Part shown: positions 1 to 64,000 of the stretch, piece after piece
Position numbering within the stretch: position 1 is the stretch's first letter
Layout: every line of letters begins with the position of its first letter
Made by a program: the position numbers and the translations under genes
The notes under the pieces: model-generated
Databases searched by the model: none
Seen by the model: the letters and a program-made list of their open reading frames with translations, nothing else
Told to the model about the DNA's origin: nothing
Source: Hysterangium stoloniferum
Lineage: Eukaryota > Basidiomycota > Agaricomycetes > Hysterangiales > Hysterangiaceae
NCBI GenBank assembly: GCA_015178975.1
Contig: WHVD01000010.1
Location: 682,001 to 746,000, forward strand
Length of the DNA: 64,000 nucleotides
Direction of reading: 5' to 3'

Positions 1-241
1 GATTAATGTGTTCCATTTGTCCATCACCTTCAGAGGATGGTCACACTTTATTGAATATACAAAATTTTACTGAATAATCCTCATATTTTCCAAGTGAGAC
101 TATTCCTTCTGACCATGACAACTTATTCTATGAGTTTATATTTAATTACCTGAAATTTCATCTTTAAAATATGCATGCCCTTTTAAAATATGCACAAATG
201 ACATAGTTACACAAAATTATTGGGGTTAACCTAGATTATTT

Positions 242-340
242 GGGTTAAACAAGTTTATTTGGGTTAAACAAGTTTATTTGGGTTAAACAAGTTTATTTGG
301 GTTAAACAAGTTTATTTGGCTTAAACAAGTTTATTTGGGT
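242..340. repeat. 19-bp tandem repeat, about five units
   Basis: The unit GGGTTAAACAAGTTTATTT starts at 242, 261, 280, 299 and 318; the last has one change, and a partial unit begins at 337. The units are head-to-tail without spacers. The array lies in the 3' part of the left Ty3/Gypsy remains or its flank. No coding meaning is apparent. Confidence 0.9.
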
Positions 341-511
341 TATGACTTAATCTTTGGGTTATGATGTATTCTCTTGTATACAAGCAAACTTTCAAATATA
401 TTTCATATAATTTGAATTTAGTTGGTTTAGAGAGTTAACCAGAACTATGTGGGGTACCAATCCCCATTGTGCAATTTATTTCAAAAGAATAATCTACAGA
501 TGATTGTTTGA

Positions 512-946
512 CTAAATTTTGTCAGATATAGGATAAATATTAATATTTTTGCATTCTTCAGAGTGATACCTAATCAACTGAATTTGATTAAATATTAATT
601 TTACAACAAACAATATAAATATATATACTTTAGTGGATAAATAATTTTTAAAGTTTTGGGTTATCCTCCTTCCAGGTGATATCCCGAGGTGAAGTGTAGT
701 TTCATGTCGAGGGCTTTTCTGAGGGCCTGGAAGAAATGGAAGATGAGCTTGGAGCCTCAATCGGAAGTTACGTGAGATGGAACAACATGTTTGGAAAATA
801 CATGAATAATGAAAAGTTCCACTAATTGTAAGGAGGTGATTGTATTGTGAGTGGGTATGAAAATGCCTTGTTTCGAGAATTGATCCACAACAACTAAGAA
901 TGGATGTAAAGCCTTCAGAAGTCGGAAGTTGTTCAATAAAATCCAT
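512..946 (-). pseudogene. Ty3/Gypsy integrase core fossil
   Basis: On the minus strand the text MDFIEQLPTSEGFTSI is the well-known start of the integrase core of basidiomycete Ty3/Gypsy elements. Further downstream, scrambled between frames, are remnants resembling the family's LHFTSGYHPEG stretch. It belongs with the gag at 1354-2570 as part of the same broken element. Confidence 0.75.
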
Positions 947-1353
947 GGAAATTGAGTTCCATGGTTTTTCCAGTATCAGAAGTTGCTTGAGAAGGCCATA
1001 TGGCTTATGTCTCTGGGTTTTAGAGTGTAAGCAGGTGGTGCATGACTTACAGAACTGGGTTATGAAATCTCAGAGGTTGGGCCAAGTATATTCTCTATGG
1101 ATTAAACCAAGAGTATTGTTAATGCCGTATTGTCCAGAGATTGGATGATCGTGTTTGCACTGAAGTACACAAAGTCAGAGATTATTGGAATCTGGAACGT
1201 AGATACGTCCATCGAGACAGATAAAACCTTGAGAATCTTGTGACCATCGAGGTTGGTCAGGACTATCGAGAGCGGACACATTGAGACGGATAATCTTGGA
1301 AACATGGAGAGAGTCAACACAACCCTCTGTCCATGCAGATTCCAGAGGGTTGC

Positions 1354-2570
1354 TTACTCTTTTTTCGACTCCATGGTGGGTTTTTCCTTGGACATCATAG
1401 TCGTAGTGGAAGTTGCCACGTGGGCCTTGGAAGAGTTAGACTTAACGGTACAGTCAGAAACCTTGTGTCTGCCTTTTGCACAGAAAAGGCAGAGGTCATT
1501 ATCCATGCATTGTTGTTTCTCCTTCGGGGTGAGTTTACTGTCAGTGCCCAACAAATGGGAAATGTGAGGTTTGTCGGAAGTTGACTGTTTATCCTTGTTG
1601 GATTTCTTGTCTTTTTTCCAATCAGAATTTGATTTGCCAGTATTAGTGCCAGAGTTGCTGGTGTTATTGCCTGAGTTATTGCCAGAAGACTTGCTAGTCA
1701 ATGCCTTGTTGTTCTGAGAACATTCCATCAGATTCTCTCAGGAGACCTCGGCTTTTCGTTCCCAGTAATGGGCATTGGATGTCTGAGCTTTAATCCGCAT
1801 GAGTTGGAGAGTTTTAGGCTTTCCATCTTTGCAGATCTCATCTTTAAGGTGTGATGGAAGTCCCATATAGAACTGGTGCCTGAGGGTGGAATCATCCCAT
1901 CCACATCGTGCAGCGACGGTATTGAACTTGATGAGATAATCGGAGACTCGTTGATTGTCCTTCATCTTGAGCGTCATTAATTCATTTTCCGCTTCACCGG
2001 ATTGATTGTAAGGTCCGAAATTAGTTTCCAGTTCTTCCACAAATGTGTCCCAGTCATCACGCCAATGGGTGTCTCGTCAGATATTCCAGATAGTCTGGGT
2101 TCAAACCAATCCTGAGCAGTATCCTTGAGATAAGAGAGTGTGAAATTGACTTTTCAACTGTCGGACTTAAATGCAATGGGTCAATCACAGAAACTGAAAC
2201 AGCATTGGAAAAGGAAATTCTTCAATTTTTTCAGATCCTTGCCAGTAAATGGTTTGGGTTCTTTGACTCCGGTGTAAGATGATTCTTTGCTTTCCTCAGC
2301 AGATTTCAAATAGTCAGCAAATTTCACAATGGAGTTGACAAACAACAGTTCAGTCGGTTCATCGGAAGATTTCTTTTTCGATGTCACTGGCTGTTCTTCT
2401 ACTTCATTGTCAGAAGTGTTGGGAGCGTTGGGATCCTTCGCTACCTTGGTAACTTCTTCAACGGAAGCTGATGTTGTCGGCTGATTTGGGGTTTTGGGTT
2501 GGGTGGTATAAAGTTGCAATGGGGATTGAAGTTGAGATGGTCCTTCAGCAGCTTTGCATTTGAGACCCAT
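1354..2570 (-). pseudogene. Ty3/Gypsy gag fossil
   Basis: Minus-strand reading from an ATG at 2570 (MGLKCKAAEG) gives a Retrotrans_gag-type capsid region with LETNFGPYN and GLPSHLKDEIC. A CCHC zinc knuckle of the form C-x2-C-x4-H-x4-C follows near the end of the region, with CLFC as its first half. The matching product of the right copy starts at 61508. This is a virus-like element fossil and is broken. Confidence 0.85.
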
Positions 2571-2604
2571 GATGAGCAAGTTGCAGAATTGAGATCTGAT
2601 ATAC

Positions 2605-3141
2605 TGTTAAGTGTTGTGTCAGGAACTTATTCCAGAACTATCAGAAAGTCACTGGGAAGTCAGGAACTATCGGATAGCTGCACCTCTACACAAACACTCA
2701 AAAGTCCTTAATTTCAAAGGTGAGACTTATGATGGAAGATACAGATATTCAGGGTTCCGAAGAGTTCCGAATATCGAGCATACAGAAAGACAGAAGAGGG
2801 AATAAGAAACTAAGTCAATATCAGATCTAAAGTAAAGTACAAATTCGTGGAAACTAATATAAGTCTTCTCATTATTGTACTACAAACTAAGACCACAATA
2901 AGATGGAAATGGAAGTATTCTGAAATGGGAATACAACAAAATGAATTGGGGAGACAATATTCTGAAATGGGAATATAATAAACAAACGAGTGAATACTTG
3001 TCAACAGACAAATTACCAAATGCAGAACAAGGGAAGAATGTGGAAGATATGGTAACTATGATGTTCCATAGTTGGAGGTCAGAAGTTGGAAGTCAGAGGT
3101 CAGAAGTCGGATATTGAAACATCCAGGAATGGGTCATAACA
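2605..3141 (-). repeat. 5' LTR of left Ty3/Gypsy fossil
   Basis: On the minus strand it begins TGTTATGACC and ends ACTTAACA, giving the usual TG...CA ends, and is about 537 bp long. It aligns over most of its length with 58309-58710 plus 61303-61473, the LTR of the right copy. It lacks the insertions seen there, so it serves as a paralogous empty site. Confidence 0.8.
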
Positions 3142-3312
3142 GTTAGTAAGTATAGACATGACAAAAACCAAGAGACAAGATATAGAATGTCCCCTTACAG
3201 ATCTGACGTCCAGAGTCTGGCAGGTATTCTGGTAAACTGATGACTGGTGCATGTAGGGTGCAGGTGCATATAAGTTAGTGCCTGGAGTCTGGCAGGTTTT
3301 CTGCTTGTAACA
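3142..3312 (-). repeat. Ty3-type LTR fragment, interrupted
   Basis: The minus strand reads TGTTACAAGCAG..., then a stretch with GGCACTAACTTATATGCACC. This matches the beginning of the solo LTR at 58861-61286 without the Tc1 transposon found there. The left Ty3/Gypsy element (LTR edge at 3141) appears to have inserted into it. It provides an empty-site comparison for the Tc1 insertion at 58905. Confidence 0.65.
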
Positions 3313-3319
3313 CACTTCA

Positions 3320-3745
3320 ATTTCCACAATCAACCTGCCAATTCTCCATGGACTCCCAAAAAGTCAATTATGCACTCTCTTACCCCTCGGGATCCACATT
3401 GAGATGGTTTGAACTGGCTTTTAGCAGATTTTACCAAGGAAGAGCCAATTTGGCTTGATGATTGGAATGCATTTTTTGAATAATTGGAAATGAATTTTGG
3501 CCCATACAACCTGAGCAGAGAAGCTGAGAATAGCCTCACCAACCTTCACATGAAGGACAACCAGCACATCATGGACTATATTGTCCAATTCAATAACCTT
3601 GCAGCACATTGTCAATGTGGCAATTCCACACTCTGCCATCAGTTCTACTCAGGTTTGCCTTCCCACCTCAAAGATGAAGTCTTGAAAGGTGAGGACGGAA
3701 ACCCAAGACCCTTTCCCAGATGTGCCTCAAAGCTCACTTCCTGAC
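3320..3745 (+). pseudogene. second Ty3/Gypsy gag fossil
   Basis: The plus-strand text includes LTKEEPIWLDDWNAFFE, then MEMNFGPYNLSREAEN and GLPSHLKDEV. This is the same capsid family as the gag at 1354-2570 but clearly diverged and on the other strand. Only a fragment remains, bounded on the left by the LTR fragment ending at 3312. It is broken. Confidence 0.75.
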
Positions 3746-5619
3746 TCCTAACACTGCCCTTTTATGCTATTTATCATTTACCTATGACAATAATATGATA
3801 TCAGAATGAAATCATCAATGATGTCAAACTGAGACAAGTTGAAGGTTAGTCAAATATTGAATAATGTTGAAAGATAGTCGAATTGGAAATCAAGTTGGAA
3901 GTTAAAGGAATGTTGAAGGAATATTGAAGGAATATTGAGTTGAATATTTGAGCTTTGTACATTCATGACAGAAAACCCAAGACAATTATAGGTTTTGCAG
4001 TGGACAAAAATGGGGGGCCAACAGGACAACCTAAAACATTAGAACAGAGAGGGACATAGGGAGACAGGGAGAAATGGTAATGAATCCAAAGAAAACATCA
4101 GAGGGCCAAAATCCATAAGATGGTCAATTGTAAAGACCCTAGGTCTTCAGTCCATCAGGGGGCCAGCAGATCATCTAGATCTGTCAAGAAGGTAACCTGT
4201 GATTGGTTCATTTGGGGGATCCAATATGATGTTCTGATGGTCATGATGGTGACACCACAAAGTACTTGTTTGACCAGAGATGTGGCTTGAAAGGATGCTG
4301 TAATATGTTCACAGGTAGAGAAAAGGCTTGCAATTGTGCAGAATGACTGAGGGAGAAGATAAAAAGAAGCACCCAACCTTACCTATGACTAAACCCATGT
4401 CTGAGGGGTGATGAAGAATACAGTACGAAATCCAAGGGCATAAATGCGACTTGAGTCGCAGCGATCCTTCCAAACTGGTCATGGGTTGTCATATTAAAAG
4501 TTTTGAGACATACCCAGCACCCCAAAGTAAACAATTTTCTTAATTTAATAATGTGTCAGTCTCTAATGTTAATGAGGCTTCCTCAATTTCTCTTAAGGAT
4601 TTCCTTGGCTATTCCCCCCCACTAAACCTCCAAGAACGGAACACTGTCCATGGAAGTAAATAATTCCATAAAGAGACGTAGAATATGTGGGGTATAATAC
4701 ATCAACTTGAACACATGATTATAATAAACGAGAGGTGAAGGCAAGTTTTTGAGGTAAAAAACCATCATCAGACAAGGAAATATGTTCGTCGTGCCATACT
4801 TGTATATGCAATATCGAATGTGAAATTACCCTTATCTCATGTGGGTGTGCATGGCATTAACTAGCGGGATGGTAGATGTGTCAGAGTGGATCGAATCCGA
4901 TAATTGCAAAAAATACGAACATAGGTGAAGCCAAAGCGAAACAATCGGAAAGAACAGCATGAACATAAAGACAATGAACAACATCACCAAAATACAATCC
5001 ATAAGCCAAGAAAGTTTGAAAAATTATTATAGAATATTATTTGAAGGCTGATTTTCGGGATAGTGTGTATGTTCGGTGCAGTATGAAAAAATTACCAAGA
5101 GTTTAGGTGACCGAGCAGTATTACAGCTCAGATGGTCCCACTGGCAGAGCGGATAACGACAACGGTAAAAATCTTTTCTCTACGTTCAACCTTCCAATAA
5201 TCCCCAGTATCCGAATCCGAGTTATCCCTCATACGTATAGCGGCCCTGGTAAGGGGAAGACGAGTGAAGGTTCCGGGCTGTAATGTCGGGATTTGAGTGG
5301 TTGGTTCGTCATGTCCTTTGTCCGAGAGGATCAATTAACAACACGATGATATAAGGACAAATAAAAATGCCAGTATGCAAAAGTCTATAAGCAATACTTG
5401 TGACGAGTATCGTTTTAATGAGACATATGCAACATATAGGAAGCCAGCATCTTTGTATTTGTACATAGAAAGAAAAAAGAAATTAACCGTGAACCTGCCC
5501 GCATCAAAATCCTGATCAGATAACTAGTTCATTATGCTATGTCTACACTATGTTGTATAAATGGAGAGAAAAAGTGAAAATCTAGAATACCCCACAGTTA
5601 ATGCATTCTTCTCGCCCAA
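3746..5619. other. no recognised gene
   Basis: AT-rich sequence between the gag fossil and the transcription-factor gene. A 68-codon open frame on the minus strand (5128-5334, starting MILSDKGHDE) stands alone and matches nothing I recognise. Short degenerate direct repeats of GTTGAAGGAATATT occur near 3910-3945. Nothing else can be supported. Confidence 0.5.
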
Positions 5620-8400
5620 TCAGTATCCCACCCATTCTACCCCGCTTGCATGAGCGAAGACGTCAACAAGAGACCCATCAGAAAATAGTGTGTATGTGTC
5701 GGGGCTATTGAAACCTGCTATAGTGTTTGGCTTGTCCTTGTCTACAGGACAAGACTGAGTGCTTGAAGGCGACGACGAATCAGATCCATCAGCAGGCGGG
5801 CTGTTGCGTTCTGTGAAGGCCTTGCGAGCCCCAGATCTTAGAGTTTCCATACTCATCTGAGCAGCACGTTAGACTCAGTATTGGATGAAGTAAGAAGCTC
5901 ACCATAATTCCAGCTGGCTGGTAGCTATCTTCAGCTTGGGAACACATATCATAAGCCTCCTCAAACCGTCGCAGCGCTTCTGCAGCATAGACACATCGTG
6001 GCATGTTCACCACCAACGTACCTAGCACCAACTACAGTCGAGAATTATCATCAATCATGGAAGGACGCAGAGAAAAATGACATACAGCCGCAGATTGACA
6101 GTGGCTCCAGAAAGGCGCCATTCTCTCAGTAAGTTTGGGATGAGCCAGCCACAGGGCTCGGATGTGTGACACCAGCAAAGAAGCGCTACAGGAGGCCCTT
6201 GTGAGCTAGAAGAAAAATATTGGGGAAAGCTGACAGATACCTACTTAGAATGTGCCATACCAACTGAACGCCAAAATCGATGCTGTGTGGGCCGAGTGGA
6301 AGGCTTTGATATTGCAACCAAGAAGTAGGGTCGGTGAAGATACATTATGGCTGTTTTATTAAGTCAGTACTGAGAGTGATTATCCATATTGCTACCCACA
6401 TAACTGTTTCCACACAGCAATGATACATCTTTGAAAAGCCTTTCCAGGCGCTTCAAGCTCAGCTTTGTCTGTAGGCCACTCAAGGCCGGCTGGCACATAG
6501 TGCTCCTGAAGCTCTTTTTCGCATGCAGTAATGTCATTATTATAAGTCACCGTCTCGGCACTTGTAGCGGTAACCACTTTTGAGACTAAGCGTGCGAATG
6601 AATACTTCCAAACATAATCTGTCATATAGTTTCAGAACGGTATAGGAGCGTTTGAAGATTTCATGGTGCTTACACGACGAATCCAGGCCTGCATATGCGA
6701 CCACCCTTGACGGTACTAGTGCATGAATCATCTGAGTTGTCATTGATATAGGTCGTCCAAACATATAACTCTGATAAAAACGTAATTAACATTTTTACAG
6801 GAAGTTCGAAAAATCAAATGGACATGCCTGCCAAATATCCATAGCATTATATTCCCAGAATATCTGCTCAAACTTTTTGCTCTTCTCTTCGTCCTGAATA
6901 TAGAGAGTTTTATCCCTACTATTGCGATCTGGAATAGCCTAGTTGCAACCACAAACGGAGTGGATAACGCTGACTGACTCACGTAGACCAATCTAATAAA
7001 GTGAGTAAGATCGCAGGAAAACTGTTAACAAGTCATTTCATACAGCTTGGACAAGCCTCATCAAGTATCCTGATAATCCCCATTGGAATTTTGCACTTCG
7101 CAGAATAAAAGTTTGAATTAGCGAGCTTCATGCAGAGAGACACAAGCGTTACCTTCTTGCCCGTGGGTAGAGCCGAAAATACCAAATCATGAGTATCTAT
7201 AAAAATCGCTTAACACATCTTTCCAAGTACGAGGTATTGAAATCGTAAAATTCACAAAAGCTTGTACGCCAGGGACTGTGGTATTTTCCGTGATGGGATC
7301 CGACGATAAGGCAGCTCGAGCTAGAAGATGAAAGACTTCTGCTTCAGCCGCGGCTGCGGGCGAGTCTTTACTGAGGTCCAGTAGTGTTCCCATAAGGAAG
7401 ATCATAAATATAAGGGCCAAAGTGTGTGCATCACGAACGACAAGAGTATGGCATTTGCGATTTTGAGGATAGAATGCGACGAATATTTCTTCTAAATCAT
7501 CGACCGGCACGGCCATTGCCCTAAACAACTCCGTGAAGCCGTAGCTCTGACATGAATACACCATAGATGATACTTACAGCCAAGAGAAATGTGAAAAATA
7601 GATGTGCTTAAGACTCCGCGCCCGGTCATAGTCGGGTAAAAACTCTAAAAACTGGTTCATATCTGGGGATCCCTGGTCTGGAGGAGGGCACGGAAACTGA
7701 ATATTAAGGAAGAATAGTCCGGGATGTGCGTCCAGTGGCGATGATGCGTGGTTCGTGTATGCATTTGTCTGTGGATCATCACTAAGCGCTCGGACTTTCT
7801 GATGGTATGCTTTGAGGAGATGCTATGCGGAACGATTAACAAATACGCAGTCACGTAGTGAAAGAATATGAACCTCGGATGTTGCTGTCAGTCCATGAAA
7901 CTCTGTATTGCCATCCTGAAGGGTCATGACGCCAAATGCTTCGGAAAGAAGATCAGCTTCCTCGTTCGATATGTAGTTGTCCTCGTCATCTCTACTACCT
8001 GACGCTTGGGCGTCACTGATGACCGATCCGGGGCGAGCATTGAAAATTTGTGTGTTGTCGACCAAAAGTGGATGAGGTTCAAAAGAAACGACCTTCTGTA
8101 ATTCCGCAATGGCCTTCTCCAGCTTCTCTATGCGAAGCGACATCCGGGTGATTTCTTCATGCTGCTGTAGTCGGGGATCCAACATAGATCTAAGATATCC
8201 GAAGTTAAAAGCAAGAAAGTATTGCGAACGCTGGGCTTACTGTGTCCCCATCATTGGGTCTGGGATCATTGGTGGGGTCGCGGAAGAGGTCGATCGGCGT
8301 ACACGACCACGACCACGACCTCGGCCACGACCTCGCCCTCGCCCTCGACTCAAAGCCCGAGTAGCGGCACTTTCATCAGAAATACTGTTTTGAGGAGGAT
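5620..8400 (-). CDS. fungal-specific transcription factor (Fungal_trans domain)
   Basis: Probable nuclear transcription regulator of the large basidiomycete Fungal_trans (PF04082) family. On the minus strand, from high to low coordinates, I read an Arg-Gly repeat block (~8290-8345), a coiled-coil-like segment RIEKLEKAIAELQKVV (~8110-8150), an acidic linker, then the family core. The core has SLKHIYFSHFSWL (~7600), EAEVFHLLARAALS (~7330), FWEYNAMDIWQ joined to SYMFGRP (~6740-6870), VWKYSFARLV (~6600), MYLHRPYF (~6320) and LVLGTLVV (~6025). The last exon ends with a stop at 5620. Introns separate these blocks, e.g. 6771-6827, which has a GC-AG boundary, and one starting at GTGAGC near 5895. The 5' end is uncertain. 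No Zn2Cys6 cluster could be read upstream to 8960, so the DNA-binding part is either in an unseen exon or absent. Two exon joins around 7550 and 7850 remain unclear, so partial decay cannot be excluded. Confidence 0.75.
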
Positions 8401-10368
8401 CAGTAAGACAGTCACGGTCCGAGGTGTGGTAAAAAATCGCGTACTATATCTGGCCTTTAATATCCATTGATAGCATATTAATCATTGCATTCCCACCCAA
8501 ACGGTAGAGCCTAGAACGATGATCATACCAGTTTGGGTATCATCTTCCTTTAAGCTTTACGAAAACAGAAAGACAAGTAAGAGGATGTAGCGCTAAGAAA
8601 AACATTGGCATTACCTAATTTTCCATTGTAAACTTAAGTGAGCTTGGCCGCGACTGCCGTCCCCTGAGCACTGGGGTTCATTGTAACTCATTATCACCGA
8701 GACCTCTAGCCAGCTCTAGGTGGGGGAAATCAAAACGGATAGTGTAAGGAGTCAGAGGGACATATATGTAGCTTAGGCCCTGACAGAGCTGAGATAATTC
8801 TAAGTACTTTTTAGCGTTAATTTATTTCCAGACCCCTCTGAGCTAATTTGCCTCGCGTATCATAGACCTATCACAGTGATCAAGAAAGAGGCGCTAAATA
8901 ACACTTGAACGTATTAGAATGCCCATTTCTTTCATTTCCGTCGCAGACTCCGTGTGCGGATTTGGAAGATTAGGGCTTAGCAAGTTTCGGCAACACGGCC
9001 AGCGCGTCAACAGCAATTAGTTATTAGTTAATTTCTTGCCACTGGTGAAGCAATGAGGGAAAGAAAAATGATTCTGAATATCGTGACCAGTTACATGCTT
9101 TAGTAGAAATAAAATAAGGAAACAAAAAAAAATTTCAGGTCGTCTATGTCTCTCCAAGTCTGGGACCGATGTTTTGCCTGTTTCACACAAGGTGGGTCCC
9201 CGACTGATGGCAAGAACGTTTATATGTTATGTTGGGAGCTTGTAGCGTATTCGTACCCACCAGGAGCGCGTAACCACGTCGCCGTGCAATTATGCTGTGG
9301 TCGGCTGAAGACCTTGTTTAAATAGCGTGTTATAAACAAGATCCAAACATCCAAATATAGTATACGGCCTCAAAAAAATAAATACAAACAAAAATGAAAT
9401 GATACCCTACACCCATTCAAACTTCCCACTCCACGGCGCTAGACCTACACTGGATTACCTAACCCTTCGGCAGTCCTCTCTGAGCCACGGGAACTTCTAG
9501 AAAAGCCAAAGCCACGTTTGCCGTCGGGCCCGAAAATGCAATTTTGGCTCGAACCGATGGGAATGACGTAGGGGATCTAGACTCAACAAACCACAACAAA
9601 CCAAGATGATCCTTAGAAGCGGATCTCAGATCTGTGTACAGTCAATACATCGCCACGCTTTAGATTCATGTCGTTTTTCAATTCTTTGTACAGTGTACTA
9701 TGTAAGCCTTTCAAAAGTTTGGGAGGTTTGCTGGCAAAAGCTTGCAAAATCCGACAATTCGGCGATTACGTAATCAGCCAAATTTTGGTTCCCACTCACC
9801 TACCCCACTACGCGATGCCTCAATTCTTTCAGAAGGCGAGACTGGCGAAGAAACAATGATGCTTTAGATCAAAGTTCTTCTGGCTTGATAGAAGACCAGG
9901 CTCTGGATCCCCAGTCTTCATTTGAATCCTATTGAGATGTATGGGGGTTTATCCGAACTACGTGGGTTGCCTTAATTTATTTTACCCGTATCACTCTGCA
10001 GGTTTCCATGCATCAAGACAAACAAGCCTTTTCCGTAGATTAACCCCTGCCTAACAAATATAATCCGTGCGGTCTTCAGAAAAAATAGGAGATATATGGA
10101 TACTTGCCATAGGTAATCCCACCTTCCGTTGTCTCTTGCTCACTCGCATCTTAGAATAAAAGCTTAACGCCAACCAGGCCAAATCCGATGTCAGGAAATT
10201 TAAATCCCATCGCCGATATGGTGCTACAGCCATGATGAGCTTTGAACTGATAAATAATCCTGCTTTGTGAACAAACAAAAATTAATATTCATAATTTATG
10301 AGGCCGCTTTCCCAAGTTAACTATTTATTTCAGAAATTAGTCTCAAAAAATTTCCAGCTCAAAATAAA
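8401..10368. other. intergenic, no recognised gene
   Basis: About 2 kb between two minus-strand genes. It should hold the 5' end of the transcription-factor gene and the 3' end of the reductase gene. Short open frames at 9668-9859 (+) and 10051-10278 (-) show no family resemblance. No repeat or RNA gene was recognised. Confidence 0.5.
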
Positions 10369-12790
10369 TCAAACCACACCTGTCTGCCGCAGTTGTTGTT
10401 GATACAAAATATACCGTTTCATCAATTCGACACTAATTGGTCCCATTGCCAACTCTGGCGTAATTTTAACTGAGTCATCCCAACCTAAAGCAGCCCTAGA
10501 TGTAGGTGTGGTACGAGCGCTAAAGAAATCGATGAGCCTAACGGCAGGGACTTCCTGGGGATCGAGCTTCGTCCCCTTGATGTAGTCCAGCCATGTCGCA
10601 AACGGGACCAAACGTAACGGTTTCGGTGAAGTAACCGAGAGTGCCTCAATAACCACATTCCAGGGGGTAAGGAACGGATTTTCTACTGAAAAATAATGCA
10701 GATTAGTTTTGTCGCAGAAGGCTTGCTTAATCAATGCGGATGCTCCAACATCACACGGTATCCATCGGGCGGGCTATAACAAAGGAAGATAAATAATTAG
10801 GGGCATTCTTTATTCAACAACTCACGGGAGAATCGTTCGGAGCTAGTCCCAATGCAAGAATAGAGCGTAACATTATCGGAATATATTCGTTCTTTGCCCA
10901 TGCACCACTTACGGTGTGACCACTAAGCTGGCCAACACGTGAAATCGTAGCTCGCAGACCTACATGGACAGCATTGCAGATGATGCGCTCGCTGATGTAT
11001 TTGCTTTGGCTATATCCATGTTCAAGAATAATGCTAGGATCATCCAGAGGGGATTCTGGAACGAGCACCTGTTCAAGATGATCGCCAATTGTTTGAGGTT
11101 GAGACGGTCCCTTATAATGTACGACAGCCCCAATACTTGAAAGGAAAACCAATCGGGGTGGCTTTTCCTGAGGGGAAGACAATGCCAGTTCAATGAGATG
11201 CCTCACGCCCGCAATATGTACTCGTTCAAAACTGTCCAGTCCCAAATTAAAGCTGACGTGCCAGGCTGCGTGTATGATGTGCGTTATACTATCTCTGAGC
11301 TGTATACGCTTCTTGAGTGTATTTATCAGGCTTATAGATAGATAGTGCCTACATCACAGTAAACAGGTCGAGGCAACCCTAGGCCGGATTGCGAAAAGTC
11401 AACCTCGAGGTATACAATTTGTGTATCTGTCGAGTCTAGCTTCGCAGTATCCAATCCCCTCGCACGAAAGCTTCGGATTTGTCTATCTTTGAGGGTTTCC
11501 TTGCCTTGTCTCAAAAGGAGATAAATACGTTTTACGTCGGCCCTCCCGAGCAATTGGAAGAGAATCGAGCTACCAGCGCTGCCGGTCGAACCACTAAGTG
11601 CGATAATCTTACCATCGACAGTGTGTGAGCCGGATTTATGCGGCCTCAGATCCTCGGAATATTTCGAAATCAAGGTACGAATACGATCGTGAGCAGGCGG
11701 CGTCAGATGAAGTTCCGTACAAGCTACCGTTGGTTTCAAACAGGTCGCCCAGCGCCCCGCCAAACAAGGTGGCAAATGCTTATGCCAACGTTTCATATAA
11801 TGATCCAGATAATCATCATGGTCTAGGGACTGCGCGAGTTTCTCGTATAGTCGTATGGTGCCTTGCTCTGGCACAACAAATCCGCTGAAAGGGATTGCCA
11901 AGGCAGGCGCCAGACTTGAATGGTTGACTAGAACGTAATTAGGACATTCTTGAGTTGCATCAGCGGAATTGGGCAACGATGTAGGATCGGTCTGCGGAGG
12001 CATCGCGATCGCGTGCATGACGTCACTTGTATCACGAAGAAGGTATATGTCCATATTTTCTATAAGCGCCATTATGAAGTGTACATTCAGATTAACAATT
12101 GAGCCTACCTGGTTCTATATGTTGAACATTCTATCTCAGAGTCGTCGAATCAGTATCTGTGCAGTTATACGTATGGCAGACACACCGAGCTAATACCTCC
12201 AGATTCCGTTTGGGCGGAGGCACACCACCCCTGGCCATCTATCGGTAAAGACGTTTCTACGACCAAGACCTGACAATCTTCTATAGCAGCGGGCTTGGCG
12301 CGTCCACAGCGACTTTTCATCCTAATCTTCGCACGGATATCAGCACAGTAAATTTGAGGTCTAGAGTCCTTTGATAAATCGTTCAACTCTGCAAACTAAG
12401 CCTCGCTTATTGACCAACTATATACAATAGGATCACTCTACTTACTTTGAGGAAATCGACTAGACCGGGACCGCAGTCTTTTGCGCTTGGTATTTGCATG
12501 ATCATTGTTGGCTTGCACACGGTATTTGAATTCAGCCAAGAAACCAAGCTCGGAATATCATGCGTATTGGCGACGTGATGCTCTGGCCGGAACTCAATCC
12601 CTCCTGGCAATTCAAAATAGTAAAGATCCTTATCTTGTATGGTTATCACAATAGAGGATAATATAAAATCATCTCGTGTTCGAAGAACGTGGAAGGCGGG
12701 ATCATTGCCCATGTGAGAGGTATTGGTAGATGTGTCTGTAGTATGAATGGTCTTAACATTTGAGATGGAATTGGGATTCCATGCGGACAT
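10369..12790 (-). CDS. thioester-reductase-like NAD(P)-dependent enzyme
   Basis: The C-terminal half is an extended SDR / NAD_binding_4 (Male-sterility, thioester reductase) domain of the kind that releases acyl chains from carrier proteins as aldehydes or alcohols. Visible features on the minus strand: the nucleotide-binding loop SGSTGSAGSS (~11570), LVFLSSIGAVV carrying the catalytic Ser (~11140), and GYSQSKYISER with the Tyr and Lys of YxxxK (~11010). The C-terminal block with SVENPFLTPWNVV runs down to the stop at 10369. Exons are roughly 12790-12430, a middle region around 12390-12190, 12072-11340, 11245-10820 and 10734-10369. The N-terminal ~300 residues, from MSAWNPNS at 12790, are unlike an adenylation domain, and no phosphopantetheine-type serine motif was seen. 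It could be a free-standing reductase, the truncated end of an NRPS-like or PKS enzyme, or a longer gene with an unseen start. The reductase identity is firm; the substrate is unknown. Confidence 0.75.
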
Positions 12791-12850
12791 GACGGTAGTG
12801 TAGTTGCACTGTAAACCGTGTGAACCGTGTGAACATAAATAGCGGTTTTA

Positions 12851-12985
12851 GTACTCAGCGTCGATAAAATCGCTGTATTGTACAATACCTAACAGCAGTT
12901 TTAGTACTAGATATACATAATGAGTTATACCTTGAAATTGAGAGAAAACAATATGACTACGTACTCAGCGTCGATAAAATCGCTG
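12851..12985. repeat. duplicated hairpin repeat upstream of the reductase
   Basis: GTACTCAGCGTCGATAAAAT followed by CGCTG occurs at 12851-12875 and again at 12961-12985, exactly 110 bp apart. The second copy is a full small palindrome (CTCAGCG...CGCTGAG); the first lacks the last bases of the right arm. The layout matches the duplicated module of the Copia LTRs in this window, so this may be an LTR relic just upstream of the reductase start. Confidence 0.7.
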
Positions 12986-12990
12986 AGAGA

Positions 12991-14070
12991 CTTTTTTTCA
13001 CTAGACTCCGCGTATATAATAGTACATTCAGAAGGAGATTTAAATCAAACAGAACTTTTTGTGTCATTTCAAGACACACTGTCTCATTTTTGTTCGCGCG
13101 CTTAGTTCTTCAACTTCCTAATAAACATGGAGGACTTTTATCAATATTGCTACATTCAATCCCAGCCCAAGGCACTTGACCAAACAACCTCAAGTAATAT
13201 TAAACGTATCCGGTTCACATCCACCACAAATATATGGTATCAACATGTTAAATGAGTTGGCGAAAATGTGAGTGATTTTCATATATAGCTGAGAATCAAG
13301 TAGGAAAGAAGGGATATTTTACATCACGATATCGAAGAGGCTTTAGGCTGTTACTGTATAGATTTATTTGCCAACCAGCCCGATTCTTGGAACTTGGATG
13401 CCACCAAACGAAAATAACGATTTACGCTCCATTCGGGCATATTAAATCGTTCGATCAATAATGGTTGTTTCGTCAATGAATCTCCACCAGTAACTTCTTG
13501 GGATTCAATATCACAACGTGACGAGGTACTTTTCGCAAAGTTGTTCCAGGTGGCATATAATAAATTAATATACCCAAGGAAGTATCAACTCGAGCACACA
13601 GCAAGGTTGGTGGATAATAAGTTTTTTCATGTGGTATCCTGTCTTCTGACCGTAAAAAAACTCCAGATATCAACAAACCTTAACTGCTGCGCTTTCTTTT
13701 AATTTTCTCTTGAAAGCATCCGGCTGTTGGTATATTCAAGATTAATGCCTGGAGGGTATTGATTTATTCTGGACTTGATCGATGTTAATTCACCTGGCCA
13801 TATACACTCTCGCTATGCCCCGAAGATGACTCGAATAATAGCAATAACAGAAGCGCATTTGTGAAATAAAGCGTTCTACTTTGGGGCTGTTTAGGTTCAA
13901 GGGTAAACTTAAAAAAAAAGAAAGGGGAAGAGTGGGACATCTGTGGCGCACTGTTTATACAGACAAAATTATAATTCAAACTAACCAGTCATCCTTATGC
14001 ACCTCCAGTCAAGTGACTGCAATATGCTCAAAAAGACACCCGATGGAGAAACAGCACCCAGACCCAGATA
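12991..14070. other. intergenic with a coding-like minus-strand patch
   Basis: On the minus strand around 13375-13690 two adjacent stretches look coding: one contains DTSLGILIYYMPPGTTLRK, the next contains MPEWSVNRYFRLVASKFQ and ends at a stop near 13360. They are in different frames, which could mean an intron or decay. No family was recognised. The remainder shows nothing identifiable. Confidence 0.3.
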
Positions 14071-15584
14071 TCAAAAAGACTGTTCGGCCAAAACCTCGCT
14101 GACTTTCACAACAATTTCGTATTTGCTCCTTATTTCCGCAGCAAAATAAGCCTTGAGGCCACCGACGCCTTTCGCTTTGACCACTTGAACCAGGGAAGTC
14201 CATGCATTGCCATTATCAATTCGTCGAAATTGGCAGACAAAGTCCCGCTTTTTGGTGTAAACAAGACAATCACCCATCTGTTCTGCAGCAGCTTGTTGCT
14301 TCGGAGACGCATCAAATCCAGCGAACGGTATCTGGACCTTTATGACAACTTGCTTAGGGTATTCGTGCTTCGATGGCGCTTTACCCCCAGAACTGGATGT
14401 TTTTCCCTTGGTCTGATCATATCCCATCGCGCTTCGCACTACTGACGAGGTAGATATGATGTCGACTCCAGGGACGTAAAACGGTTTTAATTTGAGACTG
14501 CTCTCTTCGTTAAATGGATGACAATTAGGTTTATGCACTGGCCAATGGGCTCCTAGAGTTATCCGTTAGTATTTTCCCGTCAAATAAGTGTGGCAACGAC
14601 GTACGTTGACATGTTCTGCTGCAATAGCGCGCAGCCCTGCATCGAGAACAGAGGTGGAGGGTAGTCTTGGATGTTTCTTTACATCCATCACAACATTTAT
14701 TCTCTCGTGGGGCAGGCCCAGCACCGCTCCGTTTGCGTTTCCATTTTTCTAACACGGCGCTAACCTGAGGACCAGCTTGTAATGAGAAAACACTAGGCTT
14801 GACCCCATCCGCATCTTTAATCTCGGGATCTGCCCCATATTCCATCAATAGTTCAATGCTATCAATGGTTCCCGATAGACATGAATTTAGCAGAGCTGTG
14901 CAACCATACTTATAAATTTAAAAATGCATTACTAAGTTAACAAGAACCACGCACTAACTAATAACCAACGTACCTTGTTCCGGTGATTTGGATCTGCGCC
15001 AGCTTTAAGAAGAATCGAAGCGAGTGGTTGAATCAGACCCAATATCGTTGCGTGTTGTAATGCAGTATGCCAAGTGATATCAACCGCGTCCACAGGAGCG
15101 CCGTGCGTAATCAGAAATTGGGCTACTTTTCCATGTTCTTGTGGTAAGGTTGCACCAAAGACCATCCGTTTACCAAGAACAACAATAATCAAATAACCTT
15201 GAAGGTGTGGTGTTTCATGACCACAAATGTCAGGAGCGGTTCCAGACTCGACCATCTACAGACAATATTAATTCACATTCGGACAAAAAAACGCAAACGA
15301 GCCTTTTTGACTTCATCATACAGACCCAAGAAACAAGCCAATCCAAAGTCACTCAAAAGACTAGGTTCATACGCAGCACTTCCTGCGAGAAAGATATTCC
15401 AGATTAACATATACTTGGCAAGGTGGACAAACTAACCATCGACATATAAATCCCTCAATTCCTGAGATCCATTTTCAAGGGACAAGTAACCTGGCTTTTC
15501 AGATAGTTCACGAAATCTTGAACTGACAACAAGACCAGGACCTGTAGGAGGATGCTGTTGCCTAAACCATTGGAAAATAGACAT
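14071..15584 (-). CDS. ankyrin repeat and MYND zinc-finger protein
   Basis: Multi-exon minus-strand gene of about 380 residues, probably a cytoplasmic or nuclear adaptor. The start is ATG at 15584 (MSIFQWFRQQHPP). Exon 1 ends at 15437 before GTTAGT. Ankyrin-type repeats follow, including EVKK joined to MVESGTAPDICG, VAQFLITHGAPVDAVD, LASILLKAGADPNHRNK and IELLMEYGADPEIKDADG. A MYND finger comes next: CCDGC, CSRCRAARYCSRTCQ, then after an intron (14553-14604, GTACGT...CTAG) HWPVHKPNC, giving the full Cys/His set. The C-terminal domain (~14500-14071, ending VSEVLAEQSF) is conserved in fungal members. One intron, 15256-15302, has a GC-AG boundary. The gene looks intact. MYND fingers bind proline-rich partners; the partner here is unknown. 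Confidence 0.85.
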
Positions 15585-15794
15585 TGGGTGGAGTGAATTA
15601 AATGAAGTGAATTATAACTCCGACAACAGGTAAGACAAAATACCTGCTCTTCATCTTACGGTCCGGTATCGCAGCGTGTAGGTTAAAACATGAAAAGTAG
15701 ATAGTATTTCCAAAAAAAAACTTTTCAAGATACACGGAACCTACATATCTCTTCTTCTTAAGTTTGTTTCTACAGAGGTTGAAAATTTCCTTCC

Positions 15795-18522
15795 TTAAAT
15801 CACACCGTCGCTCCTCGTGGCACACTGGCCAAAATTCAATTTAGTCAATCCCTCAGGTTTAGGCAAAATGTCCTGCATAGTCTCATCGTTTAAACCAGAA
15901 ATTGGTATGAAAAATTGTCACTTACGTGTTCGAAAATTCCGAGGGGGAGAGCCAAAGTAACACAAGCGTTGGGCGAATCCTGGAACACAGAGAAATAATT
16001 CAGCAACCCTCACATGAAAGGTACAACTATGTATACCACTACGGCACCGACGTGGCTTTCCACAGGAGCGGCGGACAGGAGGAGGTCTAAAACCACATTG
16101 AGGTTGGAAAATCAGCAAAAAGGATTAATTACGCACATGCTTGTTCACGGGCTTTTTGGATATGTAATAACTAACATGAACAATAATGATCTCAGAAACA
16201 CTCACTATATCCGATCTATGAAATGACACTTGTGAGTAACTATACGAATGTCAATCTCACAATCACTCACCTTCTGTAGATATGCAATGGCGTTCAAGGC
16301 AGCCTGCTTATAGGCTACTGTACTTCACAGATGGCCGAATTTTAGTCATCGCCGTGCTATGATACTTACTATGAACTCACGCATCCATGTTGTATTGAGT
16401 TCCGTCTCCATCTGTAAAAAGCAGACAAATTGTTTAGTCAAAGCAAGAGTAATAGCAGTCTTGAACGAACGATAATCGACACTAATGCCCTCGAAAACAA
16501 GCTATTTGAAAACGATTGCAGTCGTGTAGATGAGAATTTCTTAATTGAACTGGCCTTGGCAGAGTACATAGGATCAATAGGAGAAGGCTGTGATGTGTTG
16601 TTAGCTCGTTGTCATCTTTGTGATTGTGTGCCTACCAAGAAAATAGGTTGTTTGAGGGCGAATTTTTCAACGCCTCCCTTAATAATGCTAGTCTTAAAGG
16701 TTATAATTCCAGCCTATGTAATAGCAAGTGTAAATATAATCTGAATTGGCTGCAAAAAAGGAGAATACCCAACCATCTCAATAGCACCACAAAATGACAG
16801 CTGACAGAGACCATCGATATGAGAAGGCTGGCACATTGAGGGTGGCGTCATACCTCTCCCTATAATACCTGGATGTCATTATCATTTTTCAAAATAATAG
16901 TATTGAGAACGTACATCTCCCTGAGAAAAGTGCAGATCTCCTACAGAAAGGTTGGCACCCTTGACGAAAACCGGGAAATAGCATCGAGAACCCCTTGAGG
17001 GAAGTCATAAAATCATTGAACAAGTCAGAGAGTATCGAAGATACCTAGAAAGGTTCTTTATCTAATGCCATGGAAGGTTCATTACCATGTAATGCGTCAG
17101 ATAGGCCCTATAGTTATAATCCAACTTACATCACAGTTTCCTCCATGTTCCCTGCCAGGAATCGTCCTTGCTCCTTCCTGAGCAACTTTCTCTTTGATGT
17201 CAGCCGGTAGGTCTTGGCCAACATAACTCCCAACTGGCTCGGGTGCGAATGCGACAGGCGGGACGGCGTTAACGTGCTGGGCAATCAGGCCGCGTTCACG
17301 CTTGTTCCAAGTATCAAGCAACTCTTGTGAAGGTGCCGTACCGCTGTATGGAAAATAAAGTTCATTCCTTACTCAACATATTTAAATGTCACAAGAGGAG
17401 AAATGAGCCTACATCAATCCAGGGTGCGAAACACCTGCAAATCGGACACCTGGAATATGTCGCGAGGTTGCATAAATGCCTGTGCAGTGGCGTCAGAAAT
17501 ATTTGGTACGACGCAAATATTGTCTTGACCTTCAAAGTCCCAGATGGCCTTGCATGCCTTGCTATTAAATTCACGAGCTGCATGCTATGTCGGCGATATT
17601 ACTGAAATAAAATTATTTTATCACTCACCGAAGAGACCTCCACCGTTATTCAACTCAAAGATACCCTATATTATACTATAAATATATGAAGTCCAAATAA
17701 ACCATTGCCTCACTGACAGTATAACCCCACGGCATCTGTTCGAACGGCGTGACTGAAGAAAACTGAGCATAGTTGTTTATTAGCAATAATCCTTGATTTA
17801 CCATCCAAAATGTCTACGACGAGACAATCGCCTGGCTCCGCGCCTTCCACAGCAACAGGTCCGCTCAAATTGTGAACTTTAGTCAGATCTACATTCTTGA
17901 CATCATCACTGGCTATGTTCAAGATATATGGCTTAGACACCGCTACGAGAACAGTGGCTAGTGACGTACTATCGTTGTTTCCGATTTGAGCACCAGTCCA
18001 GTCTAGAAATATCAAGTAACTACTTGGGTTAAAGGAATTCCACGTACCAACGCATTCAATTTTGAATACCTGGGCAAAAAGAATTAATTCAAAGCTGAAA
18101 ATAGATATGGTATCAGGTTATTCTCACCTCTCCCGGTTTGACGGTTGCGAAGGGGGGGATGTCCGGACTAGATTCGATGGTCAATCATTAAGACTAACAA
18201 TACGTTTACCTGTAATGCTTACTGCCAGCGATTATGGAGACCCTATTAAGTAGTCCATTTGAATTTTCACACGCATGGGCAACACATGATGATAACGAAC
18301 TTACTTTCTGTTGGTCCGCAGGGCTGTGCGTATAGGTATATAAGGCTTTCAAGTATGCAATAATCCTAGAAGAAAAAGTTACTTACAGGAAAGGGTCAAC
18401 CTGTCAGCACACAATCAGGAAAGTGAATACAGTCGTTAGGAGTATGCTTGGCTGATTGAACTTGGATCCCCGCATACCTTGATAAGAGTGGGGTGAGGGA
18501 CTGAGTTCTCCCTAGTGGCCAT
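15795..18522 (-). CDS. formamidase (FmdA/AmdA family), about 27 exons
   Basis: Hydrolyses formamide to formate and ammonia (EC 3.5.1.49), a soluble nitrogen-scavenging enzyme. Reading the minus strand from ATG at 18522 (MATRENSVPHPTLIK) through conventional short introns gives a complete protein of about 400 residues. Family blocks in order are LHNRWH-PDIP, FATVKPGE, IECVDWTGAQIGNND, DVKNVDLTKVHNLSGP, VEGAEPGDCLVVDI, AIWDFEGIYATSRHIPGVR, HPGLIGTAPS, ARTIPGREHGGNCD, NLSRGSR, VKGANLSVGDLHFSQGD, FCGAIEM, IIKGGVEKF, PSPIDPMYS, VAYKQAALNAIAYLQK, LLLSAAPVE and PNACVTLALPLGIFEH. It ends at a stop (15795-15797) after GQCATRSDGVI. The exon reading is mine and needs about 26 introns, including exons of 6 nt (16854-16859), 10 nt (16206-16215), 14 nt (18387-18400), 15 nt (16137-16151), 17 nt (17045-17061), 19 nt (18305-18323) and 20 nt (18223-18242). 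Intron 16502-16554 is GC-AG. Every block is in frame once these are used, so the gene looks intact. Confidence 0.92.
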
Positions 18523-19895
18523 AACGACTAAGTGATCCAATTCACAATCAAAAAGGAAAAAGAAAACACTGTCAGTGTGGTGCTGGTAAAAGTCAAAGCT
18601 ACAACTCGGCTGTAACTGACACCTAGCGGCTTATCAGGGAACAAGATCTGTCTGGATCTGTGTTAGCAATGACTGTGAGATAATTTGGGAGCCGGCAAGC
18701 GGCTTGTTTGTTTTACCCATGACGCTGAGATAAGCGATTGACTGCATACATGTGTAGTCACACGAGCGGTCGCCGACTCGGAAATTTAGCCAACTTAAAA
18801 GTTCGTTTAGATTCCAGGTGGAATTCTCCGTAAAATAAGTCAAATAGGACTTGGAAAGCAAATGGTGTATACACATTTCAACCAAGTTATTGACAGGACG
18901 CAAAGAAGGGGAAACGAAGCTAATAATATCTTATTATCGCCTCTCATTCACATGACTTTGTACCTGCTTGGAATATTCCACCCAAGATTTTTCTTGGTCA
19001 TTCTCTCCCGCATGTTATAGAACCCACTAAATTCAAGAACCTTCGTCCGTAAAAAAAACAGTATCTTAAGACCTCTCAAGGATGTTAGGTCCTATGGTAA
19101 TGCATGCGATGTGTATCATCAATATCCAGTAGCTCATAGTCTTGTGATTTAACCATAGGCTCATATAATTATTAATTGCACATGATGAGGTGAACACATG
19201 ATTAGCATTATAAGATAATTAATGTTGGACACTGGTGACATTAATACTAGCCAAATGCCGGGAGCCAAAGAATACTATATGAATGCCGATTGAGGAAAAT
19301 GGTCTATGAGCTTTCAAAGACGAAGACAAATAAGAAAATAAATTGAAGCTTATAGTGTTAACAGCTTCAAGCCCTCAAAGTCATCCCCCTACCCATTGCT
19401 CATATTCTTGATCTACAGGACGGAGATTGGACGTGCATCAATAGCCCTACTCGTGCCTAACACGGGAAAGGCGGCAAGAAAGTGCAATGAAGACGACCAG
19501 TACACAATCCTGAAGTCAGGTTTACAGAATAGACTGCCAGACAAGTGCGCTTGCAAGGATCCTGAATACCACGTAGAATGAACAGAGGCTACTTATATGC
19601 CTGTGTCCAATGTTCTATAACTTCATGGGGTTCGAATTCGGTAAGGTGAACTTTGGAAGCCCTTTCACGAGTACCTGTCTATGTGGTACATAAGACGGGG
19701 TGTAGAATTTTCCCCTAGTTTTGGTTTGGTTTGTCTTACAGCTTACAGGCGCCTGTTGACACCTTCCATTCTTCCTAGCTTTGCACGGACACCGGCAAGA
19801 TCATTCACAAACGACGGGAAAAGGAATATCTCAATATCAACAAAGGATCCAAATCACAGAAATTATCATATCAGTGAAAATAATAGCATACCCAA
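18523..19895. other. intergenic, no recognised gene
   Basis: This holds the promoter side of the formamidase gene and the 3' flank of the BRCT-protein gene. Open frames here (18634-18903 minus, 19396-19581 plus) are short and lack family motifs. GGTTCGAATTC near 19628 resembles a tRNA B box but no cloverleaf can be folded around it. Confidence 0.5.
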
Positions 19896-22800
19896 CTACC
19901 TCCCCGCAGTACGAGTGGCACGCCGCACCAATTTTCTCTTTGACGCCGTGTCTTGATGCTTTGCGCCACGGCATTCGCCTTCTTTCTTTAGGCCGCTACC
20001 GCCATCAATTAGAGGATCTTCGTTAGGGTTAACCTTCTTTTCAAACAGGGCATCAAGCCTCTTCTTCTCGGCCCTCTGGTCTGGGTCTTCGTAAATCACC
20101 CTTAAACTTGATGCTCCTTCTTCCATACATACTTCGCCTTTTCCATGAGGCGAAGCATATGACAATGGTGAGGAAGTCGTTATTAAAGATAACGAAGGGG
20201 AAACCGCGTGACCAAGTTCCAAATCAGTCTAAAAAGCGGAGATGATTATAAGATTAGAAAAAAGGTTCATGAGAGCTTGTAGCTTCTAATTGACGTACAT
20301 TTACTCGTACTGGAGGCCGATGTCTTTTACTACTTCGGTTGGAGTGCCTTTGAGTAGATCCGTCGTCTTCTCTGGCATCTGTCCCTCTTTTACCTAATAA
20401 TGCCGTGATTGCAGTGCGCAGTCCTCGAGTTTCACCAATAGGTGGTGAGGCGACAGAAGGTGGCTTGCTGAGTATCTTGAGAGGAGAGGGCGACTGGGAT
20501 GAGGGGATTACAATGTCTTGTTCAGTACCAGTTGTAGAGGCTCGCGTAGGTGTTCGGGATGTATGTGAGGATGAGGGCACAGACCCCAAGTCCACCCTTG
20601 CTTTGTGGATTTCAGTGTGGTCATCGGAGAGAAGAGCGACGGGCTTTCCGAACGCAGAAGGCGCATTCCCATCCGTATCAGTCAGAGTATGGTAAGATGA
20701 CGGCTCATAAACTAGTGGCTTAGATGGAGAAGCCTCGGCCGCGAGGGGCCGGGGCTTCATGTCCTTTGTTAATTGCTTTATGTGGAGGGGAACGGCAACG
20801 CCAGCAGTTAGAGACTCCTGAGAATGACCTGTCGAATGGTTATATCAGCTAGAATTAGCGGAATTATTAAGAGCTATGTCTACCATTTGTTATGTCAGTC
20901 ATTTTCCCGTCTTTGTCCTCAGTTATGTCGGCCCGTCCTTTGCCTTTGATATCTACACTCCGTTCACCATTGTCACCATCAACGTCGACACGATCATTGC
21001 TATCCTGTACGACCTCGAAATCTCCGGCGTCTGGTATTGTACCGGTGTTCGCGATGGCAAACAGCCAATCCAGATTCACGACCCTCACGTTCCATTCTCT
21101 TGCCTTATCGTACTTGGCACCACGGCCTGACGGACACACTAAATGTGTAGAACGGCGAGAAAAGGCAGACGGAAAGTTGGCACCTGCAATAGCGTAAGTT
21201 TAGACATACAACGTGATAAATGAAAAGAAGTCTCTAGAGATTCCATCAGTCTTCGCGCGCAGCACCCATCGGAGCGCCAGACCGGAACACGCATGAAATG
21301 ATCTTCGAATACTTCAGCAGCTTACCTATCGCTCGAATGAGACGTTTCGTCCAACACGTCTCAGCAGAATCTAGACCTGATAGACTGACATATAGGCCCT
21401 CCGACCCTGACGGTGCTTGTTAATGTCCTTACCATGTAGGTTTCTGCAATATGAGCGCACCTTCTACTGGGGTGATGATTTTGAGTGGTGTGAAGGTGAC
21501 ATGTTCATCACCAGCACACACCCTCTCTTCGAAGATACACCGTTCGATCCAACACTCAGTGCGATACTTACTTCGTTCCCTTTCCTCCAGTTCCTCACGC
21601 CAGAACAATCCCCCGCTATTCTATGTCAGAAAAATATTTCAGGGCTGCCGTTCAACATACCTGGCCAGTCGTACAAGAAGAAAATCTGCCTCTGTTTCGT
21701 CACCGTTGTCTTCAAGCCACGCGCCTCCGTGCTGTTCAACAGCAGTGCGCAAAGTAGGCCCGATTGCTTCTCCAAAGGCACGAAAGGTGTAACCCGTGAA
21801 TAGCATACGGGACTCACTTGAAATTGTGGAACTAGAGGCTGTACTTATGAAAGATGCCTGCGGTGCCAATGTCACGGTGGAAGACGTTGATATGACACGT
21901 CGGAACGGTTGTCGCAAATCTGACGGGCCACAGGTGGCAGGGGCAAACGATGCAGCACGGTGATTTGCCAGGCGAGTCAATAGTGACCCAGAATCAGCAT
22001 TTGCCTTCGTTTTTTGGAATTCGGATGACGCCCTTGGCCTTGTATTTAAGATAGGGTTTGCTGGCCGCGGTTGATCAGGTCCATTATCCATTTTCAATTT
22101 CTCCTGTTGTGTAGTAGCGTCTGTCTCTAGACATTTTCGCTTCTGCACAATACTTGCCAGGATGCGGAGCCCGACATCTCGTTGTTTCTGCGTTTGACCG
22201 TATTCTGGAGCATCATCAGCAAGAAGAGAAGCAGTAGGTATAGATTTAGGTAACGGTGGTTGTGAGAAGGATGATGATGGTAAAGGCCTCGTGTCATCTT
22301 TCAACGCCTGAAGTGCTAAGAAGGTTTAGTGAGATCGGTTGATATCTTCAATGGGTTTATAGCGTACTTCGAGGAATGGATTTTCGCGCTGATCGCTGGT
22401 TGGTGATATCATAACTGGTTTCGTCCCACCTCCCTGTGCATTGATGAAAAGATAGAAAGGGAGGTAAATGAAGCGTCGTTGACACACCTCCGAACTCAAG
22501 GGAATCCCAAAACCATTCCTCCCAAACCATTTGAATTTTCCTGGATTTAAATTTCTGGTTATACTCCTTGCTCCATTGGATTTTATCGCTACTGTTTGAT
22601 GCACAGCAGAGTAAATGTGTTACGGATGTATCCAAAGACTTCATATACACGCCGCCTTCTTGTATTAGTAAGACTTGCATCTTGCTCCGCATACCGACAT
22701 TATCCATCCCTGTTAGACAAAGCTTGACCCCTGTAAAGATGGGAAGTCTGTGGTCTGCAATGCTCTGAAACTGCTGTAAGTTTTTTTCTGAAAAAGTAAA

Positions 22801-23384
22801 AGGATTAAAATAAGGTTACCTGTCCAAGCTCGACTACACCGCCATTTAGCCATGTGTTATACGCCTCTTGTACCCACGTTTCTTTCAATATCGGCAAATT
22901 TCGCTCTACCGCGCACTTCACAAGGTGTGAGTGGGATTAATATCCATTAAACGAGCTAACAAGTTACAAACCCTGTATTTTGCACTTCCTGGACCATCAG
23001 CTACAAGATGCGTGACTTGGTCCGTGAAATCATTGGTTCTAATTGCACCGAGTTCCTGCGCCTGCGCAAACAGTACTCGCTGCATGGGGATATCAGTTGG
23101 TACTCAGCCAAGATTAGATAAAACACACTTTGTCCAACTCTCCTGTAGCACAAAGTACCACACCAGAAAACGGCTTATTCCCATTGGTAAGATCGAACTC
23201 GTCTTCATTCTCGTCACTATCAACGTCGACGCGTGGTAAACTTGCTTCCCTTTGCGTAGAACGTGAACTTGAGGCTTGTGCAGGTCGTAAAATAACATTG
23301 GGAACCTACATCGCGTCAACGCTATGTTATGCGGAGAAAACATAACAGTACCTTGACAGCGCCACGTCGTTTGGAGTTCTTCAT
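19896..23384 (-). CDS. Dpb11/Rad4(Cut5)/TopBP1-like multi-BRCT protein
   Basis: Nuclear scaffold that in yeasts and animals bridges phosphorylated replication-initiation and checkpoint proteins. On the minus strand the start ATG is at 23384 (MKNSKRRGAVK, then an intron). BRCT 1 has FSGVVLCATGELDK spliced to LFAQAQELGAI and VTHLVADGPGSAKY (23180-22960). BRCT 2 has LPIFTGVKLCLTGMDN, SVTHLLCCAS and VWEEWFWDSLEFGG (22760-22490). A Ser/Thr/Pro-rich linker follows. BRCT 3 has MLFTGYTFRAFGEAIGP and YRTECWIERCIFEE (21815-21500). BRCT 4 has VSLSGLDSAETCWTKR, HLVCPSGRGAKYDK and VVNLDWLFAIANTG (21390-21030). The disordered C-terminal tail carries RVIYEDPDQRAEKKRL (~20100) and a basic end, stopping at 19896. 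The order of four BRCT domains, two pairs separated by a linker, matches Dpb11/Rad4. The gene appears intact with several short introns. Identification is by motif reading; the orthologue name is inferred. Confidence 0.88.
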
Positions 23385-25800
23385 TCCTCAGCGTGTCTAA
23401 TGACTGTGACAATAGTCGCGTTTGGACCACTATGGGCGCACCAAGCGGAGATCCAAGTTCGGCAATGAGCGCAGATTCAATTATCCTCTTTACCTGACAA
23501 GGTCGAGGAGGCAGCAGCTATTACACAGGAAAACTTGCATATATTTTGCCTGGAAACATGGAAAAATAAAACAAAAAGTCAGGGGTAGGACATATGGAGA
23601 GACGTAAAGTGTCAGAGGTGCTAGAAGATGCATTAAGGGTGTCGAGGGTCAAGAAAAATTTGATTCTCCAAAGTTGAGGGTATTGCCAAGCATACTAATA
23701 GTCTCGTCTACTTTAAAGACAGTGCTTCTCACAAAGGATCAATGAGAGAGCATACGGCATTGGGAGAGAGGCGCATAACTGGTTGAACAGAATCGTGATT
23801 TACCTCACACGCCTGATGATGTGTCGTTATTGCTACGTGTTAAAGTATGCCTAATCCCATAATGATGTTTCCATCGGGAATATTTTCCCACCCTTCACTA
23901 ACATCCATTTCCTCAAAATACTTGTTCACATATCAGCGACGATCCACTCGCAGAGGAACTTGCTTGGGAACTCCTAGAAGCCTCACTCGTCGCGCGCTCT
24001 TTTTCTCATCGACGATAGCCCAGATCCCAAACAAGGACCGATTGACTACGAAGTCACAAGTGTCATGGCCATCATTCGAATTGTTTCACGTCAGAGAATA
24101 TTTAGATTGTATATTTTATCCATCCTTTAAACCCTCTGACAATTAACAGTCGATGTAAAGACGACAGCCGATCATTAAAGGTTGGAGGTTATGCTGTTTG
24201 CACACTGCTCTAGTTAAACACCAGAATTCAAGAAGTCCTGCGGCCAACAGGGTTTCCGTTTTCAATAACAACCATAGAGACGAATCTGGCCGAATCAATT
24301 CATACCCGAATGTTTCATGGGAACACGCTACTGTGACCTTGAGGAATCCACAGTATTCTCGTGAGCCATTCCATCAATCTCGTCCCCTTCGCAAGGTCAT
24401 TTCCCTTCTTCCTCTTTCCGCACAGCCTTTCCTGCCTATGCACCATTATCCCCGGACATCGACGATCGAGTATACAGGATTCTCACGACGCCGGTACTAT
24501 TCATCAGTCACCGCAGAACTTCTGCCTCAATCCCAATCCATCCTACTTACTCCGAATATAACGACACCAGCGCAGGACAAGCGACTTCTCAAAGAGAGTA
24601 TTTGCAAATACTTTCATTAGAATAGACGAGAAGCAGCCAAACATGAAGAACTTATTGTCTATATCGATAGAGATATGACCTGTCAATGGACATCAGAGGT
24701 TTCACTTATATCAGAACCTGCCATATCGGCTAGAGTATCAGTCTAAGAACTTGCGCTATGAACAAGCTGTGAAGGAACTTCCTGTACATACATCATCCGA
24801 TTTCATCTATTATTTCATAGATTGTTGCTTATTGTTTTTGCGCTTTTCAACAACGTTCTCGTTGTCTTTTTAACTTATTATGTTTGGTTATATTTTTATG
24901 TCCACCACGCATATTGTCCTGTAATTTGCTATGTGATTCATGGTTTGTTCAAAAGTGTCAGCAGGGTGACCTCGTGAAATTTGAATTTGAACTATATATG
25001 GAATATCATTGCAAATGGTCGAATTCTACCTACAGAACATCATTGAAATTGACAATGTCATTCAATCGACGTGCCACAGGTATTTGGCGATGTGACGCAC
25101 AGCACCACGACTTGTAATAAAAGAGGCCATGTTGTAGAGTTTGCCTCTCAGATAAAGTAGAGATAACTCGCCTATTTTTCACTGATAACTAAATTAGTGT
25201 TGTGATGTCGGTAGATGGAATCAAACCATTCATTCGGGGTGCTGTGAAGCTTCATAGGAAAGGAAGTGAGCCGAGAGCATATAGTAGCGACGGTTGGCGG
25301 GCGGGTGAAAGGTGTTGGTATCAGCCTCACTCAGTCAGCAACGGACAGGACAAAGTTCTCTTTGTTGATCATAAAGGGAGAACATGATAGCTGTCTGGTA
25401 GGGGGATGGAATAACTAACTACCCTCGGAAAGGACTATTGTCAATCTAATATACCTGAATTAACAATGGGATGATGGAAATAAGGTTTAAGGAATTATAA
25501 GTAGAACAAAAGGATGATCAAGGCAGAGAGATAAAATAATAGATCTTGATCGGGTCGGAATAAAGTAGCCAATGTGTGGTAAGACGGGCAGGATTACAGC
25601 GGGCGTGAGTTGTTTAAATAAGATGCCGGACTTGATGTTCATCTACATGTTCCAGTTTAAAGAGCGAGAACGCGAACACTTAGTAGAATCATACGGGAGA
25701 AATGGAAATGCTACGAAGCTGGTCATGACGTATATGTATGAGGGTGACTCGAAAGCGAAGTTGAAGTTGAAGGTGAGACGAAGGTGAGGGCCTGAAAACA
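23385..25800. other. possible unrecognised plus-strand gene and spacer
   Basis: On the plus strand, 23934-24100 reads as coding-like text (DDPLAEELAWELLEASLVAR, then IDYEVTSVMAIIRIVSRQ in the next frame), and 24440-24618 reads DIDDRVYRILTTPVLFISH and ends with a stop after YLQILSLE. These could be exons of one small gene, but joins are uncertain and no family is recognised. From 24620 to 25800 I see nothing identifiable. Confidence 0.3.
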
Positions 25801-25807
25801 GGACAAC

Positions 25808-26640
25808 TTATAAGTTTGACCACAACGTTACTATGGTAAATCGAGACGGCAAATGTCGCGCTTCGTCCAGCTCAAAACTGTGGTACCGTGCCTCGCGCTC
25901 GTGGATGTGGTCCGTAAAGGCGTACGCGCGAATGTCGCTGCCAAACAATTCGGAAGTCACTCTGGCCACGTCGCCGGGCGCCCACTCCGCTGTATGCTGA
26001 CACGCAGAATACCATAGGCGGTGCAGCGTGTTCAAGGAGGGATAGCAGGGATAGCAGGGGCGTGCTCAAGAGCTGGGAAGAGGTGGCATAGTGGTGTGTG
26101 TTGGATATGCGTGTTGCAGCCATGAGGTGCGTTCGTCCATAGGGCTCTACAATTTGCAAGATATTCCAAGAACGAAAAAGATACATTCAATTTGTGGTAT
26201 AATGATATATGGCTGAGGGAAACTCACCAGGAAGCCAATACATCCACTCAGCCTCTCTCGTGAACCTAAATCCGTACGTATATCTAGTTCCATGCCTATC
26301 TTGTCATTTCTCTTTTCGCCACGGTCAATCGCATCGACGAAGACTTGCAGACGCCGTTCGAAACCGCCATTATCCCGCATCGGCCACCCCGTTCTTTTAC
26401 CGGCAATGTTTCTACAAAGTGCGAAAAATCGGCAAGTGCGTGCGCAAAGGTGTAATGGCTGAGCAGTAGCAGGAGGTCCCACGCGGGCGAGCCGGGGAGC
26501 AGAGTCTGTGGAAGCAGCATTACGCCGAAACGTAACGGTGGTAGCGCGGCGGACGGCGGGACGAAAGGCCGCAGAGATGTGTGGGAGACGGTCCATGCTG
26601 CTGCTGGTAGTCTTGGCGCTGTCGTGATACTTGACAGAGA
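25808..26640 (-). other. GC-rich coding-like patch, unrecognised
   Basis: An abrupt GC-rich stretch in AT-rich surroundings. Minus-strand frames give protein-like text, e.g. FGVMLLPQTLLPGSPAWDLL followed by SHYTFAHALADFSHFVETLP (~26530-26420) and LFGSDIRAYAFTDHIHERE (~25940-25885), in different frames, which would require introns. No domain was recognised. It may be a host gene, a captured fragment or decayed sequence. Confidence 0.3.
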
Positions 26641-26847
26641 ATCGGTGTAGTGTTTGATCACAAGAGAAAATATATTAGATCAAATTTCATTTATTACACT
26701 TGATCTAAATCGCAGTATTTGAGGAGATATGCCCTTTATAACTTCTTACTTCAAAACGGTGGCAAAAAATGAAGATTTTGGACTCCACCATGAATTATGC
26801 AAGCAGCAATAACCAATTGACAGTGTCTCATTTTAGTGATTGGCAAG

Positions 26848-27400
26848 GCCCGGCCTGAAAGCCCCGGCTTGGGTCTTTCAATATCTCAGGCTGGGCTTTA
26901 AAAGACGGTTTGGGCTAGGCTTGGCCTGGATTGGGCCCGGCCGTGGGTAGAGATGGTACAAGATGGGATTTGTAAACTTGTAGTCTACTAATAAAATCAA
27001 ATAAACTTCTCAAAACATTATAAATAGATATTATACATAAATTTTCTCTTCATCAGAGGATAGCTCAACTTCAAGCAATGTGGCCTCTGAATCCCCACTA
27101 GCCCAAATCTCCAGCCACAAACTTGTTTCAATTTCTTTGTCACTCTCAATATCCATCTTAAATGCAGAATAAGGCATTTGAGGATGGATAAGGAAGTCCT
27201 TCCAAATCACACATTTGACAACTTGAAGCACTTTGACAATGTCATTTTTTAAATGGTTTTGATGGGATGTGAGTGTAATGCCACCAGATGAAAATGCCCT
27301 CTCACTAGAGAGGAATACAATCCCCAAATATGAGAACAGATGCCACTGTGAAGGCATGATGGCATAGACATGAGCCAGTAAAATTCCTATTCCAATTTAT
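26848..27400 (-). mobile_element. hAT DNA transposon remnant (transposase C-terminus)
   Basis: The minus-strand frame 27031-27357 contains FSYLGIVFLSSERAFSSGG, the hallmark of the hAT C-terminal dimerisation domain, continuing with ITLTSHQNHLKND. The reading frame is open there for 108 codons but the rest of the transposase (BED finger, catalytic core) is not seen upstream. At 26848-26950 a GGCCCGGCC-rich stretch resembles the terminal inverted repeats of some hAT families. No partner repeat was found, so only one end is present. This is a truncated, inactive copy. Confidence 0.7.
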
Positions 27401-28342
27401 GATCATATTCTCTTTATAACTCGTTTCATACCTGAAAATAAAAACACCCTGATGAGTGTTGCAGAAGTCATAACCTTCCAGAATATGGAACAGCCACTAA
27501 GAGAAATCAATCAGATCAATTCCTTGTCTCACAACTGTCAAGAGGGATTTAGTACTGAAAGGAAAGCTGTGAATATATAGGAGAGTGTACACAACGGGAA
27601 ATACATACTTTAGCCACAATCCTCTGAAGGCCCAGATGAGGTAGAGAATTTGATATAAAAGCATAGATAGCCAAGCAGCAACATATTGTAAGGGCAACTC
27701 TCTAGACTGCACTGACTTGCACTGTGACTGAGTTGGGGCACTAGCAGAGGGAATCTGAAGTAAGTCTTACATATACCTATCTATTTATATACATGTAGAG
27801 TACAGTATTACTCACCTAGCAGAGGGAGTCTGAAGAGAAAAGTCTAAGGAATCCTTGGCTAGTGGGTGACTAACTAAAAGTGCAGTGGAGTTTGAAAATG
27901 TGATAAAGACATGAATGAGTTGTGGATGGATGTTGCAAGATGGTGCTGTGAGCAGAAGAAAGAAATTGGTGAAGTGGATCCCACAGAGATCAAAGAATAA
28001 TGGAGGATGTTGCCAGGGCAATGCCGGGGCCCATAACCTATTAGAATGAAAGAAGGGAAGGGATCGGGGCACAGAATAGTGACCCTAGTGGACAAATAGA
28101 CCACCACTCATACTCAAACTCAGACTCAGATTGACCACATGGTGGACAGAACCAAAGCCATGGATAAGGAGTGAATTTGGAGAACTTGAGATTGTCCCCT
28201 GACACATATAGAAAAGCTGCAGCGTGCAGTTTTCCTTTCCAAATATACCCTACTTCTGGATGCAATGTCAGAATTGTGTCATGAAATGCAATTGCTAGAC
28301 AAAATATTGATATGTATATGTGTGTGGGATTGAAAAGATATG
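27401..28342. other. no recognised gene
   Basis: AT-rich spacer between the hAT remnant and the repeat copy at 28343. The open frames here are short and low in information. It may contain more decayed transposon sequence, but none can be supported. Confidence 0.45.
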
Positions 28343-28487
28343 TGTACTTGAACCAGTGACAATCCAGTAGTAAAAGAGCTGGCTAAAACCTGTCATGAGT
28401 TTCAATGAAGACATCTTGCCAGCCATGCTTACTTGTCACTTTCTGTCTGAATGAAGTAAGCAATTTGAGCAGAGGTGCATGACATAG
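28343..28487 (-). repeat. interspersed repeat R1, copy 1
   Basis: Its reverse complement (containing AAGATGTCTTCATTGAAACT and TTAGCCAGCTC) matches 29841-30035 and 43631-43965 on the plus strand. It is cut on the right by the solo LTR starting at 28488. The nature of the family is unknown. Confidence 0.65.
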
Positions 28488-29419
28488 TGTTATGACCGGA
28501 AAACCTGCTGGACCTTGGAACCCATCCTATATGCACCCGACTCTCTATATGCACCCGACTCTCTATATGCACCCGACTCTCTATATGCACCTGACTCTCT
28601 ATATGCACCCGACTTTCTATATACACCTGACTCTCTGTATGCACCAAGTTTCAGTTACCGGAAAACCCCCCGGGACCTGGACCTCACACTTGTCTTTGCT
28701 CGACTCTCTGTGTCTCAAGTATCAGTCATCAGAACACCCACCAGGCCCCGCACACTTGTCAAACTCTTTACATCCAACTCTGCCCCACGCACCAGTCACT
28801 GGATTCCACCCAGACAATCTGTCAGCCCTCTATCTCAGCCCTGTTCCTGTTATAGTCTTATGACCTGTCATGTTTCTTTCTCTGCTCCATTCCATTCCAT
28901 CCCTAACACCAGGATTGGTGTTTATTTATCCCATTTCGTGATTTCCCATTTAGTCTCTCATTATTACTGGATTAGGTATGACATAGATTCCAAAGTCTAT
29001 ATAGTACAGATATATTTGTACATATATACAATGTGGTCAGAAAATCAACTAGGATTCCCCCAGTTAATTGACCTTCTAAATCTGCTCTATCCTACCTCTC
29101 TCTTCATTGTAAACACTTCATCATCACCATCTCAGGGCCCATGGGCCATCCCGACTCAGCACCTGACCTATCGCCCTCCATGGACTCTCCAACCCGACTC
29201 AACAACTTGACTCAACAATTTGACTGTTCAACTACTCAACCTCTCAACCAACCTGGACTCCTCAGGTCTGTCTGTCCGTCTGAAATTGGACACTGCAACC
29301 TGCAAGGGTACAGCCTATAAGCTGAAGCCAAGTCCTACCAGCATCTGTGGGTTTCTCTGGAAACCTTGTCTATAGGCCTCACGACTCAGTCTTACTCAGC
29401 CCTGTAACAGTCCCTAACA
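28488..29419 (+). mobile_element. Ty3-type solo LTR with CATAG target duplication
   Basis: Begins TGTTATGACCGG and ends CCCTAACA, 932 bp, flanked by the same five bases CATAG at 28483-28487 and 29420-29424. It aligns with the solo LTR at 58861-61286 (shared GCACCCGAC-type start, CCAAGTCCTACC near the end). No internal region is attached, so it is a solo LTR. A long open frame through it is an accident of the tandem repeat at its start. Confidence 0.9.
28533..28645 (+). repeat. 18-bp tandem repeat within the solo LTR
   Basis: About six head-to-tail units of TATATGCACCCGACTCTC with small changes. The unit length is a multiple of three, which is why a spurious open frame repeating YAPDSL runs through it. 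The related LTR at 58861 has only one such unit, so the array expanded in this copy. Confidence 0.85.
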
Positions 29420-29424
29420 CATAG

Positions 29425-30289
29425 TGACTGACCAGAGAGGAAGTAATCTACGATTTCCATCACAATTGGGGATAGATGATAAGGATGGGTATCTACCTAA
29501 ATTAACTGAAGTAACAGTGAGTAAGCTACTACTGTAAAGTAAGAAAGATGTGTGTACCTCTCAGTGAGTGACAAACCTTCACAGAGAGGCTATGCAGTCG
29601 GTGTCCATTCATATAATTCAGCAAAGACCAGTGAAGTAGACAGTCATTCTATATCTAGCTACAATTGATATAAAAGATTTACATGATGGTGCATGACCAC
29701 TATTAGAAGGTGCCATTAAATTAAGAGGCATTAATTCAAAATATTTTTCAACTCAAGAAGATGATAAACATCCTTGTCCACATGGTAATTGGCCTGGCTG
29801 CAATAATGGCTCTCAGTGATGTGCAGTGACCCTATTTCTGAGATGCATCTTTATAATGTATCTTCAATGATAGTACCAACTGTCAATTCCTTCCTCTCTT
29901 CTCCTCATTCAAAATGTCATACAATGCTACTCAAATTTCTTCGCAGAAAGTGACCAGTCAGTGGATGTCTTTGAAACTTGGGATGGTGCCTAGCCAGCTT
30001 GGTTACTATGGGATCATTGCTCCTTCTGGTATATTGTAGTCAAAAGTGTTAAAATATGTGTGTCTCTATCATGTACTCAGGTAGCAGAAGACCCTCACAA
30101 TCGTGTAGGGAGCTATATTCACATGTAGCTACATATATAAACTCTAAGAACAATAGAATGTTATATGGGGAAGACAATGGGAATGCAAAAACAAGGGGAA
30201 CAATGGAACCAATAGGGGAAGGGAACAAAGGAACATGAACTTGGATGATGCTCTAAATCCAACAAAAAAAATGATATATTTGAGATGAT
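29425..30289. other. spacer with R1 repeat copy 2 (29841-30035)
   Basis: 29841-30035 matches the R1 family (AATGTATCTTCAAT at its start and GGGATCATTGCTCCTTCTGG near its end), collinear with 43631-43965. The remaining bases show no gene or other repeat. Confidence 0.55.
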
Positions 30290-30639
30290 AGCAAGTCTTT
30301 TTATACTAAATAAATGCTAACTAATTACTAATATTTCTGATTTCTTCTTCAAGAATAGAGTTCAGATATGTGCCTTTAACATCCATTATATCCCAATTCA
30401 ATACTGTTCCCAAAGCAATTAATGCTCTGAGTGAAGCAAACTTGAGTGCCAGTGATTTCATAATAGTCCATTCCAGGACACTGTAAACCCTTGTGCAACT
30501 AAGTGACCTTTTGCATTGTCACTTCTTGGCTTGTTTTGGTAGCATATACCCAACAGCATCCTATTGTTGTCCTGCTGGGTGGTGAATTAATCAACTTACA
30601 GGTGCCAATGCTGAAAAATGCTTCATGGGGTGTTATTTC

Positions 30640-32128
30640 TGTTAGGTTTTATTAATATTGTGTTATGCGCCATTTGAGGATATGTGCAGAGGTTTGCATT
30701 CATTGCTTGGCTACATGTACTTGGCTACATTGTAGATTATAATAGCTTAGTAATATACTTCAAACCTTGTCCGTTTCCTCTCAACTGTCAAGTTTGTACA
30801 GGTTATGGGCCCTGCCCCATTGCTTTAAAGAATCACATTAATACTATCACATTATCCTATGTCTAACAACATCAACACCTTATGTACATACTTGTGAGCA
30901 TCCCAAAACTCTCAGGTGATAACTACCATGAATGGAAGTTTTCACTGTCAATGGTTCTGCAGCATGCTGGATTGTGGGGTGTTGTGAGTGGTGGAGCAAA
31001 GGCACCTAAGGATGAGAATAGCCAGGAGTATGTGGAATGGGCAAAGCATTCAGAGGATGGTTACATGGCAATTGGACTCATGATCATGTCAAGTGAACAG
31101 TCATATATTCGGGATTGTGCCACTGGATCTGAGGTGTGGAAAGCACTTGTGAAAATCTACCAGGCCAATAATTGGGCCAATCAAATTTCGTTGAAATGCC
31201 AGCTCTATACATACCAACATGATGTCACAAAGCCAGTGATGGAATATTTCCATGGCATTTTGACTCTGGCTTTGTAGCTTCAAGTCATTGGAGTTGAGTT
31301 ACATGAAGAGGATGTGCCAGATGTTCTCATTTATTGTTTAGCTCTGGAATTTGGTGTGGTAGTGACCACTCTATGCAGTGGGTAGGATCACTTACCATTG
31401 AGGACATTTCTGTGGGACTGGTCGAAGAAGAAAGCCATTTGAAAGGCCGGAAGGACACTGAGAGTCAAATGGGCCTGAAAGTGAAAACAGACTCACCAAA
31501 TGTGAAACAGTTGAAAATTTGCTATACATAGATGCAATGGCGAAGGTCACATCATGCATTTTTGTCCTGCACTGCAGCCAATTGGTTTGTTGTCAAGTGG
31601 ATCACTTACTGAAAACCTGAAGGCTCTCACTGCTCATGCAGGGGGGCAATTTTATTTTGCATATTTAATTTCATTGCATGGACTGGGAGCAGGGCTCCAA
31701 GGTCTGGCATTTTTCATTTGGTCTGGGAGGTTAGGAGGATGTGTACACACTCGAGGTACAATTCAATGCTAACATACCAGATATGTGGTCTGGGAGGTTG
31801 GGGGAATGCATTCTAGGAGAATTGGACTCTCCAAGGTTCGATTCAATGCCAAATGTACCAGATGGATCTTGCATCTAGTGGGTGCAATAGTTTCAGGCAG
31901 TTTTTGTGTCAAGTGGGCACAAAATACTTTTCTTTTGTGTTTGTTCAAATGACTTACAAAGTGGGCATGTTAGGTTTTATTTATATTGTGTTGCATGCCA
32001 TTTGAGGATGTGCACAGAGGTTCACATTCATCACTCAACTATGTGTACTTGGCTACATCGTAGATTACAGTAGCTTAGTAATATACTTCAAACCTTGTTC
32101 ATTTCCTCTCAACTGTCAAGTTCGTACA
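30640..32128 (+). mobile_element. short gag-only Copia-type element, ATTTC target duplication
   Basis: Two direct repeats of 161 bp, 30640-30800 and 31968-32128, both beginning TGTTAGGTTTTATT and ending GTACA, bound a ~1.17 kb interior. The same five bases ATTTC flank the whole unit (30635-30639 and 32129-32133). Directly after the left LTR is GGTTATGGGCC, a primer-binding site of the tRNA-iMet-half type. The interior holds only gag-like sequence, so this is a non-autonomous or internally reduced element. The LTRs differ at a modest number of positions, so it is not very recent. The gag is broken. Confidence 0.88.
30882..31600 (+). pseudogene. Copia gag (UBN2-type) fossil
   Basis: Text such as PKLSGDNYHEWKFSLSMVLQ, then LKCQLYTYQHD, and later TIEDISVGLVEEESHLKGRK is that of the UBN2/retrotran_gag capsid of Copia elements. 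A degraded zinc knuckle seems to follow. It is the only coding content of the 30640-32128 element. It is broken, with a few breaks. Confidence 0.8.
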
Positions 32129-32770
32129 ATTTCAGTTCCAAGAGTTCAGGTAGGCAATCAGTTCTTAAGGTTTTTGGCAAATCCCTGGTGTATATCATAC
32201 CCTTGCATGTTTGACTATTGTGCGATTTAATTGCTCAGCTATTCCATTTTGGGCAGGGAAATAAGGTGCCACAGTATCCATAATTATTCCCTCCTCTGTG
32301 TAAATATCCTGGAATAGTTTGTTAATATATTCATTACTGTTATCTGTCCTAATGCATTTCAAAGTTTTGTTTATTTGGTTTTCAACAAAGGTGTATGTTT
32401 AAGGGTCTGGTCCTTTTATCTATCCATAAATAAACACTGTGTCTTGTTTTAATAGAGTAAAAATATTTCTTGTGACTTGGTCCTTCAGTAGCAGCTGGTC
32501 CCCATATGCCTGACATGATTAACTCGCCTACATCGCTTACAGAGTCTTCAGCCTCCACATGTGCCTTTCCTTGTATGCAAGCCTTGCATTGAGTGATCTC
32601 CTGTGTTTCGTCCACCTGTAGTCCTGTAATTAATTGATTAATTAATTTTTAACAACTTGACCACTCCAATGTTGATATGGCCAAGTCTCCTGTGCCATTT
32701 GTCTCAAGTGTGCACTTTAGCAATCGCGGGAAATTCACTTAGTTTGGTACCCATATCGATTTGTGCCTTC

Positions 32771-34083
32771 ATAAAAATATAATTTCTGATATATAATTTT
32801 CTGACACATCATAGTATACCAACAAAACGAGTCTGCTTCGATTCCTCATAAAACAATAAATAAAAAGGTCCAAAGATGGCCTAGCATCCGATATGGGAAT
32901 GAAACAAATCAAGGATTTGCAATACAATATATGATTACCGCCTTATCCCAGTGTCGAACCAATCAGGGTCATCCATCGGCGGGATCAGTGGTGGTTTACC
33001 CTCCACTTTGATCAGCTGATAGCCTGTCGATACGGTGGAAAGCTATGGATGTCATCATTGACTCGTGGTATGATTTCGAAATATCAGCCCATTGCATGAT
33101 ATTCACTAGGAGGCGGGATCCCATCGTACACGATATAATACTTGTCCATCTGAAATGCATAATCACTTATTGGTTTTGAGCATGTGAAATTGATTATCAC
33201 TTACACCATGGCGATCTCAGGCGAAACAGCCTCTTTGGGTAAATAGACGGTACAACTAACAAGTAGCCCGGCGAAAATACTGGTAACACAAGTTAAAATA
33301 TGCGGACCGCAGAGAACCGTCTCGTGGAAGAGCGAGAACATACCCAAAGAAGTAAATAATGCTAGACGGTCGGCCTAACTAAGCCCACATTTTCAAGAGA
33401 AGCAATGCTATGTTTACCTATCCTGTATCATCCCCGATAACAAAGGAGACCTATATCCTTCGCGATGTTGCTGAATGGCTTTCAGTATCATGAGGAAGCA
33501 CAGGATGGTTTCATTGATCAACGGCGGCAGCATTCCGAACCAAAACATTCGTGTCGTTGCACCAGCATTCATAGTCTCCACGCCCAAATAGTAGCCATCC
33601 ATACTAAGCTCTGCTTTTTATTTTAAGCGACTGGATATATCAGACCTTTCTCATCACGCATGAGTACTGACCGGGGGGTATTTCAATGCACATAAGGAGC
33701 GCAGACCCAACTACCCCAAGCGCCAGCAGGGGCACTAGTACCAAGAGGAGCCTTCTATCCCGTCCGTAAACAGCGTAAACCTTTTTGATAGTTACTTAAG
33801 ACATCGATACCATAGTGGCTACTTAAACTCACCCGGCACAGTAATATTACTTGATGCGTTGGAAGCAAAAGTGTATTGTTTGTGAAAGGAAAAACCATGC
33901 GGGGATAAACCTACCTTCCCCAGATAGAATGGCAGCACCGAGGCTTTTTCAAAGGAAGGGAATCAGTCGGTATAATCTCCTCATCAATGTATACTAACGA
34001 AAATATATCCCACCAAAGGAAAGTACCTCTTTTGTTGGTCGTCGCAATCCATCCAAGATCACTGTGCAGAATTGACTTGAAAA
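32771..34083. repeat. duplicated segment, copy 1
   Basis: From ATAAAAATATAATTTC to GAATTGACTTGAAAA this segment recurs at 44049-45184 and continues at 55121-55203, in the same orientation. Copy 2 lacks about 100 bp found here near 32940-33050 and is split by a Copia array. Copy 1 keeps the uninterrupted site at about 34000-34007. Confidence 0.9.
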
Positions 34084-34100
34084 TCACTACAGCTATCAAT
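32950..34100 (-). pseudogene. multi-pass membrane protein gene, copy 1 (RVYALYGR-type)
   Basis: Minus-strand exon-like pieces include VYAVYGRDRRLLLVLVPLLA running into hydrophobic sequence (33770-33680), MFWFGMLPPLINETILCFLM (33560-33500), and a C-terminal block with SIFAGLLVSCTVYLPKEA (~33280-33220). An RxYALYGR motif followed by a membrane segment, then a second FW...ET...L membrane segment, is typical of a large Agaricomycete family of ~7-span membrane proteins of unknown function (DUF6533-like). N-terminal exons at about 34100-33900 are less clear. Both copies look partly decayed, though short introns make this hard to judge. The role is unknown. Confidence 0.5.
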
Positions 34101-35488
34101 ATTCAAACGCATGAGATATCGACGACGCAGTCGGAACCCTGACCTACCTACAAGGTTTGGAATTACCCGACTGTACCAAACTTCGCTGCGAAGCGTTGGT
34201 TGAGATGACAAGGATTACAATGATATTAGAGAGATATGAGTCACCATGAAAGTCGAAAATAGCAATAAAGAGCCCTAGATAACGGGCCTAAACCAGGGTC
34301 AATGTTATAATAATGCGATGTCGCTCCCGAAATACACAACTCACGAAAATATAGAGGGATTTTCCCAGCGACCACCGTCGTTGCCATATAGATTTCTGTA
34401 AGACGTGATAGTGACAAACGACATGTCTCGAAATTCCGTCCACGCACTTCGTGGTTAATGGTCAATACTGAGAGTGTATAGGAATCATTATTAATTTCTG
34501 GCGCCGTTGAAGTAAAATTCTGGCTGTACCATAGTCATACACCATTACTACCATTGCCGCTATATATGGAAATTTGAGGGAACGATGTTGATATAAAATA
34601 TCTGTAATAATCGCCGATCAGCTCAATAATGTGGAACACTAGAGGAAAGATGTGGGACCGTCGGGCGCTCCTGGAAGGAAAGCTGTGGGACCGTATAGTG
34701 GGAAGCTGGTGTTATCCATGCTACTTGCTTGTGTTGGAGATTGTGGGTAATGAGATATATAATGGTAGCTTCAATGCACTCTAAGGGCATTTTAGAACAA
34801 GGAGTTGAGGCAGGAACTCAATTGAGGCTCCAGGAGCTCAGCTGATATTTTTGTGTATTAAACGGGAACGACCATCCATCTATATCGATCCACCTTGTAT
34901 TTTATCAAAGCTCGCAGCTTCTACAATGCTGATACTTTAAAATTTATACAGAATTCTATCACAGGGTGTATAATGTTCCCTTGATGAGCATCACATAAAG
35001 TAAGGGGTGTCTCTTTCCAGGGCTTCTGCATATATAGCAGTGTTACCCATTACACCCTGACGCTGGGAAACCATGCTAGCATTACGCAATCTAACAGAAA
35101 GTCGCTTCACATTGGCATGGCGCCCAATTGGAGCCCGCCGCCCGCCCGCCCACCGACGACAGGTTAACCTCGTCAATTGCCCGCCTCAATCCGGACGAAA
35201 AAGATTCGCCTTATCTTTCCCGCGCATTAACGCCGACACATCGGGGATAAACTCAGCGCCGGCGGTTTCAATTTTAATTTCACGGAGGTCCAGCGATAAT
35301 TAATACACGTTACAATCAATGCTTCTGCAATTTAATGTCGTTGTATTTCAGTTCCCATATGAAATATGCACAATGGGTGCCCACCATGATCCAAGGCATT
35401 GCCAAAGATTATATGATGACCGGAAGGATGAGACCAACACCTTCCAAGGTGATTTGGGCAGTGTTAGATACACGCTGTATTGTGGTGC
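34101..35488. other. spacer with a short repeat (35021-35103)
   Basis: 35021-35103 (GGGCTTCTGCATATATAGCA... to ...CTAACAGAAAG) recurs at 43778-43861. The adjoining 35110-35290 is GC-rich and carries no recognised domain. TAATCGCCGATCAGCTCAAT near 34606-34628 has an inverted match at 42339-42357. Confidence 0.5.
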
Positions 35489-35877
35489 TGGTGTAGTCGC
35501 GGGAATATCAGTTGAAGATTGTCTACATTCGTAATACAAATGTTCTGGGAAGGACCTTCACCTAGGCAACATTCTGTATTACGAATATAGACAATCTTCG
35601 TGTTGAAAAAGGAACCTCAAGAACCTCAGTCACGTTGTAGGTAAGGTAACGGACTGATATATTATGTACCTAATAGTAGTTTAACTAATAAACAACTATT
35701 AGTTACAGTAAGGCGAGTAGCTTAGGATCTTAACTCACCTCAGTCACGTTGTAGGTAAGGTAACGGACTGAGGTGTTTCTACTATGGTCGACTACCTTAT
35801 ATAGCAACCGGTCGGCTTCGAGTGAGCGACGCGTAAGCCTAAATTCAACACTTCGACTGATATTCCGCGACTACACC
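35489..35877 (-). repeat. Copia LTR-type relic with duplicated palindrome
   Basis: The minus strand here aligns with part of the 322-bp Copia LTR at 36237-36558 (shared TAACTAATA, TTAGGTACA, AGTCCGTTA and GACTGAGGTGAGTT). It carries the CACCTCAGTC...GACTGAGGTG palindrome at 35736-35775 and a partial second copy at 35624-35657. TGTAGTCGCGGGAATATCAG at 35491 has an inverted partner at 35857-35877, bounding the unit. It is an old, diverged copy. Confidence 0.6.
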
Positions 35878-35885
35878 AGCAATAA

Positions 35886-35926
35886 GGTAGGCGTCACTTT
35901 AGTTCAGCACCTGTTTATGTAAGCAA
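35886..35926. repeat. left member of an inverted repeat pair
   Basis: GTAGGCGTCACTTTAGTTCA and the bases following it match, inverted, 42279-42318. The pair brackets the Copia element at 36237-41841 and may be ends of an older DNA transposon. Confidence 0.6.
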
Positions 35927-36236
35927 AAAAGTGACCTACTCGCACTCCTTTCTGTGCTTCCACAACATAGATAATCTGTAATTAAAGCCCAGGGAAGTGG
36001 AGTTGGGATCTATTCCTCCAGTTCTCAGGTTTAAAACTTGAAAAATAATTCACCCTTGCCAAGTAGTAGGACTTACAAATTTTAACTTTTTTTTTGAGTC
36101 TCTGAATGCTTAAAAACTCGTTTCCATGTGATTCTGAGATTTTCAAAATTTCGCAAGTGTCAGTATTGGCCGCTTACATAATCATCATGTGATATATTGG
36201 GCAGCCTTGTTTTAAGGGCCTAAAATTGGGAAAGAA

Positions 36237-36558
36237 TGTTGAACAACACCATCGAAACGTCTAATTTCAGGCATGGCCGCCCGGTATCAATAAACTCTCG
36301 GGCACGGCCATACAACACCAATAACACGATACCTAGCAATGTATGTGGTCAAACATATATAAACTAAAGGATTATGACAGTATCACCTCAGTCCGTTATA
36401 TCATATACGAGACTGAGGTGAGTTCCGAAACAGTTATGTATTTGCGCATAATGTAACTAATAATTGTCCATTAGTTTATTGTATTTAGGTACACAAAATA
36501 TAGTCCGTTATATCATATACGAGACTGAGTTTATTGTATTTAGGTCTTACTTCTAACA
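36237..36558 (+). repeat. 5' LTR of Copia element
   Basis: 322 bp, TGTTGAAC...TTCTAACA. It carries the palindromic module CACCTCAGTCC...GACTGAGGTG and, about 110 bp further on, a second copy of its core lacking the outer stem. Confidence 0.95.
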
Positions 36559-36609
36559 GGTTATGGGCCTATCTTCCTGAGTAAGACACCCCTATAATCA
36601 ATCTCTTCC

Positions 36610-39600
36610 ATGACCATCCCAACCATTACCCCCACGGATGCCATTGCACCTTCCATTTCCCTTGTCCGCACCAATCTAACCTACATGGGACCCAAACTCG
36701 ACAAACTCAAATCCAATTACCGTCCTTGGTTCCGTGCTGCTGATCTCTTTCTCACCCTCACTGGTCTTTCAGGTTACATTGATGGCTCTATCCCAGAACC
36801 CAGTGTTAAGGAACCTCATGCTGCAGCCAACTGGCTGGCCAACAATTCACTGGCTGCTGCACTTATCGCCTCTACTGTCGAGACGTCTGAACAGGAATAC
36901 CTCGATCGCAAACTGGGTGCAAAAGCATGTTGGGAGGCCATCCGACAATGACACCAAAGTGAGGGCCCAATTCGACAAGTCCAGCTATTGCAGGAAGCGC
37001 TCACTACTCGTTGTGTTCGCACTACACCCCTACCCGTTACTGCCGAAAAGGTCTGCTCCCTCATTGATTGTGCCTACGAAATGGGTGACATTTCCAAAGA
37101 CCTTTTGAAATGTATTGCCCTCCTGGGCTCTCTTGGAAATGACTTTGGTAATGTGCGCTCAATTATTACTCGGGATATATCTGCCTCTACCGATTCTTCC
37201 CCATTCACATCTGCCCACCTCCATGCCTATTTGGACAATGAGCAGAATCTCCTCAATTCTGACATGGTGCAACATACCGATTCGATTGCTTTGTCTGCTC
37301 AAAACCCTTCGAAATCTTCCTTGGTTACTTGCTCCAATTGCAAACACAGCTATCATGAGGCAGAATTCTGCATCAGACCTGGTGGGGGCATGGCAGGTAA
37401 GACTCTCGATGAATCTAAACAAGCTCGCCGTTTTACCCGTGGTAAATTGGGCAACCCCACTTCAACGGCCATTTCCCCTACTGCTGCCACCACCACCCCC
37501 ACTACATCGAAAGTCCCTATACAATTACAGGGAGCAGATGGCCGTATTTACATCGTCAATATGGACTCAGCGGATTTCTCCTCTTCCTCTGCACCTACTG
37601 CACCTACTGTCAATATGGCCATCTCTTCCCCGCAAGATGTGATTGAATATGATGGATGGCTCATCATTGAGGAGGAGTTGGTTACTAATATTGACTGGTC
37701 ACTACATAGCCAACCTACCTTGGCCGCCATTGACACTGCTGACATTACCCCTATATCCCAATCCAACCGCACACCCATATCCACTGACTCGCATCCATTT
37801 TGGATGGACAGTGGTGCATCCATCCACATATCTCCCAATCGCACTGACTTCTTGACATTACGAGCTGTCACCCCTCGCTCTGTAAAAGGATTAGGCGGCT
37901 CCTCTGTGTGGGCAATAGGAATTGGTGATATAAAACTTCGAATTGGTCATGGTACACACCTTATTTTACAAAATGTCCTTTATATTCCAGATGCAACAGT
38001 GAGATTAATCTCAATTCACTGCCTCACAAAGGACTCAAATGTTATCGCGCACTTTGATGATGTGTCCTGTTGGTTAAGCACAAAATCATCTGGAACAACA
38101 ATTGCACGGGGAAGCTTACTCCCACAAAAACACCTGTATTTCCTACACCTCTACTCTGCTCAAGCCAAACATGCTCTCATTACCCATCGCATGCCCACAA
38201 TCGAAACCTGGCATCGCCATCTTGGACACACAAATTACCAAGCCATTCGAGATATGATCAACACCAATCTCCTTACAGGTGTGACCCCAACCTCTTCTAC
38301 ACATCCTCCTCCTAAATGTGATTCCTGCATTCTTGGGAAACAGACCAAAATGCCTGTTCCAAAGAAACGGGAAGAAGGAGTAGGACATAGAGCGACGAAG
38401 AGACTCGAAAAGGTGTGGATAGATCTATCTGGACCTAGTCCCGTTACCTCAAGAACTGGACACAGCTACGTTATGAATATCGTAGATGATTACTCCAGTT
38501 TCTGCTGGACAATATTACTCAAACTTAAAAGTGATGCTTTTCCACAACTTCAAACTTGGGAACGTGCTCGTGAAGTTGAGACTGGCTTAAAAATAGGTAT
38601 ATATAGAACAGATAATGGAGAACTCAAGAGCTCTGACATGGAAAATTGGCTTAACCTACGAGGAACCAACCATCAATCCATCAATTCACAGCTCCATATA
38701 CCTCGGCACATATTGGACGTGTGGAACGATTACACCGCACCCTCATGGCCAAGGCACGAACTATGCGGATCTACTCTGCATTACCTGCATACCTATGGGA
38801 TGAGTTATATCTAACTGCTACCCACTTACATGTTAAGACACTCACCAAGTCCCTACCACACAAAACACCTTGGGAAATGTGGTACGGTCAAAAACCAGAC
38901 TATTCTTACATGTGTGAAATTGGTTGTCGCGCATTTGTACTAATTCAAAACAAGGCAAATCCAAAAATATTTCAGCGGTCTATTGAGTGTACCCTGATTG
39001 GGTATGACGGCCATTCTAAAACTTATCGATGTTACGATCCCAAAACACGTCAAATTTACAGCTCTTATCATGTCCGTTTTATTGAAAGTCATGATGGTCA
39101 TTCCCGCACTCCCACCATTACACCTGTACCAAATACAACCACATCTATGGATTCACCGCACACCCACTCTGACCTACACTCTATTGAACCTATTTCCGAA
39201 GAATCTATGGATGATCCCCCACCAATCCTTGACACATCCAGATTCTCCGAATTGACCGACACACTATCTGCCAATCCACCTGCACTTCAATGCTCCAATC
39301 GTACCACAGCTGGACTGCATTCCTCGGGTGTGCGCCTCGACCGTGCCATTCAGGAATCTAAAGACAGTGCAGATCGACTACAATTGCAAAAACAGGATCG
39401 CCTACGCACCATCAATGCTCTGCATGATGCACCCATTGCACCCGGCCCCTCTACCATCAGTGATGATGAGCTGCAACGAGCCTTATCCTCAATCAGCATC
39501 AGTTCAGACTCACCACCTAATGAAACCACATTGGCGGCCCTCACTGACACACTTGGTATCGATCCTTTAACTTGCAATGATGAACCACGAACTTGGCAGG

Positions 39601-41156
39601 AAGCTCTTCAATCCGGGGATGCGTCACGATGGAAGGCTGGATTTCAGGATGAATTAGACTCCCTTAAAACCATGGGTGTGTATAAACTTATTTCCCGATC
39701 TGACGTTCCAACCGGTTGTAAAGTCAGAAAAGGGCGCCCTGTTTTTCAGATCAAACAGGACGAGGCTGGAAAAGCTATCCGTTGGAAAGTACGTTTAGTC
39801 TTTAAAGGATTTGAACAGATATATGGTAAAGATTACCATAAGACGACTTCACCTACTGCACGCATGGAGTCCTGGCGAGTCCTACTCCATCTAGCCGCTT
39901 CCCTCGGTTGGGATGCGCAACAAATTGACATTAAAACTGCGTTCCTTTATGGCTTACTCCCTGATGACAAAATACAGTACATGGAACAACCAGATGGCTT
40001 CGTCGAACCTGGAAAAGAAGATTTTGTGTGGATGATATTAAGAGGCCTTTACGGCATGAAGCAAAGTGGTAGGATCTGGAACCAGACGCTGAATGAGCAG
40101 ATGATAAAATGAGGATTTACCAGACTTCCCTCTGAGCCTTGCATTTACTACAGACGCACAGCTACTGGAATAATCATTGCAGCTGTACATGTTGATGATT
40201 TCCTTTCCATCGCTAGCACACGCACTGAAAACGAGGCTTTTAAAAAGGAAATGCGCAATGTTTGGACCATATCTGACCTCGGGTCTGTCCGTTTTGTTGT
40301 TGGCATTGCTGTAGAACTGGATCGGCCGAATCACTCTGTTTACCTATCCCAAACCGCACTGATAGACAAAATCATACGGCAATTCGGCCAAACCAATGCT
40401 ACTACAATATCCACTCCCATGGACCATAGCCTTAAACTCCACTGTTTTGATCGCACGTCCCTATCAAAATCCGATACCTATGACCTCCTCAAACTACCCT
40501 ATTGGTCCTTAGTCGGTTGCCTACTTTACCTTGCTATTTCTACACGCCCCGATATTTCCTTCGCTGTCCAACAGCTGTCACAATACTTTGACAGTTACTC
40601 TACCACACATTGGGCTGCCGCTATTCGTGTAGTGCGATATTTAAAAGGTACACGAAACCTCCGACTATGCCTGGGTGGGTCGAATGACATCAACCTCATT
40701 GGCTACACTGACTCAGACTGGGCTAACTGCCTTGACACTCGTCGCAGTATCAGTGGCTATACCTTTACTCTAGGATCCGGAATCATTTCATGGACTACGA
40801 AGAAACAAAAGACCGTCGCTGCCTCCTCATGCGAAGCAGAATACGTCGCTGCTTTCGAGACAATCAAAGAAGGTACTTGGCTTCGTACCTTACTTTCCGG
40901 TATTTCCTTACCATGTCCTAATCCCACCACTGTCTTTTGTGATAACAACGCCACTATCAATCTATCTGAAGATCCCCTCTTACACTCTCGGGTCAAGCAC
41001 ATTGATATTAAATATCATTTTTTATGCGAGCATGTCCTCACTCAGGATTTCTCTCTACACTATGTCAATACCTCGAATAACCTTGCCGATATCTTCACCA
41101 AAGCTCTTGAACCGTCGAAATTTATTAAACTTTGCAATTTCTTAGGTCTTCAATAA
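36610..41156 (+). pseudogene. Copia gag-pol fossil
   Basis: Order of parts is that of Ty1/Copia: gag (starts MTIPTITPTDAIAPS at 36610), protease (WMDSGASIHISPN, ~37800), gag-pre-integrase (TWHRHLGHTNYQAI, ~38200), integrase (KVWIDLSGPS and MNIVDDYSSFCW, ~38400-38530), reverse transcriptase (QIDIKTAFLYGLLPDDKIQY, ~39920) and RNase H (SSCEAEYVAAFETIKEGTW, ~40830; NLADIFTKALEPSKF near the end). It is a broken retroelement with about three breaks. Confidence 0.93.
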
Positions 41157-41198
41157 CAGGACTACCATGCGAGGAGGAGTTTCAATGGTGAGGAGGAG

Positions 41199-41841
41199 TG
41201 TTGAACAACACCATCGAAACGTCTAATTTCGGGCATGGCCGCCTGGTATCAATAAACTCTCGGGCATGGCCATACAACACCAATAACACGATACCTAGCA
41301 ACGTATGTGGTCAAACGTATATAAACTAAAGGATTATGACAGTATCACCTCAGTCCGTTATATCATATACGAGACTGAGGTGAGTTCTGAAACAGTTATA
41401 TATTCGCGCATAATGTAACTAATAATTTGTTGGAATATGAGGTATCATCTATTAGTATGACCTCATACCTTGTATTGTGACTGCTTAGGTTATCGCCGGT
41501 TCATAGACTTCCGTGATAGTATTATTAGTTTAGTGACAGAGTTCCGAGTTCCTTGTGAGCACAGACCCATGCACTAACCATGTAATATAGTATATAGTTA
41601 GCCCCAGTTGAGGAGTAGAAACCTCAACTGGAAGCCTAGTTATAGCATCGGTTTATCTCTACACCGCTCTATCTAAGTCGCATTCTCTGCCCTACATAGA
41701 GAGTCATTCAACTTGCTCCCCAGGCTTGCAGTTTACTCTAATATAATTGTCCATTAGTTTATTGTATTTAGGTACACAAAATATAGTCCGTTATATCATA
41801 TACGAGACTGAGTTTATTGTATTTAGGTCTTACTTCTAACA
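41199..41841 (+). repeat. 3' LTR of Copia element, interrupted
   Basis: Matches the 5' LTR at both ends; the 316-bp insertion plus its 5-bp target duplication account exactly for the size difference. Confidence 0.93.
41428..41743 (+). mobile_element. solo LTR, 316 bp, TAATT target duplication
   Basis: Begins TGTTGGAATATGAGG and ends ACTCTAATA, flanked by TAATT at 41423-41427 and 41744-41748. Start and end resemble those of the tandem Copia LTR (TGTTGGATC...ACTCTAATA on its own strand), so it is probably a related family with TG...TA ends. Absence of the insert in the 5' LTR confirms the boundaries. Confidence 0.85.
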
Positions 41842-41846
41842 AAGAA

Positions 41847-44048
41847 AACTGTATTAAATTCAAATATATGTACTTATCTTACTTACATAAAAATTCTCCT
41901 AAGAAAAAGAGGGTATAGCTGCACATGTACTTGTGCAGTAAGCTGTGCACTTGATCACAGGCCACATTACATAAGCAGCACAGTGGCAAATGGGTGGTTG
42001 CACAGTTCTACTACCATGTCTCAGAAGTCTAAAGCTGCACAATCTCGCATCAAAAACCTTGGATCCAAGGCACAACAAAAGCCCTCAGTGACAATCAAGG
42101 ATGTCCCAGATGAAAAGACACCATGGCCATTGTACATTACCTCCAATCATGCTTGCACAAGTACAGCAAGCTCAAATTAATATGCCTGTACCATTATAGT
42201 GACTCCAATTCATTTTTTGACTTCATAATAAATTTTTCAAAAATTTGATTCACAAATTTGGCTGCTCTTGGCGCTTAGTAATATGATTACATAAGGTGCT
42301 GAATTAAAGTGACGCCTACTACAGGTATCTAACACCGCTCAATTGAGCTGATCGGCGACTAAACTTATTATCCAAATTAGGAAATAAGTTTCGATTTTCA
42401 ACTCAGTCTGGCAATAATCAAACAAAGGAGAAATTAGTTGATTGATAGAATTCCACATGTTTCGAATCAGTGCTTCTTAATTCAATGGCATCTTGTTCGA
42501 ATTTCAAATAGTGGTCATGCATCATGTGTCACCATTTCAAATGCACCTACGATCATCCACTCTCTCAGAGCGCAAAAGCATACTACCCTGGGACGCGTAT
42601 AACCCTCCCGAGACGGGTTTAATGTTTTCATTCTAGGACTACTTGGAATGTTGCCTTCAGACGTTCGAATGCCAAACTTGGTACATCAGGCACCTCCACT
42701 CCATACACGCCAGTGACTTCGAACGACGTGCCACCGCCGGATAGCAGGCACACACGTAAAATGGACATTTAAGGATCCAGTGCCGAAGAGCGTTTGACAG
42801 TGCACGAAACTGATCATGATGAGATGGACATGGAGATTATTGGTGGCGACGAAGCAGACGAGGTGACTTTCTTCCTTTCGATTCCATTTCAGGTACGCAC
42901 AGTCCCTCTTTGGTTCCTAGCTGCTTTAGGTGAGCCTGCGCGTACCTACACATGAGCTGCCTGACCAATCTAAAACTCTAAGTTGAACTACATCTTCTCT
43001 GGAGTCCCCGCACGCCAAAGCGTACAATGCTGAGTTCAGAGGAGATTACGAAGGTGTTTGCGTGCCACGAGTTATTGCTGTGTATGACACAATCTTGATG
43101 TTTCCCCACAAGGTCCGGCTTATTAGGACAGGAAAATTGGGAGCCATGACTCTGCTTGATGTGTTGGCTCGGGTCCATTCAGCTAGCAAGGTCCAAAGAA
43201 ATGACTCATCTCCTACAGTCAATGCTAAGGGGATCCATGGCAAGCAGGGGAGTAGAAGGTAGAACAAGAAGCAACACAGTTTGCGGAAAATTAGCTTCTC
43301 GATGCAGGTTGAAAATTTATTCAAGCATCAATATATATTGGTCAGCTTTGGAATATAATGGTGGCATTTATATTTACAAGAGCGCTGAGAAGTAATTGAT
43401 TCTGCCATTTATCATTTTTTAATGAAATCAAGTAAAGTATGAACGTTATGGATGGATAGTTGAGCGGTGCTTTCATTATATTCCCGAACCTCTTCAAGAT
43501 ATATTTGTGGGGATTAAAGAAATCTTTACTAGCAACAACTATGTGTTGGGGATGGTGGTGAAGTACCCTTGGCTTGGGCACTGGCCCTGGATGATGGTTC
43601 TGGGCGATATGCGTGCCCTCTTGACTGAAAAATGCATGCTTATAATGTATCTTCAATCGTGATTCAAACTGTCGATCCTTGTTTTGGTCTCCTCATCCAA
43701 AATTTCATACAATGCTGCTCAAATTACTTCCTTCGTTCAGGTAAAAAGTAAGCAATTGAATGGCCAGACTGGGAGGGCTTCTGGATATATAGCAGGGGTG
43801 TTACCCATTACACCACCTGACCCTGGGAAACCATGCTAGCATTACACAATCTAACAGAAAGGGACAAGTAAGCGGCACTGAAGAGATGTCTTCATTGAAA
43901 CTCAAGACAGTTCTTAGCCAGTTCAGTACCTACTGGATCATAGCTGGTTCTGGTACACACTTATTTCTATTACCTAGTCATCGTTATTGTATCTAGTATC
44001 TAGCACTTAATTTCACAACCTTTTGAGAGTCTAATCAAGTCTGATAAC
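41847..44048. other. spacer with transposon-like fragments and R1 copy 3
   Basis: 41983-42180 (+) reads MSQKSKAAQSRIKNLGSKAQ then VTIKDVPDEKTPW, which resembles the N-terminal region of proteins found with basidiomycete DNA transposons; this is weak. 42279-42318 is the right partner of the inverted repeat at 35886. R1 repeat copy 3 spans 43631-43965 and contains the 84-bp repeat 43778-43861 shared with 35021. No intact gene is visible. Confidence 0.45.
42279..42318. repeat. right member of an inverted repeat pair
   Basis: AAGTGACGCCTAC with the preceding GGTGCTGAATTA is the inverted match of 35886-35926, with one or two differences and a small gap. Confidence 0.6.
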
Positions 44049-45184
44049 ATAAAAATATAATTTCGGATATATAATTTTCTAATACATCATAGTATACCAA
44101 AAACGAGTCTGCTTCGATTCGTCATAAAACAATAAATAAAACGGTCCATAAAGATGGGCTGGCATCCGATGTGGGAATGAAACAAATCAGGGATTCGCAA
44201 TACAATATATGCTATGGATGTCATCATTGACTCGTGGTATGATTTCGAAATATCAGCCCATTGCATGATATTCACTAGGAGGCGGGATCCCATCGTGCAC
44301 GATATAATTCTTGTCCATCTGAAATGCATAGTCGCCTATTGGTTTGCAGCATGGGAAATTGATTATCACTTACACAATGGCGACCTCAGGCGAAAGAACG
44401 TCTTGGGTAAACAGACGGTACAACTAACAAGTAGCGCGGCGAAAATAGTGGTAACACAAGTTAAAATATACGGACCGCAGAGAACCGTCTCGTGGAAGAG
44501 TGAAAACATACCTAAAGAAGTAAATAATGCTAGACGGTCGGCCTAACTAGGCCCGCATTTTCAAGAGAAGCAATGCTGTATTTACCTATCCTGTATCATC
44601 CCTGATAACAAGCGAGACCTATATCTATCTCGATATTGCTGAATGGCCTTCAGTATGATGAGGAAGCACAGAATCGTTTCATTGATCAACGACGGCAGCA
44701 TTCCGAACCAAAACATTCGTGTCGTTACACCAGCATTCCGGGCCACCACGCCGAAATATGAGCCTCCAAAAGAATCCAAACTAAGCTCTACTTTTTATTT
44801 TAAGCGACTGGATAGATCAGACCTTTCTCATCACGCATGAGCACTGACCGGGGGGTATTTCAATGCTCATAACGAGCGCAGACCCAAGTGCCCCAAGCGC
44901 CAGCGAGGGCACTAGTACCAAGAGGAGCCTTTTATCCCGTCCGTAAACAGCGTAAACCTTTTTTAATGTTACTCAAGACATCAATACTATAGTGGCTACT
45001 TGAACTCACCCGGCACAGTAATATTACTTGATGCGTTGGATGCAAAATTGTATTGTTTGTGAAAGGAAAAACCATGCGGGGATAAACCTACCTTCCCCAG
45101 ACAGAATGGCAGCACTGAGGCTTTTGCAAAGCAAGGGAATTAGCCGGTATAATACTCCTCATCAATGTATACTAACGAAAGTAT
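44049..45184. repeat. duplicated segment, copy 2 (left part)
   Basis: Collinear with 32771-34000 and closely similar. It ends in ACTAACGAAAGTAT at the edge of the Copia array; the rest of the segment resumes at 55121. Confidence 0.9.
44300..45140 (-). pseudogene. multi-pass membrane protein gene, copy 2
   Basis: The minus strand carries the same blocks as copy 1: a VYAVYGRD motif (~44950), MFWFGMLPSLINETILCFLI (~44720) and a C-terminal hydrophobic stretch (~44450). Substitutions against copy 1 are scattered over both hydrophobic and loop parts. The 5' portion was separated by the Copia array, so this copy cannot be expressed in its original form. Confidence 0.5.
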
Positions 45185-45586
45185 TATTAGAGTTAAGAGT
45201 CTAGATACAACAATTAATACTCAGTATTTGCGCGCAGTATGCCAAATAGCTGAGTTGATTACCTAGATACAACAATTAATACTAGGTAATAAATGAGTAA
45301 GAAAGATAAATAAAAGTAGTGATAACTATCTCACCTCAGTATTTGCGCGCAGTATGCCAAATAGCTGAGGTGATACTAACTAAATTGTCCTGTATTTAAA
45401 CTGTCTAGTAGCCAAGAGAAATATCCATATAATATATAATATCAAGACAAGGGTACGAAATGACTATTGTTACCAATGTTTATATCGCCGTAAGGCCATA
45501 TTGCGGCCTTTGCATGACCGTATGACCGTGTGGCCGTATAGCCGAATACGGTCATCGCGGACTATTTCATGCTTGTTGATCCAACA
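45185..45586 (-). repeat. Copia LTR 1 of 3
   Basis: 402 bp; on the minus strand TGTTGGATCAACA...CTCTAATA. It contains two copies, about 110 bp apart, of a core between TCAG and CTGA; one copy carries the full CACCTCAG...CTGAGGTG stem. Confidence 0.95.
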
Positions 45587-45593
45587 CTCCCCT

Positions 45594-48500
45594 TCAAGCT
45601 GTAGATAGTCCTAATTCAGAAGCAAAGTGTTTGACTTTCGCGGATGGAAGTGGCTTTGTGAGCGTATCGGCAACCATGTCACCGGTTGGGCAGTAAACAA
45701 GGCGGATTGAGCCATTTTCTATGATCCAGCGGATGAAATGAAAACGTATGTCGATATGTTTCGTGCGAGCGTGGTACTGATGATCTTTCGTGAGTGCAAT
45801 GGCCGATTGATTGTCTGAAAACAAAGTTGTGGGTGTATCTGGGGGTCCAAACAATTGACTAAGCAAAGAACGCAACCAAAGCGCTTCCTTAGATGCATGG
45901 GTCGCTGCAACATATTCACTCTCGGTCGTAGAGAGTGAAACTATCTCCTGTCGCTTTGCACTCCAGGATACGGCGCCACCATTTAACATAAAGGCGTAGC
46001 CAGAAATGGCGTGACGATCTTCAGCCATACTACCATCGGCGTCAGCATATCCAGTAAGTGTTCGATTGTGATCTTGCTTCCTGTATGTTAACCACAAATG
46101 GTTGGTACCTTTTAGATAGCGGAAGATTCGCTTCACGGCCTCCCAGTGGGCTCGACCTGGATTGTTGGAAAATCTCGAAACTACTTGCACAGCGAAGGCA
46201 ATGTCAGGACGAGTACCCATTGCAGCGTACATAAGGGAGCCAACAGCCTCATGATAAGGTATATCGCGCATTTCAGTGCTTTCTTTCGTGGTCGAGGGAG
46301 ATTGAGATGAAGATAAGTGCATGGTATGGTCCATAGGAGTGGATATTGGTTTTAGATCTTCAAGGTGATAACGACGGAGGATGGAATCGATGTAGGAACG
46401 TTGAGATAAGCGTAAGGTGTGTTGTTCCCGTTCACGAGTTATTTTGATTCCTAATAGCCAGTGCAGGTTTCCCATATCACTGATCTCCACATGAGTAGCA
46501 ACGTCATGTTTGAAGGTAATAATGGTATCGTTTGAGGTTGAAGCGATTGTGCAATCATCGACATGAACCAGCACAATTGTCAGGATACTGTGCTTCATAC
46601 GATAAAACACGGCCTGATCAATATCACTGCGAGTGAATTCTAACTTTTCCATGATCTCCACTAACTTTTGATACCAGCGTCGTCCGGACTGTTTTAAACC
46701 GTACAGTGTCTTTAAGAGGTGGCACACTTGCCCTTTCGAGTCTGGAGCGTGATATCCAGGTGGCTGCTTCATGAAGATTGTCTCGTCGTTTGTGAGTTCA
46801 CCATTTAGATATGCACCTTTAATGTCAATCTGGTGTAATTCGAGGTTCAGTGCAGCTGCCATTGACAACACAGTGCGAATTGAAGCAAGTTTTGCGACGG
46901 GTGCAAATGTGTCGAAGTAATCAACACCAGCGCAACCAAACGGGCCTTGTACCTGACGACGTTTCCTGCAGCATCCTTTTTGGCACGAAAGACCCATTTC
47001 GATCCGACTATGTTGGCACCTTCAGGAGGGTTGACAAGCTCCCAGGTGTGTGCAGTCCGCAGTGTTTCTAGCTCTTCAAAAATGGCCTGTTCCCACAATG
47101 GCCAGTCGGGACGATGCTTGGCTTCAGTCAAGGAACGTGGTTCAATTGCCTCAGCATTGCTGATTTCGAGAGCTAGTGCGTGTTCTTCTTGCATTTCCGT
47201 TAACATCATCCAGTTTGCTGTGCCTTCTCCTTCCAGGACTTCGGTACTGCTGTTCGCAGGTTTGCTGGTAGGCAATTGGATGCCAGTGGTGAGTTTGGGG
47301 TCAGATTGCCAGTGCGTACTGACACCAGTGCCATGTAAAATGTCCTGAATACGCTGGCTAGCTTTTCTGGTACGTTTTTCTGTGGTGATTACTCCAGGTT
47401 GCGAATTTTCGCTGTTCTGCATAGGAGTGGTGAGTAGCTTCGGTTTAGTGTCAGTTTTCATTTCGATAAGGTTCCATTCCTCCCCTTCGAGACGAGAGGC
47501 TGACAAGTTATTGTAGTACACGTTGCGTTCGACTGTTACAGTCTGCTTGTCTGGCCAATAAACGCGTACACTGTTACTTCGATCGTCGATGCCCACCCAG
47601 TTTCCTTCGCGTACTCGTCCTCCAAGTTTATCACCACTTGCCACCCTTACCCAAACCCTTTCACCCCATTCGCGCAAATCCTTCAAATTTGGCTTGGTTT
47701 TGAAGACTGCTTCATATGGTGTAGTGTCGCCTACAGCTTTTGTGGTTGTGCGATTCAATAACCATATGACATGCCGAGCGGCTTCACCCCACAGAGATTT
47801 CGGTAACACACTGGCATGTAGGAGGGCTCGTACTCGTTCTAGGATGGTGCGGTTTCGACGTTCTGCAATGCCATTATGCTGTGGAGTGTCGTGTGTGGTA
47901 AGTTTCTGCTCAGTGCCTTTGATTTTGAGATGGTGCTCAAAATCTTTGCTGAGGAATTCGCCGCCACGATCTGAATGCAGTTTCTTTATGGGCGCATTAA
48001 GTTGTGTTGCACACCAGGCTTCAAATTTCAGGTAAGCATCAAAAGTGTCTGCCTTGGTTCTGAGAAGTTGCAAGTGAGTAAAGCGTGTGTTATCATCTGT
48101 AAAAGTCACATAATAACGACGACCTCCTAGTGTTTGTGTGGGTGCAGGCCCCCACACGTCTGTGTGTATTTCTTCACCAAATGCTTCAGCACGTGCGCCT
48201 TGGCGGATTTTTTGGATCGGCTTCCTGGTGGCTTTAGCATAGATACAAGATTCGCAGAAAAATGGATCTCCACTCGGTGAGTATTTCAATTGAACACCGG
48301 TAACAAAACCCTTTTTTACCAGGCGGTGTGCAATGTCTGGGGCTATATGGCCCATTCGGCGATGAAATTTTTCAATGGTAAGATCTTCATCAACCATATT
48401 CGCCGAGTCGATTTCACTGACATGCTTGTACAGATTTCGCTTTGACTTGGGTATTTCACCAACAGTGTTGCCAGCTGCATCGCGGATGACACATTTTCCA

Positions 48501-49906
48501 CTGCCAAAAGTTACAGAAAAGCCGTTTTCATCGAGTTGGCCAACAGATATTAAGGTATATCCAACCTCGGGAGAGTAGAGCACCTCAGTAAGGTGCAATT
48601 TTGAGGTTAGGCCATTATTGGGTAAGTCTAGGACAAGTTCTCCTTGGCCGACTGCCTGAAAACTGCCCCTATTTGCAGCGCGAAAAAACTTTGGGGAAAT
48701 ATCCGTGAAGTTTAATAAATCATCTCGATATGGCGTCATAGAACAAGAGCACCCAGAGTCAACTAACTCGGTGCGGGTATGTATTGCAGGTTGCTCGGCA
48801 TCGGAGATGGTTGCGGCAACAATGTTGTCATCATTCTCTCTGGAGTGTTCATCTAACACATCAGAATCCCAGGTACTGGCCGACATATCGGGGTGATCTT
48901 CGCCAATAACAGAGAACCAGTCTGATGCGCTGTCGTCAAGGTCGTTTATAGGGTAAGAGGAGTCAGAAATGGATCCACATTCCGGTATAGATTCTTCATC
49001 TACAACAAATACACCCTCACTTTCGGAATCGGAGTCTACAGTGGCATTGGCAGAGCCACTAGGTTTCGTAGGTGAGGTGTCATTCTTCTTCTCGACTTTC
49101 TTGGTTTTGGGACAACTGTCCTGTTTATGACCTTTTTCGTTGCAGTTCCAGCACACTCCACGAGGTTTCCGGTCACGGTTTTTGCCCTTCCCTTTGTCAG
49201 ATGAACCAGCAAACAATGCCTCATCCCGTTCATCATCTTTTGTCTTTCCGGAACGTCTAGATCGCAGCATCTTCTGGCGCTCGTATTCTTCGGAGATCAG
49301 CATGATGAGTTTATCAGGTGAGATAGTACCAGTGGGGCTCCACATTCGTGCTGCTGCTAATTGACTTGACGCGAAGTTGGACAAGGCTATGGGGAGAGAT
49401 GAAATGATAGTGGATCGGTAATCCTTTTCATCTATGTCAACTCCCACTGATGCTAACTCTTCTCTTTTGACCCGTAGGGTATCAAGGAATTCCCGAACAT
49501 TCGCCTTTTCCGCACACCGCATTTCGAGGAATCGGGATCTCAAATCAGTTTGAGCATACGTGCCTTTCTCTGTGTATTCAGAGACAATTGAGTCCCATCG
49601 TTCCTTCACGGTTTTCTTGGAATGCACCCTCATCAGGGTTGAGTCGGGTATTTTCTGGGTGAGCAAGGATTTGGCAGATTTCTCGTTTTTGTCCCACAAT
49701 GCAATTGCGGCTAATTCTTCTTCACTAGGTGTTGCAGTTGCAGAAGTTGGCCGCAGGGTAGTGCCATTAAAATGACCCCAAAAACCTTTTGCTTCAACAG
49801 CGTCCTCCAAACGGACTGCAAATATAGCCCAGTTTACACCGCTGCTGTCAAGCTTGGGAACAGTGGAAGGAAGGGAGTCGGACAAGGAAGTAGCAGTAGT
49901 GGTCAT
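45594..49906 (-). pseudogene. Copia gag-pol, array copy 1
   Basis: Parts in Copia order on the minus strand from 49906: UBN2-type gag (AIFAVRLEDAVEAKGFWGHF), zinc knuckle CWNCNEKGHKQDSC, protease VDSGCSCSMTP, gag-pre-integrase RRMGHIAPDIAHRL, integrase (HTDVWGPAPTQ; HSDRGGEFLS; TPQHNGIAERRNR), reverse transcriptase (IDIKGAYLNGEL; LVHVDDCTIAS) and RNase H (TESEYVAATHASKEALWLR; TKHIDIRFHFIRW). It looks nearly whole, with about one break. Confidence 0.95.
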
Positions 49907-49951
49907 CTTGTGATATCAACTGTGCGTAGTGTAGTTCGGGGCCCAATAACC

Positions 49952-50353
49952 TATTAGAGTTAAGAGTCTAGATACAACAATTAATACTCAGTATTTGCGC
50001 GCAGTATGCCAAATAGCTGAGTTGATTACCTAGATACAACAATTAATACTAGGTAATAAATGAGTAAGAAAGATAAATAAAAGTAGTGATAACTATCTCA
50101 CCTCAGTATTTGCGCGCAGTATGCCAAATAGCTGAGGTGATACTAACTAAATTGTCCTGTATTTAAACTGTCTAGTAGCCAAGAGAAATATCCATATAAT
50201 ATATAATATCAAGACAAGGGTACGAAATGACTATTGTTACCAATGTTTATATCGCCGTAAGGCCATATTGCGGCCTTTGCATGACCGTATGACCGTGTGG
50301 CCGTATAGCCGAATACGGTCATCGCGGACTATTTCATGCTTGTTGATCCAACA
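49952..50353 (-). repeat. Copia LTR 2 of 3 (shared)
   Basis: Identical by eye to LTR 1 and LTR 3. It serves both bodies. Confidence 0.95.
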
Positions 50354-50360
50354 CTCCCCT

Positions 50361-53300
50361 TCAAGCTGTAGATAGTCCTAATTCAGAAGCAAAGTGTTTG
50401 ACTTTCGCGGATGGAAGTGGCTTTGTGAGCGTATCGGCAACCATGTCACCGGTTGGGCAGTAAACAAGGCGGATTGAGCCATTTTCTATGATCCAGCGGA
50501 TGAAATGAAAACGTATGTCGATATGTTTCGTGCGAGCGTGGTACTGATGATCTTTCGTGAGTGCAATGGCCGATTGATTGTCTGAAAACAAAGTTGTGGG
50601 TGTATCTGGGGGTCCAAACAATTGACTAAGCAAAGAACGCAACCAAAGCGCTTCCTTAGATGCATGGGTCGCTGCAACATATTCACTCTCGGTCGTAGAG
50701 AGTGAAACTATCTCCTGTCGCTTTGCACTCCAGGATACGGCGCCACCATTTAACATAAAGGCGTAGCCAGAAATGGCGTGACGATCTTCAGCCATACTAC
50801 CATCGGCGTCAGCATATCCAGTAAGTGTTCGATTGTGATCTTGCTTCCTGTATGTTAACCACAAATGGTTGGTACCTTTTAGATAGCGGAAGATTCGCTT
50901 CACGGCCTCCCAGTGGGCTCGACCTGGATTGTTGGAAAATCTCGAAACTACTTGCACAGCGAAGGCAATGTCAGGACGAGTACCCATTGCAGCGTACATA
51001 AGGGAGCCAACAGCCTCATGATAAGGTATATCGCGCATTTCAGTGCTTTCTTTCGTGGTCGAGGGAGATTGAGATGAAGATAAGTGCATGGTATGGTCCA
51101 TAGGAGTGGATATTGGTTTTAGATCTTCAAGGTGATAACGACGGAGGATGGAATCGATGTAGGAACGTTGAGATAAGCGTAAGGTGTGTTGTTCCCGTTC
51201 ACGAGTTATTTTGATTCCTAATAGCCAGTGCAGGTTTCCCATATCACTGATCTCCACATGAGTAGCAACGTCATGTTTGAAGGTAATAATGGTATCGTTT
51301 GAGGTTGAAGCGATTGTGCAATCATCGACATGAACCAGCACAATTGTCAGGATACTGTGCTTCATACGATAAAACACGGCCTGATCAATATCACTGCGAG
51401 TGAATTCTAACTTTTCCATGATCTCCACTAACTTTTGATACCAGCGTCGTCCGGACTGTTTTAAACCGTACAGTGTCTTTAAGAGGTGGCACACTTGCCC
51501 TTTCGAGTCTGGAGCGTGATATCCAGGTGGCTGCTTCATGAAGATTGTCTCGTCGTTTGTGAGTTCACCATTTAGATATGCACCTTTAATGTCAATCTGG
51601 TGTAATTCGAGGTTCAGTGCAGCTGCCATTGACAACACAGTGCGAATTGAAGCAAGTTTTGCGACGGGTGCAAATGTGTCGAAGTAATCAACACCAGCGC
51701 AACCAAACGGGCCTTGTACCTGACGACGTTTCCTGCAGCATCCTTTTTGGCACGAAAGACCCATTTCGATCCGACTATGTTGGCACCTTCAGGAGGGTTG
51801 ACAAGCTCCCAGGTGTGTGCAGTCCGCAGTGTTTCTAGCTCTTCAAAAATGGCCTGTTCCCACAATGGCCAGTCGGGACGATGCTTGGCTTCAGTCAAGG
51901 AACGTGGTTCAATTGCCTCAGCATTGCTGATTTCGAGAGCTAGTGCGTGTTCTTCTTGCATTTCCGTTAACATCATCCAGTTTGCTGTGCCTTCTCCTTC
52001 CAGGACTTCGGTACTGCTGTTCGCAGGTTTGCTGGTAGGCAATTGGATGCCAGTGGTGAGTTTGGGGTCAGATTGCCAGTGCGTACTGACACCAGTGCCA
52101 TGTAAAATGTCCTGAATACGCTGGCTAGCTTTTCTGGTACGTTTTTCTGTGGTGATTACTCCAGGTTGCGAATTTTCGCTGTTCTGCATAGGAGTGGTGA
52201 GTAGCTTCGGTTTAGTGTCAGTTTTCATTTCGATAAGGTTCCATTCCTCCCCTTCGAGACGAGAGGCTGACAAGTTATTGTAGTACACGTTGCGTTCGAC
52301 TGTTACAGTCTGCTTGTCTGGCCAATAAACGCGTACACTGTTACTTCGATCGTCGATGCCCACCCAGTTTCCTTCGCGTACTCGTCCTCCAAGTTTATCA
52401 CCACTTGCCACCCTTACCCAAACCCTTTCACCCCATTCGCGCAAATCCTTCAAATTTGGCTTGGTTTTGAAGACTGCTTCATATGGTGTAGTGTCGCCTA
52501 CAGCTTTTGTGGTTGTGCGATTCAATAACCATATGACATGCCGAGCGGCTTCACCCCACAGAGATTTCGGTAACACACTGGCATGTAGGAGGGCTCGTAC
52601 TCGTTCTAGGATGGTGCGGTTTCGACGTTCTGCAATGCCATTATGCTGTGGAGTGTCGTGTGTGGTAAGTTTCTGCTCAGTGCCTTTGATTTTGAGATGG
52701 TGCTCAAAATCTTTGCTGAGGAATTCGCCGCCACGATCTGAATGCAGTTTCTTTATGGGCGCATTAAGTTGTGTTGCACACCAGGCTTCAAATTTCAGGT
52801 AAGCATCAAAAGTGTCTGCCTTGGTTCTGAGAAGTTGCAAGTGAGTAAAGCGTGTGTTATCATCTGTAAAAGTCACATAATAACGACGACCTCCTAGTGT
52901 TTGTGTGGGTGCAGGCCCCCACACGTCTGTGTGTATTTCTTCACCAAATGCTTCAGCACGTGCGCCTTGGCGGATTTTTTGGATCGGCTTCCTGGTGGCT
53001 TTAGCATAGATACAAGATTCGCAGAAAAATGGATCTCCACTCGGTGAGTATTTCAATTGAACACCGGTAACAAAACCCTTTTTTACCAGGCGGTGTGCAA
53101 TGTCTGGGGCTATATGGCCCATTCGGCGATGAAATTTTTCAATGGTAAGATCTTCATCAACCATATTCGCCGAGTCGATTTCACTGACATGCTTGTACAG
53201 ATTTCGCTTTGACTTGGGTATTTCACCAACAGTGTTGCCAGCTGCATCGCGGATGACACATTTTCCACTGCCAAAAGTTACAGAAAAGCCGTTTTCATCG

Positions 53301-54673
53301 AGTTGGCCAACAGATATTAAGGTATATCCAACCTCGGGAGAGTAGAGCACCTCAGTAAGGTGCAATTTTGAGGTTAGGCCATTATTGGGTAAGTCTAGGA
53401 CAAGTTCTCCTTGGCCGACTGCCTGAAAACTGCCCCTATTTGCAGCGCGAAAAAACTTTGGGGAAATATCCGTGAAGTTTAATAAATCATCTCGATATGG
53501 CGTCATAGAACAAGAGCACCCAGAGTCAACTAACTCGGTGCGGGTATGTATTGCAGGTTGCTCGGCATCGGAGATGGTTGCGGCAACAATGTTGTCATCA
53601 TTCTCTCTGGAGTGTTCATCTAACACATCAGAATCCCAGGTACTGGCCGACATATCGGGGTGATCTTCGCCAATAACAGAGAACCAGTCTGATGCGCTGT
53701 CGTCAAGGTCGTTTATAGGGTAAGAGGAGTCAGAAATGGATCCACATTCCGGTATAGATTCTTCATCTACAACAAATACACCCTCACTTTCGGAATCGGA
53801 GTCTACAGTGGCATTGGCAGAGCCACTAGGTTTCGTAGGTGAGGTGTCATTCTTCTTCTCGACTTTCTTGGTTTTGGGACAACTGTCCTGTTTATGACCT
53901 TTTTCGTTGCAGTTCCAGCACACTCCACGAGGTTTCCGGTCACGGTTTTTGCCCTTCCCTTTGTCAGATGAACCAGCAAACAATGCCTCATCCCGTTCAT
54001 CATCTTTTGTCTTTCCGGAACGTCTAGATCGCAGCATCTTCTGGCGCTCGTATTCTTCGGAGATCAGCATGATGAGTTTATCAGGTGAGATAGTACCAGT
54101 GGGGCTCCACATTCGTGCTGCTGCTAATTGACTTGACGCGAAGTTGGACAAGGCTATGGGGAGAGATGAAATGATAGTGGATCGGTAATCCTTTTCATCT
54201 ATGTCAACTCCCACTGATGCTAACTCTTCTCTTTTGACCCGTAGGGTATCAAGGAATTCCCGAACATTCGCCTTTTCCGCACACCGCATTTCGAGGAATC
54301 GGGATCTCAAATCAGTTTGAGCATACGTGCCTTTCTCTGTGTATTCAGAGACAATTGAGTCCCATCGTTCCTTCACGGTTTTCTTGGAATGCACCCTCAT
54401 CAGGGTTGAGTCGGGTATTTTCTGGGTGAGCAAGGATTTGGCAGATTTCTCGTTTTTGTCCCACAATGCAATTGCGGCTAATTCTTCTTCACTAGGTGTT
54501 GCAGTTGCAGAAGTTGGCCGCAGGGTAGTGCCATTAAAATGACCCCAAAAACCTTTTGCTTCAACAGCGTCCTCCAAACGGACTGCAAATATAGCCCAGT
54601 TTACACCGCTGCTGTCAAGCTTGGGAACAGTGGAAGGAAGGGAGTCGGACAAGGAAGTAGCAGTAGTGGTCAT
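50361..54673 (-). pseudogene. Copia gag-pol, array copy 2
   Basis: Same product and same parts as the first body, offset by 4767 bp, with the same single break. I saw no difference between the two translations. Confidence 0.95.
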
Positions 54674-54718
54674 CTTGTGATATCAACTGTGCGTAGTGTA
54701 GTTCGGGGCCCAATAACC

Positions 54719-55120
54719 TATTAGAGTTAAGAGTCTAGATACAACAATTAATACTCAGTATTTGCGCGCAGTATGCCAAATAGCTGAGTTGATTACCTAG
54801 ATACAACAATTAATACTAGGTAATAAATGAGTAAGAAAGATAAATAAAAGTAGTGATAACTATCTCACCTCAGTATTTGCGCGCAGTATGCCAAATAGCT
54901 GAGGTGATACTAACTAAATTGTCCTGTATTTAAACTGTCTAGTAGCCAAGAGAAATATCCATATAATATATAATATCAAGACAAGGGTACGAAATGACTA
55001 TTGTTACCAATGTTTATATCGCCGTAAGGCCATATTGCGGCCTTTGCATGACCGTATGACCGTGTGGCCGTATAGCCGAATACGGTCATCGCGGACTATT
55101 TCATGCTTGTTGATCCAACA
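54719..55120 (-). repeat. Copia LTR 3 of 3
   Basis: 5' LTR of the array in element orientation. It is followed by the AGTAT target duplication and the remainder of the duplicated host segment. Confidence 0.95.
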
Positions 55121-55203
55121 AGTATATCCCACCAAATGAAAAGATCACGTTTGTCGCTCTTCGCAATCCATCCACGACCACTGTGCAGAATTGACTTGAA
55201 AAG
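55121..55203. repeat. duplicated segment, copy 2 (right part)
   Basis: Reads AGTATATCCCACCAAATG... to GAATTGACTTGAAAA, continuing the match to copy 1 at 34003-34083 after the Copia array. Confidence 0.85.
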
Positions 55204-56880
55204 AGAGTGAAGTCGCATGTTCCCCCCACGCCAGCGCTAGTCTGCTTCCTAAAAGGTGGACTGTGTGTGTAGCAAAACGCTAGGCGAGAGTATCAGATCA
55301 ACTGTTTATATTATATAATCTTACAACACCGGTATTTTTCCCACTAATTCACTTATATGATTTTCATAAGGTTATCCGTTCTGCAAATGTAGTCGATCCG
55401 AGTCGAGAGAAGCAGACGGGAGCAAATGACACCACAGAATGGTCGAATCAATTGTACCTGGTCCCATCACGTGATGGAAATGAATGCTCATATCCTTTTT
55501 GGGAAGTCACCAACTTCGAATGGGAAACAAGGTTTGACGGCAGTGTCCTTCATATTACTCAGGGCAGGCTGGTCCATCTATGAATGCGGGATTGCCGACT
55601 GCTAGACAACCTACATATACTAGAACCATGTCATGGCTATGCGGCGTGCCCCCCCTTAACATTACTCACAACTTTCGCAATCACCCAAGATTGCGATGCA
55701 TCCCACTGAACACCCATACAGCACCTTCCCTCTTCAAGGACACAGCGATCCCACACAGTCAGTCATTTCATCCTTGCTACCGTTGGTACACCTAGATGCT
55801 GCATCATTCATAGTAATCACGGCGGCGTGCCACTTCAGAGAGCAATGCATACCGCGCAACATGCCCTCCCGAGTGTTAGAGTATGATATTACAGCTCTTA
55901 CATAGTCTATGATGTTCCCTATATTTTTCTGATATTTGTAGTATTTTTCCCAGCACTGTAGGTGCAGTATTGAGTGAGTTACCTAGTAAGGTAACTGATG
56001 TGTAGGTGCTTAGGTAAGCACCCTGTAGCATATTCCGCTGTGGGTGTGGGAAAGTCTCCTTAGTGTTTACTTTCCTCACACTCACAGGTATGTAGTTATT
56101 TCACAGTTGAATACACTTAGTGTTTACTTTCCTCACACTCACAGGGTGTTTGTTAAGAGTTATTCAACTGTTTCAACACCGAGGTGAGTCGAAACCGTGA
56201 CATTTGACATTGCAATAAAACATAATTAACGTGCCACCATTCGCAGCCACCACACGGTGACAGTCTATCCTGATGACTCCCCTTTCAGGGATACCTCAGG
56301 ATTCATTGGTGACACTTGGTCGTATCCGCAAACTGATGCTGAAACGTAAGCCTATTTTGCAGTTCGCCCGACTGTTCAAACATATTCATACTATTTACTT
56401 TTTTAGGATTTCAACGGAGTATGAGACTATTCCTATGAGTAGTTACTCGTGAGTTTTACGTCAAAATCTCACGCGATGTACTATATTTGAGCTCTGAGCA
56501 TATCACACAGATCGATAGCTCATGCCCTCCAACCCATATCCCAGCCGCCTGCTATTGATTAGTAACTAATGCGCTACTTTTATATATATTCATCTGACTA
56601 CTAGACACGAAGTAGTGACAGCTCTAACCCCAGTATCACCCAGTTGAATTCCTACAGTCTCAATCCTGGTTACTATGAGACGCAAAGCAATTCAACTGGC
56701 TTATTGAAAGCACCGGATAAATGTCTGGTCAGTGGAATGTATGTGTTTTATTATGAAATCTATAACAAATCATTATTAACCCAAATACCCGAAAAGATAT
56801 CCTTCCGCTGGCCAGACACGACCAAATTTAGATCTCACACCATCGTGGGAAAGGGACCTACAGTCCACTCCTTATGATGG
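55204..56880 (+). CDS. possible unrecognised gene, plus strand
   Basis: Several plus-strand stretches look coding: 55373-55568 (VIRSANVVDPSREK; TTEWSNQLYLVPSRDG; FWEVTNFEWETRFDG), 56245-56343 (HHTVTVYPDDSPFRDTSG; GDTWSYPQTD) and 56640-56875 (SYSLNPGYYETQSNSTGLL, ending at a stop at 56875). GTAAGCC...TTTTTTAG between 56345 and 56407 is a plausible intron. A ~200-bp block of internal repeats (55960-56165) lies in the middle, so these pieces may not belong to one gene. No domain was recognised. Confidence 0.3.
55960..56165. repeat. short duplicated blocks, possible LTR relic
   Basis: CTTAGTGTTTACTTTCCTCA with the following CACTCACAGG occurs twice, near 56058 and 56115. A GTAGGTGCTTAGGTAAGCAC palindrome-like stretch lies just upstream. 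The arrangement recalls the duplicated modules in the Copia LTRs, but the stem sequence differs. Confidence 0.45.
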
Positions 56881-56911
56881 GAGAAATGACTGTGGCCAGC
56901 CAAGCGGAGAA

Positions 56912-57409
56912 TTGTCCGCAGGACCAATGGTTACCGCACAAAATCTCACATCTCAACCTCCGTCGCCGTCGCCGTCACCCTTGCCCTCTCGCTGCCCCTG
57001 GGGCGGTATCTACCTTTCGGACGGAAGGAAATACCCATGTCCATTTAACGTGAATGGAAAGGGTGAGACCAAGGTGCTGGAGCATTGGGCGCGGGTGCAT
57101 GTTGCGAACGAAATTTTCGCTCTCCGTGTCGGACTCATAGAGTGGCATCAGGCCCATTTTGTAGATTGTGTCAAGAAGCTATGTACAGCGACTCTGGATC
57201 TTGGCATTTGCCCAAATCGAAACTGCCTAGGCGAGAGCTATAAGGCGGTCGGGGATAGAAGAGAGATGGTTCAGCGGCACCTGTTGAACCACCCTGAGTG
57301 CGAGGCGGCTTTCACGGAGTTCGAGGCTGCCTTCAGGGCGCCGCCGGAAAGAGGGTATGCGGACATGGTCGAAGAGCTCGGATACTGCAATCCAACCGAT
57401 CTCAGCTGA
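56912..57409 (+). CDS. small Cys/His-rich hypothetical protein
   Basis: Single-exon frame of 165 residues from MSAGPMVTAQN; the second Met six codons in could also be the start. A Pro/Ser-rich N-terminus (PPSPSPSPLPS) is followed by two Cys/His clusters: RCPWGG...YPCPF with LEHWARVH, and CPNRNC with HLLNHPEC. This is the spacing of paired degenerate C2H2-type zinc sites, so it may bind nucleic acid or protein. The composition looks like a real gene. No orthologue is recognised, and a domesticated or transposon-associated zinc-finger protein is possible. Confidence 0.55.
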   Translation: MSAGPMVTAQNLTSQPPSPSPSPLPSRCPWGGIYLSDGRKYPCPFNVNGKGETKVLEHWARVHVANEIFALRVGLIEWHQAHFVDCVKKLCTATLDLGICPNRNCLGESYKAVGDRREMVQRHLLNHPECEAAFTEFEAAFRAPPERGYADMVEELGYCNPTDLS

Positions 57410-58308
57410 AGGCTCTGAACTTATCGACGGGAGAGTATATGAACGCACACAGACGCCTCGCCTAACTCGTTACATATATGCCCAATGTATTCCAAGTGAT
57501 GTATAATTAAAAGTATCATCAGATCTATTAATCGGAAAAAGAAACTGAGCGAACCGTGGCCATCGATACACTCATCTCTCGGCTCTGACGATGAACATTG
57601 AAAATTTGGCGAATATTTGTCACGTGCAACACACTCGGATCTAGGTGATCAAGGTTCATTGTCCTTACTTGGATGCGATAGGAAGTTTCTGTGATCGTTG
57701 TTCCTATCGTACGAACTGCATGTCAGAAAAAATGAGTGTGTGAGAAGATATATTTTGTGCCCGATATCCTCGATCGGAGGGTCGTGTGTGTCAGCCTCAG
57801 ATCGGAATGGGTATCACTGTGTGTGGCTATTTGTGGCTGTGTATACATCTACATCTCGTTAAATTTTTTTTTGTTTGGAGCTTACGGCGCTATTCATGAT
57901 CACGGAATCGTGTGGACTATGAGCGGATACATCTAACGGCTACAATGTCACAGGATCCTAATTCATACAACATCACTTGATGCTGGAAAGAATCCCCAAC
58001 CCTTCACTCATGTAATGTTTTGATAAACATTGCTGATAAGGAAAAGACAAAGATTGTGACAAAAGGGATGCAGGTATGACTTGATTGCAGAACATGGTTG
58101 TTCAAGGTGATCCAATTCAGCACAGTATGGCATTGATATAGTAGGTGAATGTAAGGGGAGATTTTATTTCTTGTATTTTTCATTTTCAAGTTGTCTGCCC
58201 ATTCAGGAGTTAGGTAGATTAATTAGTAGTATTTCTTGTCATTTTCTCATATTTTTTCAATAGCTATTCCACCCTCTAGGAATATTCTAAGGTAGAGTAA
58301 ATAGTTAG
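57410..58308. other. no recognised gene
   Basis: 3' flank of the small zinc-cluster gene and spacer before the right Ty3/Gypsy element. Low-complexity TGTGTG stretches near 57725-57850. No coding or repeat identity was found. Confidence 0.5.
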
Positions 58309-58904
58309 TGTCTATTACGACCTGTTCCCAGATGTTTTCAATATCCGACATCCAACATCTGATATCTGACTTCCGACTATGGAACATCATAGTTACCGTA
58401 TCATCTGTATTCTTCCCTTGTTCTGCATTTGGTAATTTGTCTGTTGACAAGTATTCACTCATTTGTTTATTATATTCCTGTTTCAGAATATTGTCTCCCT
58501 AATTCATCTTATTGTATTCCCATTTCAGAATACTTCCGTTTTCATCTTATTGTGATCTTAATTTGTAGAACAATAATGAGAAGACTTATATTAGTTTCTG
58601 TGAATTTGTACTTTACTTTAGATCTGATATCAACTTAGTTTCTTATTCCCTCTTCCATCTTTCTGTACACTCGATATTTGGAACTCTTCGGAACTCTGAA
58701 TATCTGTATCTGTTAGAATGAAGAAGGGAGGTGGATGTGAAACACAAGAAGTGTGAGAGCTCAGACACAGACACAGACATGAACGAGTGAATGCAAATTT
58801 CACCAGTGCGCACTATGGACCCACAATGGTACACAACTTGTAACTACTGTGCTGAGTCACTGTTACGACTGGAAATCCCACTGGACTCTGGGCACTAACT
58901 TATA

Positions 58905-59119
58905 CAGTGGGTCAAAAAACTGCCCCAATGTTTATGCATTTTAGAAAGATTGATATTGTGTGAAGGAATGACATCAGCAAAAATTCTGAAAAATTCACAT
59001 GATATACTAGAACATGTTGGCTATCTACCAACTTAAGAAATCATGTGATTCCAATCAAAGGTCATTGCTCAATAAATCAAACAAAATAATCACTCATTGG
59101 GGCAGTTTTTTGACCCTCT
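58905..59119. repeat. left terminal inverted repeat of Tc1 element
   Basis: Outer edge CAGTGGGTCAAAAAACTG; inner edge CAGTTTTTTGACCCTCTA, which is the outer motif inverted. Confidence 0.9.
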
Positions 59120-59265
59120 ATTATTTTCTCTGATTTTCAATGTTACACACCCAGTATAAGGTAGGAGTGGGTCATGTGAGTCATCAACATGTCATGTGAC
59201 CTTATTTGTATCAATTTGGCATGTTGAACTTTGTTCATTCATCTCCTTGACTCCTTACCACCACT

Positions 59266-60280
59266 ATGAAATCCATCTCTGCTGAAAAGCATTCTTCTGT
59301 TGTTTCTCTCCTCAATGAGGGATATTCCCATTGTCAAATTCAAGCTAGGACTGGCCTGGGGAAGGGTATTATTGGCAGGATCAGTAAGGAGGTAGAGGGG
59401 GATAAGGAAAATTATCCTAGTGGCCATCCTTTCAAGCTTTCCCTTATGATAAACAGTCAATTATCTGTCAAATCAGCTCTGGGAAGCTTGACAATGCTGT
59501 CCAAGCCACCCAATTCATAAATTCCATCATATCTACCTCTGTCACTCCTCAGATGGTTAGGAATGTGTTGAAAGAAGCTGGCTTTAGGTCAGCAACAAAG
59601 AAGAAAGTCTCTATGCTCAAGGGGTCTCATTGTCAGCAACATCTAAAGTTTGCCCAATACCATGAAAATTGGACTATGGAGGACTGGAAGAGGGTGTTGT
59701 GGACTGATGAGACAAAAATCAATAGGATTGGGTCAGATGGGAAGGTATATGTTTGGAAGCAACAAGGGGAACCAGTATCAGACAGGACCACCACACCAAC
59801 TGTCAAACATGGAGGGGGGAATAACTTGATGATTTGGGGGTGTATGGGCTGGAATGGGATGGGGAAGCTGATAGAGATGCAGGGGAACATGGATGCAGTG
59901 CAGTATTGTGAGATCTTGGAGGAGGGAGTGGAGGAGAGCATTGAAAGTTTGGAGATGGCTGAGGATACGTGGTACTTCCAACAGGACAATGATCCAAAAC
60001 ATACCTCAAAAAAGGCAGACCAGTGGTTTTCTGACAATAACATCATTCCCATGAAGTGACCTGCCCAATCCCCTGATCTAAATCCCATTGAACACCTCTG
60101 GCAACACCTCAAGGCCAAACTCCAACAATATGACATACCACCCAAAGGAGTACATGAATTATGGGATAGGGTGGCAAAGGAGTGGACTGAAATACCACCA
60201 GAGACATCTCAGAAGCTAATAGAAAGCATGCCTAAGAGGATACAAGCAGTTTTAAAGGCAAAGGGGGGTCATACAAAGTA
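59266..60280 (+). pseudogene. Tc1-type (DD34E) transposase, inactivated
   Basis: Starts MKSISAEKHSSVVSLLNEGY, a helix-turn-helix-like N-terminus with CQIQARTGLGKGIIGRIS. The catalytic core shows the first Asp in VLWTDETKINRIGSDG (~59710), the second in WYFQQDNDPKHTSKK (~59985), and the Glu in SPDLNPIEHLWQHLKAK (~60090), with 34 residues between the second Asp and Glu: DD34E. The C-terminus is ...VLKAKGGHTKY at 60281. Two lesions are visible: a frame change between about 59480 and 59553, and a TGA at 60057 where the family has Trp (MK-W-PAQSPD). The copy is therefore non-autonomous now but recently functional. Confidence 0.93.
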
Positions 60281-60297
60281 TTAGATTGTAAAATAAT

Positions 60298-60512
60298 AGA
60301 GGGTCAAAAAACTGCCCCAATGAGTGATTATTTTGTTTGATTTATTGAGCAATGAGTTTTGATTGGAATCACATGATTTCTTAAGTTGGTAGATAGCCAA
60401 CATGTTCTAGTATATCATGTGAATTTGTCAGAATTTTTGCTAATGTAATTCTTTCACACAATATCAATCCTTCTAAAATGCACAAACATTGGGGCAGTTT
60501 TTTGACCCACTG
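60298..60512. repeat. right terminal inverted repeat of Tc1 element
   Basis: Mirror of the left repeat: inner edge TAGAGGGTCAAAAAACTG, outer edge CAGTTTTTTGACCCACTG. A few substitutions separate the two repeats. Confidence 0.9.
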
Positions 60513-61507
60513 TACATACCCGCACCCTATATGCACCCATTGTCAGTTTACCAGAATTCCCTCCAGACTCCATACATCAGACCTGTCTATGTTCGACTTC
60601 GTTACATTGTGTTTCAGTCACCAGAATACCCACCGGACTCCATCCCTGTCTATGTCTGACCTCGTCCCACGCATCAGTCACCAGACCCCACTCAGAAAAC
60701 CCGTCATCCCTCTAACAGAGCCCCGTTCCCATTGTAGTCAAATGACCTGTCACAATTTGGACTCAGCTCCCACTCTGTTTCCTGTTATGGTTTATGATTT
60801 GTCGCAATTTGGACTCCGCTCTGTTCCATCCCATTCCTAACACCAAATTTGGTGTTTACTATTCTCGTTTTATGTTTTGCTAGTTTCATTTCATTATTAC
60901 TGGATTTGGTATGTCATTCATTCCATGGTCTATTTAGTCTGGCAGGGGTTGTACATACAATCCAGTCAGAAAATCGGCTTAGATTTCCCCCAGTAATCTA
61001 ATACATTTTCTGCTCTAAACTCCTACTTGAATTACACCGCTCATGCTAGTCGAAGCCCACAGGCTCTGGTGCATCTATCTCTCCTATTTATCTCGACTCA
61101 CAACCTCTCAACCCACGACCTCCGACCTACGACCCCTCAATCCACGAACCCCACCCAGACTCCCTGGGATTCCCATCCGCCTGTCTGAAATTGGACAACA
61201 CGATCTCACAAGGGCACAGCCTATAAGCTGAAGCCAAGTCCTACCGGATATTCCACGGGTTTCTCCAGACACCCGCTACCCTAACAGTCACTAAATCTAA
61301 CAGTGTCTTCCATTTGTAAGTCTCGCCTTTGAAATTAAGGACTTCTGAGTGTTTGCGTAGAGGTGCAGCACATATGTAAGCTGAAGCCAACGTCCTGACC
61401 CTATCCGATAGTTCCCGACTTCCCCAGTGACTTTCTGATAGTTCTGGAATAAGTTCTGACACGGCACTTAACAGTATATCAGATCTCAACTCTGCGACTC
61501 GCTCATC

Positions 61508-63775
61508 ATGGGTCCCAAACGCAAAGCTGCTGAAGGACCATCTCAACTTCAATCCCCGTTGCAACTTTATACCACCCAACCTGAAACCCCAAATCAGCCA
61601 ACAGCATCAGCTTCCATCGAAGAAGTTACCAAGGTAGTTGAAGGATCCCAACGCTCCCAACACTTCTGACAATGAAGTAGAAGAACAGCCGGTGACATTG
61701 AAAAAGAAATCTTCTGATGAACCGACTGAAATGTTGTTTGTTAACTCCATTGTGAAATTTGCTGACTATTTGAAATCCGCTGAGGAAAGCAAAGAATCAT
61801 CCTACACCAGAGTCAAAGAACCTGAACCATTTACTGGCAAGGATCTGAAAAAATTGAAGAATTTCCTTCTCCAATGCCATTTCAGTTTCTGTGATCAACC
61901 TGCTGCATTTAAGTCCGACAGTCAAAAAGTCAATTTCATGCTCTCTTATCTCAAGGATACTGCTCAGGATTGGTTCGAACCCAGACTATCTGGAATATCT
62001 GATGAGACACCCGTATGGCTCGACGACTGGGACACATTTGTGGAAGAACTGGAAACTAATTTTGGACCTTACAATTAATCTGGCAAAGTGGAAAATGAAT
62101 TAATGACGCTCAAGATGAAGGACAATCAACGAGTCTCTGATTATCTTGTCAAGTTTAATACTCTTGCCACACAATGTGGATGGGATGATTCTGCCCTCAG
62201 GCACCATTTCTATATGGGACTTCCATCATGCCTTAAAGGTGAGATCTGCAAAGATGGGAAGCCAAAAACTCTCCAACTCATGTGGATTAAAGCTGTTAAG
62301 TTCCCGAACAAAGCTCCACGGATAGTCCCACGGAGGTTTCCGGTAACTATTCCGAACACACACTTGCTTCCGGGAATAGTCCCACGGAGTCCCCGGGCAA
62401 TAGGTCCCGGGAAAGTTCCGGGGATTATTAGTACAAGGAACGGTGATATCAGAATAATTACCAGAAAGATATGGTGAACGACTGAGATGGACTTGGCTTC
62501 AGCTTATAGGCTGCGCCCTCGTACACTCATTCGGGTGTCCATATTTAGAGCTGACAGAATGCATACAGGAAGGTATAGATTCCGGAGTTCCCGTGGGAGT
62601 TCCGGGAATCGAGTGTGCAGACAGACAAGAGGACTAGAGACTGTTCAAGGATCAAACTTGTTCGGGGGAAAACTAGTTCGAGATTGAAACTGGATTCTAA
62701 GTACATGAACATAGCAGACTTATATAGACTGTGAAATGTAATAATACCAAATCCGGTATTAATGAGAGGCAGAACTATTAAACATAAAACAAAACAGGTA
62801 AATACTAAACTGGGAATTAGGGACGGAACGGAACGGGAGCAGAGAACGAATCATGACAGATCATTTAACCATAACTGGAGCGGGGCTCAGTTAGAGGGGT
62901 TCCGGAAGTCCGGTCGGAGTCCGGTGACTTGGTGCACAAGATAGTGTCGGGTATAGACAGGCTTGATGTGCAGGAGGTCCGGTGGAGTCCAGTGGGTTTT
63001 CCAATGACTGGTGTGTGAGACGCAGAGACAGATAACAGGAGCGGGGTTCTATGCTCTGTTAGAGGGGGTTCCAGGAGTCCGGTTGGAGTCCGGTGACTGG
63101 TACATAAGACACAGAGTGTCGGGTGTATGTAGGGTGGAGTCCGGAGTCCGGAGGAGTCCGAGGACTGGTGTATGAGACACAGAGGGTTAGGTGCAGACAG
63201 GTGGGGTGCGTACAGAGAGTCAGGCATAAACAAGTTGACATGTGGGCTCCCGTGGGAACTCCGGTTGTTACTATACAATATAGAGGGTCGGGAGCATGTA
63301 GGACCGGGTCCGGGGGCCCGGAGGCCGGCGGGTTTTCCGGTTCCTGACAAAAGCTCAGACATCTGATGCCCATTATTGGGAATGAAAAGCTGAGGTCTCC
63401 TAAGAGAATCTGATGGAACATTCTCAGAACAACAAGGCGTCGACTAGCAAGTCTTCTGGCAATAACTCAGGCAATAACACCAGCAACTCTGGCACTAATA
63501 CTGGCAAATCAAATTCTGATCGGAAAAAAGACAAGAAATCAAACAAGGAAAAACAGTCAACTTCCGACAAACCTGACATTTCCCATTTGTTGGGCACTGA
63601 CGGTAAACTCACCCCGAAGGAGAAACAACGATGCATGGATAACGATCTCTGCCTTTTCTGTGGGAAAGGTGGACACAAGGTTTCCAACTGCACTGTTAAG
63701 TCTAACTCTTCCAAAGCCCGCACAGCAACTTCCACTATGACTACAACATCCAAGGAAAACCCATCATGGAGTTGA
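61508..63775 (+). pseudogene. Ty3/Gypsy gag fossil with inserted solo LTR
   Basis: Starts MGPKRKAAEGPSQLQSP at 61508. Capsid text includes EPFTGKDLKKLKNFLLQC, WLDDWDTFVEELETNFGPYN and MKDNQRVSDYLVKFNTLATQ. After the inserted LTR it resumes with a Ser/Asn-rich stretch (GNNSGNNTSNSGTNTGKS) and a zinc knuckle starting CLFCGKGGHKVSNC. It aligns with the left copy at 1354-2570 throughout. It is a broken fossil. Confidence 0.88.
62294..63349 (-). mobile_element. Ty3-type solo LTR, 1056 bp, AAAGC target duplication
   Basis: On the minus strand starts TGTCAGGAACCGG and ends ACTTAACA. AAAGC flanks it at 62289-62293 and 63350-63354, and the left gag copy (near 1785-1800) shows the uninterrupted sequence. 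It is unusually GC-rich in its first third, with many TCCGG/CCGGA steps. Confidence 0.93.
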
Positions 63776-64000
63776 AAAAAGAGTAAGCAACCTTCCAGGA
63801 TCTGCATGGACAGAGGGTTGCATTGATGACTCTCTCTGTGTTTCTGAGGTTATCCGTCTCAATGCATCCACTCTCTAATCCCAACTCATTATTTGTAAAA
63901 CTTGTCTCTGACCTTCTTGGAAATTTAGTGTACCAAGCTCTGATAGATTCTGGCTCCACACACTGTTTTGTAGATACCACCTTTGCCACAAAACATAATC

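Follow-up and report, generated by a model that had tools for sequence, protein, structure and literature searches.

A locus of 2728 nt in the window, by which we mean the whole 64,000-nucleotide stretch of Hysterangium stoloniferum DNA analysed here, very probably holds an intact and likely functional FmdA-type formamidase gene broken up by 26 ordinary short spliceosomal introns, a density that most likely arose through repeated intron gain. Formamidases convert formamide to formate and ammonia, and those of the FmdA type occur in bacteria and fungi.

Spliced alignment to a bacterial profile placed the gene on the minus strand, from an ATG at 18522-18520 to a stop codon ending at 15795, and divided it into 27 exons and 26 introns with a CDS of 1266 nt and a product of 421 amino acids. 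Exons measure 6-214 nt (median 35), and seven are 20 nt or shorter (6, 10, 14, 15, 17, 19 and 20 nt); nine of the 25 internal exons are at most 30 nt, all nine being no longer than 27 nt and needed for the conserved product. The introns (45-77 nt, mean 56) make up 1462 of the 2728 nt, occur about once per 49 coding bases and fall into phases 0, 1 and 2 in 13, 8 and 5 cases, respectively. Left unspliced, the locus reaches a best profile score of 112. A first-pass annotation of this DNA had proposed about 27 exons and 26 introns, microexons of exactly these seven sizes, a complete Met-to-stop product and conserved FmdA blocks in order and in frame; the profile alignment reproduced each of these features, with no frameshift needed. 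The exons, in transcript order, are as follows:

18478..18522, minus strand: exon 1, 45 nt, with the ATG at its start, encoding amino acids 1-15; the start was picked by frame and the N-terminus is weakly conserved
18387..18400, minus strand: exon 2, 14-nt microexon (VDPFL), weaker, dropping out at intron penalty -22
18305..18323, minus strand: exon 3, 19-nt microexon, weaker, dropping out at intron penalty -22
18223..18242, minus strand: exon 4, 20-nt microexon (GLHNRWH), matching 5 of 5 columns that are at least 95% conserved; the intron on its 5' side drops out at -22
18128..18167, minus strand: exon 5, 40 nt
18048..18069, minus strand: exon 6, 22 nt
17970..18002, minus strand: exon 7, 33 nt
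17802..17912, minus strand: exon 8, 111 nt
17718..17752, minus strand: exon 9, 35 nt
17629..17665, minus strand: exon 10, 37 nt
17530..17577, minus strand: exon 11, 48 nt
17413..17479, minus strand: exon 12, 67 nt
17130..17343, minus strand: exon 13, the longest, 214 nt
17045..17061, minus strand: exon 14, 17-nt microexon (IKNLSR), 6 of 6 residues equal to the bacterial consensus
16915..16993, minus strand: exon 15, 79 nt
16854..16859, minus strand: exon 16, 6-nt microexon GGAGAG, encoding the Gly-Glu (amino acids 268-269) of the GDGE motif
16774..16800, minus strand: exon 17 (LSFCGAIEM), 27 nt
16636..16713, minus strand: exon 18, 78 nt
16555..16587, minus strand: exon 19, 33 nt
16471..16501, minus strand: exon 20, 31 nt
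16381..16411, minus strand: exon 21, 31 nt, its first 6 nt uncertain (tandem acceptor CAG ATG GAG)
16271..16322, minus strand: exon 22, 52 nt
16206..16215, minus strand: exon 23, 10-nt microexon (IGYT), placed by profile alignment
16137..16151, minus strand: exon 24, 15-nt microexon (TREQAY), with codons split at both ends
16037..16086, minus strand: exon 25, 50 nt
15926..15979, minus strand: exon 26, 54 nt
15795..15872, minus strand: exon 27, 78 nt, including the stop codon

The profile behind this model comprised 80 bacterial FmdA proteins and contained no fungal sequence, though a hand-read draft of the protein had served to find the relatives: scanning a prokaryote genome collection with that draft returned at least 581 stretches encoding a relative, of which the best 80 were kept, picked by an in-frame HGGN.D motif. 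Alignment was by dynamic programming on the minus strand, with introns allowed in all three phases and with untrained splice weights set by hand from the fungal consensus. We adopted a working intron penalty of -18, the level at which shuffled sequences yield about one intron on average, because a lenient run over-extended both ends of the gene and called some 70 meaningless introns at a second PF03069 locus, on either strand.

The resulting structure was stable across a range of settings. All 26 introns, with zero extras, were returned at penalties of -14 and -18, the score at -18 being 684 bits against at most 24 in 20 dinucleotide shuffles, and three profiles of 4 random bacterial sequences each also called 26 introns at -18. 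With the splice-motif weights removed, so that any GT/GC..AG could serve, the alignment called 22 introns, and 20 of these coincided exactly with members of the set of 26. At the most lenient penalty of -9 the locus scored 927 with 30 introns, compared with at most 157 in 40 shuffles, 129 on the opposite strand and at most 162 in 36 combinations of tile and strand from the rest of the window; the four additional introns lay outside the ATG-to-stop interval, vanished at all four stricter settings and were discarded. Base composition, which carries no protein information, separates exons (49% GC) from introns (37% GC), a contrast matched by none of 10000 layouts in which the segment lengths were permuted and by 6 of 2727 circular shifts. 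The locus has the reading frame, exon order, splice-signal pattern and family membership of a formamidase gene.

The three introns nearest the 5' end are the weakest-supported part of the model. It is possible, if somewhat doubtful, that the gene is real and that a few of its junctions differ, in the 5' exons or at the 6-nt tandem acceptor of exon 21, or that a few introns are alternatively spliced, for a total of about 23-26 introns; this reading overlaps with the one we prefer. At penalties of -22 and -26, 23 of the 26 introns were kept with zero extras, and the three lost were the 5'-most. Two residues at exon 21 are uncertain because its acceptor is the tandem CAG ATG GAG, and, judged by eye, the downstream acceptor (6 nt on) lets the product align to the bacterial consensus with no gap; several donors elsewhere in the gene are weak. 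On the other side stand the complete set of 26 introns at both -14 and -18, the same count from the three small profiles, and the N-terminal part, which on its own scored above every one of 200 shuffled versions of the 298-nt upstream stretch, by a thin margin (69.2 bits against at most 66.8).

The splice signals themselves are largely conventional. Donors are GT in 25 introns and GC in one, with G at position +5 in 22 of the 26, and 23 acceptors are CAG or TAG, the other three being AAG. Counted anywhere in the intron, as raw numbers with no chance baseline, the branch-point-like motif CTNAY appears in 13 of the 26, and either CTNAY or YTRA in 23; the three introns with neither motif are those at 17717, 17628 and 16773. 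Five introns stand out for their donors or for their effect on the frame:

18003..18047, minus strand: intron 6, 45 nt, frame stays open if retained
17913..17969, minus strand: intron 7, 57 nt, frame stays open if retained
17480..17529, minus strand: intron 11, 50 nt, weak donor GTCAAG
16714..16773, minus strand: intron 17, 60 nt, weak donor GTTGGG
16502..16554, minus strand: intron 19, 53 nt, the sole GC-AG intron, weak donor GCCAGT (C at +3)

Retention would shift the frame for 16 introns, add a stop for eight and keep the frame for two, so that 24 of the 26 are harmful to reading if left in place. Skipping would preserve the frame for nine of the 25 internal exons, the 6-nt exon among them. 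We predict that all 26 introns are removed from the transcript. They would be recognised as units, because the two ends of each lie near one another, about 56 nt apart, whereas exons can be as short as 6 nt, and they would be taken out one by one. Tiny exons such as that encoding Gly-Glu may persist because the conserved motif needs these two residues.

The first-pass assignment to the FmdA family was also confirmed. Against the NCBIfam formamidase equivalog NF045496 the spliced product scored 592.6 bits (cut-off 500; profile positions 3-395 of 407), and against PF03069 it scored 556.7 bits over positions 9-372 of 373, a full-length domain; the hand-read draft matched a solved relative, 2wkn FORMAMIDASE, at E 1.4e-142. 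Identity to the 80 bacterial relatives reaches 61% at best, with a median of about 57%. Among the 170 columns that are at least 95% conserved in the bacteria, 148 agree and 22 differ. Both residues encoded by the 6-nt exon are at least 95% conserved in the 80 bacteria, and alignments place the GDGE motif also in more distant acetamidases of known structure, 2ii1 and 3tkk. The gene is probably intact and its predicted product probably functional.

Alternatively, the gene could be a silenced or decaying copy, its poor splice sites already blocking a functional message, which would account for the three weak donors, one of them a GC with C at +3. We regard this as very unlikely: the 421-residue frame is complete without a frameshift, conserved columns are kept to the extent just described, the sole other PF03069 locus among the best-scoring candidates searched belongs to another branch, and a second DNA copy was absent among the best-scoring genome candidates. 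That other PF03069 gene, of an acetamidase-like branch, lies at C323:482854-483432 as a 240-residue open stretch and is apparently far less interrupted. In the block around GGN..GDGE, a six-frame reading by eye showed no intron position shared between it and the gene in the window.

To set the intron density in context, we modelled other genes of the same assembly (111 Mb, 554 contigs) against exact matched bacterial frames without stops, using 2-7 bacterial sequences per profile. Eight control families were searched and six genes modelled, leaving out atpD, gnd and two of three ilvD loci. Per kb of aligned coding length, the controls at -18 carried 5.9 introns (urease), 8.0 (ahcY), 6.4 (eno), 5.3 (gcvP), 7.4 (pyrG) and 5.5 (ilvD, C72); their range, 5.3-8.0 at this penalty, became 5.3-7.4 when the penalty was -22 and 4.6-7.4 when it was -26. 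The formamidase gene has 20.5 introns per kb of full CDS, or 22.0 at -18 and 20.4 at -26 on aligned coding length, and is cut roughly three times as finely as the six controls. In the controls, 5 of 58 internal exons measure at most 30 nt, against the 9 of 25 given above. The first-pass description of this layout as one of the densest holds against six genes of this genome (20.5 versus 5.3-8.0 per kb), with the reservation that close precedents are in print.

Two further observations came from the control search. The urease gene (C46) contains a 9-nt internal exon, and very short exons may extend beyond the formamidase in this genome. Three separate ilvD-like loci (C72, C93 and C301) were each matched exon by exon.

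The density itself would most likely reflect introns gained again and again in a fungal genome that is rich in them, perhaps, by analogy with a basidiomycete amylase, after arrival of the gene from bacteria. We consider a stronger version of this history unlikely, namely that a bacterial formamidase gene entered a fungal lineage and then gained introns in a burst that left the usual density of the genome far behind and stopped at a spacing of one per 49 coding bases. Under it, that spacing would be near the point beyond which splicing errors become too costly, and the gene would show the extent to which a single gene can accumulate introns. A bacterial origin of the fungal gene is only a possibility and a weak point of this account; formamidases are reported, in the portions of the literature available, also from ascomycetes and plants.

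Copying of one intron family many times into the gene, as introner-like elements, is highly improbable, even though the introns are uniform in length (45-77 nt, mean 56). Published introner-like elements are described, in the available text of PMC4457414, as near-identical copies. The introns here match one another over only 10-16 nt at E 0.1, and a search of the gene DNA against the 111-Mb genome, which skips very common words, found only the gene itself. Because the introns share so little and the gene DNA matches itself alone, recent introner-like copying is not supported, and recent introner insertion is disfavoured. We rejected bacterial contamination because the gene is crowded with introns of spliceosomal type, sits in a 1.5-Mb contig and shares its intron-bearing character with the control genes of the genome.

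In Aspergillus nidulans, fmdS is described as being under nitrogen control by AreA through GATA sites (PMC9608497, PMC10781810), and AreA control of formamidase is also named in PMC2219887, all three as far as their accessible text goes. The interval upstream of the gene in the window is:

18523..19022, minus strand: 500 bp upstream of the gene, containing 4 HGATAR motifs that could be GATA-factor sites

This putative GATA-site cluster is suggestive only, a mere hint, because 6.8% of the window's 500-bp tiles hold as many HGATAR motifs.

The surrounding window contains pieces of several other genes. Downstream of the formamidase, its neighbour on the minus strand (14531-15255) shows ankyrin-repeat and MYND-finger pieces; further along the same strand, long open frames at 10814-12114 carry NAD_binding_4 pieces (Pfam 'male sterility protein') of a reductase-like gene. 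A gene upstream, also on the minus strand (20867-22815), has BRCT and twin-BRCT pieces, and an open frame on the plus strand at 28483-28863 contains a short tandem peptide repeat, YMHPTL.

The formamidase gene offers a compact stress test for short-intron splicing: by simple arithmetic, a failure rate of 1% per intron leaves 77% whole messages, versus 94% for a six-intron gene. Automatic annotation is likely to miss or break such genes, and reports of formamidase from similar fungi may therefore be too few. Comparing intron positions among relatives would tell an old density from a recent burst.

Several published systems resemble this gene in part. The closest is a bacterial alpha-amylase gene acquired by Agaricomycotina, for which the accessible part of PMC3584928 gives 8-22 introns per gene against genome averages of 3.8-5.7, intron lengths with a mean of 61.6 and a median of 56 nt, and a few GC donors; its authors suggest that introns were gained rapidly in a host already rich in them. 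Like the amylase, the formamidase is an enzyme gene packed with short introns (mean 56 nt) and includes a GC donor. Unlike the amylase, with its maximum of 22 introns and its bacterial acquisition, the formamidase has 26 introns in a 1266-nt CDS, and an acquisition of that kind is only a possibility (PMC3584928, same portion).

Small exons, too, have counterparts among fungal P450s. Phanerochaete chrysosporium P450 genes are described, in the text available of PMC1184071, as having exons as short as 6 bp and many introns in the 45-55 bp range, and the P450foxy genes as carrying 17-22 introns. The formamidase shares with them a basidiomycete setting, a 6-nt exon and short, frequent introns, and differs in its enzyme family and in fitting seven exons no longer than 20 nt into one short gene. 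In Fusarium, CYP621A contains a transcript-backed one-nucleotide exon that lies in a conserved motif and tends to escape automatic annotation, and its authors suggest that introns landing in conserved motifs may favour microexons (PMC12940212, from the accessible sections). The Gly-Glu exon likewise sits inside a conserved motif, as that suggestion would have it; unlike the transcript-backed CYP621A exon, it is 6 nt long and predicted. A 2024 statement, as worded in the available excerpt, held functional microexons to be previously undescribed in filamentous fungi (PMC11121469). Our literature search, over partly accessible sources, found no intron map of any basidiomycete formamidase, PMC2219887 treating the regulation of formamidase rather than its introns in the text available.

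Relative to bacterial FmdA formamidases, finally, the window gene belongs to the same family (NF045496, PF03069) and differs in architecture, with 27 exons in place of their single open frames. The formamidase is an ordinary enzyme whose gene structure is extreme but has precedent, and it extends a known pattern rather than representing a new kind of system.
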